A DNA stretch of 64,000 nt from Oceanospirillaceae bacterium. Lineage in GTDB: Bacteria > Pseudomonadota > Gammaproteobacteria > Pseudomonadales > Litoribrevibacteraceae. The DNA lies in assembly GCA_015665455.1 (NCBI GenBank), contig JADFAD010000001.1, positions 434,001 to 498,000 on the forward strand. The letters run 5' to 3'. The notes under the pieces were generated by a model. The model did no database searches and was not told the DNA's origin. It worked only from the letters and a program-made list of their open reading frames with translations. Positions 1-64,000 of this stretch are shown one piece after another; position 1 is the stretch's first letter; every line of letters starts with the position of its first letter. A program made the translations under genes and the position numbers.

Positions 1-2429
1 CAACCCCCGTATTTGATGAAAAGGGAACTCGATTAGGCACAGTCGTTGAATGGGACGACATCACTGAACGATTGGCGCGAGAAACAACAGAACGCGAACT
101 TGCGCAAGAAAACGCGGGCATCAAGATGGCATTGGATAAGTGCCAAGCCAATGTGATGTTTGCCAATACAGATCTAGAAATTACTTACATCAACGAAGCC
201 GTTACGGAAATGCTAACAGGCCGCGAGACTGAGTTACGTAGCGTATTGCCTAACTTTAATGTAAAGAACTTGGTTGGCACCTGTGTGGATGACTTCCATA
301 AAACGCCTTCACATCAGCGTGGCATGATTGAGAACCTAAAGACCACTTACAACACGCAATTAAACTTGGCGGGCTTAACCTTTAACTTGATTGCTACGCC
401 AGTTATTGATTCAGACGGAACCCGATTAGGAACTGTGGTTGAGTGGGATGATATAACTGAGAAGCTCGCGCGCGAAACGGCAGAGCGTGCTCAGGCGCAA
501 GAAAACGCGGGCATCAAGATGGCATTGGATAAGTGTCAGGCCAATGTGATGTATGCCAATGCGGATCTTGAAATTACGTACTTGAATGACGCTGTAATAA
601 ATATGCTGAGTAACCGCGAACGTGAGTTGCAATCCTTATTGCCGAATTTCCGCGTGAAAGATTTGATCGGTACTTGTGTGGATGATTTCCACAAAAATCC
701 AGCGCATCAGCGTGGTTTGTTGGCTGATCTTCGTGAGCCATATGAAACCAGTTTGAAACTGTCTGGCTTAACTTTCAATTTGATTGCATCGCCAGTGGTT
801 GATTCCGAAGGCACTCGCTTAGGTACGGTGGTTGAGTGGGATGATGTAACGATTGCGTTGGCTAAGCAAGAAGAAGCCGATCGCGTTGCTAATGAGAACG
901 CTCGGATCAAACAGGCGTTGGATTCCGTAACAGCCAATACTATGTTGGCTGATGATGATGGCGATATTGTTTATGCGAACAACGCTGTGATTTCTATGTT
1001 ACGCGTTGCTGAATCGGACATTCGCCAAGCATTGCCGAATTTTAATTCTGATAAAGTTATTGGCAGTAACTTTGATATCTTCCATAAGAACCCTGCGCAT
1101 CAGAGAAACATGCTAGCAAGCTTGACTTCAACATATCGAACAGAGATTGAAGTTGCGGGTAGAACCTTTTCATTAATTGCTAATCCAATTTTCAATGAAG
1201 ATAAAGAGCGTCTTGGTACTGTGGTTGAGTGGAACGACCGGACCGCTGAAGTGAAAGCTGAAAGTGAAATCGGTAGCTTGATCAACGGTGCTTCGAAAGG
1301 GGATTTGACCGTTCGAATCCCAACGGAAGGCAAAGAAGGCTTCTTTAAATTGATCTCCGATGGTTTGAATCAGTTGGTGGCGATTGCTGATGGCGTGATT
1401 AATGATTCCGCCCGTGTGCTGGATGCCATGTCGCATGGTAAGTTAACCGAGAAGATTGAAGAAGATTACGAAGGCATTTATGGCAAGCTGAAACGTGATG
1501 CGAATCAGACGACAGAGAAGTTGACCGACATCATTGGTCAAATTCGTCAGTCGTCCATGAACGTGTCTTCTGCAGCGGATGAAATTGCACAAGGCAACGC
1601 GGACTTAAGCCAGCGTACGGAAGAGCAAGCGTCTTCACTTGAAGAAACTGCGTCCAGTATGGAAGAAATGACAAGTACCGTGAAACAGGCAGCGGACAAT
1701 GCAGAGGAAGCTAATAGCTTAGCCGAAGAAGCGAAAGCCAAAGCTCAACAAGGCGGAGACGTTGTGACAAAGGCTGTAGGCGCTATGGAAGAAATCAACG
1801 TTGCCAGTAAAAAGATTTCAGACATTATTGGTGTCATTGATGAAATCGCTTTCCAAACAAACTTGTTGGCATTGAATGCTGCGGTTGAAGCGGCGAGAGC
1901 CGGTGAGCAAGGGCGAGGATTTGCGGTGGTCGCGGGTGAGGTTCGTAACTTGGCACAACGTTCTGCTGGTGCAGCAAAAGAGATTAAGGACTTGATTCGC
2001 GACAGTGTGTCCAAGGTTGAAGATGGAACTGCTCTGGTGAATGAATCAGGAAATACCTTATCCGAAATTGTAGATGCAGTCCAAAAAGTAACGTCTATGG
2101 TTGCTGATATCTCCAGTGCAGCACGAGAACAGACATCGGGTATTGAGCAGGTAAATACAGCTGTCAGCCAAATGGATGAAATGACTCAGCAGAATGCAGC
2201 TCTAGTAGAAGAGGCTTCTGCGGCCGCAGAAGCCATGGCAGAGCAATCTCGTAAGATGACCAATCTGGTTGGGTTCTTCACCATGGATGAAGGTGGTAGT
2301 TCAAACGGTGCGATTTTGTCTCCTGCTATTGCTTCTATCCCTGCACCAGCGAAAGCATCTTCGCCTGCCCAAGGTGTACCGGTGGGCGTCAGCGTAACGA
2401 ACTCTGACGATGACTGGGATGAGTTTTAG
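1..2429 (+). CDS. Soluble methyl-accepting chemotaxis protein with tandem PAS domains, 5' end outside window
   Basis: Cytoplasmic chemoreceptor that would signal to CheA through CheW. The reading frame is already open at base 3 and encodes the end of a PAS domain ending in [10 protein letters not shown], so the gene starts before the window; the TTG at 72 is internal. Three further PAS units of exactly 131 codons follow, each ending in the same GTVVEW motif. Then come HAMP-like segments (about residues 400-480 counted from 72) and a signalling domain with the hairpin tip around [22 protein letters not shown] see no transmembrane segment. The C-terminus ends in DDWDEF, which fits the W-x-x-F tether bound by CheR/CheB, and cheR is the next gene. 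Ligand unknown; PAS domains often bind haem, flavin or small molecules. Confidence 0.95.
108..1286 (+). repeat. Tandem array of three 393-bp PAS-encoding repeats
   Basis: The segment beginning with the codons for [12 protein letters not shown] starts at 108 and again at 501, and its diverged copy [12 protein letters not shown] starts at 894. The period is therefore exactly 393 bp (131 codons). Units 1 and 2 are close at DNA level, while unit 3 has diverged more. The end of a further unit lies before 108, so the true array is at least four copies. Confidence 0.9.
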
Positions 2430-2462
2430 GTTTTAACAAAATTCTTTAATTAGCTTGTACAT

Positions 2463-2491
2463 AAAAGGTCTTCGCTATGAGGGCCTTTTTT
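2463..2491 (+). terminator. Rho-independent terminator after the chemoreceptor
   Basis: An AAAAGGTC arm and a GGCCTTTT arm pair (one G-U) around a short loop and run into a T tract 34 bases after the receptor stop. It would separate the receptor from cheR. Confidence 0.7.
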
Positions 2492-2543
2492 GTCTGTTTA
2501 GGTTTGAAAGTTAATAAGCACTTTAATTTAAAGGGGGATTAGC

Positions 2544-3395
2544 GTGGGCATGGAATCTCGTGAGTTTCCGATGACGGACGCAAACTTCACACACATTAAA
2601 AACGTTGCTTACGATCGTACGGGCATTGTGTTAGGTGATCATAAGCGTGAAATGGTTTATAGCCGCTTAGCGCGTCGTTGTCGTGCTTTGGGGGTGAATG
2701 ATTTTGATCAATACATTCACATCCTTGAATCTCAAGAAGGTGAAGAGCTGAGCCATTTTGTAAACAGTATTACGACTAATTTGACGTCATTTTTTCGTGA
2801 AAAGCATCATTTCGATTTTTTGACAGAAACGGTGTTTCCTGATGTTTTTAAGGCCAATGCAGCTACTCGAAAAGTCAGAATTTGGTCGGCGGGTTGTTCT
2901 ACCGGGGAAGAACCTTATTCCTTAGCGATTACCTTGGCTAATTTTCTTAAACTAAACAGTCACAAATACAAAGATTGGGATGTGAAAATTTTGGCCACGG
3001 ATCTGGATTCAAATGTTCTGGATAAAGGTAAGCGAGGTGCCTATCTTGTTTCAGGTGCAGATGGATTAAGTGATTCAGATCGAAAAGAATATTTTACTGA
3101 GTCAGATCAAGAAGACGGTCACCATTTGCTGGCAAAAGAAAAAATAAGAAACTTGATTACTTTTAACCGACTAAACTTATTACACAAGTGGCCAATGAAG
3201 GGAAAGTTTGATGTGATATTCTGCCGAAATGTCGTGATATATTTTGATAAAGACACTCAAAAAGTGTTGTTTGATCGTTACGCCAATCAATTAAAAGATG
3301 CCGGTTACTTGATGATTGGTCATTCTGAGAATTTACATCGGGTATCCACTCGATTCTCAGCGTTAGGTAATACACGATATAAGAAAATTAACTAA
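2544..3395 (+). CDS. cheR: Chemotaxis protein methyltransferase CheR
   Basis: SAM-dependent methyltransferase that methylates glutamates of chemoreceptors. The N-terminal helical domain contains TNLTSFFREKHHF, and the SAM-binding segment RIWSAGCSTGEEPYSLAI is intact. CRNVVIYFD and GHSENL lie further on, all in the usual CheR order. At 283 aa it has normal length. The GTG start is preceded by AAGGGGG at a spacing of 7; an ATG two codons downstream is the alternative. It is followed 9 bp later by cheD and then cheB, an adaptation operon. The receptor upstream ends in a WDEF tether that CheR could bind. Confidence 0.95.
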   Translation: MGMESREFPMTDANFTHIKNVAYDRTGIVLGDHKREMVYSRLARRCRALGVNDFDQYIHILESQEGEELSHFVNSITTNLTSFFREKHHFDFLTETVFPDVFKANAATRKVRIWSAGCSTGEEPYSLAITLANFLKLNSHKYKDWDVKILATDLDSNVLDKGKRGAYLVSGADGLSDSDRKEYFTESDQEDGHHLLAKEKIRNLITFNRLNLLHKWPMKGKFDVIFCRNVVIYFDKDTQKVLFDRYANQLKDAGYLMIGHSENLHRVSTRFSALGNTRYKKIN

Positions 3396-3404
3396 AGGGA
3401 TTTC

Positions 3405-4061
3405 ATGCTGAGCCATAAAAAGAAACCTGCACCTAAACGCGTTTCAGTGGGGTTTGAGCACGTTAAACGCTTTTGGGACCCTAAACACAGTTGCTTTGTT
3501 GCGAAAATCCTACCTGGAGAGTTTTATATTTCAGGTAAGGATGAAGTAATTTCGACTGTGTTAGGGTCGTGCATTTCTGCGTGCATTCGTGATCCCGTAT
3601 TAGGCTTGGGCGGCATGAATCATTTTATGTTGCCTCATCATGGCGGCCATTCAAATGTTTCATGGGAAGGCTCTACCATCAGCAGTGAAACACGTTACGG
3701 TAACTGGGCCATGGAGTACTTGATTAACGAATTATTGAAATTAGGGGCAGTAAGAGAGCGTTTGGAGGTGAAAGTCTTTGGTGGTGGCCAAGTGCTGGCA
3801 AATATGACCGACATTGGATCTCGTAATATTCAATTTGTGAAGGATTATCTCTATAACGAAGGCATGGAAATCGTTTCTCAGGATATGGGTGGGCAGTTAC
3901 CTAGAAAGGTTGTATATCACCCTGATACTGGTAAAGTTTTGGTTAAAAAGATTCGTAAAACATCGAACGATACGATTGTTGCTCGCGAAAAAGATTACAT
4001 GCGTCGTATCGATACCGACATTGGTGATACCAGTGCCGGTAGTATTGAGCTGTTTGACTAG
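3405..4061 (+). CDS. cheD: Chemoreceptor glutamine deamidase CheD
   Basis: Deamidates glutamines in receptor methylation helices and in some bacteria interacts with CheC/CheY. The catalytic Cys and His of the family sit in GSCISACIRDP and GGMNHFMLP, and GGGQVL is also present. At 218 aa it is a little longer than many CheD proteins because of N- and C-terminal extensions. It lies between cheR and cheB with gaps of 9 and 14 bp, so the three are probably cotranscribed. No cheC is visible in the window. Confidence 0.93.
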   Translation: MLSHKKKPAPKRVSVGFEHVKRFWDPKHSCFVAKILPGEFYISGKDEVISTVLGSCISACIRDPVLGLGGMNHFMLPHHGGHSNVSWEGSTISSETRYGNWAMEYLINELLKLGAVRERLEVKVFGGGQVLANMTDIGSRNIQFVKDYLYNEGMEIVSQDMGGQLPRKVVYHPDTGKVLVKKIRKTSNDTIVAREKDYMRRIDTDIGDTSAGSIELFD

Positions 4062-4075
4062 AGGAAAGAACTTGA

Positions 4076-5128
4076 ATGCGAAAGATTAAAGTACTCATCG
4101 TTGATGATTCGCCAACCGTTCGAAGTGTGCTCGAACAAGTACTGAGCTCTGACCCAGATATTGAAGTGGTGGGGTCTGCAGAAGACCCTCTGGTCGCACG
4201 GGATGAAATTAAACGATTGAACCCCGATGTTTTAACCTTAGATGTGGAAATGCCGAAAATGGATGGCATTTCATTTTTACGAAACCTCATGCGTTTAAGG
4301 CCCATGCCTGTTGTAATGGTTTCAACACTGACAGAGCAGGGGGCACCTGTAACATTAGAGGCCCTTGAAATTGGCGCGGTGGATTATGTTGCTAAGCCTA
4401 AATCAGCGGGTGACTTGGGATTATCAGGCTACATTGAAGAAATTTGCACGAAAGTAAAAGTGGCTGCAAAGGCCAACGTTCGTGCGATGGAACGTGAACC
4501 TACTGCTCAGAAAACAACAGCATTAACCATGCCGGAGCACATGAAGTCCCGATTAGATACAACGCGCATCATTGGAATCGGTGCTTCAACAGGCGGCACA
4601 GAGGCATTAAAAGAAGTGCTTACGAAAATGCCAGTGGGTTGCCCTCCTATTATTGTGAGTCAGCATATTCCTGCGGGGTTTAGTAAATCATTTTCTGAGC
4701 GTGTTGATGGTTCCAGTGCGATTTCCGTAAAAGAAGCGGAAGACGGTGATCGTTTACAGTCGGGGACAGCGTACATTGCGCCTGGTGATCGACATCTTGT
4801 ACTAAAGCGTTCTGGTGGTGACTTTTATATCGTGTTGGATGACGGTGAAAATGTTAATCGCCACAAACCATCGGTAGAGGTAATGTTTGATTCTTTGAGT
4901 TTGGTCAGCAGAGGTCACTGTGTTGCGGCCATGCTGACTGGCATGGGTGCTGACGGCGCTCAGGCCATGTTACGATTACTTAAAGCAGGTGGTCGGACGT
5001 TGGCCCAGAATGAAGCAACGTGCGTTGTCTGGGGAATGCCGGGCGCGGCTGTAAAGTTAGGGGCGGTGGAAAAAGAAGTGGCGTTACCTCATATGGCGCA
5101 GGCCATCTTAAAAGCGTGTATAAAGTAG
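4076..5128 (+). CDS. cheB: Chemotaxis response regulator protein-glutamate methylesterase CheB (first copy)
   Basis: Removes methyl groups from receptors, and may deamidate them, when activated by phosphorylation. The receiver domain has acidic pair D10-D11, phospho-acceptor D56 in LTLDVEMPKMDG and Lys in AKPKS. The CheB catalytic domain shows GIGASTGGTEAL (nucleophile Ser), SQHIPAGF (catalytic His) and LTGMGADGAQAM. The 350 aa are a full-length CheB. It closes the cheR-cheD-cheB group and is distinct from the second CheB at 24195, which sits with cheA; the two may serve different receptors. Confidence 0.95.
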   Translation: MRKIKVLIVDDSPTVRSVLEQVLSSDPDIEVVGSAEDPLVARDEIKRLNPDVLTLDVEMPKMDGISFLRNLMRLRPMPVVMVSTLTEQGAPVTLEALEIGAVDYVAKPKSAGDLGLSGYIEEICTKVKVAAKANVRAMEREPTAQKTTALTMPEHMKSRLDTTRIIGIGASTGGTEALKEVLTKMPVGCPPIIVSQHIPAGFSKSFSERVDGSSAISVKEAEDGDRLQSGTAYIAPGDRHLVLKRSGGDFYIVLDDGENVNRHKPSVEVMFDSLSLVSRGHCVAAMLTGMGADGAQAMLRLLKAGGRTLAQNEATCVVWGMPGAAVKLGAVEKEVALPHMAQAILKACIK

Positions 5129-5177
5129 CCAATTATTTAATAAAATCATAAATCTAGGAATTCTCTAATCAAAATGG

Positions 5178-5205
5178 TTGGATAAACAAAATTTTTGGCT
5201 ATTAT
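5178..5205 (+). promoter_or_regulatory. Candidate sigma-70 promoter for the STAS/PP2C module
   Basis: TTGGAT (5178-5183), a 16-base spacer and TATTAT (5200-5205, five of six consensus bases) lie in the 141-base gap between cheB and the STAS gene. Prediction by eye; no sigma-54 or sigma-28 site was found in this gap. Confidence 0.35.
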
Positions 5206-5269
5206 GTAGGTATTCACTCATAAAGTGAGTGAGGAATGGAATCGTATAAAATCAAAAATGAGGTTAGCT

Positions 5270-5575
5270 ATGGCAATTGTTTCTTCGCTTGATGGCAGTA
5301 CTGGTGAATTGACTATAAAAGTTAAAGGGCGTTTTGACTTTAGCGCACATCAGGAATTTCGTGATGCCTATGAGAAAGTAGATAGCGCACCGGCATTGTA
5401 TTTGGTCGACATGGGCGAAACAACGTATTTGGATAGCTCTGCGTTGGGCATGCTTTTATTATTGAGAGATCATGCGGGCGGCGACAGTGCTCGAATCAAG
5501 ATTTCAAGCTGTAACAGTGATGTTAAAAAAATTCTTACGATTTCGAATTTTGAACAACTTTTTGAAATTGATTAA
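5270..5575 (+). CDS. STAS-domain protein, anti-sigma-factor-antagonist type (HsbA-like)
   Basis: Small single-domain STAS protein of 101 aa. The family works as a phosphorylatable switch partner for PP2C/HATPase proteins or anti-sigma factors. The phosphorylatable serine motif DSSALG is at residues 55-60. The start at 5270 is chosen because GAGG precedes it by 6 bases and gives canonical STAS length; a GTG at 5225 and an ATG at 5258 are in-frame alternatives. The next gene encodes a receiver-PP2C-ATPase protein. This pairing resembles Pseudomonas HsbA/HsbR, where HsbA partners the anti-sigma factor FlgM. The domain is certain; the function is inferred from that resemblance. Confidence 0.85.
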   Translation: MAIVSSLDGSTGELTIKVKGRFDFSAHQEFRDAYEKVDSAPALYLVDMGETTYLDSSALGMLLLLRDHAGGDSARIKISSCNSDVKKILTISNFEQLFEID

Positions 5576-5612
5576 TCTGCCACTCGATTAAGCGATATGG
5601 AGATCCCTTATT

Positions 5613-7331
5613 ATGGAAGATGATGGTGGCTCCCTTAAGATTTTAATCGCTGATGACAATGAAACCGATCGCATGATATTGCATGCGATTGTGAAAAAAC
5701 AGGGTCATGCGGTCGTCACTGCAAGTGATGGGGTGGAAGCAGTAGAGCGGTTCATTGAAGAACAACCTGAATTGATTCTTCTGGATGCTCTGATGCCTAA
5801 TATGGATGGCTTTGAAGCAGCTCGGCGCATTAAGGAGCTTGCAGGCGAAGATCTTGTCCCTATTATTTTCCTTACCTCTCTAAAAGATGCTGAATCTTTA
5901 GCAAAGTGTTTAGAGGCGGGTGGCGATGACTTTCTGTCAAAGCCTTATAATCGCATTATCCTTCAGGCAAAAATCAATGCCTTCAGTCGAATGCGTAATA
6001 TGCATTTGACGATGCAAAAGCAACGCGATCAGATTGCTTTGCATAATGAACACCTTCTGCATGAGCAAGAAACCGCTAAAGCCGTTTTTGATAATGTGGC
6101 GCATTCCGGTTGCCTTGATTCCCCGAACATAAAATACCTCCTTTCACCTTTGGCGGTTTTCAATGGTGATGTTTTGTTGGCTGCTCGTAAGCCTTCTGGT
6201 GGTATGCATGTCTTACTGGGGGATTACACAGGCCACGGTTTACCTGCTGCGATCGGTGCGATGCCCATGGCAGAGATCTTTTATGCGCTGACCAGCAAAG
6301 GCTTTACGATTGAAGAGATCATCAAAGAGATCAATGCCAAACTTAAGGCCATCTTACCAACGGGCGTGTTCTGTTGCGCATGTATGGTGGATATGGAGTT
6401 TCGCGAACGTGAAATGAAAGTTTGGATTGGTGGTTTACCGACGTGTTTCTTATATAGAAGTGGCACTGGTGAACGTGTAGAGATCGCATCCAACCATTTG
6501 CCGCTTGGGGTGCTAAGTGGTGATCAATTCAAGGTGAAGATGCAGGTCTTTGAGGTCAGCGAAGGTGATCGCGTTTACATGTGGTCGGATGGCATTCATG
6601 AAGCGCGTAATGACCAAGACGTAATGTTCGGTGAGGAACGACTGATTGATGTATTTGATCGTTGTACCAGCCCTGAGTCTCTGTTTGATGACATCAATGT
6701 CGCTGTTGAGGAGTATTTGGGGGAGGCGGAACGTGATGATGACATCACCTTGGTTGAGGTTCGTATTCCGAACGAGCGGGAAATTGAAGAGCTGCCTGAA
6801 GAGACCATTGATATCTCTGATAAAGGCCCTATGGATTGGCATTTGGATTATCGTCTGAATCCTCTCAGTCTTAAGTACTTTAACCCGTTGCCTTTTGTAT
6901 TACAGTTGATTACAGAAGTGCCAGGTTTACGCCGTTGCAGTGGGCAGGTTTACACCATTTTGGCAGAGTTGTATTCAAATGCGTTGGAGCATGGCGTACT
7001 TGGGTTGGATTCTGAACTTAAAAAGAACCCTCAGGGGTTCAGTGAATATTATGATTTAAGAGCGAAACGTTTGGAAGGGCTTGATTTAGGTTTTGTTAAT
7101 TTCAAGTTAAATCATATTCCTACGGAGACCGGTGGTGCTTTGACGGTCTTGATCAGCGACAGTGGTGAAGGCTTTGATTTTCAAAGTAAGCTGGATGATG
7201 GATCGGATAAGCAATATTGTGGCCGTGGAATCCCCTTGATCTCTACACTTTGTCGTTCAGTGACTTATAAAGGGTGTGGAAACGAAGTAGAAGCGGTTTT
7301 TGAGTGGCATTACACACAAACAGGCAGCTAA
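5613..7331 (+). CDS. Response regulator with PP2C (SpoIIE) phosphatase and HATPase domains (HsbR-like)
   Basis: Three-domain signalling protein of 572 aa. A receiver domain (about 1-130) has D14-D15, phospho-acceptor D58 and SKP. A coiled linker follows. The PP2C/SpoIIE phosphatase (about 155-385) has metal-binding GDYTGHG and DDDITLV. The C-terminal GHKL ATPase/kinase-like domain has ELYSNALEHG and ISDSGEGF plus CGRGIPLI. Such proteins can both phosphorylate and dephosphorylate a STAS partner, here probably the product of the gene 37 bp upstream, in response to receiver phosphorylation. The Hpt protein 83 bp downstream could feed phosphate to D58. This layout matches HsbR of Pseudomonas; the partner is inferred. 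Confidence 0.88.
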   Translation: MEDDGGSLKILIADDNETDRMILHAIVKKQGHAVVTASDGVEAVERFIEEQPELILLDALMPNMDGFEAARRIKELAGEDLVPIIFLTSLKDAESLAKCLEAGGDDFLSKPYNRIILQAKINAFSRMRNMHLTMQKQRDQIALHNEHLLHEQETAKAVFDNVAHSGCLDSPNIKYLLSPLAVFNGDVLLAARKPSGGMHVLLGDYTGHGLPAAIGAMPMAEIFYALTSKGFTIEEIIKEINAKLKAILPTGVFCCACMVDMEFREREMKVWIGGLPTCFLYRSGTGERVEIASNHLPLGVLSGDQFKVKMQVFEVSEGDRVYMWSDGIHEARNDQDVMFGEERLIDVFDRCTSPESLFDDINVAVEEYLGEAERDDDITLVEVRIPNEREIEELPEETIDISDKGPMDWHLDYRLNPLSLKYFNPLPFVLQLITEVPGLRRCSGQVYTILAELYSNALEHGVLGLDSELKKNPQGFSEYYDLRAKRLEGLDLGFVNFKLNHIPTETGGALTVLISDSGEGFDFQSKLDDGSDKQYCGRGIPLISTLCRSVTYKGCGNEVEAVFEWHYTQTGS

Positions 7332-7414
7332 AGCACTTGCTTTAACCCCTGTCGACACTATCTAATAGGGTTTTACTTTTTACATAGAAACAGACGACAT
7401 ATCAGGAAGAATTA

Positions 7415-7759
7415 ATGACCGACCTTCAACACCTGGATCTTGAAGCGCTTGAAGAATTAAGAGATGTAATGGAAGACGAATTCCAGAGTCTTATTGAGAC
7501 GTTTATTGTGGATGCAGAGCGCAAACTCGTGGCCTTTCAAGCTGCTATAAGTGGCGCGAATGCAGACGAAGTGGGTAAGGTGAGTCATAGCTTTAAAGGC
7601 AGTTGCAGCAATATTGGCGCACCTCTGTTAAGTGCTTTGTGTAAAAAGTCCGAAGATAAAGGCCGTGAAAACGATTTATCTGGTGTTGATGTTATATTCG
7701 ATGATATTTGCAATGAATATCAGATCGTTAAGAAGTTACTTACCGAACAATTGTCTTAA
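7415..7759 (+). CDS. Stand-alone histidine phosphotransfer (Hpt) protein
   Basis: 114-aa protein with the Hpt signature around SHSFKGSCSNIGA, the phospho-accepting histidine being H58. It has no kinase domain, so it would relay phosphate from a hybrid kinase to a receiver. Position suggests the receiver of the upstream PP2C protein as a target. The likely source kinase is not in the window. A sigma-54 site follows its stop and drives fliK. Confidence 0.85.
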   Translation: MTDLQHLDLEALEELRDVMEDEFQSLIETFIVDAERKLVAFQAAISGANADEVGKVSHSFKGSCSNIGAPLLSALCKKSEDKGRENDLSGVDVIFDDICNEYQIVKKLLTEQLS

Positions 7760-7767
7760 GTTATTCT

Positions 7768-7783
7768 TGGCAAGCTTATTGCT
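7768..7783 (+). promoter_or_regulatory. Sigma-54 promoter for fliK
   Basis: TGGCAAGCTTATTGCT matches the -24/-12 consensus TGGCACG-N4-TTGCW almost perfectly, with GG (7769-7770) and GC (7781-7782) separated by 10 bases. Predicted start of transcription is near 7794, 26 bases before the fliK ATG. This implies control by a FleQ/FlrA- or FleR/FlrC-type activator, which would be encoded outside the window. Confidence 0.8.
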
Positions 7784-7819
7784 CTGATCTTCATAGACTA
7801 TGAATTTTGGAGCAATAAC

Positions 7820-9004
7820 ATGGCAACTCCTCAAATGGGTGTTTTTTCTTCTGACTCCTCTGTATCAGCTAAACCTAGCGATATCAGTGGCTCTAAGGCG
7901 AATCGATCCAGTTCTGAAACGGATTTCTCCGACAGTTTTGAACAGGCAATGTCTGATGTTCTTAATAAAGACGGAGGCATTGAGTCTCCGCTGAATGGCA
8001 CTGTTTTGCCAGGTGAGTTGGCGGACGGCCAAATGCCTGAAGGCTTTATGGCCGAGCTTGAACAAACATTGGAAGACTATTTTGCTCAGTTGGGCGATTT
8101 AGATTCCATGAGTGAAGAAGAGTTGATGTCGGCTTTTCAGGATTTGTCCCAAAAATTGGCTGCTCTGGCCAACAGCTTTGGGATGCAGATGAGTCCTTCT
8201 GAGATTCAAAATACGCTGACGAGATTATCCGATAACTTTGGTCCGGGCGGTCAGCAAGGCCTTGTAAAACCATTGGGGTTATTAGGGCAAGGCAATGTTG
8301 GTTTAAATAAAGAGGGATCATCTGATGTAGCGTCAGACAGCGCTTTATTGTCATCGTTTAAATTACTGAAGCAATCAGTGCAGTCAGAGAATTTTGCATC
8401 TTCTTCAGTGGTTGATGGTTTGAAGTCTATGTTGTCGTCGAGTGCGGCGACGGGTATGTCCATGTCTTTGGATGATGTTACGAATAACGGTTCTCAGGCG
8501 CCGCTTCAAATGTACAATCAGCCTCAGTCGCCAGCGATTGAAGATGCTGAGTTGTCTTTACAGAAGATTCCTGTGCCTCCATCGAACCGCCAGTTTACTC
8601 AGGAGTTGAGTGAACGCATTATGGTGATGTCGTCTAAGAATATACAAAGCGCAGAAATTCAGCTGTCTCCTCCTGAACTTGGTGCATTGATGGTAAAAAT
8701 CAATGTTGAAGGTGATCAGGCGAGCGTGGTTTTTTCATCGCCAAATGTGGGTGTTCGAGAAGCGTTAGAACAGCAAAGTTTTCGCCTGAAAGAAATGATG
8801 GAAGAAAACGGCGTTGATTTGGTTGATGTGGATGTGTCTGATCAACAAAAAGATGATTCCCGACCGGAAGAGATGTTTGCTGATGAACATTCGGATTCCA
8901 ATAACGAAGAAATAGATGATACTGCGGTCATGGATCTATTAGAGAACCTTGATAAGCAAAAATCCGTAACAGCGTCTATGAAGTTGGTGGATTATTACGC
9001 ATAG
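7820..9004 (+). CDS. fliK: Flagellar hook-length control protein FliK
   Basis: Secreted molecular ruler that measures hook length and triggers the FlhB specificity switch. The long low-complexity N-terminal part is rich in Ser, Gln and Asp. The conserved C-terminal Flg_hook domain (about 255-350) contains the family motif around AEIQLSPPELGALMVKI. At 394 aa it is a normal FliK. An SD (GGAG) precedes the ATG. It is followed by fliL after 168 bp. A second, larger FliK-like gene lies at 30897-32732. Confidence 0.9.
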   Translation: MATPQMGVFSSDSSVSAKPSDISGSKANRSSSETDFSDSFEQAMSDVLNKDGGIESPLNGTVLPGELADGQMPEGFMAELEQTLEDYFAQLGDLDSMSEEELMSAFQDLSQKLAALANSFGMQMSPSEIQNTLTRLSDNFGPGGQQGLVKPLGLLGQGNVGLNKEGSSDVASDSALLSSFKLLKQSVQSENFASSSVVDGLKSMLSSSAATGMSMSLDDVTNNGSQAPLQMYNQPQSPAIEDAELSLQKIPVPPSNRQFTQELSERIMVMSSKNIQSAEIQLSPPELGALMVKINVEGDQASVVFSSPNVGVREALEQQSFRLKEMMEENGVDLVDVDVSDQQKDDSRPEEMFADEHSDSNNEEIDDTAVMDLLENLDKQKSVTASMKLVDYYA

Positions 9005-9172
9005 GCTTGAAGTTCGTTAACCTTGACTACAATAAAGATGAACACCTTTTTACATAATTATCAGTATATTAACTTGAAGGTGAGTGCAGAAGTTAGGTAC
9101 AAAGGTGTTTGAATTAAGTTATCCGCTCATTTGAGCTGAGTAAGTAACGAGACAAGGTTAATTGGAGTAACT

Positions 9173-9673
9173 ATGGCTGAAGAACAAGATATTGATATGT
9201 CCGATCAGCAATCCACTGGCAAGAAGCGTTTGTTTATTGTTATTGGGGTTGTAGCGTTGGTGAGTTTGTTGTCATTAGGTGGTGCTGCGTTCCTGCTTCT
9301 TAGTGGTGATGATGAGACGTCTGCCGAAGACGAAGTGGTTGAGGAAGTGAAGCTTCCTGCGCTTTATTATGAAATGCAGCCCGCTTTTGTCGTGACGTAT
9401 AAAGTTGGAATGCGTCAACGTTATATGCAGGTCTATGTGACTTTGATGTTGAGAAGTCCAGAATTGCTTGAAGCATTACAAGTGAATCACCCTGCTTTAC
9501 AAAGTGGGTTACTTCAGATGTTTGGAAGTCAGGATTTTAACCACCTGAAAACATCAGAGGGTAAAGATGATTTAAGAAAATTATCTTTGGACGTGGTTAA
9601 TGAAGTTGTAGCAAATAATATTGGTGAAGGAACGGTTGAACAGGTGTTATTTACGAACATCGTTATGCAGTAA
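9173..9673 (+). CDS. fliL: Flagellar basal body-associated protein FliL
   Basis: Single-pass inner-membrane protein that surrounds and supports the stator. A short acidic cytoplasmic N-terminus is followed by one transmembrane helix (about residues 20-44). An acidic stretch and a periplasmic FliL domain come next (YYEMQPAFVVTY, then the C-terminal VEQVLFTNIVMQ typical of FliL). Length 166 aa is usual. GGAG precedes the ATG. It leads the switch/export gene run fliLMNOPQR. Confidence 0.93.
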   Translation: MAEEQDIDMSDQQSTGKKRLFIVIGVVALVSLLSLGGAAFLLLSGDDETSAEDEVVEEVKLPALYYEMQPAFVVTYKVGMRQRYMQVYVTLMLRSPELLEALQVNHPALQSGLLQMFGSQDFNHLKTSEGKDDLRKLSLDVVNEVVANNIGEGTVEQVLFTNIVMQ

Positions 9674-9745
9674 TTAGCGTAGCGTATGTTTAAAACCACA
9701 CCGACAGTTCCTTATCGGAATGACTTAAATAAGCAGGTATGAGTT

Positions 9746-10717
9746 GTGCAAGACTTACTTTCACAAGACGAGATTGATGCGCTATTGCATGGCGTTGATG
9801 ATGGTGACGTTGACACGGATTCAGACGGTGGATCTGGTGAAGGCGTAGCTTCGTATGATATTACGAGTCAGGATCGTATTGTTCGTGGCCGGATGCCAAC
9901 GCTTGAAATGATTAATGAGCGTTTCACTCGTTACACTCGTATCAGTTTGTTTAATTTGCTGCGTCGAAGCGCTGAGGTTGTCTCAGGGGGCGTGCAAATA
10001 ATGAAGTTTGGTGAGTATGTGCATTCTCTGTACGTACCAACCAGTTTGAATTTGGTGAAGGTTCGTCCTTTGAAAGGAACGGGGCTGTTTGTTCTTGACG
10101 CCAAGTTGGTGTTTAAACTGGTGGATAACTTCTTTGGTGGCGATGGTCGACACGCCAAAATTGAAGGTCGTGAATTTACACCAACAGAAACCCGAATTGT
10201 TCAGATGGTGCTTGAACAATTATTTATCGACATGAAAGAAGCGTGGGGCTCAATTCTGGATGTGGATTTTGAGTACTTAAACTCAGAAGTTAACCCAGCA
10301 ATGGCGAACATTGTAAGCCCTGCGGAAGTGGTGGTTGTTAGTACGTTTCATATTGAACTCGATGGCGGCGGTGGTGATTTGCAGCTGACCATTCCTTATT
10401 CAATGATCGAACCACTGAGGGAGATTTTAGATGCCGGTGTTCAGTCTGACATCGATGAAGTTGACGAACGCTGGGAAAGAATTCTTCGTGAATACAGTTT
10501 GAACCTTAAGGCCAATCTTACTGGGTCTGTGTGTACTCGGCAATTGACGTTGGGTGAAATCGTGGAGTGGAAAGAAGGTGATATTATCCCTGTGGATATG
10601 CCTGAGTTTATTACCATGAGTGCTAATGGCGTTCCAACGTTTGATTGTCAGTTAGGGGCTGCAGGTGAAAAGTTAGCAGCCAAAGTCGTTAAGCCAGTTA
10701 AGAAACGCTTACGTTAA
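9746..10717 (+). CDS. fliM: Flagellar motor switch protein FliM
   Basis: C-ring protein that binds phosphorylated CheY and sets the direction of rotation. The N-terminal CheY-P-binding peptide LLSQDEIDALL is at residues 4-14. The middle CheC-like domain and the C-terminal surface-presentation domain (SpoA) that pairs with FliN follow. Length 323 aa is standard. The start is GTG, giving the characteristic MQDLLSQDEID N-terminus. Confidence 0.96.
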   Translation: MQDLLSQDEIDALLHGVDDGDVDTDSDGGSGEGVASYDITSQDRIVRGRMPTLEMINERFTRYTRISLFNLLRRSAEVVSGGVQIMKFGEYVHSLYVPTSLNLVKVRPLKGTGLFVLDAKLVFKLVDNFFGGDGRHAKIEGREFTPTETRIVQMVLEQLFIDMKEAWGSILDVDFEYLNSEVNPAMANIVSPAEVVVVSTFHIELDGGGGDLQLTIPYSMIEPLREILDAGVQSDIDEVDERWERILREYSLNLKANLTGSVCTRQLTLGEIVEWKEGDIIPVDMPEFITMSANGVPTFDCQLGAAGEKLAAKVVKPVKKRLR

Positions 10718-10785
10718 GTTGAGATAAGTGAGTTTGCCTGTTTAAGGTGAATAACAATAGATTTAAATAGAAAAGGGGAATCACC

Positions 10786-11241
10786 ATGGCCGAAGAAGAG
10801 AATATGACTGAAGGTCAGGAAGAAAACGTGGATCAGGATCAATTGTCTGATGAATGGGCTGCAGCCATGGAGGAAGCGGGTGCAACGGATTCGGATGAAG
10901 GTGAAGAGGTATCGGATAAGAATAAGATCCTTGAACCTGATAATGAGCCGATGGACGGCGATATGCTTTCCGATCCGAATAATCCCAATTTGGATGTAAT
11001 TCTAGATATTCCCGTGACTATTTCAATGGAAGTAGGCAATACGGAAATATCCATTCGTAACTTACTTCAGCTTAACCAAGGGTCTGTTATCGAACTAGAT
11101 CGATTGGCGGGTGAGCCCTTAGATGTTTTAGTTAATGGCCAGTTGATTGCTCATGGTGAAGTTGTAATGGTGAACGAGAAGTTTGGTATTCGTTTGACGG
11201 ACGTGGTTAGCCCAACCGAGCGAATCAGAAAACTTCGTTAA
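10786..11241 (+). CDS. fliN: Flagellar motor switch protein FliN
   Basis: C-ring component that binds FliM and docks FliH during export. The acidic, poorly conserved N-terminal half (residues 1-70) is typical of the longer Pseudomonas-type FliN. The C-terminal SpoA domain (about 75-148) contains DIPVTISMEVG, NLLQLNQGSVIELD and GEVVMVNEKFGIRLTD. 151 aa. AAAGGGG precedes the ATG. Confidence 0.95.
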   Translation: MAEEENMTEGQEENVDQDQLSDEWAAAMEEAGATDSDEGEEVSDKNKILEPDNEPMDGDMLSDPNNPNLDVILDIPVTISMEVGNTEISIRNLLQLNQGSVIELDRLAGEPLDVLVNGQLIAHGEVVMVNEKFGIRLTDVVSPTERIRKLR

Positions 11242-11265
11242 TTGTTGATGCGCATAAACGGCGAT

Positions 11266-11302
11266 ACAAAAGGTGAATAGCGTTCCGTTATCCATCTTTT
11301 GT
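11266..11302 (+). other. Long hairpin between fliN and fliO
   Basis: The arm at 11266-11279 pairs with 11289-11302: 12 Watson-Crick pairs, one G-U and one mismatch over 14 positions, with a 9-base loop. The outer seven pairs are ACAAAAG/CTTTTGT. It has no clean T run beyond the stem, so it may be a weak attenuator or an mRNA processing or stability element rather than a full terminator. Confidence 0.45.
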
Positions 11303-11367
11303 TAGTCTCCTATATTTTTCACTGTTAGACTGACACTCGACAATAAACAATACATTGATAGGACGTT

Positions 11368-12087
11368 GTGATCGGGATGGCCGGAAAAAACACTTTTGTA
11401 AGCTTTGGTTTTATTCTTTCTTTGGTGATCTCTGCCAGTTCAGTTGCTGAGCAGGCGCCTTCAGAGAAGAGTTCAACTTCAAACTCAATCGAAGCGACTG
11501 AGGTTGCTGAAGGTAACGGCGATAACAGCGGTGATAAATACGAGGACTCTGCTCGTGTTGTCGAAAAACCAGCACTTTCTGTTTCTGAACCTGTACTTTC
11601 TATTTCTGAACCTGAAATGCGTGATGAAACGGCGACTTCCGATTACGTTCAGAGATTAATGACCGACCCTCAGAACCCTGATTCTACAAGCACTCCCACC
11701 TCTACAGTTCAATTAGCGACGACGGTTGCAGGCCTTTTTGCAGTAATAGGCATGATTTTTGTAGCTGCATGGTTAGTACGACGTTTATCTGGCGGTCAGA
11801 TAGGTCAAGGCAATGCAGTTATCAAAATATTGGCAACGCAAGCTTTAGGCACTAAAGAACGCATTTGTTTGATAGACGTTGGTGGCCAGCAGGTTCTGGT
11901 GGGAATTACCGCGCAAGCAATGCAAACCTTGATGGTTCTTGATGAACCTATTGATCTCAAGGCGAACAATCAAAGTTCAGCGTGGTCTTCTTCAGAATCT
12001 GTAAATAGCGTATTTGGCGCAAAGTTACAGTCTATGTTGAAGGGGACGACAGTTAATGAGGGTAAACAGCCTAAAGTGGACGGTTAG
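11368..12087 (+). CDS. fliO: Flagellar biosynthetic protein FliO
   Basis: Membrane chaperone for assembly of the FliP ring. It carries an N-terminal hydrophobic, signal-like segment (about residues 6-27). A variable Ser/Glu-rich region follows, then one transmembrane helix (about 113-135) followed by RRLSGG, and a cytoplasmic FliO domain ([22 protein letters not shown]). At 239 aa it is longer than many FliO proteins because of the variable periplasmic region. The GTG start is tentative; an ATG three codons on is the alternative. Its 3' end overlaps fliP by 32 bp. Confidence 0.88.
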
Positions 12088-12808
12088 TTTATTAATCGGT
12101 TTTTTGACGGTTCTTCCTGCTTGGGCTGAACCAGGTATTCCCGCCGTTGCTTTGACAACGAACCCTGATGGAAGTCAGGAATATACTGTAACCATTCAAA
12201 TTCTTGCCATCATGACTATGCTGACGTTGCTGCCAGCCATGGTCATGATGATGACGTCCTTCACTCGCATCATTATTGTTTTCTCGATTGTTCGTCAGGC
12301 CATGGGCTTGCAGCAGTCACCGTCGAATCAGATTCTGGTTGGTTTAGCCTTATTTTTGACGTTCTTTATTATGACTCCAATTCTGGAGGACATTCATCAA
12401 AACGCTTTGATGCCGTACATCAACGAAGAGCTCACCTCCTTGGAGGCGCTTGAGAAAGCGGAAGTTCCGATAAGAGCATTTATGCTGGGGCAAACGCGTG
12501 AAGATGATATCGCGTTGTTTGTTAGGATTTCGGGTAAAACGGATATCAAGGGGCCGGAAGATCTGCCTTTGAATATTGTGATACCTGCGTTCGTCACCAG
12601 TGAATTAAAAACGGCGTTTCAGATTGGCTTCTTAATCTTTATCCCATTTTTAATCATTGACATGGTGGTGGCTTCGGTCTTGATGGCAATGGGTATGATG
12701 ATGTTGTCACCCATTATTATCTCCTTGCCGTTTAAGATTATGTTGTTCGTATTGGTAGACGGTTGGGCCTTAATTATTGGTACTTTAGCCTCCAGTTTTA
12801 ATGTGTGA
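12056..12808 (+). CDS. fliP: Flagellar type III export protein FliP
   Basis: Forms the core of the export gate with FliQ and FliR. A cleavable signal peptide (residues 1-24, ending LPAWA) is followed by the FliP domain with motifs [20 protein letters not shown] and [19 protein letters not shown]-terminal helices contain [20 protein letters not shown]. 250 aa, typical. Its start lies inside the end of fliO, indicating translational coupling. Confidence 0.96.
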
Positions 12809-12820
12809 GTTAGGAGATAA

Positions 12821-13093
12821 ATGATGACACCTGAAGTCGTAGTTGATATCTATTCTGAAGCCATTTATTTGATCATGATAATGGTTTCGCTGATCATCGC
12901 ACCCAGTTTGATTGTTGGTTTGATGGTGAGTACGTTCCAAGCGGCGACGCAGATTAACGAGCAGACGTTGACTTTTTTACCTCGTTTGATTGTTACTTTG
13001 TTTACGTTGATTGTTGGTGGTCCTTGGCTGATGAGAGAGCTGATGGATTACACCCAAACGCTTATTACTAACATCCCGTATGTGATTGGTTAA
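12821..13093 (+). CDS. fliQ: Flagellar type III export protein FliQ
   Basis: Small export-gate subunit with two transmembrane helices (about 13-38 and 50-72) and the family motif FQAATQINEQTLTFLPR in the loop. 90 aa, standard size. AGGAG precedes two consecutive ATG codons. Gaps of 12 bp to fliP and 6 bp to fliR show an operon. Confidence 0.96.
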   Translation: MMTPEVVVDIYSEAIYLIMIMVSLIIAPSLIVGLMVSTFQAATQINEQTLTFLPRLIVTLFTLIVGGPWLMRELMDYTQTLITNIPYVIG

Positions 13094-13099
13094 TTTAAT

Positions 13100-13885
13100 A
13101 TGACCGGTTTGTTGGAAATTAACACGCCAGAAATTACGGCTTGGGTTGGTCGGTATATGTGGCCGATGTTCCGTATTTCAGGCTTTTTGTTGGCTGCCCC
13201 TTTCTTTGGCGCCAACTTTGTTCCAACTCGAATTCGTCTGTTGTTAGCACTTGTGCTGACCATTGTTATTGCTCCCATGCTTCCGCCTGTTCCTAGGATG
13301 GATCCGTTTGCGATGGAGCATATTTTATTGATTCTTAATCAAACGCTGATTGGTGTTTGTTTGGGCTTCTTGCTTCAGATTTTTATGCAGCTATTTGTTA
13401 TTTCAGGCCAGATTATCGGCATGAAAATGGGGTTGGGGTTTGCAATGATGAATGACCCCGCAAACGGAGTGAGCGTTCCCGTGGTTGCTCAATTCTATTT
13501 GATGATGGTGACTTTGTTGTTTCTTGCCAGTAATGGACATTTAGTTGCGATTGAGATACTGGTTGAAAGCTTTTATACCATCCCAGTGAATGTGAAAGGG
13601 TTAAATCCGAATGATTTACATCTCATTCCTTTGTGGGGTAGTTGGATGATGGCCGGTGCATTGTTGATGGCCCTTCCTGCCGTTGTGGCATTAACCATTG
13701 TGAATATGGCCTTCGGTGTGATGAGCCGAGCAGCACCTCAGATGAACGTGTTTGCGTTGGGTTTTCCGACAGCACTTATTCTTGGGATGTTTGTAATGTG
13801 GGTGACTCAGATAAATATGTTGGCGCTTTATCAGACTTTTGTAGCGGATGCGTTGGAATTTATGCGTTTGCTGATTAAAGCGTGA
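13100..13885 (+). CDS. fliR: Flagellar type III export protein FliR
   Basis: Export-gate subunit that caps the FliP-FliQ assembly. Six hydrophobic segments, GFAMMNDPANGVSVPV in the central region and the C-terminal RAAPQMNVFALGFP motif identify it. 261 aa, normal. It begins 6 bp after fliQ with little Shine-Dalgarno sequence, so it probably depends on coupled translation. Confidence 0.95.
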   Translation: MTGLLEINTPEITAWVGRYMWPMFRISGFLLAAPFFGANFVPTRIRLLLALVLTIVIAPMLPPVPRMDPFAMEHILLILNQTLIGVCLGFLLQIFMQLFVISGQIIGMKMGLGFAMMNDPANGVSVPVVAQFYLMMVTLLFLASNGHLVAIEILVESFYTIPVNVKGLNPNDLHLIPLWGSWMMAGALLMALPAVVALTIVNMAFGVMSRAAPQMNVFALGFPTALILGMFVMWVTQINMLALYQTFVADALEFMRLLIKA

Positions 13886-13975
13886 TTGTTTTGGACGGTT
13901 TTTAATTTTTTAGGATACGAGTTTTTGAACGCTCGTGTGTATTCATACTGCTTAAGTCCATAAGGTTGTTTTGTC

Positions 13976-15109
13976 ATGGCAGAAGAAGACAGCAGTCAGG
14001 AAAAAACAGAAGAGGCCACGCCCAGGCGGCTTGAAAAAGCCAGAGAAGAGGGCGATGTTCCCCGGTCGCGAGAATTAAGTACGTTTGCTGTTTTGATGGC
14101 AGGCACGGTTGGTCTGTGGATTTTTGGCGCTGATATTTCTCATTCATTAATGCAAACCATGAGAGATAACTTTTCGATTGAGCGCGCAGCTATTTACGAT
14201 ACCAATCAAATGGCGATTCATTTGGCCAGTGCTGCCGAGGAGGTTGTTTTAGGGTTGGCACCTTTGATGGCATTGCTTTTGTTCGCTGCCATTGCGGGGC
14301 CGTTAGGGCTTGGCGGTTGGAACTTTGCGGGCAAAGCATTAATGCCGAAAGCCAATAGAATCAGCCCTCTTGCGGGGCTTAAGCGTATGTTCTCCATGCG
14401 CTCTATGGTTGAATTGGTTAAATCCATATTGAAAATTACTCTGGTTGGGGGGCTAGCTGTTCTGATCATGGATTGGATGCAGCTTGAAATCCTTACTTTA
14501 CCGATGGAATCTCTTGAGCAATCAATCGAGCATTCCATGGTAATCATCGCATTAAGCGCCATTGCTTTATCTTCTGCGACGCTCATTATTGCCATCATTG
14601 ATGTGCCGTATCAGATTTATGAGCACGCTAAAAAGCTTAAGATGAGTTCTCAAGAAATTAAAGATGAATTCAAAGAGACGGAAGGTAAGCCTGAAGTTAA
14701 GCGTAAGGTTCGTCAATTGCAGATGGAAATGGCGAATCGTCGAATGATGGGCGATGTGCCGGATGCCGATGTTATTATTACAAACCCGACGCACTTCTCG
14801 GTGGCGTTGAAATACGATCCAAAGATATCTTCTGCTCCGATTATGTTGGCAAAAGGTGTGGATCAGACGGCAATGAAAATTCGTGAAATCGCCAACGAAT
14901 ATGATATTCCTATTCTTGAGGCACCGCCGCTTGCTCGTTCTATTTATTACAATACCGAAATTGGTGATGAAATCCCTGAAGGCTTATATGTGGCGATTGC
15001 TCAGGTCTTAGCGTATATCTTCCAGCTGGATCAGTACATGAAGGGCCGTGGGCCTAAGCCGAAAGATCTCGGTGATATGCCGATTCCTGATGATCTACAA
15101 CACGATTAA
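13976..15109 (+). CDS. flhB: Flagellar export switch protein FlhB
   Basis: Membrane protein that switches export from hook to filament substrates after autocleavage. The N-terminal SQEKTEEATPRRLEKAREEG motif and four transmembrane helices (about residues 32-210) are followed by a cytoplasmic domain. That domain has the self-cleavage site NPTH at N270 and an intact C-terminal part. 377 aa, standard. A separate C-domain-only paralogue (30592-30900) exists in this window. Confidence 0.96.
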   Translation: MAEEDSSQEKTEEATPRRLEKAREEGDVPRSRELSTFAVLMAGTVGLWIFGADISHSLMQTMRDNFSIERAAIYDTNQMAIHLASAAEEVVLGLAPLMALLLFAAIAGPLGLGGWNFAGKALMPKANRISPLAGLKRMFSMRSMVELVKSILKITLVGGLAVLIMDWMQLEILTLPMESLEQSIEHSMVIIALSAIALSSATLIIAIIDVPYQIYEHAKKLKMSSQEIKDEFKETEGKPEVKRKVRQLQMEMANRRMMGDVPDADVIITNPTHFSVALKYDPKISSAPIMLAKGVDQTAMKIREIANEYDIPILEAPPLARSIYYNTEIGDEIPEGLYVAIAQVLAYIFQLDQYMKGRGPKPKDLGDMPIPDDLQHD

Positions 15110-15131
15110 GGTGTACTTAATTCGATTATGT

Positions 15132-15163
15132 GCGATGCCGCTTTGCAATGAAGTCGGCATCGC
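15132..15163 (+). terminator. Hairpin between flhB and flhA
   Basis: GCGATGCCG (15132-15140) and CGGCATCGC (15155-15163) form a perfect 9-bp stem with a 14-base loop, 22 bases after the flhB stop. Downstream sequence is T-rich but has no strong T run. Together with the sigma-54 site just after it, this suggests that transcription ends, or is attenuated, here and restarts for flhA. Confidence 0.5.
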
Positions 15164-15205
15164 TTCATCTTCATATTTAAATTAATTTCTCTGTTTCTTA
15201 AAAGT

Positions 15206-15221
15206 AGGAACACTTCTTGCG
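15206..15221 (+). promoter_or_regulatory. Candidate sigma-54 promoter for flhA
   Basis: AGGAACACTTCTTGCG has GG (15207-15208), exactly 10 intervening bases and GC (15219-15220), with TTGC intact. The -24 element is weaker than the sites at fliK and cheW. Predicted start is near 15232. flhA is sigma-54 dependent in several polarly flagellated gammaproteobacteria. Confidence 0.6.
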
Positions 15222-15287
15222 ATAACCCCCTTAGAACAAATTATGCGTCAAAAAAATGTACCTGACGTTTTGAGGGAGTGGAGTTTT

Positions 15288-17453
15288 ATGAAGTTTCCTG
15301 CTTTGGGAATGCCAAGCATGACACCAAAACAGATGCTGGGAAGTGCTGGTCATATTTTCAGTAACAACATGGGTGTTCCTATTTTATTGCTGACTCTGTT
15401 AGCAATGATGACCTTGCCGGTTCCTCCATTTATCTTGGATGTCTTATTTACCTTTAATATCGCCTTGGCGTTGGTGGTTCTCCTTGTTGGGGTTTATGCC
15501 TTGAGGCCGCTTGAATTTGCTGTGTTTCCTACCATTCTTCTGGTTGCCACGTTACTTCGATTGGCCTTGAATGTTGCATCTACTCGAGTTGTATTACTGG
15601 AAGGGCATCAGGGCGGAGATGCCGCTGGTAAGGTGATTGAAGCTTTTGGTGAGGTGGTTATCGGTGGTAACTACGCGGTTGGCTTGGTTGTCTTCGCCAT
15701 TTTAATGATTATTAACTTTGTGGTTGTAACAAAGGGTGCGGGACGCATCTCAGAAGTAAGCGCACGTTTTACCTTGGATGCGATGCCTGGTAAGCAAATG
15801 GCGATCGATGCGGATTTGAACGCCGGTTTGATTGATCAGGAAGAAGCCAAAACACGAAGAGCGGATATTGCTCAAGAAGCTGACTTTTATGGGTCAATGG
15901 ATGGTGCCAGTAAGTTCGTTCGTGGTGATGCGGTCGCGGGTATTCTGATTCTTTTGATTAACCTGATTGGTGGGCTTTCGATTGGTATGGGTCAGCATGA
16001 CCTAGAGTTTGCTGATGCGGTTGAAAAGTATTCTTTGTTAACGATTGGTGACGGCTTAGTTGCACAGATTCCTTCTCTTATCTTATCGACTGCTGCAGCG
16101 ATCATGGTTACGCGTGTTAACAGTGCTGAAGAGATGCGTGATCAAGTTGTTGGTCAAATGTTCAGTTCGCCAAAAGCGCTTTCTGTTTCTGCTGCCATCC
16201 TGATTATCATGGGTCTTGTGCCTGGTATGCCTCACATGGCGTTTCTTGGTTTGGGTACACTTGCTGCAGCAGGCGCTGCGTTTATTCATTTTAAAAATAA
16301 AGACACTGACGAAGAAGTTCAGGTTGGAAAGGCCGGAGAGCTTCTGGATAAAAACGTTCCTAAGGGGCAGGCAGAAGGTCAGGCTGAAGATGTTAAAGAA
16401 TTGTCTTGGGATGATGTAACTCCGGTTGATCCTGTGGGTCTTGAAGTTGGTTATCGATTAATACCTATGGTAGATAAAAGCCAGGGCGGTATGTTGTTAA
16501 ACCGGATTAAGGGTGTTCGTAAAAAGTTGTCTCAGGAAGTGGGCTTTCTAATGCCTTCTGTACACATTCGAGATAATTTGGATTTATTGCCTAACGTGTA
16601 TCGAATATCTTTGATGGGCGTAGTAGTAGGGGAGGCAGAAATTCACCCTGATCGTGATTTGGCCATTAATCCGGGTCAAGTTTTTGGCGAAGTTAACGGT
16701 ATTGCCGCTAAAGACCCCGCGTTTGGATTGGATGCGTTCTGGATTGAACCGAACTTAAAAGATAAAGCGCAAACATTAGGTTATACCGTGGTGGATGCCA
16801 GTACTGTGGTTGCAACGCACTTAAACCAGTTGTTGTTTAAGCATGCAAATGAATTGATTGGCCATGAGGAAGTACAACAACTCATGGATCTTCTTGCGAA
16901 GAAATCACCAAAGTTAGCGGAAGAGTTGGTGCCGAATACACTGACATTGAGTGGTTTGTTGAAGATTCTTCAGAATTTATTAATGGAGCAAGTGCCAATA
17001 CGTGACATGAGAACGTTGGCGGAAGCAATTATAGAGGCGTCGGCTCGAACGAAAGACCCTGAGCTTTTGACTGAAGCCGTCAGATTGTCGTTATCCCGAA
17101 TGATTGTACAAAATATAATCGGATCTGACGATGAGTTACCTGTTATTACATTAGAGCCGGGCTTGGAAAACATTTTGTTACAGTCTGTACAACAAGCGAA
17201 ACAGGCGGGGCAGGTTGGCGGTGATAGTATTGTGTTGGAACCCTCTCTTGCAGAGCGCCTTCAGTCTTCCGTTAGTGAAGCTGCTCAGCGTCAGGAGCTC
17301 GCTGGAAAATCCGCTGTATTGCTTGTATCACCTGCTATTCGGGTAGCAGTTGCTAAGTTCGTCAGGAATGCGTCTGAGACGTTAGCTGTCTTGTCGTATA
17401 ACGAAGTGCCTGATAATAAGCAGATTACGATTGTGGCAGCAGTAGGAAGTTAA
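15288..17453 (+). CDS. flhA: Flagellar export protein FlhA
   Basis: Largest export-gate protein; couples proton flow and chaperone docking to secretion. Hydrophobic segments in the N-terminal half contain the FHIPEP-family stretch around RFTLDAMPGKQMAIDADLN. A large cytoplasmic C-domain follows. The start at 15288 is preferred because GGAG lies 5 bases upstream and gives about 721 aa, closer to family length. An in-frame ATG at 15243 adds 15 residues but has no clear SD. A sigma-54 site lies upstream. Confidence 0.95.
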   Translation: MKFPALGMPSMTPKQMLGSAGHIFSNNMGVPILLLTLLAMMTLPVPPFILDVLFTFNIALALVVLLVGVYALRPLEFAVFPTILLVATLLRLALNVASTRVVLLEGHQGGDAAGKVIEAFGEVVIGGNYAVGLVVFAILMIINFVVVTKGAGRISEVSARFTLDAMPGKQMAIDADLNAGLIDQEEAKTRRADIAQEADFYGSMDGASKFVRGDAVAGILILLINLIGGLSIGMGQHDLEFADAVEKYSLLTIGDGLVAQIPSLILSTAAAIMVTRVNSAEEMRDQVVGQMFSSPKALSVSAAILIIMGLVPGMPHMAFLGLGTLAAAGAAFIHFKNKDTDEEVQVGKAGELLDKNVPKGQAEGQAEDVKELSWDDVTPVDPVGLEVGYRLIPMVDKSQGGMLLNRIKGVRKKLSQEVGFLMPSVHIRDNLDLLPNVYRISLMGVVVGEAEIHPDRDLAINPGQVFGEVNGIAAKDPAFGLDAFWIEPNLKDKAQTLGYTVVDASTVVATHLNQLLFKHANELIGHEEVQQLMDLLAKKSPKLAEELVPNTLTLSGLLKILQNLLMEQVPIRDMRTLAEAIIEASARTKDPELLTEAVRLSLSRMIVQNIIGSDDELPVITLEPGLENILLQSVQQAKQAGQVGGDSIVLEPSLAERLQSSVSEAAQRQELAGKSAVLLVSPAIRVAVAKFVRNASETLAVLSYNEVPDNKQITIVAAVGS

Positions 17454-17468
17454 CAGTTATTGATTAAT

Positions 17469-17484
17469 TGGCATTAATTTCGCA
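17469..17484 (+). promoter_or_regulatory. Sigma-54 promoter for flhF
   Basis: TGGCATTAATTTCGCA has GG (17470-17471), a 10-base interval and GC (17482-17483), matching TGGCAY in the -24 half. Predicted start is near 17495, 59 bases before the flhF ATG. Confidence 0.7.
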
Positions 17485-17553
17485 TTTATAAGATTAACGT
17501 CAATTTATTGCTGAAAAATATTTCAGGCAGACTTTTGTAAGAGTGGCTAAGCT

Positions 17554-18915
17554 ATGAAAGCTAAAAAGTTTTTTGCTCCAACAATGCAACAGGCATTAAA
17601 AAAGGTTTCCGAACAGATGGGGCCAGATGCAGTTGTATTGGCTAACCGTAGAGTGAATGGCGGTGTCGAGGTCATTACCGCGTTGGATTATGATCCTAGG
17701 CATGATGGTAAAGTGGATTTTGACTACTTTGACCAAGCTGAAAGCCCTCAAGGTAAAAATAAATATGTAAACCCTGAACTTCAGGCTGAATTAAGTCGGG
17801 CTTCAAACGCTGTTTCTCGCAGTCATTGGACTGACGTTTCAGACGACCTTGTTGGCTTGGGTGAGCGTTTAGAAAATTCTTCAATTGATCGCGGGCAAAA
17901 GAAAGCAGAACCGTTCAAGAAGAAGGCGGCAATTTTAAGGTCAAAGTTCAGTAAGCCAGCCGCTCGCCCTGATGAAGATATGAATACCATGAAGCAAGAG
18001 CTTCAAGGCTTAAAGCAAATGCTTAGACAGCAATTGGATGATCGTGAGATGGCTGATTACGCCAATTATCATCCTTTGCACGCGTCTGCGTTAAAGCGCA
18101 TGGGGCAACTGGGTTTAGGGAATAATGTTGCTCGATCAATTATTGATAGAGTGACTGAAATGCATGATGAGCAAGGGATTTGGCGAGAAGCATTGACGTT
18201 GTTGGCTGATGATTTACCTATCAACAAAAGTGAACTGTTAGAGCGTGGAGGTGTTTATGCGTTCTTTGGTCCTTCTGGTTCAGGTAAGACGACAACCATT
18301 GCTAAGCTTGCTGCAAAGTTTGCATTAAAGCATGGCAGCGAAGGCGTTGTTTTAATCTCTACGGATGGTCAACGAATTGGCGCTCACGATCAGATGCGTA
18401 CTTTGGGTCGAATTTTGAATGTGCCTGTTCGAGTGGTGGATAAGAAACATTCGTTAGAGCAGTTATTGAATACAGTACGTAATAAATCGCTCGTTATTAT
18501 TGATACTCCGGGCGTTGATCCTACGACATCACCAATACATCAGCAGCTACGAATGATTCAACAAAATTCAAATAACTTTAAGTCATTCATAACGTTGCCA
18601 TGCACAATTCAGAAAACTGTTTTAACGAAAGTACTTGATACATATCAAGACTTTAGCTTGAATGGGTGTATTCTTACCAAACTTGATGAAGCAGGTTCAC
18701 TGGGTGAGATGCTGGATGTTCTGATTGAACGAGTGGTTTCTGTATCTTATATGACCAACGGTGCAAGAATTCCTGATGACATTGAAAGTGCAAATGCTGG
18801 CAACTTAGTGAGTAAAGCTGTTTATTTATATCAGCAAGCTAATGGTGGTGTGAGTGCATTTGCAAGCGAACTAAAACAAGCTGAACAAGCGTTCTCAAGT
18901 AGAATTGCAAGTTAG
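17554..18915 (+). CDS. flhF: Flagellar placement GTPase FlhF
   Basis: SRP-type GTPase that marks the pole where the flagellum is built. The N-terminal basic (B) domain begins MKAKKFFAPTMQQALKKV. A variable middle is followed by the NG domain with P-loop GPSGSGKTTTIAKLAAKFA (about residue 239 on), ISTDGQRIGAHDQ, VIIDTPGVDP and ILTKLDEAGSLGEML. 453 aa. It is followed after 25 bp by its partner flhG/fleN. The pair implies polar flagellation with number control. Confidence 0.95.
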   Translation: MKAKKFFAPTMQQALKKVSEQMGPDAVVLANRRVNGGVEVITALDYDPRHDGKVDFDYFDQAESPQGKNKYVNPELQAELSRASNAVSRSHWTDVSDDLVGLGERLENSSIDRGQKKAEPFKKKAAILRSKFSKPAARPDEDMNTMKQELQGLKQMLRQQLDDREMADYANYHPLHASALKRMGQLGLGNNVARSIIDRVTEMHDEQGIWREALTLLADDLPINKSELLERGGVYAFFGPSGSGKTTTIAKLAAKFALKHGSEGVVLISTDGQRIGAHDQMRTLGRILNVPVRVVDKKHSLEQLLNTVRNKSLVIIDTPGVDPTTSPIHQQLRMIQQNSNNFKSFITLPCTIQKTVLTKVLDTYQDFSLNGCILTKLDEAGSLGEMLDVLIERVVSVSYMTNGARIPDDIESANAGNLVSKAVYLYQQANGGVSAFASELKQAEQAFSSRIAS

Positions 18916-18940
18916 AATATAAAGTGCCACGGGAGTAGGT

Positions 18941-19759
18941 ATGAGTAGTAGTCCAGTACAAGTGATCGCTGTCACAGGAGGCAAGGGGGGGGTTGGTAAG
19001 AGCAACGTTGCCCTAAATCTTGGGATTGCCTTGTGCGAAATGGGTCGCCGGACTGTATTGCTTGATGCAGATTTGGGGCTGGCAAACATTGATATCTTAT
19101 TGGGGATTTCATCCACCAAAACATTGGAACATGTTTTGTCAGGTGAATGTACTCTTTCAGAGATTATGGTGCCTGGGCCTATGGGGCTGAAGATTGTACC
19201 TGCTTCTTCTGGAACGAAGTACATGGTGAATTTATCAACTCAAGAACATGCTGGTTTGATTAATGCGTTCAGTGAAGTCGCACAGCAGATGGATGTTCTA
19301 ATTGTTGATACAGCAGCTGGCATCGCTGAAGACGTTATCAGTTTTGTTCGTGCATCGAATGAGGTGTTGGTGGTTGTAACTGACGAGCCCACTTCGATTA
19401 CCGATGCCTATGCGTTGATGAAGTTATTAAATAGAGATTATGGGATGTTCCGTTTTCGAGTTGTGGCCAACATGGTTAAGACTCAACAGGATGGTCGTAA
19501 CTTATTTGCTAAACTCACTAAAGTAACTGATAGATTTCTTGATGTCGCTTTGCAATATGTCGGTTCAGTTCCGTTCGATGATCAGGTTAAGAAAGCCGTT
19601 CAAAGACAAAAGGCTGTATTGGAATCGTATCCTAGATCAAAAGCTTCTGTTGCCATTCGTGCATTGGCGCAGAAAGCAGATGCCTGGCCGTTACCAACGT
19701 CCTCTAAAGGGCATTTAGAATTTTTTGCGGAGCAATTGGTTCAATACGACGTAGGTTAA
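18941..19759 (+). CDS. flhG: Flagellar number regulator FlhG/FleN (MinD-like ATPase)
   Basis: ParA/MinD-type ATPase that limits flagellar number and, in Pseudomonas, restrains the activator FleQ. The deviant Walker A GGKGGVGKSNVALNLG is near residue 12, with LLDADLGLANIDILLG and IVDTAAGI following. 272 aa, typical. It follows flhF and precedes fliA. Confidence 0.94.
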   Translation: MSSSPVQVIAVTGGKGGVGKSNVALNLGIALCEMGRRTVLLDADLGLANIDILLGISSTKTLEHVLSGECTLSEIMVPGPMGLKIVPASSGTKYMVNLSTQEHAGLINAFSEVAQQMDVLIVDTAAGIAEDVISFVRASNEVLVVVTDEPTSITDAYALMKLLNRDYGMFRFRVVANMVKTQQDGRNLFAKLTKVTDRFLDVALQYVGSVPFDDQVKKAVQRQKAVLESYPRSKASVAIRALAQKADAWPLPTSSKGHLEFFAEQLVQYDVG

Positions 19760-19813
19760 TTGTGTTGGATTTATTTGTTCAGTGTCAGACTGAAAGAAAT
19801 GTAGGGTGTTGCT

Positions 19814-20557
19814 ATGGCTGCAGTTAGTGGGGTTGTTATGTATTCGGAGACAGATACAAAAGGTGCTCACGACCTTGTACAGAAGTATGCCGGCCTGGTT
19901 AAGAAAATTGCGACCCACTTGATGGGGCGCTTACCTCCTAGTGTGCAACTGGATGACCTAATTCAATCGGGAATGATTGGGTTGTTGGAGGCTGCAAAGA
20001 AATACGATGCATCAAAAGGTGCTAGCTTTGAAACTTATGCCGGCATTCGTATTCGTGGTGCTATGCTTGATGAAATTCGACGTGGTGATTGGGCACCAAG
20101 ATCAGTTCACCGAAACGGTCGCAGGGTGATGGATGCGATTAAGCAAGTTGAAGGTCACACTGGGCGAGATGCACAAGATAATGAAGTTGCTAAAGAACTG
20201 GGCGTATCGGTCGATGAATACCATAATTATCTCCAAGATTCGGTTGGTAGTAAGCTTTTTAGCTTCGAAGAATTAATTGCTGAAGGCGAGTATCAGAAAG
20301 ATGACTTTCATGGTACAACCCCTGGACCTTTTGATGATGTTGCTAAACAACGCTTTCGTAGAAAATTAACGGAAGCAATAACTCGCTTACCAGAGCGAGA
20401 ACGTTTAACGTTAGCTCTGTATTACAATGAGGAGCTAAACTTAAAAGAGATTGGGGAAATTTTGGGAGTGAGTGAGTCTCGAGTAAGTCAGATTCACAGC
20501 CAGGCTGCGCACAGATTAAAAGCTCGTTTGTTGGAATGGAATGACGAAAGAGCTTAA
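19814..20557 (+). CDS. fliA: Flagellar sigma factor FliA (sigma-28)
   Basis: Directs RNA polymerase to late flagellar and chemotaxis promoters. Region 2 contains LPPSVQLDDLIQSGMIGLLEA and SFETYAGIRIRGAMLDEIR. Region 3 follows, and the region 4 helix-turn-helix ends SESRVSQIHSQAAHRLKARL. 247 aa, standard. Its anti-sigma factor FlgM is not in the window. One sigma-28-like site is seen ahead of cheW. Confidence 0.95.
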   Translation: MAAVSGVVMYSETDTKGAHDLVQKYAGLVKKIATHLMGRLPPSVQLDDLIQSGMIGLLEAAKKYDASKGASFETYAGIRIRGAMLDEIRRGDWAPRSVHRNGRRVMDAIKQVEGHTGRDAQDNEVAKELGVSVDEYHNYLQDSVGSKLFSFEELIAEGEYQKDDFHGTTPGPFDDVAKQRFRRKLTEAITRLPERERLTLALYYNEELNLKEIGEILGVSESRVSQIHSQAAHRLKARLLEWNDERA

Positions 20558-20620
20558 AAGTTGCATAATTACTGGATAGTCTAAATCTAATGACTACACT
20601 TACTTTACAACCATATTCGA

Positions 20621-20640
20621 ATGGAAAATTCATTTTCCAT
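20621..20640. promoter_or_regulatory. Perfect 20-bp palindrome upstream of cheY
   Basis: ATGGAAAAT (20621-20629) and ATTTTCCAT (20632-20640) are perfect inverted arms around TC, ending 10 bases before the cheY Shine-Dalgarno. It could be an operator or a tight mRNA hairpin affecting cheY translation. No known binding motif was recognised. Confidence 0.5.
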
Positions 20641-20660
20641 CAAGGTCTTGGGAGGTTATC

Positions 20661-21050
20661 TTGGACAAGAATATGAAAATTCTGATAGTTGACGATTTTT
20701 CAACTATGAGACGAATCATTAAGAATTTATTAAAAGACTTGGGTTTTACAAATACTCATGAAGCCGATGACGGCAGTACAGGGTTACCGATGCTTAAAAC
20801 CGGTGATTTTGACTTCCTGATTACAGACTGGAACATGCCTGGCATGACCGGTATTGATTTGCTACGAGCTGTTCGTGCTGATGAGGCTTTGTCTCATACT
20901 CCAGTGCTGATGGTAACGGCAGAGGCAAAGCGTGAGCAAATTGTGGCCGCAGCCCAAGCGGGTGTTAATGGCTACGTTGTTAAACCTTTTACAGCTCAAG
21001 CGTTAAAAGAAAAGATTGAAAAGATCTTTGAGCGTGTAGATGCGAGTTAA
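20661..21050 (+). CDS. cheY: Chemotaxis response regulator CheY
   Basis: Single receiver domain that binds FliM when phosphorylated by CheA. Acidic residues D11-D12, phospho-acceptor D56 in [11 protein letters not shown], Thr in MVTAEAKRE and Lys in VVKPFTA are all present. 129 aa. The TTG start at 20661 is supported by GGAGG ending 5 bases upstream; an ATG at 20673 is the alternative. cheZ, cheA and cheB follow directly. Confidence 0.96.
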
Positions 21051-21082
21051 ATCTTAGTGACCGTTCTCTAAAGGGGAACCTA

Positions 21083-21871
21083 ATGGCTGATAGTAAATCG
21101 GGCGGTCACCTGGAGGATATTCAGGATTCGATCCGAGAACACACAAAATCACTTGTAGAATCGGTAGAAGCCGGTGACTTTACAAGTGCTATTCAACACG
21201 TACAGAACCTTTCTGATGTAAGAGATCAAAGTCTTTATCGTGAAATTGGCCGCTTAACGCGTGGCTTGCATGATTCGATTAAGAACTTTGAGATCGCTAT
21301 TTCTGATAAAGATGCTGATCCAGATGCAGATGAATCAAAGATGGCGGACGCTTCAGATCGTCTCGATTATGTTATTCAATCGACTAATAATGCAGCGAAT
21401 AAAACAATGGATCTTGTCGAAGAGACAATACCCGTTGTGGATGATTTAAAGTCTGAAGCTGCTGAGTTATCGGTTGAATGGGGTAAATTGCTAAGACGTG
21501 AAATGGAAGTTTCTGAGTTTAGACAATTATATAAAAAAATAGATGTATTCCTGAAAAAGGTGGATGGGTCGAGTAATACCATGTCCTCAAACCTTTCTAA
21601 TATTCTGTTGGCTCAAGACTATCAGGATCTAACCGGACAGGTTATCCAGAAAGTAATCAAGCTGGTTAAAGGGGTTGAGAATGACCTTGTTGACCTAGTT
21701 AAAATGGCTGGTTTGGTTGAGCGCATATCTGGCATTGAAAATACTCAAGAAGTTACGGACACCGCCGATGTACTTTTAGCAGAGGGTCCTATAGTCGATG
21801 CTGAAGAGCGCGAAGATGTAGTGACCAGTCAGGATGAGGTGGATGACTTGTTGTCCAGCCTTGGATTCTAA
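21083..21871 (+). CDS. cheZ: CheY-P phosphatase CheZ
   Basis: Dephosphorylates CheY-P and ends the signal. Long helical protein with the CheZ signature ILLAQDYQDLTGQVIQKVI, whose Gln is the catalytic glutamine of the family. The C-terminal CheY-binding peptide is DEVDDLLSSLGF. 262 aa. An SD (AAGGGG) precedes the ATG. Confidence 0.94.
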   Translation: MADSKSGGHLEDIQDSIREHTKSLVESVEAGDFTSAIQHVQNLSDVRDQSLYREIGRLTRGLHDSIKNFEIAISDKDADPDADESKMADASDRLDYVIQSTNNAANKTMDLVEETIPVVDDLKSEAAELSVEWGKLLRREMEVSEFRQLYKKIDVFLKKVDGSSNTMSSNLSNILLAQDYQDLTGQVIQKVIKLVKGVENDLVDLVKMAGLVERISGIENTQEVTDTADVLLAEGPIVDAEEREDVVTSQDEVDDLLSSLGF

Positions 21872-21881
21872 GGAGTCATGA

Positions 21882-24173
21882 ATGAGTTTCGAGGCCGATG
21901 AAGAAATCCTCCAGGATTTCCTTGTAGAGTCAGGGGAAATATTGGAGCTGCTTCAAGAGCAGTTAGTTGAGTTAGAGCAAAAACCAGATGACATGGATTT
22001 GTTAAATGCCATCTTCCGTGGCTTTCATACGGTCAAAGGTGGTGCTGGTTTCCTGCAGTTAACTAACTTAGTTGAATGTTGTCATATTGCAGAAAATGTA
22101 TTTGATATGCTCCGTAATGGACAAAAGTCTGTAACTTCCGAATTAATGGATGTGATTTTACAGACTTTGGATGCAGTAAACGTCATGTTTGATGCAGTCC
22201 GTAATGGTGAAGAGATGACATCAGCAGAGCCCCAGCTGCTTGCCGACCTCGAAGCGTTAGCTGTTCCTGATGGTGCTGAACCAGCACCAGAAGCTGTTGA
22301 AGAGCCTGCTGCGGTTGACCCCGTTGCCGATCAAGCGGATGCAGAGTTTGATCAAATGGTTGCTTCAGCGGATGCTGTATCAGCGGCAGATGATGATTTA
22401 TTTGAAATTGATAGCCCAGCAGCAGCTTCAGGCAGTGGCGGTGATGAAATCACCGAAGAAGAGTTTGAAGCGCTTCTAAATGAATTACATGGCGAGGGTG
22501 GATCACCAACAAAGGCTGATCCCCCTGCTCCGGTTGAAAAAGCCCCTGCTAATGCTGCTCCTCAAAGTGGTGAGATCTCTGAAGATGAGTTTGATGCTCT
22601 TTTGGATCAACTTCATGGTGCAGGGAAAGGCCCTAGCGCTGACAAACCCGTTGAACCTTCTAAAGCGGAAACTCCAGCACCGAAACCCGCAGGTGGAAGT
22701 GGAGAACTCATTTCTGATGATGAGTTTGAAAATCTTTTGGATGAGCTTCATGGTGCAGGTAAAGGACCAACAGTAACGTCCTATGATGCTGCGCCTGTCG
22801 CGGAGACTCCGACGCCTCCTCCTGCAGCGACCCCAGCACCTTCTGCAAAACCGGCACCAGCAGCTAAGCCTGCGCCTGCTGCCAAACCTGCAGCAGCGGC
22901 AAAACCAGCAGTTAAGCCAAAAGCGCCTGCTGCAGCAAAACCTGCTGCGGCGAAACCTAAACCACAAGCTAAGGACAATGCTGCGCCTGCAGAAACGACC
23001 GTTCGTGTAGATACTAAGCGATTAGATGATATTATGAATATGGTGGGCGAACTTGTATTGGTTCGTAATCGTTTAGTTCGTCTGGGGATGGCAAGTTCTG
23101 ATGAAGATGTTTCTAAAGCGGTTTCAAACTTAGATGTTGTGACTGCAGACCTTCAAACGTCAGTAATGAAAACCCGAATGCAGCCTATTAAGAAAGTATT
23201 TGGGCGCTTCCCTCGAGTTGTTCGTGATTTGGCGAGAACGTTAAAGAAAGAAGTTAATCTAGAGCTGGTGGGTGAAGAAACTGACTTAGATAAGAACTTG
23301 GTAGAAGCACTTGCAGATCCGCTTGTTCACTTGGTTCGAAATGCGGTGGATCATGGTGTAGAAACACCGGAAGTGCGTGAAGGTAATAAAAAGCCACGAA
23401 CAGGTAAAGTTATTCTTTCTGCTGAGCAGGAAGGCGACCACATACTTCTTAGTATTCAGGATGATGGTGGTGGTATGAATCCTGATGTGTTGCGTCAGAA
23501 AGCTGTTGAGAAGGGCGTTTATGAACAGGATGCTGCGGATCGATTAAGTGATAAAGAAGCATTTAATTTGATTTTCCATCCTGGCTTTTCGACGAAAGAA
23601 GAAATATCTGATGTGTCGGGTCGCGGTGTTGGCATGGACGTTGTGAAAACTAAGATTTCACAGCTGAACGGCACCATTGATGTTGATTCTGAAATAAATA
23701 AAGGTACGCGGATTTCTATTAAGGTACCTTTGACGCTGGCTATTATGCCAACATTAATGGTTATGCTTGAGAACCAAGCCTTTGCTTTCCCGTTGGTAAG
23801 TGTGAATGAAATCTTCCATTTAGACATTACTCAGACTAATGTTGTTGATGGTCAGGAAGTCATTGTTGTACGGGAAAAGGTTTATCCTTTGTTTCATTTG
23901 AAGCGTTGGTTGGTTAATAGAAACGCGAAGAATGATGAAGACAGTACAGCCCATGTTGTGATCGTTTCTGTTGGTACTCAGCGAGTTGGTTTTGTTGTTG
24001 ATCAACTTATTGGACAGGAAGAAGTCGTCATCAAACCGCTTGGTAAAATGCTGCATGGTACGCCAGGAATGTCAGGTGCTACTATTACAGGTGATGGTCG
24101 TATTGCACTGATATTAGATGTGCCTAGTTTACTTAATAACTACGCCTCTAAGGCCATGAATAATTATAAATAA
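21882..24173 (+). CDS. cheA: Chemotaxis histidine kinase CheA
   Basis: Receptor-coupled kinase that phosphorylates CheY and CheB. The P1 Hpt domain has H49 in FRGFHTVKGGAGFLQ. A long linker replaces a recognisable P2 and carries three copies of a 20-residue motif (ISEDEFDALLDQLHGAGKGP type) near residues 189, 231 and 276. An Ala/Pro/Lys-rich stretch (about 300-370) follows. The dimerisation, ATPase (HLVRNAVDHG, DDGGGMN, GRGVGMDVV) and CheW-like regulatory domains are intact. 763 aa. In Vibrio cholerae a CheA linker region (LID) binds ParP, and parP is present here, so the repeats may do this; that is inference. Confidence 0.96.
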   Translation: MSFEADEEILQDFLVESGEILELLQEQLVELEQKPDDMDLLNAIFRGFHTVKGGAGFLQLTNLVECCHIAENVFDMLRNGQKSVTSELMDVILQTLDAVNVMFDAVRNGEEMTSAEPQLLADLEALAVPDGAEPAPEAVEEPAAVDPVADQADAEFDQMVASADAVSAADDDLFEIDSPAAASGSGGDEITEEEFEALLNELHGEGGSPTKADPPAPVEKAPANAAPQSGEISEDEFDALLDQLHGAGKGPSADKPVEPSKAETPAPKPAGGSGELISDDEFENLLDELHGAGKGPTVTSYDAAPVAETPTPPPAATPAPSAKPAPAAKPAPAAKPAAAAKPAVKPKAPAAAKPAAAKPKPQAKDNAAPAETTVRVDTKRLDDIMNMVGELVLVRNRLVRLGMASSDEDVSKAVSNLDVVTADLQTSVMKTRMQPIKKVFGRFPRVVRDLARTLKKEVNLELVGEETDLDKNLVEALADPLVHLVRNAVDHGVETPEVREGNKKPRTGKVILSAEQEGDHILLSIQDDGGGMNPDVLRQKAVEKGVYEQDAADRLSDKEAFNLIFHPGFSTKEEISDVSGRGVGMDVVKTKISQLNGTIDVDSEINKGTRISIKVPLTLAIMPTLMVMLENQAFAFPLVSVNEIFHLDITQTNVVDGQEVIVVREKVYPLFHLKRWLVNRNAKNDEDSTAHVVIVSVGTQRVGFVVDQLIGQEEVVIKPLGKMLHGTPGMSGATITGDGRIALILDVPSLLNNYASKAMNNYK

Positions 24174-24194
24174 CCTTTAGGTTTTGGAGTACCA

Positions 24195-25376
24195 ATGGCG
24201 GTAAAAGTTCTTGTAGTAGATGATTCGGGCTTTTTTAGACGCCGTATTAGTGACATTTTAAATGCGGCGCGGAACATAGAAGTTGTTGGTACTGCCTCAA
24301 ATGGCGCTGAAGCGGTAGAACAAGTTAAGAAATTAAAACCCGATGTTGTAACCATGGACTTTGAAATGCCAGTTATGGATGGCATTACTGCTGTTCGAAA
24401 CATAATGGCAACTCAGCCAACGCCTGTGATTATGTGTTCTTCACTTACCTTTGACGGTGCGAGAGTTACTCTCGATGCTCTTGAAGCAGGTGCTGTCGAC
24501 TTCTTACCTAAGAATTTTGAGGATATATCCAAAGATCCAGGTAAGGTACAGAAAATGCTGGCTGAAAAAATTCGAGAAGTGGCTGGTTCTAAGAGTTCAA
24601 ACAGTTTACTTCAGTTTCAGTCAACGGGTGACAAGAAGGCGGATATGAAAGCTAAGCGTGAGGCCATTCGAGCTGCGCTTAAATCTTCAACACACCGGGA
24701 ACAATCTGAAACACCAGAGGCTAAGGCTCAGAAAACTTCTGAACCTAAAGTGGAATCCCAACCGGCTGTTGCTCCTAAGAGAGTTGTAAAGCCTTCAGTA
24801 CGTTCTAAAGATGTAAAGTTGGTGGCAATTGGCACCTCGACGGGTGGCCCAGTTGCTTTGCAGAAAATTTTAACTGCTTTGCCTGCTAATTTTTCAAAGC
24901 CCATTGTGCTGGTGCAGCACATGCCTGCTAATTTTACGGCAGCTTTTGCTGAGCGCTTGGATCAAATATGTAAGATCAAGGTTAAGCAAGCGGAAGAAGG
25001 CGATGCATTGGAACCTGGTGTTGCATTGTTGGCGCCGGGTGGGAAACAGATGATGATTGACCGCCGAAATGGTGGGTCAATTCGTATTATTGAGAGTGAT
25101 CAACGCCTGAATTACAAGCCTTGTGTGGATGTGACCTTCGGTTCTGCTGCCAATGTCTTTAGTAGTGGTGTACTGGGAATTATTCTTACTGGTATGGGGG
25201 CTGATGGTAAAGATGGCTCTGCTTTGCTTAAGCGTCATGGCAGTGCGATTTGGGCTCAAGATAAAGAAAGCTGTGTTATTTACGGTATGCCTATGTCCGT
25301 TATTAATGCTGACCTTGCTGATGAAGTGCTTAATCTGGATCAGATTTCGCGTAAGTTGGTTGATGAGGTTACTTAG
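24195..25376 (+). CDS. cheB: Chemotaxis methylesterase CheB (second copy)
   Basis: The receiver has D9-D10, phospho-acceptor D55 (TMDFEMPVMDG) and Lys in LPKNF. A basic Lys/Ala/Glu-rich linker (about 150-205) leads to the methylesterase domain with IGTSTGGPVALQKI, VQHMPANFTAAFAERL and LTGMGADGKDG. 393 aa, longer than the first CheB owing to the linker. It sits between cheA and motC, the position of the canonical flagellar CheB in Pseudomonas. The copy at 4076 goes with cheR and cheD. Confidence 0.95.
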   Translation: MAVKVLVVDDSGFFRRRISDILNAARNIEVVGTASNGAEAVEQVKKLKPDVVTMDFEMPVMDGITAVRNIMATQPTPVIMCSSLTFDGARVTLDALEAGAVDFLPKNFEDISKDPGKVQKMLAEKIREVAGSKSSNSLLQFQSTGDKKADMKAKREAIRAALKSSTHREQSETPEAKAQKTSEPKVESQPAVAPKRVVKPSVRSKDVKLVAIGTSTGGPVALQKILTALPANFSKPIVLVQHMPANFTAAFAERLDQICKIKVKQAEEGDALEPGVALLAPGGKQMMIDRRNGGSIRIIESDQRLNYKPCVDVTFGSAANVFSSGVLGIILTGMGADGKDGSALLKRHGSAIWAQDKESCVIYGMPMSVINADLADEVLNLDQISRKLVDEVT

Positions 25377-25378
25377 AA

Positions 25379-26122
25379 ATGGATGTCTTAAGCCTATTTG
25401 GACTCATTCTTGGCATAGGCGCAATACTATTTGGTAATTTCCTAGATGGTGGCCATATTTCCATGCTTGGAAATACGGCAGCCTTCATTATTGTTGTTCT
25501 TGGTACGACAGGGGCAATGCTATTACAGACGACGCCTCAAGCTTTTAAACATTCAATGGTGTTAACTCGTTGGGTTTTTGTTCCTCCTTTGTTTGATTTT
25601 GAACGTGGAATTGAGCAAATCATGTTTTGGAGTACTACCGCTCGTAAAGAGGGGCTACTTGGCTTAGAAGGAATGGCTGAGACCGAAGTGGACCCTTTTG
25701 CTCGTAAGGGATTACAGCTTCTTGTTGATGGTGCTGAACCAGAGAGCATTCGTCATACCTTAGAAATGGTCATTGAGCTTGAAGAGCACCGAGATATGAG
25801 TGCAGGTCTCTTTTGGGAAGGAATGGGGGGCTATGCGCCAACGATTGGTATTATCGGTGCTGTGCTTGGGCTTATACATGTGATGACGAGTTTAGGTGAG
25901 CCGGAACTGTTAGGACAAGGCATTGCGACTGCTTTTGTTGCAACCATTTATGGGGTTGGGTCTGCCAATTTATTGTTTCTACCTATTGGTGGAAAAATCA
26001 AAAGTATTGTTCTTACTCAAAGTGAATATAAGCAAATGATTGTGGAAGGCCTTGTGGGGATTTCTGAAGGTGAAAACCCCAAAGCAATAGGTTCTCGACT
26101 CAGTAGCTTCATAGAAGAGTAA
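25379..26122 (+). CDS. motC: Flagellar motor stator protein MotC (MotA/PomA family)
   Basis: Ion-channel subunit of the stator. Four transmembrane helices are present (two near residues 3-50, two near 145-200). The cytoplasmic loop contains RKEGLLGLEGMAE, and the later motif GGYAPTIGIIGAVLGLIHVM is typical of the MotA superfamily. 247 aa. The ATG begins 2 bases after the cheB stop, and motD follows. Confidence 0.94.
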   Translation: MDVLSLFGLILGIGAILFGNFLDGGHISMLGNTAAFIIVVLGTTGAMLLQTTPQAFKHSMVLTRWVFVPPLFDFERGIEQIMFWSTTARKEGLLGLEGMAETEVDPFARKGLQLLVDGAEPESIRHTLEMVIELEEHRDMSAGLFWEGMGGYAPTIGIIGAVLGLIHVMTSLGEPELLGQGIATAFVATIYGVGSANLLFLPIGGKIKSIVLTQSEYKQMIVEGLVGISEGENPKAIGSRLSSFIEE

Positions 26123-26140
26123 AATAAAAGAGTAAATCGG

Positions 26141-26932
26141 ATGGCTAGAAAACGACTTAAGGTTAAAGGCCCTAGTCATGAGCGCTGGTTGATTTCTTAT
26201 GCCGATTTTATGACGCTCATGTTTGCCTTTTTTGTTGTTTTGTATGGTATATCGTCAGTGAATGAGGGTAAGTACAAAATATTGGCATCCAGTTTAGTCG
26301 GTGTTTTTAATTCTCCTCCTACGTCCAGTGATCCCATTCAAATTGGGGATGTGGCTCGACAGATCCCCATTACCGACAACCGTTTAATCATAAAACCGAA
26401 CGAGCCTTCTACCCATGAAACCTCTGACACGATTACTCAGGAGGTGGATATGAAGAAGCTTGAGGCGCAATTAACAGAGGGCTTCGAAGGCTTATTAAAG
26501 CAAGGGATAATGTCGTTAGAGGGAAGTGAGGATTGGATTCAGATTACGTTGGGTTCAAAGGTTCTCTTCTCAAAAGGCAGTTCCGAACCTACTCGAGCAG
26601 CCGAAAATATTATTGCTGACGTTGCGATGATATTGGGGAACTATAATAATCCTATTCAAATCGAAGGCCATACGGATAACATTCCCATCTTTAATAAAGA
26701 ATTTCGAAGCAATTGGGACTTATCTGCTGCGAGAGCGGCAACGGTTGTCCGGCAATTGCAAGATGAAGGTCTAGATCCTAGACGTTTGGCTGCAGTAGGC
26801 TATGGTGAGTTCCAACCGTTAGTGGATAATAACGGCGCTGATCGTGAGAGGAATCGACGAGTTGTATTGCTTGTTTCAAGGTCTGCGGTGACTCGTGACG
26901 CGTTAAATCAGGTCCGAAGCCAACAACCTTAA
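26141..26932 (+). CDS. motD: Flagellar motor stator protein MotD (MotB family)
   Basis: Peptidoglycan-anchored stator subunit. A basic N-terminus leads into WLISYADFMTLMFAFFVVLYG, which holds the ion-binding Asp in its single membrane helix. The C-terminal OmpA-like domain has IQIEGHTDNIPI and RRLAAVGYGEFQP and ends NRRVVLLVSR. 263 aa. It pairs with motC upstream. Ion specificity cannot be read with certainty. Confidence 0.94.
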   Translation: MARKRLKVKGPSHERWLISYADFMTLMFAFFVVLYGISSVNEGKYKILASSLVGVFNSPPTSSDPIQIGDVARQIPITDNRLIIKPNEPSTHETSDTITQEVDMKKLEAQLTEGFEGLLKQGIMSLEGSEDWIQITLGSKVLFSKGSSEPTRAAENIIADVAMILGNYNNPIQIEGHTDNIPIFNKEFRSNWDLSAARAATVVRQLQDEGLDPRRLAAVGYGEFQPLVDNNGADRERNRRVVLLVSRSAVTRDALNQVRSQQP

Positions 26933-26946
26933 TGTTTTTTAGGAAC

Positions 26947-26962
26947 TGGCATAAGGCTTGCT
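26947..26962 (+). promoter_or_regulatory. Sigma-54 promoter for the parC-parP genes
   Basis: TGGCATAAGGCTTGCT has GG (26948-26949), 10 bases, then GC (26960-26961), and fits TGGCAYR-N4-TTGCW very well. Predicted start near 26973 leaves a 32-base leader to the ATG at 27005. Confidence 0.78.
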
Positions 26963-27004
26963 TTTCACTCTTTAAATCTGGATTTTTAATGAGTGGAGTC
27001 TGCA

Positions 27005-27781
27005 ATGCGAGTTTGGGCTGTTGCAAATCAGAAGGGCGGGGTTGGGAAGACCACTACCGCTGTCAGCTTGGCCGGTTTATTGGCAGAGCAAGGTAAACGA
27101 GTTGTGCTTGTTGACCTTGATCCTCATGGTTCAATGACAAGTTACTTTGGTTATGATCCTGATGTTCTAGAACATTCGTGCTTTGATTTGTTTCAAGCTT
27201 CCAGTGCGATCCCTCCTGAACTTCCGAGTCAGTTGTTGTTGGACACCAGTCACGACCATATCAACTTATTACCTTCTTCAACGGCTTTAGCAACGCTTGA
27301 ACGTACTATGGTTGGTAAAGACGGTATGGGGTTAGTCGTTTCTCGGTCTTTAGCGTCGCTTTGGGATGATTTTGATTATGCTATTATCGACAGTCCTCCG
27401 ATTTTGGGCGTGTTGATGATTAATGCGCTTGCTGCTTGTTCACGATTAATGATTCCTGTGCAATGTGAGTTCTTGGCGCTTAAAGGCTTAGAGAGAATGG
27501 TACACACGTTGAATATGGTTACTAAGTCTCGCCCTCAGCCTCTTCCTTATCATATTGTGCCGACCATGTTTGACCGAAGAACGAATGCATCTTTGCAAAG
27601 TGTCAAAGAGATGCGAGAGAAGTACCCTGAGAATATTTGGGAATATACCATTCCTGTTGATACTCAGTTTCGCGATGCATCTAAGGCGGGCGTTATTCCG
27701 AGTAGCTTTGGCCCTGATGGTCGAGGTGTTCGTGGTTATGCCAAATTACTTAAACAGTTGCTTGCTGCTGAAGCAAGCTAA
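27005..27781 (+). CDS. parC: ParA-family ATPase of the chemotaxis array (ParC)
   Basis: ParA-like ATPase which, in Vibrio and Pseudomonas, recruits chemotaxis arrays to the pole. The deviant Walker A NQKGGVGKTTTAVSLAGLL is at the N-terminus, with LVDLDPHGSMTSYFGY and IIDSPPILGVLMINAL following. 258 aa. The ATG at 27005 is preferred (GGAG 6 bases upstream) over a GTG at 26993. Here it stands after motD and is separated from parP by one unrecognised gene. Confidence 0.9.
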   Translation: MRVWAVANQKGGVGKTTTAVSLAGLLAEQGKRVVLVDLDPHGSMTSYFGYDPDVLEHSCFDLFQASSAIPPELPSQLLLDTSHDHINLLPSSTALATLERTMVGKDGMGLVVSRSLASLWDDFDYAIIDSPPILGVLMINALAACSRLMIPVQCEFLALKGLERMVHTLNMVTKSRPQPLPYHIVPTMFDRRTNASLQSVKEMREKYPENIWEYTIPVDTQFRDASKAGVIPSSFGPDGRGVRGYAKLLKQLLAAEAS

Positions 27782-27804
27782 CTATTTAATGAAGAGATAA
27801 GATT

Positions 27805-28179
27805 ATGGCGCCGACACAACAGGATGTAGTTGCTGACTATTTGAGCTCGATGTTTGGTGAAAACCTACCAGTAGAAGAAAAATCGCTGGAAGAATCACAA
27901 AACGGGGCTGAGGTGCACGTTGACGTAGAGGAGCTTAAGGACACAGAGTTAAGCCATCTTGAAGGTGTTGCAGAAAGCTTAAAAACAATGGGTTGTCAGG
28001 TTGATGATGACAAACAATTGATTTGCCTGTTTAACTTAGCTTTGACGCCTTCAAAAGGTCTTAGTTCAGGAGAAAAGGCAACGTTTTTAATGGACTTATT
28101 TACTTTGTTACAAAAAGTGCCTGAATCAAGGTTGAGAAGCATGATGGAAACTCAATTTGAACAAGTTTCTCGTTTATAA
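27805..28179 (+). CDS. Unrecognised acidic protein between parC and parP
   Basis: 124-aa soluble, acidic, probably helical protein with no membrane segment or motif I recognise. The first 50 residues are rich in Glu/Asp and look unstructured; the rest (SLKTMGCQVDDDKQLICLF to the end) looks folded. It lies 23 bp after parC and 39 bp before parP, on the same strand and under the same presumed promoter. A role in array positioning is suggested only by position. In the Pseudomonas order I know, parC and parP are direct neighbours. Confidence 0.75.
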   Translation: MAPTQQDVVADYLSSMFGENLPVEEKSLEESQNGAEVHVDVEELKDTELSHLEGVAESLKTMGCQVDDDKQLICLFNLALTPSKGLSSGEKATFLMDLFTLLQKVPESRLRSMMETQFEQVSRL

Positions 28180-28218
28180 GCTAAATAAGTATGTATAAGA
28201 TATATCAGGTTTGCAGTT

Positions 28219-29220
28219 ATGAATGACGATCAGAAGTCATCAAAAACCAAATTAAAGACCGCACCAGTCAAACCAATGGCTGCTCTACAAGGCTATCTGG
28301 ATGATATGTTGGCAGTTGCAACGGAAGCGGTCACTGAAACTGAAGTGATTTCAGAACCTTACCAGACGCCTGAAGCACCAGCACCTGAAATTACGGCGTC
28401 TGAACCCATTGAACCCGTTCAAGTTAAACCAGAACATTCATCAAAAACTCAAGTTGTCTCTCGTGTTGCTGAAAAGAGTGTTGAGGTAACAGAGACGTCC
28501 TTCCGTGAAAAGGTGATTACAGAATCGCCAGTGATCGCGATCCCTGATGTTGTTGAACCAGAGATAGAAACTACTGAAGTCATTGCCCCTCAGGTTATAG
28601 CGCCCAAAGTTGAAGCTCCTAAAATCGAAGTTCCTAAAGTTGAAGTTCCGCCTACTCCTGAAGTGATTGTAGAAAAGACGACAATTGAAGCACCGATAGA
28701 GCTTGCTCAAGCAGTAGAGGTTCTTGAGCCTTTAAAGGTCAAAAAATCGGCTTACCCTGATTGGGCATCGGCGGGTTTTGAATGCTTACTGTTTTATGTG
28801 GGTGGAATTAAACTTGCCGTTCCTTTAGTGCTCCTCGGCGGTATTTACCGCATTGATAAAGATTTAACGCCTCTTTTTGGTCAACCCGATTGGTTTTTGG
28901 GTCTTTATCCTCGAAACACGATGGATGGCCAACAAAACTTACGTGTTGTGCATACCAGTCGTTGGGTTATGCCTGAAAAGAAAACTCCTGATTTGGACCC
29001 TATAAATCATTATGTTATTTCTTTAGGAGACAGTGAGTGGGGGTTGCTCAGTCATCAGCTGTCTGATTCTATTCGGTTAATGCCTGATCAAGTAAAGTGG
29101 CGGACTGAAACGAGTAAAAGGCCTTGGTTAGCAGGTACGGTCATTGATCATATGTGTGCTATTTTAGATGTGACCAGCATGGTGACGTTACTGAACCAAA
29201 AGTCTAAACGAATTAATTAA
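28219..29220 (+). CDS. parP: CheW-like array protein ParP
   Basis: Couples ParC to the chemosensory array. The N-terminal two-thirds (residues 1-180) is a low-complexity Pro/Glu/Val/Ala linker with repeated P-K-V-E-type units (APKVEAPKIEVPKVEVPP). The C-terminal part (about 185-330) is a CheW-like (AIF) domain: FECLLFYVGGIKLAVPLVLLGG, then WFLGLYPR and MCAILDVTSMVTLL. 333 aa. It fits the Vibrio/Pseudomonas ParP arrangement. Upstream parC and the CheA linker repeats are likely partners. Confidence 0.85.
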   Translation: MNDDQKSSKTKLKTAPVKPMAALQGYLDDMLAVATEAVTETEVISEPYQTPEAPAPEITASEPIEPVQVKPEHSSKTQVVSRVAEKSVEVTETSFREKVITESPVIAIPDVVEPEIETTEVIAPQVIAPKVEAPKIEVPKVEVPPTPEVIVEKTTIEAPIELAQAVEVLEPLKVKKSAYPDWASAGFECLLFYVGGIKLAVPLVLLGGIYRIDKDLTPLFGQPDWFLGLYPRNTMDGQQNLRVVHTSRWVMPEKKTPDLDPINHYVISLGDSEWGLLSHQLSDSIRLMPDQVKWRTETSKRPWLAGTVIDHMCAILDVTSMVTLLNQKSKRIN

Positions 29221-29243
29221 TTTCCTCAATTTAAACTACTTCT

Positions 29244-29259
29244 TGGCACGCTAGCTGCT
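29244..29259 (+). promoter_or_regulatory. Sigma-54 promoter for cheW
   Basis: TGGCACGCTAGCTGCT carries a perfect -24 half (TGGCACG) and GC at 29257-29258, ten bases after GG (29245-29246). Predicted start near 29270 gives a leader of about 170 bases before cheW. Confidence 0.78.
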
Positions 29260-29327
29260 ATCTATATCGTATACATCAATATTTTGACGATGTTTAAAGC
29301 TTATAACTGACAAATGGCGGTTTTTGC

Positions 29328-29354
29328 TAAGGAAATAACTCTAGCAGCCGACAA
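29328..29354 (+). promoter_or_regulatory. Candidate sigma-28 (FliA) promoter for cheW
   Basis: TAAG (29328-29331), 15 bases, then GCCGACAA (29347-29354). The -10 half matches GCCGATAA at 7 of 8 positions and the spacing fits the FliA consensus; the -35 half is 3 of 4. It lies downstream of the sigma-54 site, so cheW may have two flagellar-class promoters. Confidence 0.5.
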
Positions 29355-29442
29355 AGAAATCAGTAAACTGCTCTAAACTGAATGTAAGTATGTAAGACGA
29401 TACGTTCTTATTTGAATTAATATTGGTGTTATGAGGTAGACG

Positions 29443-29922
29443 ATGGTAGCGCAATCATCTCAGGCTGGTGAAGATCCTATTCTTCAATGGGTTACATTTC
29501 GATTAGATGATGAAACCTATGGAATAAACGTAATGCAGGTTCGTGAAGTATTACGTTACACGGAAATTGCACCAGTCCCGGGGGCTCCTCCTTATGTTTT
29601 GGGGATCATTAATTTACGCGGCAGTGTCGTAACGGTTATTGATACTCGTACAAGGTTTGGATTAACTTCAACTGACACAACGGATAATACTCGTATCGTG
29701 ATCATTGAAGTAGAGAACCAAGTTGTTGGTATTCTTGTTGATGCGGTTGCAGAGGTTGTATATCTGCGCCAATCAGAGATTGAAACGGCTCCTAATGTTG
29801 GCACTGAAGAAAGTGCTAAATTCATTCAAGGGGTGTGTCATAAGAATGATGAATTATTAATTCTTGTGGATCTCGAGAAACTGATGACTGAAGAAGAGTG
29901 GGCGGAAATGGCCTCTCTTTAA
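29443..29922 (+). CDS. cheW: Chemotaxis coupling protein CheW
   Basis: Adaptor between receptors and CheA. A single CheW domain is seen: ILQWVTFRLDDETYGINVMQVREVL, PGAPPYVLGIINLRGSVVTVIDTR and the C-terminal VCHKNDELLILVDLEKLM. 159 aa, normal. GAGGT precedes the ATG. It begins its own transcription unit after a 222-base gap holding two candidate promoters. Confidence 0.96.
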   Translation: MVAQSSQAGEDPILQWVTFRLDDETYGINVMQVREVLRYTEIAPVPGAPPYVLGIINLRGSVVTVIDTRTRFGLTSTDTTDNTRIVIIEVENQVVGILVDAVAEVVYLRQSEIETAPNVGTEESAKFIQGVCHKNDELLILVDLEKLMTEEEWAEMASL

Positions 29923-29942
29923 AAAAACATCGGGTGAGTAAC

Positions 29943-30155
29943 ATGGTGCCTCCAACCATAGGGAAAGTGGATGTATTGACCCCTGTACCAAGGGTGAGCA
30001 AAATCCGCAAGTACCAAGAAGACGAAGATAAGGATGATACTGAAAGGGAACAGCAGGATTCTCCAAGCGAGGATGTTGTCCCCGAGCCTGAAGATCTCAA
30101 TAGAGAGCAATCAGGCGATGATGATCAGTATCCCCATATTGATGATTATGTATAA
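29943..30155 (+). CDS. Small acidic protein downstream of cheW
   Basis: 70-aa protein beginning MVPPTIGKVDVLTPVPRVSK and then almost entirely charged (Glu/Asp/Lys/Gln), probably disordered. The start at 29943 follows GGGTGAG at good spacing; the longer reading from 29898 overlaps cheW and is less likely. It sits 20 bp after cheW and 12 bp before a DUF2802 gene. Pseudomonas also has an unnamed gene just after cheW. No function can be given. Confidence 0.7.
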   Translation: MVPPTIGKVDVLTPVPRVSKIRKYQEDEDKDDTEREQQDSPSEDVVPEPEDLNREQSGDDDQYPHIDDYV

Positions 30156-30167
30156 CTGGAGGGAGTT

Positions 30168-30566
30168 ATGGAGTTCACTTGGTTGGTTAGTTTTGGTTTG
30201 GTTGCAACGGCCAGTTTAGTTGCTGTTGTGTTTTCTTATATAAACTATAAAAAGAGTGAGATGGCGCGAGAACAGATTTCAGAAGAATTGAGCGCTGTTT
30301 TACGTGAATTTCAAGCATTTAAAAGTAGCAGCATTGGCATAGGTAAAAAGGTCATGGGCTTGGAGATTGAGCTGGCAGATACCGTTGAAAAGCAACAAGA
30401 CCTAGAGTTCCAGGATCCTAATTCTCTTCCTTATAATCAGGCTTCTCGTCTTATCCAAATGGGGGCTGATGCTGATGATATCGTTAACAGTTGTGGCTTG
30501 TCGAACGCTGAGGCTGAATTGTTAATGCTAGTTAATCGCCAGCCTATGGGGGCTGCCGCTCACTAA
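30168..30566 (+). CDS. DUF2802 family membrane-anchored protein
   Basis: 132 aa: one N-terminal transmembrane helix (about residues 4-25), a coiled-coil-like stretch (30-75) and a C-terminal segment SRLIQMGADADDIVNSCGLSNAEAELLMLV that resembles a small helix-turn-helix. This matches DUF2802 proteins found beside cheW in polarly flagellated gammaproteobacteria. Function unknown. It ends the plus-strand flagellar run; the next gene is convergent. Confidence 0.8.
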   Translation: MEFTWLVSFGLVATASLVAVVFSYINYKKSEMAREQISEELSAVLREFQAFKSSSIGIGKKVMGLEIELADTVEKQQDLEFQDPNSLPYNQASRLIQMGADADDIVNSCGLSNAEAELLMLVNRQPMGAAAH

Positions 30567-30591
30567 AAGTGTTATTGCTTTTATGGTGTGC

Positions 30592-30900
30592 TTAGTTGTC
30601 GGAATTATTATCATTTGGTGGCGTGAAACCCTCAGGCACACGCCCTTGAAGTTTGTATGCAAACGCAATGATTTCGGCAATCGTGATATAGAGTTCTTTG
30701 GGTATTTCACTGCCTAAATCCATTCTTGCTAATGTTCTTGCCAGCTTTTCATCGTGATAGAGAGGAATACCGTGTTCCTCTGCTATGGCGACGATTTCTC
30801 TTGCGAGGGCTTCTTCTCCTTTCGCGGTTACCTTTGGTGCTTGTTTGCCATCGTATTTTAAGGCAACTGCTGTATCAATTGGCTTATTGGTATCGCTCAT
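30592..30900 (-). CDS. FlhB C-terminal-domain homologue (FlhX type)
   Basis: 102-aa protein matching only the cytoplasmic C-domain of FlhB/YscU: AVALKYDGKQAPKVTAKGEE, then IAEEHGIPLYHDEKLARTL and ELYITIAEIIAFAYKLQG. It lacks the membrane domain and the NPTH cleavage tetrapeptide, so it resembles a ready-made post-cleavage fragment. Its start overlaps the stop of the FliK-like gene by 4 bases (ATGA), so the two are translationally coupled. A full FlhB is encoded at 13976. It may modulate export specificity, but this is inference. Confidence 0.88.
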   Translation of the reverse strand: MSDTNKPIDTAVALKYDGKQAPKVTAKGEEALAREIVAIAEEHGIPLYHDEKLARTLARMDLGSEIPKELYITIAEIIAFAYKLQGRVPEGFTPPNDNNSDN

Positions 30901-32732
30901 ACATTAACATTCACTTTGTGATGTGTTTTTTTAATCAGCGCTTCTCTGGGCATGTCGATTAATCCGAAGCGGCTGCTTATTGTAACTGAGCTTTGGCTCT
31001 GTTTGTTCAGTTGTGTTTCAAGTGTTCCTATGTGCTGATTCAGTAATGCTAGTGTCTGCTTATGATCTGTAAAGAAGTTAGCGGATAAGGTTTGTTGGTC
31101 AGGATTGTAAATAATTTGTCCGATAAAAGGCGCCAAGGGTGGCAACTCGAATTTTAAGTGTACCAGCCACTGGTTCTTAGTTTCTCGTTTGGATGAATCT
31201 TCTTCGTCTTTATCTTTCGATACATGTTCCATATCAAGTTCAACGGAGGTTGGCCCTGTTGACGTCATTACAGGGAGATCCACATGAATCATATTGTTAC
31301 TCGAACTGTCCAACTGAGAGCTGGCAGACGCTAGCCTCAGTGCTGACATACGGCCTGTAAGTTCTTCCACACTGACCAATAACTGTCTTAGCGTATTACT
31401 TATTTGTAAGTCGCTAGTACTTTGTAATAGAGAGTGTTTTATATTTCCGGTGAACAGTTGATGCTTTCTAAATTCTGCCAGTCGTAACCATTGGCTGGTT
31501 TCTATGGTTTGTTGAGCGTTTTGTATGTTTGCGGGTGACTTTCCTGTTAGTCCTGCTGTTTCAGCTGCCAGTTTTTCGAGAATGGCGCCATTTGTTGTGT
31601 CAATTTTTTGTCCCGTACCAGATATACGACGAATGGACTCAAGCATCCAATCCAACATGTCATTTTGAGAGGTGGTCGCTGGAGTCATGAGAGACAGAAT
31701 CTGTGTCCACTCTTGAAGTATGGGGATGTGCGAATTTGTACCCGTTTGGCTGGAGGTATTGATTGGGGCTGTGGTTTGAGTGACAGGGGCTAAACCAGAT
31801 GTTGAAGTGGTTTCTTTATTCGATGTGGTTGCTTGGGATAGGGAATCTTGGATGGATAATTGAAGCTTTAATAGCGCGTTAATCAATGTGCTTTTACTTT
31901 GGGTTTCAGTATTACCAAAGGGAGACCCTGTTACAGAGGTGGGGGTCACGCCTTTTGTTGCGCTTGAAGGTGTTTGCCAGTTAACCAGCTCTTGGATTAA
32001 TGAGTGGATTTCTTGTTTAAACTGCAGGTGGTTGCTGTTAGGTATCAGTTTGAATACTTCAGATTGAATGGACGAAGAAATCAACAGCAGCATGTTGCTT
32101 AATTGCGCCTGATTATTTGCAGGGCTGTTTTTGCCTGTGGACACGCCTTGCAGTTGTGCGTAGGGCAGAGTTTCGATTATTTTATTCGCGGCTTCCATAG
32201 TAAGGCTTAAATCCAGAAGTGCGCCTATTGCCGGTCTAGATTGACTAAGCCACATGCGTATGACGTGATTAATTTGCTCATTTGTAATTGGTTTTTGGTT
32301 GGTTGTTATTTGCTTAATTTGGGTGTCTTGGCTCGACGCTTGGGTTTTGGCTGGGTTTGTTAAATTGTTTGTTTCTTTGTTGAGCCCTTGATCTTTGGAT
32401 GAGTTAGATGAAGGAATGACTTTTTCTATGGTCAACTGGTTGTTGCTTGTGACTTTGAGCTCCAGCTTGTCTCCCTGATCAAGAGGAAACTGGGTTGTGA
32501 TCTCCAGAACTTTACCTTGAACAATTATTTGAGCTTTATACTGAGCGATGGATTGTTGTTGCTGAGTAATTTGTTCAAGGGTTGCACTAAGAACGTCTGC
32601 TTTGATTGATTGTCCTGTGAGTGCGCTGGATAAAATCTCAGGAGGAATTGAACTGCTTTGCGACGATAATAGGGTCGCTTGTCTGAATTGGCCTGGCTGT
32701 ATGGTCGGCTGCATAATAAAAATCCGTGACAC
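30897..32732 (-). CDS. Second FliK-like protein (Flg_hook domain)
   Basis: 611-aa protein. Most of it is Ser/Thr/Gln/Asn-rich low complexity, and the C-terminal region (about 470-590) is FliK-like: WLVHLKFELPPLAPFIGQII, then a short coiled tail. It is larger than the canonical FliK at 7820. The start is uncertain: GTG at 32732 or ATG at 32714, neither with a good SD. Cotranscribed with the FlhX-type gene downstream and divergent from ccmA. The pairing of a FliK-like and an FlhB-C-like protein mirrors the ruler/switch pair of the export apparatus. Confidence 0.75.
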   Translation of the reverse strand: MSRIFIMQPTIQPGQFRQATLLSSQSSSIPPEILSSALTGQSIKADVLSATLEQITQQQQSIAQYKAQIIVQGKVLEITTQFPLDQGDKLELKVTSNNQLTIEKVIPSSNSSKDQGLNKETNNLTNPAKTQASSQDTQIKQITTNQKPITNEQINHVIRMWLSQSRPAIGALLDLSLTMEAANKIIETLPYAQLQGVSTGKNSPANNQAQLSNMLLLISSSIQSEVFKLIPNSNHLQFKQEIHSLIQELVNWQTPSSATKGVTPTSVTGSPFGNTETQSKSTLINALLKLQLSIQDSLSQATTSNKETTSTSGLAPVTQTTAPINTSSQTGTNSHIPILQEWTQILSLMTPATTSQNDMLDWMLESIRRISGTGQKIDTTNGAILEKLAAETAGLTGKSPANIQNAQQTIETSQWLRLAEFRKHQLFTGNIKHSLLQSTSDLQISNTLRQLLVSVEELTGRMSALRLASASSQLDSSSNNMIHVDLPVMTSTGPTSVELDMEHVSKDKDEEDSSKRETKNQWLVHLKFELPPLAPFIGQIIYNPDQQTLSANFFTDHKQTLALLNQHIGTLETQLNKQSQSSVTISSRFGLIDMPREALIKKTHHKVNVNV

Positions 32733-32805
32733 TGAGATACATCAGTTAATAATACATTGGATTTGTAGTATATTCCTGACTTCAAACGTAATTGGTGTTT
32801 TTGGC

Positions 32806-33450
32806 ATGACTGACTACCTCTCGGTAGACAATCTTTTAATTGAACGAGATGATCGTCTTTTATTTAAAGGCTTAACGTTTTCTGTGTCTGCAGGTAAAGT
32901 TTTACAACTTGTTGGCCGTAATGGTTCAGGAAAAACTTCGTTAATTAGAACCTTGCTAGGCCTTATGCCTGATTTTGAGGGCGATTTGTGCTGGAAGGGT
33001 AAGCCTCTACATCAAGAGCGAGATGATTTTTTTAGTCATCTTCTTTATATCGGTCATAAAGCGTCAATCAAGTCCGCATTGACTGCGACAGAAAATTTAG
33101 AGTGGTTGACTGCTGCGTACCGTAAAGTAACGTATTTTGAAATTGAACAGGCGCTTGAAAAAGTAGGCCTCCGTGGTTATGAAGATGTGGAATGCCATTC
33201 TATGTCCGCCGGTCAAAATCGCAGGGTCGCATTGGCGCAGTTGTATTTATTGGATTTACCCGTGTGGATTCTTGATGAGCCCTTCACTGCCATTGATTTG
33301 GCGGGTGTCGAGCAGTTGGAAGCGAGAATTGCAGAGCATGCAGAGCAGGGTGGGGCCATTTTATTAACGACGCATCATGTGATGAATATAGATGCTGTTA
33401 CCAAAGTTAATTTAGATGAATTTGCTCCGAGAGGTAGAAATGCCAGCTGA
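32806..33450 (+). CDS. ccmA: Haem exporter ATP-binding protein CcmA
   Basis: ABC ATPase of the CcmABCD system that releases holo-CcmE. Walker A GRNGSGKT is at residues 37-44, followed by ABC signature MSAGQNRRVALAQL and Walker B PVWILDEPFTAID. The start at 32806 gives 214 aa, the normal CcmA size; the open frame extends further upstream but without homology. ccmB overlaps its end by 11 bp. Confidence 0.95.
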   Translation: MTDYLSVDNLLIERDDRLLFKGLTFSVSAGKVLQLVGRNGSGKTSLIRTLLGLMPDFEGDLCWKGKPLHQERDDFFSHLLYIGHKASIKSALTATENLEWLTAAYRKVTYFEIEQALEKVGLRGYEDVECHSMSAGQNRRVALAQLYLLDLPVWILDEPFTAIDLAGVEQLEARIAEHAEQGGAILLTTHHVMNIDAVTKVNLDEFAPRGRNAS

Positions 33451-34120
33451 TCTTGGCTTCTTTGCTTTATTGTCTCGGGATATTAAATTAGCATTTCGCC
33501 AGAAAAGCGACATCATTAATCCTTTGATGTTTTTTGTGATGGTGATTACCCTTTTTCCGTTAGGTGTTTCTCCTGATCCCAATGAACTGGCCGCGATTGC
33601 TCCTGGTATTATTTGGGTTGCAGCGCTTCTTGCATCAATGCTATCTATGGAGAATATGTTTCGTTCGGATTTTGAAGACGGCTCCCTCGAGCGGATGTTG
33701 GTTTCCCCTATGCCCGGTTTTTTGATTGCAATTGCTAAAGTTGTGACACACTTCTTGGTTACAGGTCTTCCATTGGTATTTATTGCACCTGTTTTAGCTT
33801 ATATGCTTAGTCTTCCTAGTGAAGCCTATGGCGTTATGGTCATCAGCCTTTTATTAGGTTTACCCACGTTGAGTTTGGTGGGGGCAATCGGCTCGGCTTT
33901 AACGGTCGGGTTAAAGCGCGGAGCGCTTTTATTACCGTTATTGGTTATACCCTTCTTTATTCCTGTGTTAATTTTCGGTACGGGGGCGCTGCAAGGGGTT
34001 ATCATGGAACAACCTGTCACAGGTCAGTTAAGTCTCATGGCAGCTTTGTTATTGTTCAGTCTAGCCAGTGCGCCGTTTGCGTGTTCGGCTTCTTTAAAGA
34101 TAAGTATGGGTAACGGATGA
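33440..34120 (+). CDS. ccmB: Haem exporter membrane protein CcmB
   Basis: Permease subunit with six hydrophobic segments and the family motif FEDGSLERMLVSPMP. The start at 33440 follows GAGAGG and gives 226 aa; an ATG at 33416 would add 8 residues. It overlaps ccmA by 11 bp and ccmC by 4 bp (ATGA). Confidence 0.94.
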   Translation: MPADLGFFALLSRDIKLAFRQKSDIINPLMFFVMVITLFPLGVSPDPNELAAIAPGIIWVAALLASMLSMENMFRSDFEDGSLERMLVSPMPGFLIAIAKVVTHFLVTGLPLVFIAPVLAYMLSLPSEAYGVMVISLLLGLPTLSLVGAIGSALTVGLKRGALLLPLLVIPFFIPVLIFGTGALQGVIMEQPVTGQLSLMAALLLFSLASAPFACSASLKISMGNG

Positions 34121-34872
34121 GTTTTAAAGCAAAGTTTAAACGCTGGTTTCATAGCTGGGCATCGCCAAAGTGGTTCTTTGAAAAAAGTGAACGCTGGTTG
34201 CCTTGGTTAGGCGTACCTGCTTTATCTCTTTTAGCCATAGGTTTAGTTTGGGGCTTGATTTTTGCGCCAGAGGATTACCAACAAGGGAACAGTTTTAGAA
34301 TTATTTATCTTCATGTTCCTGCCGCTATTTTATCGCAATCGATTTTTATGATGATGGCTGTGGCAGGTGCTATTAACCTCATTTGGCGCATTAAACTTGC
34401 TGATATGGCCGCGAAGCATTGTGCACCCATTGGTGCGTCTTTTGCGTTTATCGCACTTGCGACGGGTGCTATTTGGGGTAAACCGACATGGGGTACTTGG
34501 TGGGTATGGGATGCACGCCTGACTTCAATGCTTATTTTACTGTTTTTGTATTTAGGTGTTATTGCTTTGTATTCTGCTATTGATAATAGAGAGACTGCAG
34601 GGCGATCTACGGCTATTTTATCGTTGGTTGGTTTGGTGAACATTCCCATCATTAAATACTCGGTTGAGTTATGGAATACACTTCATCAGCCTGCCACGTT
34701 TAAGTTAACGGAAAAACCCTCCATGCCGGCAGAGATGTGGGTGCCTCTCTTGATTATGGTGATTGGTTTTTACCTCTTTTTTGGTTGGATATTGTTTAAG
34801 CGAATGCGGGCTGAAGTCATTGAACGTGAGTTCAAGGCTAAATGGCTACAGAAGAAATTAATTGAAAATTAG
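34117..34872 (+). CDS. ccmC: Haem handling protein CcmC
   Basis: Transfers haem to CcmE. Six transmembrane segments are predicted by eye. The tryptophan-rich WWD haem-binding motif is seen in GTWWVWDARLTSM, and conserved haem-ligand histidines lie in YLHVPAA and LHQPA. 251 aa. Start codon overlaps the ccmB stop. Confidence 0.96.
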   Translation: MSFKAKFKRWFHSWASPKWFFEKSERWLPWLGVPALSLLAIGLVWGLIFAPEDYQQGNSFRIIYLHVPAAILSQSIFMMMAVAGAINLIWRIKLADMAAKHCAPIGASFAFIALATGAIWGKPTWGTWWVWDARLTSMLILLFLYLGVIALYSAIDNRETAGRSTAILSLVGLVNIPIIKYSVELWNTLHQPATFKLTEKPSMPAEMWVPLLIMVIGFYLFFGWILFKRMRAEVIEREFKAKWLQKKLIEN

Positions 34873-34916
34873 CTTTAAGGCGACATAGATCGCTCAAATG
34901 TGTGGAGTTTTAAGTA

Positions 34917-35099
34917 GTGGGTGAGTTTGAGTCTTTTCAAGCCTTTATAGAAATGGGCGGTCACGGGCTGTATGTTTGGTTAGCCTATGCTGTCGGGGCT
35001 GTAGTGATTGGTGGCAATATTTGGTGGGTTGGGCGAATAAGGAAATTAGCCGAGCAGAGATTAAGAAAATATGTTCGACGACAAGAGCTTGAGGGTTAA
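34917..35099 (+). CDS. ccmD: Haem exporter subunit CcmD
   Basis: Small single-pass protein that holds CcmE to CcmC. FIEMGGHGLYVWLAYAVGAV is followed by a basic Arg/Lys tail, the CcmD pattern. 60 aa from GTG at 34917, with GGAG 9 bases upstream. Lies 44 bp after ccmC and 5 bp before ccmE. Confidence 0.92.
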   Translation: MGEFESFQAFIEMGGHGLYVWLAYAVGAVVIGGNIWWVGRIRKLAEQRLRKYVRRQELEG

Positions 35100-35104
35100 T
35101 TTCT

Positions 35105-35560
35105 ATGGCGATGCATCCTAAACGTAAGAAACGCTTGATTGCAGTATGTTTGATCGTGGTCACGGCGAGTGCTGCGATTGCTTTGATTCTTTCGGCCTTG
35201 TCTTCCAATATTAATTTGTTCTTTTCTACGACTCAAATTGCTCAAAATGAGGCGCCGGTTGAAAAACGCATCCGAGCAGGTGGAATGGTGTTAGAGAATA
35301 GCGTTAAGCGTGATCCAAACAGCTTGAAAATTGAGTTTGTACTGACGGATTATGCAAACGAAGTCACGGTAGAGTACACAGGTATACTTCCTGATTTATT
35401 TAGAGAAGGGCAAGGGATCGTAGTCACAGGTCAGTTGACGCCAGAGAACGTGTTTGTTGCCAGCGAAGTTTTGGCGAAACACGATGAAAACTACATGCCA
35501 CCTGAAGTGGCTGATGCGCTCGAAAAGTCCGGGCACTCTGACAAAATAGAACAACAGTAG
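35105..35560 (+). CDS. ccmE: Haem chaperone CcmE
   Basis: Periplasmic membrane-anchored chaperone that binds haem covalently. N-terminal transmembrane anchor (about 11-33), beta-barrel domain and the haem-binding motif AKHDENYMPPEV with H126 and Y130. 151 aa, typical. Confidence 0.96.
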   Translation: MAMHPKRKKRLIAVCLIVVTASAAIALILSALSSNINLFFSTTQIAQNEAPVEKRIRAGGMVLENSVKRDPNSLKIEFVLTDYANEVTVEYTGILPDLFREGQGIVVTGQLTPENVFVASEVLAKHDENYMPPEVADALEKSGHSDKIEQQ

Positions 35561-35572
35561 GAGTTGCCTTAG

Positions 35573-37522
35573 ATGATCCCTGAAATTGGGCATTATGCCT
35601 TAATTCTGTCATTAGTAATGTCAGTTGCTTTGTCCATATTGCCTTTATATGGCACTGCTAGAAATAATCTGGTTTTTCAAGTTTCAGCAAAGCCGTTAAC
35701 TTGGGGGGTTTTTACCTTTTTGGTTATCAGTTTTGTTTGTTTGACGTTATCGTTTTTACAAGATGATTTTTCAGTTAAATACGTTGCTAATCACTCTAAC
35801 TCTATGTTGCCTTTTGGCTTCAAATTCTCGGCCGTTTGGAGCGCACATGAAGGCTCTATGCTTTTGTGGGTATTAATTCTAGGTGCTTGGGCATTTGCAG
35901 TATCCATTTTCAGTAGAAGCTTACCGACTGAAGTTCTTGCCAGAGTTTTGGCAATTCTAGGCATGGTTTGTACTGGGTTTATTTTATTCACAGTGGTGAC
36001 TTCCAACCCTTTTGAGCGTTTGCTACCGAATATTCCTCAGGACGGTGCAGATCTAAACCCTTTACTCCAAGATTTTGGTTTGATTGTGCATCCTCCTATG
36101 CTTTACATGGGGTATGTGGGATTTGCTGTTTCCTTTGCATTTGCGATTGCTGCGTTAATGACGGGTAAATTAGATGCGGCTTGGGCCAAATGGTCTCGCC
36201 CTTGGACATTAATTGCTTGGGTGTTTCTAACGTTAGGTATTTCTCTAGGAAGCTGGTGGGCGTATTACGAGCTTGGCTGGGGCGGCTGGTGGTTTTGGGA
36301 CCCGGTTGAGAATGCTTCATTCATGCCTTGGTTAGTAGGGACTGCATTAATACACTCTCTTGCGGTCACTGAAAAACGCGGTGCATTCAAGAGCTGGACA
36401 GTATTACTAGCCATTGTTGCCTTCTCACTAAGTTTGTTGGGAACCTTCTTAGTTCGTTCGGGCGTTTTAACTTCTGTGCATGCGTTTGCGACAGATCCTG
36501 CGCGTGGGTACTTTATTCTTGTGCTCCTTGCGATAACGTTTGGCGGTTCATTACTTCTCTACGCGATTAAAGCCCCTACGGTCCATTCGCGAGTCAAGTT
36601 TTCGGCATTATCGAGAGAGACGTTTTTACTGATTAATAACATCATTCTAACGATTGTTGCTGCGGTCATATTGTTAGGAACATTGTATCCGCTGTTGTTG
36701 GATGCGCTTGATTTAGGGAAGATTTCTGTAGGTCCTCCGTACTTTAATTCTGTATTTGTACCTATGATGTGTCTACTTATCGTGTTTTTGGGTGTTGGGC
36801 CTTCGAGCCGCTGGAAAGCGACCAAAGCGAAATACTTAATCAGCAAGCTCGCAGCCGTTTTTGTGATTGCTGTGATCGTTGGCCTGTTAATTCCTTTCAT
36901 CTACGCGGGAGATTTTGACGGTGCGGTTTGGCTATCAATGACCTTGGCGTTTTGGGTGATGGGTTCCATTCTTGTTGATCTTAAAGACAAGTCGAAAGGA
37001 CGAACGCATTGGCTTGTGCGTTTGAAAAGATTACCTGCCAGTTATTACGGTATGCAGTTCGCACACTTGGGTGTGGTGGTTTCTTTAATCGGCATTTGTA
37101 TGGTTGCTGTGTATGACCATCAAGAAGATTTAAGAATGTCGGCTGGAGACTCAATTCAGGTTGAAGAGTATCGTTTTGATTTCCTTGGTACGAACGGCGT
37201 TCGTGGTCCTAACTATGTGGCTGATGTGGGAGACTTCAGAGTCTTTAAAGAGGATGAAGAAATCGCGTCAATTCATCCAGAGAAACGACGTTACAATGTA
37301 AGTCGTCAAGTTATGACTGAAGCGGGTATCAATCCTGGGTTAACCCGAGATCTATATGTATCACTGGGTGAACCATTAGGTGAGGGCGAAGCTTGGGCTG
37401 TGAGAGTTCATGTGAAACCGTTTATTCGTTGGATTTGGCTCGGTTCGATATTGATGGGTATTGGTGGCTTGCTTGCTGTTGCTGACAAACGCTACAGAGC
37501 AAGAAATACAGGAGCTGCATAA
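35573..37522 (+). CDS. ccmF: Cytochrome c haem lyase subunit CcmF
   Basis: Polytopic inner-membrane protein that receives haem from CcmE and attaches it to apocytochrome c. Many transmembrane helices are apparent. The WWD motif GGWWFWDPVENASFMPWL and HAFATDPARG are intact. 649 aa, normal. ccmG follows after 1 base. Confidence 0.96.
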   Translation: MIPEIGHYALILSLVMSVALSILPLYGTARNNLVFQVSAKPLTWGVFTFLVISFVCLTLSFLQDDFSVKYVANHSNSMLPFGFKFSAVWSAHEGSMLLWVLILGAWAFAVSIFSRSLPTEVLARVLAILGMVCTGFILFTVVTSNPFERLLPNIPQDGADLNPLLQDFGLIVHPPMLYMGYVGFAVSFAFAIAALMTGKLDAAWAKWSRPWTLIAWVFLTLGISLGSWWAYYELGWGGWWFWDPVENASFMPWLVGTALIHSLAVTEKRGAFKSWTVLLAIVAFSLSLLGTFLVRSGVLTSVHAFATDPARGYFILVLLAITFGGSLLLYAIKAPTVHSRVKFSALSRETFLLINNIILTIVAAVILLGTLYPLLLDALDLGKISVGPPYFNSVFVPMMCLLIVFLGVGPSSRWKATKAKYLISKLAAVFVIAVIVGLLIPFIYAGDFDGAVWLSMTLAFWVMGSILVDLKDKSKGRTHWLVRLKRLPASYYGMQFAHLGVVVSLIGICMVAVYDHQEDLRMSAGDSIQVEEYRFDFLGTNGVRGPNYVADVGDFRVFKEDEEIASIHPEKRRYNVSRQVMTEAGINPGLTRDLYVSLGEPLGEGEAWAVRVHVKPFIRWIWLGSILMGIGGLLAVADKRYRARNTGAA

Positions 37523-37523
37523 T

Positions 37524-38048
37524 ATGAGACGTATTGCTTTATTTATTCCGTTTATTATTTTTTTGTTGCTGGGCTTCTTTCTCTTTAGAGGGTTGAGTTT
37601 GGATCCAAAAGAGTTGCCATCTGCGTTGATTGGTAAACCGTTTCCTGCATTTTCTGCGGAAACGATTGATAGCAAACAAGTCTCTGAAGCTGATTTAAAA
37701 GGCAATGTTTCACTTGTTAATATTTGGGCTACTTGGTGCCCTACGTGTAAACAAGAGCATGCGTACCTTAATAAGCTGGCTCGAGAAAGCATCAAAATAT
37801 ACGGTGTGAATTATAAAGATGAGACTGATAAAGCCATTGTTTGGCTGAATCAGTTGGGCAATCCCTATGTATTTAACGTGAAAGATGAAGATGGAATGAT
37901 TGGTCTTGATCTTGGTGTTTATGGTGCACCTGAAACCTATCTCTTGGATAAAAACGGTGTCGTTCGATTAAAGCACGTAGGTGATGTTAATGACCGAGTT
38001 TGGAAAGAGAAAATTCAGCCTGAATATCAAAAATGGTCCAGTCAATGA
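37524..38048 (+). CDS. ccmG: Thiol:disulfide interchange protein CcmG (DsbE)
   Basis: Periplasmic thioredoxin-like reductase that keeps apocytochrome cysteines reduced. N-terminal anchor (residues 4-23), active site WCPTC with C72 and C75, and the later cis-proline region YGAPETYLLD. The start at 37524 follows GGAG and gives 174 aa; a longer reading from 37461 overlaps ccmF. Confidence 0.95.
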   Translation: MRRIALFIPFIIFLLLGFFLFRGLSLDPKELPSALIGKPFPAFSAETIDSKQVSEADLKGNVSLVNIWATWCPTCKQEHAYLNKLARESIKIYGVNYKDETDKAIVWLNQLGNPYVFNVKDEDGMIGLDLGVYGAPETYLLDKNGVVRLKHVGDVNDRVWKEKIQPEYQKWSSQ

Positions 38049-38533
38049 TTCAGAAACTTATGAAACCGTATATAGCGTTATTTGTTCTGTTGTTCAGTTG
38101 CTCAAGTTTCGGTGTCATTGAATTGTTAGAGTTCAATACGGAAACTGAAAAAGAGCGTTATCGAACGTTGATTGATGAGCTACGTTGCCCTAAGTGTCAG
38201 AATCAGAACCTGTCTGACTCGGACTCTCAAATAGCCATCGATCTGCGTCAAAAAGTGCGAGACTTGATCGATGAAGGGAAAAACGATGAAGAAATTAAGA
38301 CTCATTTAGTAGCTCGTTATGGCGATTTTGTTCTTTATCGACCCGAGGTGAAAGACGTTACTTTTCTTCTTTGGTATGGCCCAGCAGGATTGTTGTTTAT
38401 TGGGGTTATTGTCGTCATTTTTGTGATTCGGCGGAATAAACAGGACAACTCAAGTTCACCCGATGGGTTCTCTTCTGAAGAAGAGCGACAAGCAAAAATC
38501 AAACAGTTAATGAATAAGAATTCGGAGAAATAA
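38045..38533 (+). CDS. ccmH: Cytochrome c maturation protein CcmH
   Basis: Thiol oxidoreductase with signal segment (about 8-24), active site LRCPKCQNQN (C48, C51) and a C-terminal membrane helix (about 107-126). 162 aa from ATG 38045, which overlaps the ccmG stop; an ATG 4 codons upstream is also in frame. It is followed 4 bp later by ccmI, so the CcmH and CcmI functions are separate genes here. Confidence 0.94.
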   Translation: MIQKLMKPYIALFVLLFSCSSFGVIELLEFNTETEKERYRTLIDELRCPKCQNQNLSDSDSQIAIDLRQKVRDLIDEGKNDEEIKTHLVARYGDFVLYRPEVKDVTFLLWYGPAGLLFIGVIVVIFVIRRNKQDNSSSPDGFSSEEERQAKIKQLMNKNSEK

Positions 38534-38537
38534 CGGA

Positions 38538-39800
38538 ATGACATTATTGTGGCTAGCAATAGCATTAATGACGACCGTCATGTTGTTGCTCTTTATCGTA
38601 CCTCTTCGTATGGCGAAGAATGCTCAGGCTGAATCACTAGTGCGTGACCAGTCAGAATTGAACACCCAAGTATTTAAAGAGCACGTGGCTCAATTAGAAC
38701 AAGACTTTTCAGAGAAATTGATTGATCAGGCGTCTTTTGATGAACAGAAACGTGAATTAGAAGATCGCTATCTGCTTGATATGAAAACGGATGGAGCCTC
38801 TTTAGTTTCAAATTCAATTTCATCTAAATCGTTTCTTGCTCTATTGGCCATCGGCGTGATTTCTTCTGCCAGTGCTTTGATTACGTATAATAAGTTAGGC
38901 GTTTCAAACGCAGACTTAGAAATGGCAGAAAACTTGAAACAGGTGTCTGATCTTTCTGAAGAAGAGTTACTGGCTCGACTTGAGCAGCAACTAAAAGAAA
39001 ACCCTGATCGGTTGGATGGACATTTATTATTAGCCCGTACTTATTTGACTTTGGGTCGTACGAAAGAAGCGGTTAAACCGTTGAGAAGTGCCGTTGAACT
39101 CGCAAAAGGTACCCCAGGGGAACCTATGATTTTGGCTAATTTGGCTCAGGCAGTTTACTTTTCTGATCCTTCAGTCGTGGCTGATGAAGTGCAAGGTTTG
39201 ATTGATCAAGCGCTAGAACTTGATCCTCAGGAACCCACTGCGTTGGGTTTGGCTGGAATATTTGCGTTTGAAAAAGAAGACTACCAGACGGCTATTATTC
39301 AGTGGCAGAAGATTTTGGCCATGGTGGGTGAGGGACCAAATGCAGACTCTTTGCGTCAAGGCATTGTAAATGCGCAAAGACGCTTGGACGAAGCGTCCGG
39401 TATTGTTCGTGACGTAGATGATTCAAGTCAGCAAAGCGCTCAGGCTAGCCCAAGTTCGTTTGAAGGTGTAACCGTGGCTGTTGGTGTGACAGAGACTGTT
39501 AAGTCCCAGCATTCTGATACTACGACGATTTTTGTGTATGCAAGGCATGCAAATGGGCCTCGTATGCCGCTATCAATTCAAACGGTTACATTAGGGGATT
39601 TACCTATTGAGTTGGTGTTGGATGACACAACGTCCATGGCAGGAATGAGCAAGTTATCCGATGCTAAGTCAGTTGAAATCGTAGCTCGTTTATCGACAAG
39701 CGGTTCTGCTATGCCTTCAGAAGGCGATGTGGAAGTGGTTAGTTCTGCGATTAGTCTTGAGGACTCGCGCAGTTTGGTCGTTCTAGAGTTGGCCCAATAG
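38538..39800 (+). CDS. ccmI: Apocytochrome c chaperone CcmI (CycH)
   Basis: Binds the apocytochrome C-terminus for the haem lyase. Two N-terminal transmembrane segments (about 2-22 and 94-114) flank a leucine-zipper-like loop. Tetratricopeptide repeats (about 145-285, with HLLLARTYLTLGRTKEAV) and a C-terminal periplasmic domain follow. 420 aa. Last gene of the ccm operon; a terminator follows. Confidence 0.93.
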   Translation: MTLLWLAIALMTTVMLLLFIVPLRMAKNAQAESLVRDQSELNTQVFKEHVAQLEQDFSEKLIDQASFDEQKRELEDRYLLDMKTDGASLVSNSISSKSFLALLAIGVISSASALITYNKLGVSNADLEMAENLKQVSDLSEEELLARLEQQLKENPDRLDGHLLLARTYLTLGRTKEAVKPLRSAVELAKGTPGEPMILANLAQAVYFSDPSVVADEVQGLIDQALELDPQEPTALGLAGIFAFEKEDYQTAIIQWQKILAMVGEGPNADSLRQGIVNAQRRLDEASGIVRDVDDSSQQSAQASPSSFEGVTVAVGVTETVKSQHSDTTTIFVYARHANGPRMPLSIQTVTLGDLPIELVLDDTTSMAGMSKLSDAKSVEIVARLSTSGSAMPSEGDVEVVSSAISLEDSRSLVVLELAQ

Positions 39801-39813
39801 AAGTTTGATTTGT

Positions 39814-39840
39814 AGAGCCTCCTTTCTGGGAGGTTCTTTT
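39814..39840 (+). terminator. Rho-independent terminator of the ccm operon
   Basis: AGAGCCTCC (39814-39822) pairs with GGAGGTTCT (39829-39837, one G-U) around a 6-base loop and is followed by T residues. Confidence 0.85.
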
Positions 39841-40022
39841 CTGTCTTAATCAGTACGAATACGTCTTAAATAACCCTTGAAACCTCCTAGAATTCTTGAG
39901 AACAGTTCTTTTTAACGCCTTCTTAGTATAAAATCACACTTAAAAAATCGGGGATGTTTGGTGTCTGAGTAAGCTAGTTATTAGTCTGAATCTGATGCGT
40001 AATAAGGAAATTAATAAGCTAT

Positions 40023-40679
40023 ATGTCTTTTAAACCGGTAGAAAGCCTTTCTGAACAAATTGCTTCACATCTTGCCAAGAAAATTATCAAGGGTGAATTG
40101 AAATCCAAAGAGCGTGTACAAGAGCTTAGGATTGCAAGTGAACTTGATGTCAGTCGAGGCTCTGTGCGTGAAGCTTTATTGATTCTAGAGCGTCGTCATT
40201 TGGTCGATATCATTCCCAGGCGAGGCGCCCTTGTTACCGAAATCACAATAGAGAACATCACTAGTCTATATGAAGTGTATGGTCAGTTACTCGAGTTGCT
40301 TATTTCTAAGGTGACCGTGAAGTGGGAAAATACAGACTTAGAGACGTTGGTCAAAAAATTTGAAGTTATGCGAACGGCTAAGAGCAGTGGTGAGCAATTA
40401 GTTCGGGTCTTTGAGCTGGGTTTTGAGATCATGGAGCAAGGCCTAGTCATTGTTGATAACCCTTATTTGACTGAGACGTTGGCCAACTTTAAACCGATTA
40501 TACAGCGAACCTATTATTTAGCGCTTCAAAGCCAGAAGGGTGATTTACAAGACAGCGTTGAATTCTTTGGTTCACTTCTCGATTCTGTGCTTAAACGCGA
40601 TGTAGGTGCAGGTGCAGAAATAATTCGAGTTTATGTAGAGACACAGCTAAGAGAAGTCCTAAATACACTTGAAAGTTAG
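40023..40679 (+). CDS. GntR-family (FadR-type) transcriptional regulator
   Basis: Winged helix-turn-helix N-domain (LDVSRGSVREALLILERRHLV followed by PRRGALVTEI) and an all-helical FCD-type effector domain. 218 aa. Ligand unknown. It stands 63 bp ahead of smc; Pseudomonas also has a GntR gene in this position, so the synteny is old. A T/A-rich stretch with TATAAA (39927-39932) upstream may hold its promoter, but no good -35 was seen. Confidence 0.88.
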   Translation: MSFKPVESLSEQIASHLAKKIIKGELKSKERVQELRIASELDVSRGSVREALLILERRHLVDIIPRRGALVTEITIENITSLYEVYGQLLELLISKVTVKWENTDLETLVKKFEVMRTAKSSGEQLVRVFELGFEIMEQGLVIVDNPYLTETLANFKPIIQRTYYLALQSQKGDLQDSVEFFGSLLDSVLKRDVGAGAEIIRVYVETQLREVLNTLES

Positions 40680-40742
40680 ATCCCAACACTTAATCTCGGG
40701 TGTTTCAATCCGTTCAACATAGAAATATGAGATCACGACCCT

Positions 40743-43700
40743 ATGAGACTTAAGTGTATTAAGTTGGCTGGATTTAAATCTTTTGTCGATCCAACGACGA
40801 TTCCATTTCCGAGTAATATGTGTGGAATTGTAGGGCCGAACGGTTGTGGTAAGTCAAACACCATTGATGCTGTAAAGTGGGTGCTGGGAGAGTCTTCTGC
40901 CAAAAACCTTCGTGGCGATTCGATGACGGATGTCATCTTTAATGGTTCAAATACTCGTAAGCCTGTCAATCAAGCTTTTATTGAACTGGTGTTTGATAAT
41001 TCAGACGGCACATTGCTGGGTGAATATGCAGGCTATGTCGAGATCTCAGTGAAACGTCGCGTAACTCGCGATGGTCAATCTCAATACTTTCTAAATAATA
41101 CTAAGTGTCGTCGTCGAGACATTACCGACCTCTTCATGGGGACGGGCCTTGGCCCAAGAAGTTACGCGATTATTGAACAGGGCATGATTTCTCGTTTCGT
41201 GGAAGCGAAGCCTGATGAACTACGTGTTTTCATTGAAGAAGCTGCGGGTATTTCACGATACAAAGATCGACGTCGAGACACAGAAAATCGCATGCGTAGA
41301 ACGCACGAGAATTTAGAACGTTTGACCGATTTACGCGATGAGTTAGAACGACAGCTGGAACACCTAAAAAAACAAGCTGAGTCGGCTGAAAAGTATAAAA
41401 GTTTAAAATCAGAAGAACGTAAAACCAAAACTGAATTACTGACGTTACGTTGGCAGGATCTTGATCATCAAGTTAAAGAAAAAGAGCAGTTAATTCGTGA
41501 CTTGGAAGTTCGATTTGAAGCTGCATTGGCTGGTCAACGTTCGTTTGATGCTGAGATTGAAGAAAAACGATTAGCCCATACGGAAGCCTCAGATCGATTT
41601 AATGAGGTCCAAGGTCATTTTTACCAATTGGGTTCGCAGATCGCTCGTACGGAACAATCAATTGAACACCAAAATGAACGTGCAATAAAACTTGAGCGGG
41701 ATGTTGCAGAAGTTAAACTTCAATTGGCTGAAGGGCTCAGAGAATTAGAGCAGGAGCGAGAACAACGGGCACTTGTTCAAGATGAGTTGGATGAATTAGA
41801 GCCGGAACTTGAATTGCTTTCCCAAGAGCGAGAAGAAAGTAGCCTAATGCATGAAGAGGCTGAGGAAAATCGACAACAGTGGCAACAACGTTGGGATCAG
41901 TATATGGCCGCAGCGTCTCAGCCGGAGAAAGAAGCTGAGGTTCAACAAACTAAAATTCGGCAATACGAAGACAACATTGATCGGCACTTAAAAAAACAAC
42001 GTCGCTTGCAGGATGAGCAAAGCGAATTGGTTATTGGCAGTGCCGAAGCTGAAATTGAAACGATCAAAGATGATGTACTTATACAAGAAGATAAAATTGA
42101 GCAGCATCAGCAAACCATACAAAGTGCAAATGAAGAAATTGCTTCTCAACAAGAACACATTGAGCAGAAACGTAAGCAAGTTGCGAACCTTCAGGCGGAA
42201 TTACAAAGTGCTAAGGGGCGATTTGCTTCATTAGAAGCGCTCCAGCAGTCAGCTCTTGGGGATGGTAACGAAGTTATTGATCGTTGGCTAAAAAATAACG
42301 GGTTATTTGATCGCCCTAGATTGGCTCAATGTTTGACGGTACTAGACGGTTGGGATAAAGCAGTAGAAACGGTGCTGGGGGATTTCCTGCAAGCCGTTAC
42401 TACGAATCAGCAAAGTGTGGATCAACAAATTGCTTCCTTCTTTGAAAAAGGCGTCGATCAAGGTGCATTAGCGGTAGTGACAAGTGCTCGTTCTCAGACG
42501 CTGAGTGTCGCGTTGCCGAGTCATTTTTCGACGTTAACTCCAATTAAAGAGGTTGTTAACGTTGAAGGAGATATTGATCTTAAAGGCTTGCTAGAGCATG
42601 TCTATCTTGTGGAAGATTTAAACCAAGGTTTGTCTATACAAGCGTCACTGCCTGCTGGGTATTCACTCATAACCCGAGACGGTGTTTGGTTGGCTTCAAA
42701 TTGGTTGCGAGTATCCAGTTCAGATACCGGTAAAAGCGGCGTCATTGGTCGACAGAAAGAATTGGAAGTGCTTGAAGAGCGTATTGATGAACTGGATTTT
42801 TCAGTTGAAGACACGGAAATTGAGTTAGAAAGCACTCGTCTTCAATTAAAAACGAAAGAACAAAATAAAGACTTTGCCCAAAAAGAATTAATGCGACTTG
42901 AGCGGCAGTTAAGCGAATTACAGTCGGATCTCAATGCTAAACGTGTGCGAGTTGAGCAAGTACTTGTTCGAAAAGAACGTATTGATTCGGAAATTGAAGA
43001 GGTAAACGAACAAATTGAATTTGATCGTAAGAGCTTAGAGGATGCCCGAATTCTTTGGCAGGGAGCCTTAGAACTAGCAGAAAGTAATATCGTCGTGCGT
43101 GAGCAATTGGAACGAGAACGAGATCAAACTCAACAACAACTTGAATCTGTACGTGCGAGAGCACAATCGTCTAATGTTCAATATCAGGACATTCGTTTAA
43201 AAGTAGAATCCTTAAGAACTCAAAATCAGTCGGTTCAAACGGCCATTGGTAGAATGGAGCAGCAAATCGCACGGCTGCGAGAACGGAATGAAATGCTTAA
43301 TATGGAGTTGGAGGAGACTTCCGATCCGGGAGAAGAGCTTCGTTTAGAGCTCGAAGAAATGATTGAGCAGAGGCTGGATGTTGAGTCTCAGTTAGCAGAG
43401 GCCCGTCGAGTGATGGAGTCTCTTGATACTGCGGTGTCTGAACTTGAGAAATATCGACATGAAGCAGAGCAGTCTTCTCAGGGGGTTCGTACGACACTTG
43501 AAAATCATCGAATGGAATGGCAAGCCACTCAGGTTCGCCGAAATGGTTTAAAAGAACAGCTTGAAGAACTCAAAGTTAACTTGGAAAACCAACTGACTTT
43601 ATTGCCAGAAGGCATCAATGAGGCGGCTTGGGAGGAAGAACTTAGATTGATTCAGGCTCGAATACAAAGGCTTGGCGCCATCAACCTTGCAGCCATTGAT

Positions 43701-44285
43701 GAATATCAGAGTCAATCTGAAAGAAAGCGCTATCTGGATATGCAGAATGATGATCTGACCAATGCGCTTGAAACATTAGAAGGTGCTATTCGGAAAATTG
43801 ATCGAGAAACAAAAGCACGCTTTAAAGCAACGTTTGATAAAATTAACCAAGGTCTAGGCGAACTTTTCCCAAAGGTATTTGGTGGTGGTCATGCGTATTT
43901 GGAATTAACGGATGATGATCTATTGACGACGGGTGTTGCTATTATGGCGCGTCCGCCTGGTAAGAAGAACAGTACCATCCATTTGTTGTCGGGTGGTGAA
44001 AAAGCATTAACTGCAATTGCGATGGTGTTCTCTATTTTCCAGCTGAATCCTGCGCCTTTCTGTATGTTGGATGAAGTTGATGCGCCATTGGATGATGCTA
44101 ACGTAAGTCGATACGCTAATCTTGTGAAGGAAATGTCCAGTAAGGTTCAATTTATTTATATTACCCATAATAAAATTGCTATGGAAAAGGCTGAGCAGTT
44201 GCTGGGTGTTACCATGCAAGAACCTGGTTGTTCTCGTCTTGTATCTGTTGATGTTGAAGCTGCAGCAGCTATGATTGATAGTTAG
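40743..44285 (+). CDS. smc: Chromosome segregation ATPase SMC
   Basis: Condensin ATPase for chromosome organisation. N-terminal Walker A GPNGCGKSN (residues 31-39), long coiled coils, a globular hinge (about 505-660) and a C-terminal head with signature LLSGGEKALTAIAM and Walker B CMLDEVDAPLDDANV. 1180 aa, full length. Followed by zipA and ligA as in Pseudomonas. Confidence 0.97.
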   Translation: MRLKCIKLAGFKSFVDPTTIPFPSNMCGIVGPNGCGKSNTIDAVKWVLGESSAKNLRGDSMTDVIFNGSNTRKPVNQAFIELVFDNSDGTLLGEYAGYVEISVKRRVTRDGQSQYFLNNTKCRRRDITDLFMGTGLGPRSYAIIEQGMISRFVEAKPDELRVFIEEAAGISRYKDRRRDTENRMRRTHENLERLTDLRDELERQLEHLKKQAESAEKYKSLKSEERKTKTELLTLRWQDLDHQVKEKEQLIRDLEVRFEAALAGQRSFDAEIEEKRLAHTEASDRFNEVQGHFYQLGSQIARTEQSIEHQNERAIKLERDVAEVKLQLAEGLRELEQEREQRALVQDELDELEPELELLSQEREESSLMHEEAEENRQQWQQRWDQYMAAASQPEKEAEVQQTKIRQYEDNIDRHLKKQRRLQDEQSELVIGSAEAEIETIKDDVLIQEDKIEQHQQTIQSANEEIASQQEHIEQKRKQVANLQAELQSAKGRFASLEALQQSALGDGNEVIDRWLKNNGLFDRPRLAQCLTVLDGWDKAVETVLGDFLQAVTTNQQSVDQQIASFFEKGVDQGALAVVTSARSQTLSVALPSHFSTLTPIKEVVNVEGDIDLKGLLEHVYLVEDLNQGLSIQASLPAGYSLITRDGVWLASNWLRVSSSDTGKSGVIGRQKELEVLEERIDELDFSVEDTEIELESTRLQLKTKEQNKDFAQKELMRLERQLSELQSDLNAKRVRVEQVLVRKERIDSEIEEVNEQIEFDRKSLEDARILWQGALELAESNIVVREQLERERDQTQQQLESVRARAQSSNVQYQDIRLKVESLRTQNQSVQTAIGRMEQQIARLRERNEMLNMELEETSDPGEELRLELEEMIEQRLDVESQLAEARRVMESLDTAVSELEKYRHEAEQSSQGVRTTLENHRMEWQATQVRRNGLKEQLEELKVNLENQLTLLPEGINEAAWEEELRLIQARIQRLGAINLAAIDEYQSQSERKRYLDMQNDDLTNALETLEGAIRKIDRETKARFKATFDKINQGLGELFPKVFGGGHAYLELTDDDLLTTGVAIMARPPGKKNSTIHLLSGGEKALTAIAMVFSIFQLNPAPFCMLDEVDAPLDDANVSRYANLVKEMSSKVQFIYITHNKIAMEKAEQLLGVTMQEPGCSRLVSVDVEAAAAMIDS

Positions 44286-44361
44286 TGCCTTTTAAGCTGT
44301 GTTTAGCTGGTTTCATGTGTAGAAAAGTACTCTTGTAAGAGGGTACAATGTGCGCCCTGTT

Positions 44362-44379
44362 TTAGTATGACAATACTAA
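44362..44379. promoter_or_regulatory. Short palindrome upstream of zipA
   Basis: TTAGTAT (44362-44368) and ATACTAA (44373-44379) are perfect inverted arms around GACA in the 218-base gap between smc and zipA. Possible operator or weak hairpin; nothing else recognisable in the gap. Confidence 0.35.
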
Positions 44380-44503
44380 CTCCGGTTGTTATTTTTTATT
44401 GTTGGTTTCGGTCACTTTAGTAAATGAACTTTTGTTTTAGATTTTTGTATTACTAAAGAATAGGTTTGATCGTCATATTTTATATTCTTAGGAAGTAGGG
44501 TTC

Positions 44504-45481
44504 ATGGATATCAGTTTACGTGAATGGTTAATTTTAGTTGGTTTGTTAGTTGTGACCGCAATTCTTGTTCATGGCTATTTACATATGCGTCGTCACAAAC
44601 AAGGCACGATGTCTGAATACAGTAACTTAGGCGACAATGAAGATTGTAATGGCGAGCTGCCTAATGGTGGGGCTCGTGTTAAAGGGGATGAGGATCGCTT
44701 TGAACCGACGTTAGATCAGGATTCTAACGTTGAAGATAATACAGGGGCACAAGGTGTGCCTGTATTAATGGATTCCGTTTCCGTTTCTGAAGAACAAGAT
44801 GAAACAAGCCAATCCAGCTTGTCATTTGAATTCTCAACAGAACAACCTAGTGATTCAACGTCTGGCAGCTCAGGTTCATCAGACCCATTGGGTTTGTCTG
44901 AAATCAGTGAGCAATCTGAAGATGTTCTTTTAAGACCGACAGATAAAACAGAACATACGCCGAGAGTTGAAATGTCAGAGCGTCGTAAGCAGCTGGAAAA
45001 GTGCCGTTTAATGACAGAACATCTTGGCCCTACTGAAGACCCTGATCGAGTATTCATGCTTTATGTTGCTGCAAAGGATGAAAATGTGGGCTTTAACTGT
45101 GGCCGCTTGGTTGATGTTGCTGCGGCTTGTGGTTTACGTCACGGTAAAATGGATATCTTTCACCGACATCAAGAAGATAACGGTCAGGGTAATGTCCAGT
45201 TCAGCATGGTCAGTTCCATTCAACCAGGCAGTTTTGATTTGGATAAAGTGGATGATCAAGTAACGCCTGGTGTCACGTTCTTTATGAGCTTGCCTGGTCC
45301 TGTGGATAATATTCAAGCCTTTGATTATATGTATGAAATGGCCAAAGTTATTGCGAATAATATGGGCGGCGAAGTGAAAGACGAGCAGCACAGTGTAATG
45401 ACAGGACAAACAGCAGAGCATGTTAGGCAAGAGATTCGTGACTACGAACGAAAGCAACGCCTGTCTAAAACTGCTAATTAG
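44504..45481 (+). CDS. zipA: Cell division protein ZipA
   Basis: Anchors FtsZ to the membrane. N-terminal transmembrane helix (about residues 8-27) and basic stretch, long acidic Ser/Glu/Asp linker (about 35-155) and the C-terminal FtsZ-binding domain (FMLYVAAKDENVGFNCGRLV to ANNMGGEVKDEQ). 325 aa, typical. A terminator follows. Confidence 0.95.
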   Translation: MDISLREWLILVGLLVVTAILVHGYLHMRRHKQGTMSEYSNLGDNEDCNGELPNGGARVKGDEDRFEPTLDQDSNVEDNTGAQGVPVLMDSVSVSEEQDETSQSSLSFEFSTEQPSDSTSGSSGSSDPLGLSEISEQSEDVLLRPTDKTEHTPRVEMSERRKQLEKCRLMTEHLGPTEDPDRVFMLYVAAKDENVGFNCGRLVDVAAACGLRHGKMDIFHRHQEDNGQGNVQFSMVSSIQPGSFDLDKVDDQVTPGVTFFMSLPGPVDNIQAFDYMYEMAKVIANNMGGEVKDEQHSVMTGQTAEHVRQEIRDYERKQRLSKTAN

Positions 45482-45503
45482 AAGAATCGAAAGATATGAA
45501 CAG

Positions 45504-45528
45504 AGGCTCCTGATGGAGCCTTTTTTGT
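45504..45528 (+). terminator. Rho-independent terminator after zipA
   Basis: AGGCTCC (45504-45510), TGAT loop, GGAGCCT (45515-45521) and a run of six T. Confidence 0.92.
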
Positions 45529-45568
45529 TTTGAATATCGTTAAAGTTGATGATTTAAAAGAATTTTAG

Positions 45569-47668
<2,100 letters not shown>

Positions 47669-47738
47669 AGTAATGATTGAATAAAATGAATTTTTCTATA
47701 ATGATTTATTTATCAATAAGTTAATTGTTGGAGAGCTA

Positions 47739-48347
47739 ATGCGTTTGTTTCGTTGGTCTATTGTTTTGTGGTTATTCATCTTGGCTGGATGTTCTTCCCA
47801 GCCCAGTAATATAAATAACGTGTGCTCTATATTTGATGAGAATTCAGATTGGTATGAGGCAGCAAAAGACGTTCAGAAGAAGTGGGGCGTGCCTATCCAT
47901 GTCACAATGGCCTTTATTCATCAGGAGTCTAAATTCATTAGCAGTGCAAAGCCACCACGAACAACGTTCTTATGGATATTTCCAGGGCCAAGGCCTTCTT
48001 CGGCGTATGGCTACGCTCAGGCATTAGATGAAACTTGGGATCATTACATCAGTAAAACGAAAAATTATGGCGCAGATCGAGATGATTTTGAAGACGCAGT
48101 AGATTTTATTGGTTGGTACAATTACACCAGTAATAAAAGAAATGGCATTTCCAAGTGGAATGCCAAACAACTGTACTTGGCTTACCACGAAGGCCACGGT
48201 GGCTACGAAAGAAAGACCTACAAAAAGAAAAAGTGGCTAATGAATGTGTCTACTAAGGTTCAGCGAAGGGCCTCGCAGTATCTTCGTCAATATAAAACGT
48301 GTAAAACGGATCTAGAGCGCAGTTGGTTTAGCAAAACGTTCTTTTAA
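47739..48347 (+). CDS. Lipoprotein with lytic-transglycosylase-like (SLT) domain
   Basis: Probable outer-membrane lipoprotein acting on peptidoglycan. Signal peptide with lipobox LAGC, lipidated C18. The lysozyme-like domain contains AFIHQESKF with candidate catalytic E63, then SSAYGYAQALDETW and YNYTSNKRNGISKWNAKQLY. 202 aa. SD GGAG precedes the ATG. Lies between ligA and a yheU-type gene. Catalytic activity is inferred from the motif. Confidence 0.82.
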   Translation: MRLFRWSIVLWLFILAGCSSQPSNINNVCSIFDENSDWYEAAKDVQKKWGVPIHVTMAFIHQESKFISSAKPPRTTFLWIFPGPRPSSAYGYAQALDETWDHYISKTKNYGADRDDFEDAVDFIGWYNYTSNKRNGISKWNAKQLYLAYHEGHGGYERKTYKKKKWLMNVSTKVQRRASQYLRQYKTCKTDLERSWFSKTFF

Positions 48348-48375
48348 GGATTTGAAGTAAATAGGAGTCTATTTC

Positions 48376-48639
48376 ATGGCAATTGAAGTTCCATGGAAAA
48401 ACCTGTCGCCTGAGGCGTTACAAGGTTTAATTGAGTCGTATATTCACCGTGAGGGGACGGATTATGGAGAATACGAACAATCACTTGAGCAAAAAAGTGA
48501 GCGGTTATTAGCGCTGATAAAGGCGGGTAATGTTGTTATTGCATTTGATGAAGATTCTGAAAGCTGTAACCTGATGTCGAAGCAAGAATGGTCAGAATTA
48601 CAAAATAAATCAGCAGAAGATGAGTACTTCGGATATTAA
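48376..48639 (+). CDS. YheU/UPF0270 family protein
   Basis: 87-aa protein with the family pattern VPWKNLSPEALQGLIESYI, then REGTDYGEYE and an EQKSERLL helix. Function of the family is unknown. It ends 1 base before the convergent thioesterase-like gene. Confidence 0.88.
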   Translation: MAIEVPWKNLSPEALQGLIESYIHREGTDYGEYEQSLEQKSERLLALIKAGNVVIAFDEDSESCNLMSKQEWSELQNKSAEDEYFGY

Positions 48640-48640
48640 G

Positions 48641-49237
48641 CTAACTTGCATCACTGCTTTTGATTTGTTTTTTCTGGTGTTTCAGCGTCTCTTTCCAATG
48701 CTTTATGTGGTCAGGCATTGGGGGAGATCCTGCTTCGAAGGCTTCTAATCCGTCTGTTGGTCCTTTTCCGTTGTCTATTGCGTTCTTAAGAAGTTCTTTG
48801 AAACTGATTACCCCCTTTTTGGAAAGAAATAGTCCTCTGCTGTAGCAAATGGAGCTCGTCTTATTTTGCTTGTTTACAATCTTGTGTTCCATGTAAAGAA
48901 AGCTTCGATCCCAGCAAATAATTTCAGAGGTCACTTTGAAAGGCTCAAAAGGTGACAGCTCTCGCAGGAAGCTAATGTTTCTCGCGTTGATCATGGCTTG
49001 CCACTTCATTTTAGACAGTGAAGTAACTAATCCCAATTGAGAAAATACTTGAATAATGCTCAAATCGAACAGACTGACGTAACGAGTGTTGGTCATGTGG
49101 CCATTAATGTCGAGATCGGTGGGCCATACACGCGACTTGAATTCTATTGTATCCTTTGTCGATACTTTAGCTAGATGCCGCAATCGTCTTAATAATAACA
49201 ACATTCTAAAGTAAAGCTTCATATTCTGGGATGCCAT
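48641..49237 (-). CDS. Hotdog-fold acyl-CoA thioesterase-like protein
   Basis: 198-aa protein of the 4HBT/THEM6-like group: VWPTDLDINGHMTNTRYVSL holds the family's Asp and the N-x-H motif, followed by ARNISFLRELSPFEPFKV and CYSRGLFLSKKG. A hydrophobic/basic N-terminal helix could attach it to the membrane. Probably hydrolyses an acyl thioester; substrate unknown. An in-frame ATG five codons later is an alternative start. Confidence 0.8.
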   Translation of the reverse strand: MASQNMKLYFRMLLLLRRLRHLAKVSTKDTIEFKSRVWPTDLDINGHMTNTRYVSLFDLSIIQVFSQLGLVTSLSKMKWQAMINARNISFLRELSPFEPFKVTSEIICWDRSFLYMEHKIVNKQNKTSSICYSRGLFLSKKGVISFKELLKNAIDNGKGPTDGLEAFEAGSPPMPDHIKHWKETLKHQKKQIKSSDAS

Positions 49238-49327
49238 TTATGGGGTTAAGAGGCGGATTTTAGACATAAGTCCGCTGAAAAATAAAGAATAATTATACTC
49301 TGTATTGAATTCTATTAAGGACATCTT

Positions 49328-50344
49328 TTGTCAGAACATATTCATCTCGAAAAATTTAAACAGGGCAGTGAAGATGATCGCAGGTTTGTCGCCTGGGACA
49401 TAATCATGATGCTGATTTTATTTTCTAATCTTTTCTTCTTAATTGCTGATGCATTAATCACATGGAATGCTTTAGATGGTTTTTGGCGTTCACTTTCTTC
49501 TGGCGCCTTTGATCTTTATATGGACAATGTAGCGCCTAATTTTTTGCTCATTGACGGCGGGTTTGTTGCATTTTTCTTAACCGAATTTTGTGTTAGGTGG
49601 ATCATCAGTTTATATAAGAAAGAATACCCTGGGTGGTTCTTCTTTCCGTTGTTTCATTGGTATGACTTACTGGGTTGTATTCCGCTGGCTGAATTTAGGT
49701 GGTTAAGGTTATTGAGGATTGTTTCTGTTTTGATCCGTTTACACCGTATGGAAGTACTTGATTTGAAAAATAATTTCTTCTATCGACGTCTCGTTAAATA
49801 TCATGAGATCTTAGTTGAGGAGGTTTCTGATAAAGTGGTTTTAAATGTTTTGGATGGCGTTCAAGCTGAGTTTGATAAAGACTATCCGTTAGGGAAGCGA
49901 ATCTTAGAGAATGTGTTTCTGCCGAATAAAGCAGAGCTTGTTCGTTGGATTGCGGCCAGCATTGAAGATTTTATTACCGTTCACTACCACCAGAGTCGCG
50001 ATCAGATTCAAGAAAATATACGAAGTAGGGTTGAAGCCGCCGTTGAAAACCAAAGCGAAGTACAGACATTGGAAAAGCTGCCAGTCGTTGGCGATAAAAT
50101 CAGCCAAGAAATTCAAAGAATGGTGTCTGACGTTGCTTGGCAAGTCATGGACGGGTTGATTCGAGATATCGCAACAGACGGTAAACAGCCGGATATGGAT
50201 TCTATATTGGATGCGTTAACGGGTTCTTTAGTTGGTGAAGAGAATCCTAGACTGCATCAATTAACACGTAAGATGAGTATTGAAATGATCGAAGAGATCA
50301 AACAGCAAGTGGCGGTTAAGAATTGGAGAGAAGATAGGGCTTAA
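49328..50344 (+). CDS. Voltage-sensor-like membrane protein without a pore domain
   Basis: 338 aa. Four hydrophobic segments in the first 141 residues (about 24-41, 70-95, 106-120, 124-141). The last resembles an S4 helix, with Arg at 124, 127, 130, 137 and 140 in RWLRLLRIVSVLIRLHR. No S5-P-S6 pore follows; instead there is a long soluble, mainly helical region of about 195 residues. The TTG start is supported by AAGGA 6 bases upstream. Comparable proteins are annotated as ion transporters, but a channel role is doubtful. Could be a voltage sensor coupled to the cytoplasmic part. Confidence 0.72.
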   Translation: MSEHIHLEKFKQGSEDDRRFVAWDIIMMLILFSNLFFLIADALITWNALDGFWRSLSSGAFDLYMDNVAPNFLLIDGGFVAFFLTEFCVRWIISLYKKEYPGWFFFPLFHWYDLLGCIPLAEFRWLRLLRIVSVLIRLHRMEVLDLKNNFFYRRLVKYHEILVEEVSDKVVLNVLDGVQAEFDKDYPLGKRILENVFLPNKAELVRWIAASIEDFITVHYHQSRDQIQENIRSRVEAAVENQSEVQTLEKLPVVGDKISQEIQRMVSDVAWQVMDGLIRDIATDGKQPDMDSILDALTGSLVGEENPRLHQLTRKMSIEMIEEIKQQVAVKNWREDRA

Positions 50345-50608
50345 TCAGTCTTTTATCCAAGGTTCGTTGAAGAACAAGGGGGCACTGACACGGATCTTAT
50401 GCCCTCTGATGAACTTTCCGTTCATGTAATCTGCAATACCATTAATGACAGCCCTTGATTCTACATTTAAGCGAACCCAAATTATTGCGTCATCATTAAA
50501 AAGTTCCTGCTTTATAATGACGTGCTTTACTCTAGGACTGCGATTAAACAGCTCAAGTACTTCGTCCTCATTCACATCGTTAGGTACATGGTCTATTCGC
50601 ACAAACAT
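50345..50608 (-). CDS. Small RRM-type RNA-binding protein
   Basis: 87-aa protein with the beta-alpha-beta order of an RNA recognition motif: MFVRIDHVPNDVNEDEVLELF (first strand and helix), IIWVRLNVESRAV (RNP1-like position, but without the usual aromatic pair) and a final strand. AGGA precedes the ATG. Its stop abuts the stop of the convergent membrane-protein gene. RNA targets unknown. Confidence 0.7.
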   Translation of the reverse strand: MFVRIDHVPNDVNEDEVLELFNRSPRVKHVIIKQELFNDDAIIWVRLNVESRAVINGIADYMNGKFIRGHKIRVSAPLFFNEPWIKD

Positions 50609-50818
50609 TGTGGTATCCTGATTAGCAATTAATAAGTCAGATTATGGCGCTTAATTCTTTATTTAATCTTAGGTCATACGAAATTGATTTCAGGAATTTC
50701 TCTTGCAATAGTAATGCAGACATATAGAGTTAACAACTTGCCCTAGAAAGCACTATACTTAGCGATCTGAGTTACTTTTTTCCTCATTTTCAAAGACATA
50801 GCCTCAAGGATAGAGCAG

Positions 50819-52789
50819 ATGCCCATAGCTGGCTCAATAGTAAAGAAATTCTTCTCGCCAGCTCGTAGCTTGATGAATCAGCTCACTTACATTCAGAAAT
50901 TCATATTGATCAGTGCCCTTTTCTTATTGCCGGTCGTTTTGCTGGGGTTTGGGTTGGTGAGTGAGATTCAGCGGAATCTTGCAATAACCAAGGTTGAGCA
51001 GCAGGGCCTGCAGATGATGTCGAATGTCTTTAAGCTCATACGAGAGGCATCGGAGTATCGTGATCGATCCATTATCCTGCGAGTGAATGATAAAAAAGAG
51101 ATACGAGAACAGCTTGAAGAGCAGCGTTTAAAAGTTGAGCGCATGATTGTTGAAATTCACGGTACGGTTACAGCCTTTGGCGACAGTGAAATTGACCATC
51201 AATTAAAACAGGTTCATGTCAGCTGGAAGCAACTAAACAGCTATTCTTCTGGGGCTCAGGGCGGGCCGCACATTCAGTTTAAATATTACGACAGCTTTGT
51301 AAGAACGATTCAGGCCTTAGTGGACGTGATTGGTTATCGTACAAAGCTGGTTCATGATCCAAATCTTAATACCTTCTTATTGATTAACATGCTTTCAGAT
51401 GACATGCCTATTGCGCTTAGAGAATTGGGGCGTAGCCGAGCTTACGGCGTGTACGCTTTAAATCAAATGAGCGTCGATCACGATACGTATCTGCAATTGG
51501 ATGAAATCTACGATGATTTAACAGACAGTTTTCACTTGCTCAGTAATAACATGGGTTACGCTGTTGCGGAAAACCAGAAGTACCGAATTCCTTTGCAGCG
51601 AGGTGTAGATCGAGTCATAAGCGGTGTTCTGCAAGGCAGAGACTTAATGTATGACGAAATTATTGAAGCTGATCGTAGAGTCATGGGGTGGGAAGACTAT
51701 TACACTCAGCTCTCGAATATACATGCCGGCGTTTATGACTTTGTTGATGAGCTTATAGGCATCGTCATCAAACAATTGGACGATCGTGCAAATGAGGAAA
51801 GGTACAAATTAAATTGGTTTGTCATTCTTACTCTTGGGTTACTACTGGTTATTATTTACTTATATGCAGGGATGTACAGATCCATTCACGACACGTTGAG
51901 AACCTTTGTTGAGCGAGCAAAATCAGTTTCTGAAGGCAATCTTGATATTACAATGCCTGTGCAAACTCGAGATGAAATGCGTGAGCTTGCTTTAAGTTTT
52001 AATGGAATGGTTGATCAGTTAGCTCAAAACCAAAAGGATCTCGTCGAGGCTAGGAAGTTGGCATCCTTAGGGCATTTGGTTGCGGGCATTGCTCATGAGA
52101 TGAATACTCCTTTAGGGGTGTCTCTTACCGCGTTAAGTTACTTGGATGATAAATATACGGCTGCCGGTAAACTGTTTGCGGCTGGCGCGTTGTCAGAAAA
52201 AGACTTTAATGAGTTGATGACGGCAAACGAAGAGTCTCTGGATTTAATCAGAAGAAACTTAGCAAAAGCGTCTAATTTAGTCTCAACGTTTAAGATGCTG
52301 TCCGTCAGCAGTGATTCTGAAAAGTGGCGGCATATTGAGTTGAAGTCGTATCTTTATGAGTTGCCAATTCGGTTGGATCTTTCACGGGAGCAGAGCGATC
52401 GAGTCATTGTTGTTTGTAAGGATAATATCTCTCTGTTTATCGATGAAGAGCGGTTATCCACTTTATTTTCTGTGCTGATTAACAATGCATTTATTCATGG
52501 TTATGGAAGTGGCGAGGAAGGGGAAGTGACTATCTCTGCTCGTTTAAGCGGGGAGAACCTCCTCATTACTGTAGAAGATCATGGTAGAGGTGTTGACGAG
52601 GCGCTGGCGGAACAAATTTTTGATCCGTTTGTTACAACAACCCGAAATCAAGGCGGCGCTGGTTTGGGTCTCCACATTGCTTTTAACATTGTGTCACAAG
52701 CCTTGTTTGGTCAAATAAAGTGTGTCTCTAAGCTGGGGCGGTTTACTCGATTTGAGATTTCCATGCCAATTGATTTTAGAGAACATTAA
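50819..52789 (+). CDS. Sensor histidine kinase, orphan
   Basis: 656-aa membrane kinase. First transmembrane helix about residues 28-50, a periplasmic helical sensor region (about 51-330), a second helix (about 336-356), HAMP, then HisKA with H426 in LVAGIAHEMNTPLG. A HATPase domain follows (INNAFIHGYGSG, VEDHGRGV, GGAGLGLHIAF). No receiver domain and no adjacent response regulator, so the partner is unknown. The next gene encodes a TetR regulator, which is not a phosphorelay partner. Confidence 0.88.
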   Translation: MPIAGSIVKKFFSPARSLMNQLTYIQKFILISALFLLPVVLLGFGLVSEIQRNLAITKVEQQGLQMMSNVFKLIREASEYRDRSIILRVNDKKEIREQLEEQRLKVERMIVEIHGTVTAFGDSEIDHQLKQVHVSWKQLNSYSSGAQGGPHIQFKYYDSFVRTIQALVDVIGYRTKLVHDPNLNTFLLINMLSDDMPIALRELGRSRAYGVYALNQMSVDHDTYLQLDEIYDDLTDSFHLLSNNMGYAVAENQKYRIPLQRGVDRVISGVLQGRDLMYDEIIEADRRVMGWEDYYTQLSNIHAGVYDFVDELIGIVIKQLDDRANEERYKLNWFVILTLGLLLVIIYLYAGMYRSIHDTLRTFVERAKSVSEGNLDITMPVQTRDEMRELALSFNGMVDQLAQNQKDLVEARKLASLGHLVAGIAHEMNTPLGVSLTALSYLDDKYTAAGKLFAAGALSEKDFNELMTANEESLDLIRRNLAKASNLVSTFKMLSVSSDSEKWRHIELKSYLYELPIRLDLSREQSDRVIVVCKDNISLFIDEERLSTLFSVLINNAFIHGYGSGEEGEVTISARLSGENLLITVEDHGRGVDEALAEQIFDPFVTTTRNQGGAGLGLHIAFNIVSQALFGQIKCVSKLGRFTRFEISMPIDFREH

Positions 52790-52846
52790 AAAATACTAAA
52801 AAAGATTGAACCTATCATTTCTTCGTTTGTCTTAATCTCCTGCACT

Positions 52847-52883
52847 GTAAACATAAATTAATCATTGATTAATTTATGTTTAC
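52847..52883. promoter_or_regulatory. Perfect 37-bp palindrome, probable TetR operator
   Basis: The 18-base arms 52847-52864 and 52866-52883 are exact reverse complements around a single T at 52865; the core reads TTAATCATTGATTAA. It lies 41 bases before the chosen tetR start and contains the upstream ATG at 52876. Size and symmetry fit an operator for autoregulation. Confidence 0.8.
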
Positions 52884-52923
52884 CAAGAACTTCCTTTTCT
52901 ATATTCAACCGAATGTATTTAAT

Positions 52924-53559
52924 ATGTCTAAATCTCCTGTAGGAAGACCTGCTGTTTCAGATGCAAATGAGACATCAGTTAGAGAACGATTGCTGCTAGC
53001 CGCAAAAAAATCGTTTTTAGAAGATAGCTATGAAAAAGTTTCAACGCGTCACATTGCAACCTTAGCTGATACCAGCATTGCTATGATTCGGTACTATTTT
53101 GGCAGCAAGGAAGGCTTGTATCAGGAACTCATTCGAACTCAGTTTATACCTATTGCTGAACGTCTGATTTCTTTACAGAACTCTGACGACGTGGACAGCC
53201 TAGAGTCCTTTTTTAAAGTTTATTATGAAACCATGGTGCCAGATCAGCAGTTTCCGTTATTAATGATGCGGACGCTCTCCTTGAAGCAAGGGCCCAGTCG
53301 AAAGTACATATTAGATCAGATCGTTGATCCGATGCGTCATACGATTCATAAAATTATTAAACGACTTCAGAACAAAGGAAAGATCGATGCCTCCTTGGAT
53401 GCCGAAATGATTGGTATCAGCATGCTGAGCTTAGCGGTGATGCCTATGCTTGCAAAGAGTGTGTTCGAATACCACAAAGGCGAAAATTTGGGGTTAGAAT
53501 TCTACTTGGACTTGGCAAAGCATAACGGCCAAATTCTTCAAAGTGGATTACGCAGTTAA
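52924..53559 (+). CDS. TetR/AcrR-family transcriptional regulator
   Basis: DNA-binding helix-turn-helix in residues 15-65 (VSTRHIATLADTSIAMIRYYFGSKEGLYQEL) and an all-helical ligand-binding domain. 211 aa from ATG 52924; an ATG at 52876 would add 16 residues, but it lies inside the palindrome, which is better read as operator. Ligand unknown. It could also control the neighbouring kinase or the convergent pap gene. Confidence 0.88.
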   Translation: MSKSPVGRPAVSDANETSVRERLLLAAKKSFLEDSYEKVSTRHIATLADTSIAMIRYYFGSKEGLYQELIRTQFIPIAERLISLQNSDDVDSLESFFKVYYETMVPDQQFPLLMMRTLSLKQGPSRKYILDQIVDPMRHTIHKIIKRLQNKGKIDASLDAEMIGISMLSLAVMPMLAKSVFEYHKGENLGLEFYLDLAKHNGQILQSGLRS

Positions 53560-53565
53560 CGTGTT

Positions 53566-55095
53566 CTATAGGTCAGAGTTGTCTCTGAGTTTGAGTTGCT
53601 TTTGAAGGGTTGTGCAGACGGTCTTCAATATTTGTATTCGGGCATAGTATTTATTGTTTGCAGGAATGACATGCCAAGGAGCACTTTTTGTGCTTGTTAG
53701 ATTGATCATGTCATTGACTGCTTGCTCGTAGTCCTTCCATTTAGATCTGTTTCGATAATCTTCTTCAGTGATTTTAAAGCGCTTGTAGGGGATGCTTTCT
53801 CTTTCTTTGAATCGTTTTAGTTGTTCGTCCTTATCTATGTGGAGCCAGAACTTCAGAACGGGAATCTGTTCCGAGGCAAGTTGCATTTCAAAGTCGTTAA
53901 TTTCTTCGTAGGATCGTTGCCATTCCGAGTGGCTGGCAAGTTCTTCAACGCGCTCAACTAAGACTCTGCCGTACCAACTGCGATCAAAAATGGTCATTTT
54001 TCCAGGGCGAGGAATCTTGCGCCAAAACCTCCAAAGATAATGATGTGATAGCTCTTCACTGCTGGGGGCTGCAATAGGGACGACTCGATAGAACCCTGCA
54101 TCAATCGCGTTTGTAAGGCGTCGAATAGCGCCCCCTTTACCTGCTGCATCCCATCCTTCAAATACCATTACACATGCTTGGCCTTCTTCTTGGCATTGAT
54201 GGATCAGCTTGTGGACTTTGGTCTGCCACTTCTTGAGTTCTTTCTTGTACGTTTGTTTGTCTAACGTAAGACTCAAATCTACCGTTTCAAGCGGTTTTAC
54301 ATTGGATGTATTTAAGGAATAAGAAGTGATTTCAGTCGTCGGTCTTAGGGCGTTTTTATCTGATAACTTAGCCGTGATTTGCTCGGAGATTAACTTACCA
54401 ACATGAATGTTTCGTTGGAAAGGGTGTGTGGAATCGATTAGGTTCCATGGCGCATTGGCCTGATTTGTGTGTTTAATTACTTGGCTAATGGTGGACTTGG
54501 CTGCTTTAAAATCATCATAGATGTGGCTGTCTTGTTTATGAATTTTCCAAACTTTGTGCAGGTATTTTCGATCTTCTTTTAAGCGTAATTTTAATTCTTT
54601 TTCAGGTAGGTGTAGCCAAATTTTGATCAGTAAAACACCGTTGTCGGTTAAGGTTTTTTCAAAGTGATTGCTTAACTCGGTACGTTGATCCAGTTCTGAT
54701 TGGTTAATCATTCCCGTTAGCTTTTGTATGAGGCTATAGGATGTCCAGTCCCGTAAACATAAACCGATGCTGCCTTTGGGTGGCAAATCTTTCCAGTAGC
54801 GCCACATAAAGGGTTTTTGTTTTTCTTCTTCCGTTGGTATGCCATAAGCATTGGCTTGAAGGAATCTCGGATCCATCCACTCGTGAAGAATATTTAGGGT
54901 TTCGTGGCGTCCTGAACGGTCATCACCACCAATGACGATTAGAACAGATAAGTTGGATTCTTTAAGCGCCAACTGAAGTTGGATAAGTTCAGATCTGAGA
55001 GGTAAAACTGCTTCTTTGTAGTCTTTTTTGGATAGATCTGATGTTTGTGGCAAGTTAGATATCCTGCTGAAATGATTATTGAGATGGTGCTTCAA
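53566..55095 (-). CDS. pap: Polyphosphate:AMP phosphotransferase (tandem PPK2 domains)
   Basis: Makes ADP from AMP and polyphosphate. Two fused PPK2 domains: the N-terminal one has GGDDRSGRHET, where Arg replaces the usual Walker Lys, and WRYWKDLPPKG. The C-terminal one has an intact FEGWDAAGKGGAIRRL (about residue 310), HYLWRFWRKIP and DRSWYGRVLVERVE. 509 aa, the size of class II PPK2 enzymes. Start is TTG at 55095: an in-frame stop lies shortly upstream and no ATG follows for a long way; the SD is weak. Confidence 0.9.
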   Translation of the reverse strand: MKHHLNNHFSRISNLPQTSDLSKKDYKEAVLPLRSELIQLQLALKESNLSVLIVIGGDDRSGRHETLNILHEWMDPRFLQANAYGIPTEEEKQKPFMWRYWKDLPPKGSIGLCLRDWTSYSLIQKLTGMINQSELDQRTELSNHFEKTLTDNGVLLIKIWLHLPEKELKLRLKEDRKYLHKVWKIHKQDSHIYDDFKAAKSTISQVIKHTNQANAPWNLIDSTHPFQRNIHVGKLISEQITAKLSDKNALRPTTEITSYSLNTSNVKPLETVDLSLTLDKQTYKKELKKWQTKVHKLIHQCQEEGQACVMVFEGWDAAGKGGAIRRLTNAIDAGFYRVVPIAAPSSEELSHHYLWRFWRKIPRPGKMTIFDRSWYGRVLVERVEELASHSEWQRSYEEINDFEMQLASEQIPVLKFWLHIDKDEQLKRFKERESIPYKRFKITEEDYRNRSKWKDYEQAVNDMINLTSTKSAPWHVIPANNKYYARIQILKTVCTTLQKQLKLRDNSDL

Positions 55096-55173
55096 TAAAG
55101 ATTTAACATCAGGTTTGTCCGTTTAGCCAGAGGTTTAATTCGTGAGAAAGAGACGTGCTAGGGTAAAGAGGGG

Positions 55174-55201
55174 GATCAGGAAGCGGTCATGCTTCCTGAT
55201 C
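55174..55201 (-). terminator. Perfect 11-bp hairpin after the SulP gene
   Basis: GATCAGGAAGC (55174-55184) and GCTTCCTGATC (55191-55201) pair perfectly around a 6-base loop, 18 bases after the SulP stop in its direction of transcription. The sequence beyond it on the minus strand is C/T-rich rather than a pure T run, so termination may be partial. Confidence 0.65.
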
Positions 55202-55219
55202 GATAAGCAGAGGTTGGCT

Positions 55220-56752
55220 TTATGCCAGCTTATCCGTTGCAACGTGGTAGTTTGGATCTTCCATCACGTTTACTTCGACTAAGTCTCCCGCATTTTTCAG
55301 TAGTATTTTACATTCTGCGCTTAGGTGGCGAAGGTGAAGTTTCTTGCCTGCTTTTATGTAACGCTCAGCGAGTGTATCCAGAGCTTCGATGCCTGAGTGA
55401 TCGGAAACACGAGAGTGTTGGAAATCAATAATGACATCTTCAGGGTCTTTTTTAGGATCAAACAGTTCTAGGAAGTTAGCCACTGAGCCAAAGAACAATG
55501 GCCCGTGTAGCTTATAAATACGGCTGCCGTTTTGATCTTCTGAATCAACGTAAATATGTTTTGCATGTTCCCAAGCAAATACCAGTGCTGAAACGATTAC
55601 GCCAACGATCACTGCAATTGCAAGATCCGTCGCAACGGTAACTCCAGATACTAAGACGATTACAAACGCATCTTGCTTTGGAATCTTTCGTATAATACGG
55701 AAGCTCGACCACTCAAATGTGCCGATCACAACCATGAACATAACACCAATGAGTGCCGCAACTGGGATTTGTTCGATAAGATCAGATGCAACCAAGATGT
55801 AGAGCAATAAACACACTGCGCCAGTTATTCCGGATAGTCGACCACGGCCACCAGAGTTTACGTTGATCATACTTTGTCCGATCATTGCACAACCGCCCAT
55901 ACCACCGAAAAAGCCTGTCGTAATGTTTGCAGCGCCTTGGGCAATACATTCTTTGTTACCGCGACCGCGAGTTTCAGTCAGCTCATCAATTAAGCTCAGT
56001 GTTAGAAGGCTTTCGATTAGGCCAATGGCTGCAAGAATCAAAGAATAAGGAAGTATGATATAAAGCGTTTCAAGGTTCAGCTCTACCATTGGGATGTGGA
56101 ATTCAGGCAGTCCACCACCAATTGAAGCAACATCGCCCACTGTTTTAGTGCTTAAGTCCAAGCCAATAACAGCCAAAGAAACAACCAGGATCGCCGCAAG
56201 TGATGACGGGATAGCAGTGGTTAACTTAGGTAGGAAATGAATAATGAACATGGTAACAGCAATCAAACCCAGCATCATGTAAAGCATGCTGCCTTCCATC
56301 CACTCCATAGTGCCTGTGGTTGGGTCTTCTACTTGGAATTGCCCTAGCTGAGCTAAGAAGATAACAATAGCGAGGCCATTCACAAAACCTAGCATAACTG
56401 GGTGGGGGACCATCCTAATAAATTTACCGAGTTTAAATATCCCTGCTGCGATTTGAATTATTCCCATCAGCACCACAGTTGCGAATAGATATTCAACTCC
56501 GTGTTCTTTAACAAGAGACACCATAACAACGGCCAAAGCGCCAGTTGCGCCGGAGATCATTCCGGGGCGACCACCAAATGCAGCAGTAATTAATCCAATA
56601 AAGAAGGCGGCGTAAAGACCTACCAGTGGTTCAACACCGGCAACGAAAGCAAAAGCAACAGCTTCTGGGACAAGGGCAAGAGAAACGGTTAATCCTGAAA
56701 GAATGTCGTTCTTTGCATTTGCAGGAGTGTATCTATTTATGAGAGAGAACAT
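55220..56752 (-). CDS. SulP-family anion transporter with STAS domain
   Basis: 510-aa polytopic transporter: signature [21 protein letters not shown] at the N-terminus, about a dozen hydrophobic segments, and a cytoplasmic STAS domain (about 410-505: [17 protein letters not shown]). The STAS serine region reads [12 protein letters not shown]. Substrate could be sulfate, bicarbonate or another anion and cannot be assigned. AAGG precedes the ATG. Divergent from the acnB-like gene across a 569-base gap. Confidence 0.9.
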
Positions 56753-57193
56753 TGTGTGCCTTTTTTACAGATGTTAAATACTTTTACTACGAGAGTTTGA
56801 GTGATTTAACTTTACTGACTGGTTTTAAGGGGCGTTTGTTAGTTTGGTCAAAAATCGCGCGAAATTCTAACAAATTTTGAACTAATCAGACAGAACAAAA
56901 TAATGAGATAAGAGAAAGGCTTTTTCAGTGCTTAGATGCGGTTATTTTCTAAGCGTAAAAGTACCGGCCTAAGTCGGCTTTTTATGAGTAAATATTCATG
57001 AATCTATTTGGGAAAGGCGGTAATTTTCCCTTCTTCAATGGCTAATGGGAAAGAAAACCCAAAATAGTGCAAATTTTGACCTTGCTAGATGTCCATGCCC
57101 TTTCTTTGTACGTTTTTACCCGTATTCATGAGATGAATAGCGAATATAATCAAGATTTCCTACATTTATGGCTAAAAATATCTAGGCTTACCT

Positions 57194-57222
57194 TTAATTC
57201 ATAGGGGGACCTAACCTATAAT
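57194..57222 (+). promoter_or_regulatory. Sigma-70 promoter for the acnB-like gene
   Basis: A perfect TATAAT at 57217-57222 with a TTAATT at 57194-57199, spacer 17 bases. Predicted start near 57229 gives a leader of about 93 bases. Confidence 0.6.
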
Positions 57223-57240
57223 TCGGCCGATAATTTTGTA

Positions 57241-57291
57241 GGGGAGCCCCGTGTGCTCCTGGCCAGTGACCGGAAAAACATAATGGTCACG
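57241..57291 (+). other. Structured leader of the acnB-like mRNA
   Basis: Two inverted repeats lie between the promoter and the start codon: GGAGC with GCTCC around a 7-base loop, then GTGACC (57266-57271) with GGTCAC (57285-57290). They could form consecutive hairpins in the 5' leader. No known riboswitch was recognised. Confidence 0.4.
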
Positions 57292-57321
57292 GAATAACTT
57301 GATGTTGAGTGAGATGTTCAC

Positions 57322-60108
57322 ATGAGCTTGTATTCAGAATACCTAGCAGAGATTGAGGTTCGTAAAGCGGACCTTGGCCTAAACCCAAAACCGATCGATA
57401 GCGCTGATCTAATATCTGAAATTATTGCCCAGATTAAAGATACTGGCAATGAATACCGTGAAGGTTCTTTAAACTTTTTCATCTACAACACGCTACCAGG
57501 TACAACACCTGCGGCTGTTGTTAAAGCAGCATTCTTAAAAGACATCGTTCTTGGTAATGAAACTGTTGCAGAGATCTCTGCTGAGTTCGCTCTAGAACAG
57601 CTTTCTCACATGAAAGGCGGCCCTTCTGTTGAAGCACTTTTAGATATCGCCCTTTCTGACGATTCTAATGCTCAAGCGGCTGGTGAAGTTCTTAAGTCTC
57701 AAGTATTCCTATACGAAGCAGATACTGCTCGTCTAGCGGATGCGTTCAAAGCGGGCAATGCCATCGCTAAAGGCATCTTGGAAAGTTACTCTAAAGCTGA
57801 GTTCTTCACTAAGCTGAATGACATCCAAGAGAAGATCGATGTTGTTACTTACATCGCGGCTGAAGGTGATATCTCTACTGACCTTCTTTCTCCTGGTAAC
57901 CAGTCACACTCACGTGCTGACCGTGAACTACACGGCCAGTGCATGATCACGCCTGAAGCTCAACAAGAAATCGTTGAATTAGGTAAAAAGCACCCTAACG
58001 CTAAAGTGATGCTAATCGCTGAGAAAGGTACCATGGGTGTTGGTTCTTCTCGTATGTCGGGTGTTAACAACGTTGCTCTTTGGGCGGGTGAGAAGACTTC
58101 TCCTTACATCCCATTCATCAACAACGCACCTGTTGTTGCGGGTACTAACGGTATCGCACCGATCTTCCTTACGACTGTTGGTGTAACTGGCGGTATCGGT
58201 CTTGACCTTAAGAACTGGGTTAAGAAAGTAGACGCTAACGGCAACGCGGTTAAAGATGAGAACGGCGACAACGTATTAGAAGAAGCTTACTCAGTTGCTA
58301 CTGGTACGGTTCTAACGATCGATACGAAAGCTAAGAAGCTTTACAACGGTTCAGAAGAAGTTGCAGACGTAGCGGATGCGTTTACTCCACAAAAAGTTGA
58401 GTTCATGAAAGCTGGCGGTTCTTACGCTGTGACTTTCGGTAAGAAACTACAGACGTTCGCTGCTGAAACACTAGGTGTTACTGCTCCTGTTGTTTACGCT
58501 GCATCTAAAGAGATCTCTGTTGAGAACCAAGGCCTAACTGCTGTTGAAAAAATCTTCAACCGTAATGCTGTAGGTGTTGCTTCTGAAACGCCACTACACA
58601 CAGGTTCTGACGTTCGCGTTAAAGTGAACATCGTTGGTTCTCAAGACACAACGGGCCCAATGACTTGTCAGGAACTGGAAGCGATGGCTGCTTCTACTAT
58701 TTCTCCAAGTGTTGATGGTGCTTTCCAATCGGGTTGTCACACTGCTTCTGTATGGGACAACAAAGCTAAGGCAAACACGCCTAAGCTAATGGCATTCATG
58801 AACGCATTCGGCGTAATCACTGCACGTGATCCGAAAGGCGTTTACCACTCAATGACTGACGTAATCCACAAAGTATTGAACGACATCACCGTTGATGATC
58901 GTGCAATCATCATTGGTGGTGACTCTCATACTCGTATGTCTAAGGGTGTAGCGTTCGGTGCTGACTCTGGTACAGTTGCAATCGCACTGGCGACTGGCGA
59001 ATGTGCAATGCCAATCCCTGAGTCTGTAAAAGTTACTTTTAAAGGTAACATGAAAGGCCACATGGATTTCCGTGACATCGTACACGCTACTCAAGCTCAA
59101 ATGCTTAACAAGTTTGGCGAAAACGTTTTCCAAGGTCGCGTAATCGAAGTACAGATCGGTACGCTTCTAGCTGACCAAGCGTTTACGTTCACTGACTGGA
59201 CTGCAGAAATGAAAGCGAAAGCTTCTATCTGTATTTCTACTGATGACACTTTGATCCAATCTCTAGAGCTTGCTAAGTCTCGCATCCAGATCATGATCAA
59301 CAAAGGCATGGAAAACGAAGCGGGCATGCTTCAAGGTCTTATCGATCTTGCTGACAAGCGTATCGCTGGCATCCAGTCTGGTGAAGAGCCAGCACTTGCT
59401 CCAGATGACAACGCTAAGTACTTCGCTGAGTTGGTTGTAGATCTAGACCAGATCGAAGAGCCAATGATTGCTGACCCTGACGTAAATAACGAAGACGTAT
59501 CTAAGCGTTACACGCACGATGTTATCCGTCCAGCGTCTTACTACGATGGTCGTAAAGTTGACTTGGGCTTCATCGGTTCTTGTATGGTGCACAAAGGCGA
59601 CATGCAAATCATCGCTGCTATGTTACGTAACCTAGAGAAGAACGGTCCTATCACGTTCAACGCACCTCTAGTTGTTGCGCCACCAACGTACAACATCGTT
59701 GACGAGCTAAAAGCAGAAGGCGATTGGGATGTACTAGCGAAATACGCTGGCTTCACATTCGACGATGCGCATCCAAAAGAAGCTGCTCGTACTAAGTACG
59801 AAAACATTCTTTATCTAGAGCGCCCTGGATGTAACCTATGTATGGGTAACCAAGAAAAAGCGGAAGCTGGTGATACAGTTCTTGCGACTTCTACCCGTCT
59901 ATTCCAAGGCCGTGTTGTAGAAGATACTGCTGAGAAGAAAGGTGAGTCTCTACTAGGTTCTACGCCAATGGTTGTTCTTTCTACTATCCTAGGTCGTTTC
60001 CCGACTCTAGAAGAGTACAAGGCAGCAGTTGAAGGTATTAACCTAACGTCTTTCGCGCCACCGTCTGAAGACCTAGCGCGTCCACAGATTCCTCTAAAAG
60101 CTGTTTAA
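57322..60108 (+). CDS. AcnB-type aconitate hydratase, divergent long form
   Basis: [4Fe-4S] dehydratase interconverting citrate and isocitrate; the family can also act on 2-methylisocitrate. N-terminal HEAT-like domain, then GEKGTMGVGSSRMSGVNN-type swivel region, SQDTTGPMTC, IGGDSHTRMS, and cluster cysteines in GFIGSCMVHKGD and RPGCNLCMGNQ. At 928 aa it exceeds the usual ~865 aa because of an insert around residues 305-350. Codons are strongly biased to ATC, AAC, GAC and CTA/CTT compared with neighbouring genes, a sign of high expression. It is clearly a different lineage from the second acnB at 62011. Confidence 0.93.
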   Translation: MSLYSEYLAEIEVRKADLGLNPKPIDSADLISEIIAQIKDTGNEYREGSLNFFIYNTLPGTTPAAVVKAAFLKDIVLGNETVAEISAEFALEQLSHMKGGPSVEALLDIALSDDSNAQAAGEVLKSQVFLYEADTARLADAFKAGNAIAKGILESYSKAEFFTKLNDIQEKIDVVTYIAAEGDISTDLLSPGNQSHSRADRELHGQCMITPEAQQEIVELGKKHPNAKVMLIAEKGTMGVGSSRMSGVNNVALWAGEKTSPYIPFINNAPVVAGTNGIAPIFLTTVGVTGGIGLDLKNWVKKVDANGNAVKDENGDNVLEEAYSVATGTVLTIDTKAKKLYNGSEEVADVADAFTPQKVEFMKAGGSYAVTFGKKLQTFAAETLGVTAPVVYAASKEISVENQGLTAVEKIFNRNAVGVASETPLHTGSDVRVKVNIVGSQDTTGPMTCQELEAMAASTISPSVDGAFQSGCHTASVWDNKAKANTPKLMAFMNAFGVITARDPKGVYHSMTDVIHKVLNDITVDDRAIIIGGDSHTRMSKGVAFGADSGTVAIALATGECAMPIPESVKVTFKGNMKGHMDFRDIVHATQAQMLNKFGENVFQGRVIEVQIGTLLADQAFTFTDWTAEMKAKASICISTDDTLIQSLELAKSRIQIMINKGMENEAGMLQGLIDLADKRIAGIQSGEEPALAPDDNAKYFAELVVDLDQIEEPMIADPDVNNEDVSKRYTHDVIRPASYYDGRKVDLGFIGSCMVHKGDMQIIAAMLRNLEKNGPITFNAPLVVAPPTYNIVDELKAEGDWDVLAKYAGFTFDDAHPKEAARTKYENILYLERPGCNLCMGNQEKAEAGDTVLATSTRLFQGRVVEDTAEKKGESLLGSTPMVVLSTILGRFPTLEEYKAAVEGINLTSFAPPSEDLARPQIPLKAV

Positions 60109-60124
60109 TACAGGATGTATTTAT

Positions 60125-60209
60125 GCCGCGTAGGACATGGATGTCCGAGAGCGGCGCAAGCTTTTAGAGTAACTAACCCACTTTCTGCAAGCTACAGAGA
60201 GCGGGTTAG
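60125..60209 (+). other. Structured 3' region after the acnB-like gene
   Basis: Two strong foldable elements lie between the stop and the terminator. The first is nested: GCCGC (60125-60129) with GCGGC (60151-60155), enclosing GGACAT/ATGTCC (60133-60138, 60141-60146). The second pairs CTAACCC plus CTTTCTG (60173-60187) with CAGAGAG plus GGGTTAG (60195-60209), one mismatch and one G-U. Could be 3'-UTR stability elements or part of a 3'-derived small RNA ending at the terminator at 60371. Confidence 0.55.
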
Positions 60210-60368
60210 GTTCTGGTATACAGGTTAGTTTTTGAGGCCTTGAAAAGGGCTTGTTCAGACGCACAAAAGATCAATGACGACAGAGCGGATTTAAGATTGG
60301 TTTTAAAATCAACTTATGTAGCCCACTGAACTGATCGGCTTCTACTGAAAACAAAATCTAACTGAATA

Positions 60369-60407
60369 AAAAAACCGGCACTCGAAAGAGGCGCCGGTTT
60401 TTTTTAT
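60369..60407 (+). terminator. Rho-independent terminator downstream of the acnB-like gene
   Basis: AAAACCGGC (60371-60379) and GCCGGTTTT (60393-60401) form a strong stem, with an inner CTC-GAAA-GAG tetraloop, followed by more T residues. It lies about 260 bases after the acnB stop. From 60410 to 60616 I see no gene. Confidence 0.9.
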
Positions 60408-60619
60408 GGTTGTTGATTGAAGAATAGTTGAGGCTTTGTTGTGACAGAAACTTGTGTTTTTAAATGACCATTCATGTGTACTGATATTTGAAGCAAAGGC
60501 TTGAATGTTGTGAGGTGATAGGCTGGGTGCCCTCTTAACGTGGGTGTCCGTTATTTTTGAGTTTAAGCTGGTATGTTTGTCGGTTCTTACTCTGGCTCCA
60601 ATTGATTCGATCCCAATAG

Positions 60620-60733
60620 ATTTTCGCAGATCAACTGTTAAAGCTTGCAGAAGCTATAGAGGTGGCTGATGACTTTGGCTATGGAGCAGTGAATAATGTA
60701 TTGAGAGATGCTGCAGATAGATATAGAAGGTAA
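60620..60733 (+). pseudogene. Start-less C-terminal coding remnant, possible toxin fragment
   Basis: An in-frame stop at 60617-60619 is followed by 37 sense codons ending in TAA at 60731. They read as protein-like sequence, with segments such as LLKLAEAIEVADDFGYGAV and NNVLRDAADRYRR, but have no start codon. The stop is 9 bases before the ATG of the ankyrin-SUFU gene, the spacing expected for the 3' end of a toxin gene coupled to its immunity gene. The upstream part of the gene is missing. Toxin identity is inference; I do not recognise the fold. Confidence 0.5.
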
Positions 60734-60742
60734 TCCATTTTG

Positions 60743-61858
60743 ATGATTAAAGAAATGTATAAGGCAGTCACTGAAGGTGATGTTGAATCAGTAAAAGCTT
60801 TTATACAAGCAGACCCTACAATTTTAAATAAAGTGGTTATGCGTCATACATGGTTGAATCACGCTATCACAGCCCGTCAACTTGATATAGTTAAGTTACT
60901 GGTAAGCAGAGGACTGTCGGTTAATTCTGATTTAGGTGTTGATCATCCCCTCAAAACAGCAGCGAATCGTAATGCTATAGAGATAGCTGATTTTTTACTG
61001 TGTAAAGGGGCGGATGTTAATGGTAGAGAAAATAAGAATGCACCTCCCTTAGCCGGAGCGATACATTCTGGTTCGATAGACTTGGTTAAATTATTCCTTG
61101 ATCAAGGCGCAACTACAGAAGTGGTATGGGGAGATTCAACTCGTTTTACCCCAATATCATTTGCGAAATCATTTGGTGAGAGCCATTTAGATATTGTCCG
61201 TTTATTAGAAAAATATTCTGATGGATCATTAAATGACATGAGTGTTCACTCAGATGAAGTGATCGCTCATTTACAACAATGTTTTGGCCCTGTTGAACTT
61301 TTGTTATGTAATGAAGTTGTCACAGGTTTACCCATTTCAGTGCACATTGTAAGGGTAAAGGGTACTAAACCTTATGCTGTGTTAGCAACTTCAGGAATGA
61401 GCTCGAAGGCAATGCGTGTTCCTGAAGGTGCAGAGCAGTATGAATTTGCAGAACTCTTAATGTATTTACCTGCTGATTGGCCAGTTGAAAAAGATATAGT
61501 AAATGATGCTAAATACGATTGGCCAATCGAATGGCTTAGGAGAATAGCTAATTTTCCACATGAAAATAATACTTGGATTGGTTGGCCTAGTGCGACATTT
61601 ACGAATGGAGAACCACCAGAACCATTTTCTGAAAATACAGGGCTAGATTCTTTTTTAGTTTTAGATAACTCAGATGATATGCCTGAGCTTATTAATTCAA
61701 AAGGAAATCGGGTTCAGTTTTATGAAATGTACCCAATATATATGGAAGAATTAAATTTAATAAATGATAAGGGCGTTGATGCTCTTTTGGATAAATTTGA
61801 AGAATATCAAATCCCTATGACAGTGGATGTTAAACGAAGGAATGTGGCCAGTTTATGA
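60743..61858 (+). CDS. Ankyrin-repeat and SUFU-domain protein, likely immunity protein
   Basis: 371 aa. Residues 1-155 contain ankyrin repeats (HAITARQLDIVKLLVSRGLS; NRNAIEIADFLLCKGADV; GSIDLVKLFLDQGA). Residues 180-365 match the suppressor-of-fused (SUFU) domain: GLPISVHIVRVKGTKPYAVLAT, SSKAMRVPEGAEQYEFAELL, LPADWPV and FYEMYPIYMEEL. SUFU-family proteins are known as immunity proteins in bacterial polymorphic toxin systems. ATG 60743 is preferred over a TTG one codon upstream; AGAAGG lies a little far upstream. Composition is more AT-rich than the neighbours, suggesting acquisition. No intact toxin gene is adjacent. Confidence 0.85.
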   Translation: MIKEMYKAVTEGDVESVKAFIQADPTILNKVVMRHTWLNHAITARQLDIVKLLVSRGLSVNSDLGVDHPLKTAANRNAIEIADFLLCKGADVNGRENKNAPPLAGAIHSGSIDLVKLFLDQGATTEVVWGDSTRFTPISFAKSFGESHLDIVRLLEKYSDGSLNDMSVHSDEVIAHLQQCFGPVELLLCNEVVTGLPISVHIVRVKGTKPYAVLATSGMSSKAMRVPEGAEQYEFAELLMYLPADWPVEKDIVNDAKYDWPIEWLRRIANFPHENNTWIGWPSATFTNGEPPEPFSENTGLDSFLVLDNSDDMPELINSKGNRVQFYEMYPIYMEELNLINDKGVDALLDKFEEYQIPMTVDVKRRNVASL

Positions 61859-61945
61859 TCCGTTATCGATTTCTGAGATATCGGACTAATGGGTGCCCCA
61901 ATTTATTACAGGCATAGAGCCTCTCGATTCATAAAATTAGAAGTA

Positions 61946-61980
61946 TTAAAAAACCGCCAGCGTTCGCATGGCGGTTTTTC
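61946..61980. terminator. Bidirectional terminator between the SUFU gene and acnB
   Basis: AAACCGCCA (61951-61959) and TGGCGGTTT (61969-61977), flanked by an A run on the left and a T run on the right, with an inner GCG/CGC. It can end transcription of the immunity-like gene on the plus strand and of acnB on the minus strand. Confidence 0.88.
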
Positions 61981-62010
61981 ATTTCAGACATTAATCAACT
62001 TCGTGGGCAA

Positions 62011-64000
62011 TTAAACCTCAACAGAAGCCGTTTCAGCTTTTGTCGTGTAGGCTTCCATCTGGTCAAAGTTCAAGTAGTTATAAACTTCGTCAGACTTAGA
62101 TTCCAGCGATTTGGTGTGCTCAAAGTACTCAGCTGGTGTAGGCAGCTTACCAAGGATCGCACCAACCGACGCCAGTTCCGCAGACGTTAAGTAAACGTTT
62201 GCAGCGTCACCCAGACGGTTAGGGAAGTTACGAGTAGAGGTCGACAGAACCGTGGTATTAGGTGCTACACGTGCTTGGTTCCCCATACATAGAGAACAGC
62301 CAGGAACTTCAGTACGAACACCTGAAGTACCGAAGGTGTTGTAGTAGCCTTCTTCTAGCAACTGAGCGGCATCCATCTTAGTTGGAGGCGTCATCCAGAA
62401 ACGTGTCTGTAGAGTCCCTTTGTGCTGAGACAGAAGTTGACCCGCAGCTCGGAAGTGACCGATGTTGGTCATACAGGAACCGATGAAGACTTCATCCACT
62501 TTGTCGCCAGCGACTTCAGACAGCAACCTAGCGTCGTCGGGGTCGTTCGGGCAACATACGATAGGCTCTTTGATGTCGTTAAGATCGATTTCAAGCACGT
62601 GCGCGTATTCGGCGTCAGCGTCAGCTTCCATAAGTTCTGGGTTTTGTAACCAAGCCTCCATCGCCTGAGCACGACGCTCAAGAGAACGTGGGTCGCCATA
62701 ACCTTCAGCGATCATCCAACGTAACATCGTAATGTTAGAGGTTAGATATTCTTTCACCGATGATTCAGAGAGTTTAATTGTACAACCCGCAGCAGAACGC
62801 TCAGCGGATGCGTCAGACAGTTCAAAAGCTTGCTCGGCCGTCAGGTGATCAAGACCTTCAATTTCGAGTATTCGGCCAGAGAATTCGTTGACCTTACTCG
62901 CTTTTTCAACCGTTAATAGACCTTCTTTAATGCTGTAGTAAGGAATCGCGTGTACCAGGTCGCGTAGCGTGATGCCTGGCTGCATTTCACCTTTGAAGCG
63001 AACCAATACAGATTCAGGCATGTCCAAAGGCATAACCCCCGTTGCGGCTGCGAAAGCCACAAGGCCAGAACCCGCAGGGAAAGAAATACCCATTGGGAAA
63101 CGAGTATGAGAGTCACCACCTGTACCTACTGTGTCAGGAAGTAGCATACGGTTTAACCAAGAGTGGATTATGCCATCACCTGGACGCAGTGCCACACCAC
63201 CACGAGTTTTCATGAAGTCAGGCATAGTGTGCTGCATTTCAACGTCAACTGGCTTCGGGTATGCGGCAGTATGACAGAAAGACTGCATAACAAGATCGGC
63301 AGAAAAACCAAGACATGCAAGGTCCTTTAGCTCATCACGTGTCATTGGGCCAGAGGTATCCTGAGAACCTACTGTTGTCATCTTTGGTTCACAGTATTGA
63401 CCAGGGCGAACACCTTCAACACTACAGGCTTTACCAACCATCTTCTGTGCTAAGGAGAAGCCTTTGCCGCTGTCTGAAGGATCAACAGGTAGACGGAAAA
63501 TATCAGTAGCGCCTAGACCTAGAGCTTCACGTGCTTTGTCCGTTAGACCACGGCCGATGATTAGTGGAATACGTCCGCCAGCTTGGACTTCGTCAAGAAT
63601 GACGTCCGATTTGAACGCGAATTCAGAGATCGTTTCGCCGTTTTGGTTGGTTATTTTACCTTCGCGAGGGAAGATTTCGATCACGTCACCCATGTTCATT
63701 TTATCGACAGGGGCTTCAAATACGAGTGCTCCAGCGTCTTCCATCGTGTTGAAGAAGATAGGCGCCACTTTAGAACCGATACAAACACCACCAGAACGTT
63801 TGTTAGGGACACCCGGAATATCGTCGCCGAAGAACCAAAGTACTGAGTTAGCCGCAGACTTACGAGAAGACCCTGTACCTACCACGTCACCCACAAATGC
63901 CACGGGCAGACCTTTCGCTTTGATCTCTTCGATCTGAGCCATAGGGCCAGTTACACCGTGCTCTTCAGGCGTCAAACCGTCACGAGTCATTTTGTAGGTT
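62011..64000 (-). CDS. acnB: Aconitate hydratase AcnB (E. coli type), 5' end outside window
   Basis: Bifunctional aconitate hydratase 2/2-methylisocitrate dehydratase. The frame is still open at the window edge (TYK precedes the Met at 63990), so roughly the first 200 residues are missing. Visible motifs are [51 protein letters not shown], and cluster cysteines in [12 protein letters not shown] and [11 protein letters not shown]. It ends [17 protein letters not shown], as in gammaproteobacterial AcnB. It is convergent with the ankyrin-SUFU gene and coexists with the divergent AcnB at 57322. Confidence 0.96.

Follow-up and report, generated by a model that had tools for sequence, protein, structure and literature searches.

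The window, the whole 64,000-nt stretch of Oceanospirillaceae bacterium DNA that was analyzed, contains a 124-amino acid open reading frame, here called X, at 27805..28179 (+). It lies between a parC-like gene for a ParA/MinD ATPase (26993..27781, +; Pfam AAA_31, E 7.1e-44) and a parP-like gene for a CheW-domain protein (28219..29220, +; Pfam CheW, E 3.7e-10). Read from its ATG, X begins 23 nt after the parC stop at 27781 and ends 39 nt before the parP start at 28219; the true start of parC is perhaps the ATG at 27005. The product is acidic, with 8 D and 15 E against 7 K and 3 R and a pI of 4.36. The original prediction had described a tightly packed acidic protein of no recognized family between a ParA-like ATPase and a CheW-like adaptor, and each part of that description was confirmed. 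X had no Pfam match past the cutoff (best E 0.14), no NCBIfam match, and no PDB match (best E 1.7), and the 17 homologs aligned with it did not belong to a known family either, apart from stray matches. No protein like X is named in the titles and abstract openings of the literature searched, which was mostly non-subscription. A cheW gene (29443..29922, +; Pfam CheW, E 5.2e-43) and a DUF2802 gene are also in the neighborhood, along with genes that we take, on reading them, to be cheA, cheB, and two motor-type genes.

Two further features of this neighborhood were noted in passing. A small ORF at 29898-30155 (+), between cheW and the DUF2802 gene, ends in HIDDYV and resembles the small ORFs that follow cheW in other loci (HIDEYV in L017 and L019, VDDYA in L037); it is possibly a further unannotated conserved small gene. 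The CheA linker carries three I(S/T)xxEFxxLLxxLHG repeats, at 22449, 22575, and 22710 of the window, and a motif like them is found in 77 of 80 Pseudomonas loci. The repeats resemble the N-terminus of the ORF at 9746 (LLSQDEIDALLHG), which is presumably FliM, with its CheY-binding peptide at that end.

A search with the single X sequence in 56 relatives gave one clear homolog, in genome G001, where it occupies the same position; weak matches in ten genomes other than G000 and G001 were excluded on match length and frame only. Among the 23 relatives with a ParP match, inspection of the parC-parP gap turned up a third X, in G038. Applied to 390 genomes of the order, a three-row profile added G296. 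Its weak matches in G309 and G337 had neither parC nor parP alongside, and the same was true of a second weak match in the window's own genome (C8:147718, E 0.0165). The next profile (A2) matched 16 of the 44 genomes of family f38, each time with parC upstream and ParP downstream, the latter represented in G103 only by its N-terminus before the contig ends.

The resulting 18-row profile (A3) was used to search 788 genomes. In f38, it matched 37 of 44 genomes, comprising 36 X proteins and one ParP N-terminus (G218), and in f6 it matched seven of 22, with four X in the gap and three elsewhere. The 27 matches among the 390 genomes of the order were 20 X, four ParP frames (G218, G248, G044, and G090), a frame in G144 that begins right behind parC and in which the AIF part was not seen, and two without placement (G013 and G173). 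At the level of the class, eight of 369 genomes matched: the window's own, one with a ParP N-terminus (L171), and six with weak matches that had no parC or parP alongside. One X, in G224, was missed by A3 and recovered by reading the gap. In total, 46 genomes carry X (two in f1, 36 in f38, and eight in f6), all from three families of one order.

Membership was also examined with a profile made of the 16 f38 rows of A3, with f1 and f6 left out, against 4752 ORFs drawn from 80 Pseudomonas loci, nine loci with X or an orphan, and the window itself. The top ten matches were exactly the ten X proteins of f1 and f6, from the window X (E 2.2e-5) to the weakest, in G224 (E 7.8e-4), and the eleventh had an E-value of 0.24. 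Family X is real, and the window ORF is a member of it. The ORF is also a real gene and no chance frame, because homologs occupy the same parC-parP gap in 42 other genomes.

In 43 of the 46 genomes (42 with a complete gap, plus G103), X lies in the parC-parP gap directly after parC, the opposite of the mostly external distribution that the original prediction had named as counting against it. All 46 also carry ParP. Of the 44 f38 genomes, 41 carry ParP and 36 carry X, and the three genomes that lack ParP (G396, G402, and G403) lack X too. Across the order sample, ParP was found in 157 of 390 genomes, including all 20 X genomes found with A3 as well as G224 and G371; these co-occurrence counts come from related genomes and are therefore given without a probability. 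X is dispensable, since it was not found in five of the 41 ParP-bearing f38 genomes (G218, G238, G404, G408, and G411) or in 14 of the 22 f6 genomes.

The presence of X is visible in the spacing of the locus. From the parC stop to the ParP motif described below, the distance is 300-696 nt in the 42 X genomes with a complete gap and 22-198 nt in 72 others. The comparison set held 73 genomes (five from f38, 12 from f6, including three with an X elsewhere, and 56 from 19 other families), the remaining one being L279, in which no motif was read. Allowing starts up to 45 nt from the parC stop, the longest X frame opens upstream of that stop in 27 of 42 cases, although the true starts may differ. 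The adjacency of parC and parP that the original prediction stated for Pseudomonas is borne out, with parP downstream of parC in 79 of 80 loci and the record of the 80th ending right after parC. The median distance to the ParP motif in those 79 loci is 135 nt, and no X was found in their gaps or in those of the 19 other families. The few long Pseudomonas gaps contain frames that are short or repeat-like and that lack the motif. Three such gaps measure 1081 nt (L105), 342 nt (L048), and 318 nt (L086), and the open frame in them consists of repeats of the form VGASLLAMVVNDNAGN.

X had been described as inserted between the two genes, which holds relative to Pseudomonas only. X is clustered in f38 and f6 on a 78-row ParC tree, and its distribution there requires at least 12 changes. 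This tree is compatible with gain and loss alike, and its placement of f1 is uncertain.

The three X genes outside the gap (orphans) are in G048, G110, and G354, where the parC-parP gaps measure 145, 149, and 198 nt and contain no X. Each orphan is near a divergent gene with an MCP signaling domain (Pfam E 5.5e-28 to 3.4e-27). This gene adjoins X directly in G048 and G110, and in G354 two genes lie between, one for a 214-aa protein and one for an ODP-family protein (E 4.5e-73). Because G048 and G110 share one genus, the linkage counts as two cases, not three. The G354 arrangement, with orphan X, ODP-family gene, and divergent MCP gene at 2617-4280 (-) and 4610-5806 (+) of locus L212, is possibly a small sensory locus.

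The strongest clue to function lies at the N-terminus. In the sampled lineages, ParP carries variants of (A/V)LxxYLDxLL near its N-terminus; in the window ParP, this motif (PMAALQGYLDDMLAVATEA) is at 28273..28329 (+). The window X has VVADYLSSMFG within residues 7-20 (DVVADYLSSMFGEN; 27823..27864, +), and other X proteins have similar motifs. We built a profile (A4) from 20 ParP N-termini from outside f1, f6, and f38 and searched the whole genome that contains the window (4.85 Mb) in six frames. X ranked first (E 0.0088) and the genome's own ParP second (E 0.0097). The next five matches had E-values of 0.41 to 2.1; two were internal pieces of long proteins, two could not be assigned, and one came from a frame of 31 aa. 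A4 has a mild bias, as rows L165 and L171 come from loci that the X profile had matched and the G044 row was itself an X-profile match.

The likeness also appears in the other direction. With a profile of the f38 X N-termini (16 rows, 4752 ORFs), seven X proteins took ranks 1-7 (E 0.0023-0.68; window X, 0.29), and the remaining matches listed, at ranks 8-31, were all ParP frames (E 1-4.3). Three of the ten X (L156, L160, and L286) were absent among the best 31 matches. The full X profile additionally matches ParP N-termini in four genomes without X, as well as the ParP of G258 itself.

The E-values of so short a motif are modest. X might accordingly act in chemotaxis or motility independently of ParC, its likeness to ParP having arisen by chance among short amphipathic helices. 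Scores from a motif matrix bear on this on both sides. The ORF at 9746 reaches 9.4 on the same matrix with its N-terminus, as such chance likeness would allow. Among 2560 ORFs of at least 100 aa, however, X (19.8) is the best non-ParP protein and the next non-ParP ORF scores 14.8; this comparison repeats, with ParP marked, a percentile test whose control set still contained a few ParP, so that its empirical p floor (0.0024) is an overestimate. In that test, all 44 X proteins examined exceeded the 99th percentile of control ORFs, 41 of them in-gap members chosen partly by a loose motif pattern and three of them orphans, every one of which keeps the motif. Together with the A4 search, in which X stands above every other frame of its genome and level with ParP, these scores lead us to consider such a ParC-independent role, with its chance resemblance, distinctly improbable.

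With ParC distance removed, the X motif and the motif of the partner ParP did not co-vary (r -0.01, p 0.59), and the co-variation of the X C-terminus with the ParP AIF domain was not convincing (r 0.12, p 0.05). We also considered, and rejected, the idea that X lacks an activating K/R stretch that ParP possesses. The net charge before the motif fits this in the window pair (-2 in X and +4 in ParP), but the means over 41 pairs are -0.46 for X and -0.49 for the ParP of the same genomes.

The rest of X (27895..28176, +) comprises a linker and a C-terminal domain with a conserved stretch around LLxxLPxSRL. A C-terminal profile of f38 rows alone placed the ten X proteins first among the 4752 ORFs, as the sole matches below E 1 (next, 1.3), with the window X the weakest of the ten (E 0.0018). 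AlphaFold2 run on the single X sequence models this part as helical, at low confidence (mean pLDDT 47.9). No CheW (AIF) match was obtained in any of 18 X members at E-values up to 1, compared with 3.7e-10 for the window ParP. Amino acid change in X is several times faster than in ParC or in the AIF domain of ParP. Of 18 close pairs, 13 gave dN/dS values of 0.02-0.16, which are rough because dS exceeds 1 in many of them; synonymous sites were saturated in the other five, including the pair of the window and G001. By these estimates, close X pairs show purifying selection.

These properties bear on whether X could have arisen as a tandem copy of parP that decayed but retained its front end. The shared gene place and front-end motif would fit such an origin, and partial duplication is a plausible source of the motif itself. 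A decaying copy, however, agrees poorly with a non-CheW-like C-terminal domain that all three families conserve, with selection of the kind just described, and with X copies that persist away from parP; we regard it as very improbable.

What the shared motif might do is suggested by work on Vibrio. In the parts of that study available, the N-terminal domain of ParP binds ParC and mediates ParP dimerization, and the C-terminal AIF domain enters the chemotaxis array; when AIF was replaced by CheA P5, polar clusters were restored in 65% of cells (PMC5706961). As profiles match in both directions and the Vibrio ParP N-terminus is described as the ParC-binding part, X looks like ParP's docking peptide placed on another domain. 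We infer ParC binding by the X motif by analogy with Vibrio ParP, the motif itself having been defined on the lineages sampled here.

The reading that we favor, with somewhat better than even confidence and from sequence comparison, is that ParC, the positioning ATPase, has X as a second partner protein. Counting against it are the shortness of the motif with its modest E-values, the missing co-variation with the ParP motif, the lack of positive charge at the N-terminus, and the dispensability of X. The main rival is that X docks on ParP, forming mixed dimers through the N-terminal motif and capping or changing core units. The reported dimerization of ParP through its N-terminus supports this, a common motif fits it too, and ParP accompanies X in 46 of 46 genomes. 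The sequence evidence gathered here agrees with both readings alike. ParC binding is the better documented role of the ParP N-terminus in the available text (PMC5706961), and we consider docking on ParP unlikely.

If X is a second ParC partner, its first ~20 residues would be the same short, probably helical docking peptide as the ParP N-terminus, tied by an acidic linker to a separate small C-terminal domain. Made from adjacent genes in one apparent operon, X and ParP would dock on the same ParC surface, where X may compete with ParP or sit beside it. X would then either tune the number of arrays that ParC holds at the pole, or its C-terminal domain would tie a receptor or other polar protein to ParC. 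In general terms, one ParA-type ATPase would have two dedicated partners that use one docking peptide. ParP would bring the array, and X would bring or release a second cargo, such as a particular receptor, or limit ParP on ParC as a competitor set by dosage. We offer this fuller scheme tentatively, and hold it at clearly less than even confidence.

The proposed plan resembles that of ParP, which shares with X the N-terminal YLxx(L/M)(L/F) motif, a linker, a separate C-terminal domain, and a gene at the parC locus. X differs in lacking the CheW-like AIF domain, in being much shorter, in having an acidic linker where that of ParP is long and proline-rich, and in being confined to three families of the order. 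Partners of ParA/MinD ATPases more broadly, such as ParB, MinE, and McdB, are described in passages of a second source as contacting the ATPase through an N-terminal stretch and devoting the remainder to cargo (PMC10241942). X would share this plan, with both functions predicted, and its gene likewise stands beside that of the ATPase (43 of 46). Unlike those partners, it lacks the positive charge described as typical of N-termini of this kind, and it would be the second partner of one ATPase with one common docking motif. Positioning by this class is usually described as one ATPase with one cargo adaptor (PMC10241942).

Across three families, X is a genuine and conserved accessory component of the ParC-ParP system, as yet without a name, for which a specific docking prediction can be made. 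The suggestion of a new array-positioning component in the original prediction is supported in part, by the 43 genes in the gap and the three others near an MCP gene in ParP-bearing genomes. The ParP-type motif was absent from that prediction; the mechanism proposed here comes from it, because it is the N-terminus of X that matches that of ParP. If the proposal is true, a second protein that carries the same docking peptide on another domain can share one polar ATPase or compete for it. It would also mark YLxx(L/M)(L/F) as the likely docking peptide of ParP itself, at residue level, and the ParC-ParP contact would therefore be testable by small mutations.
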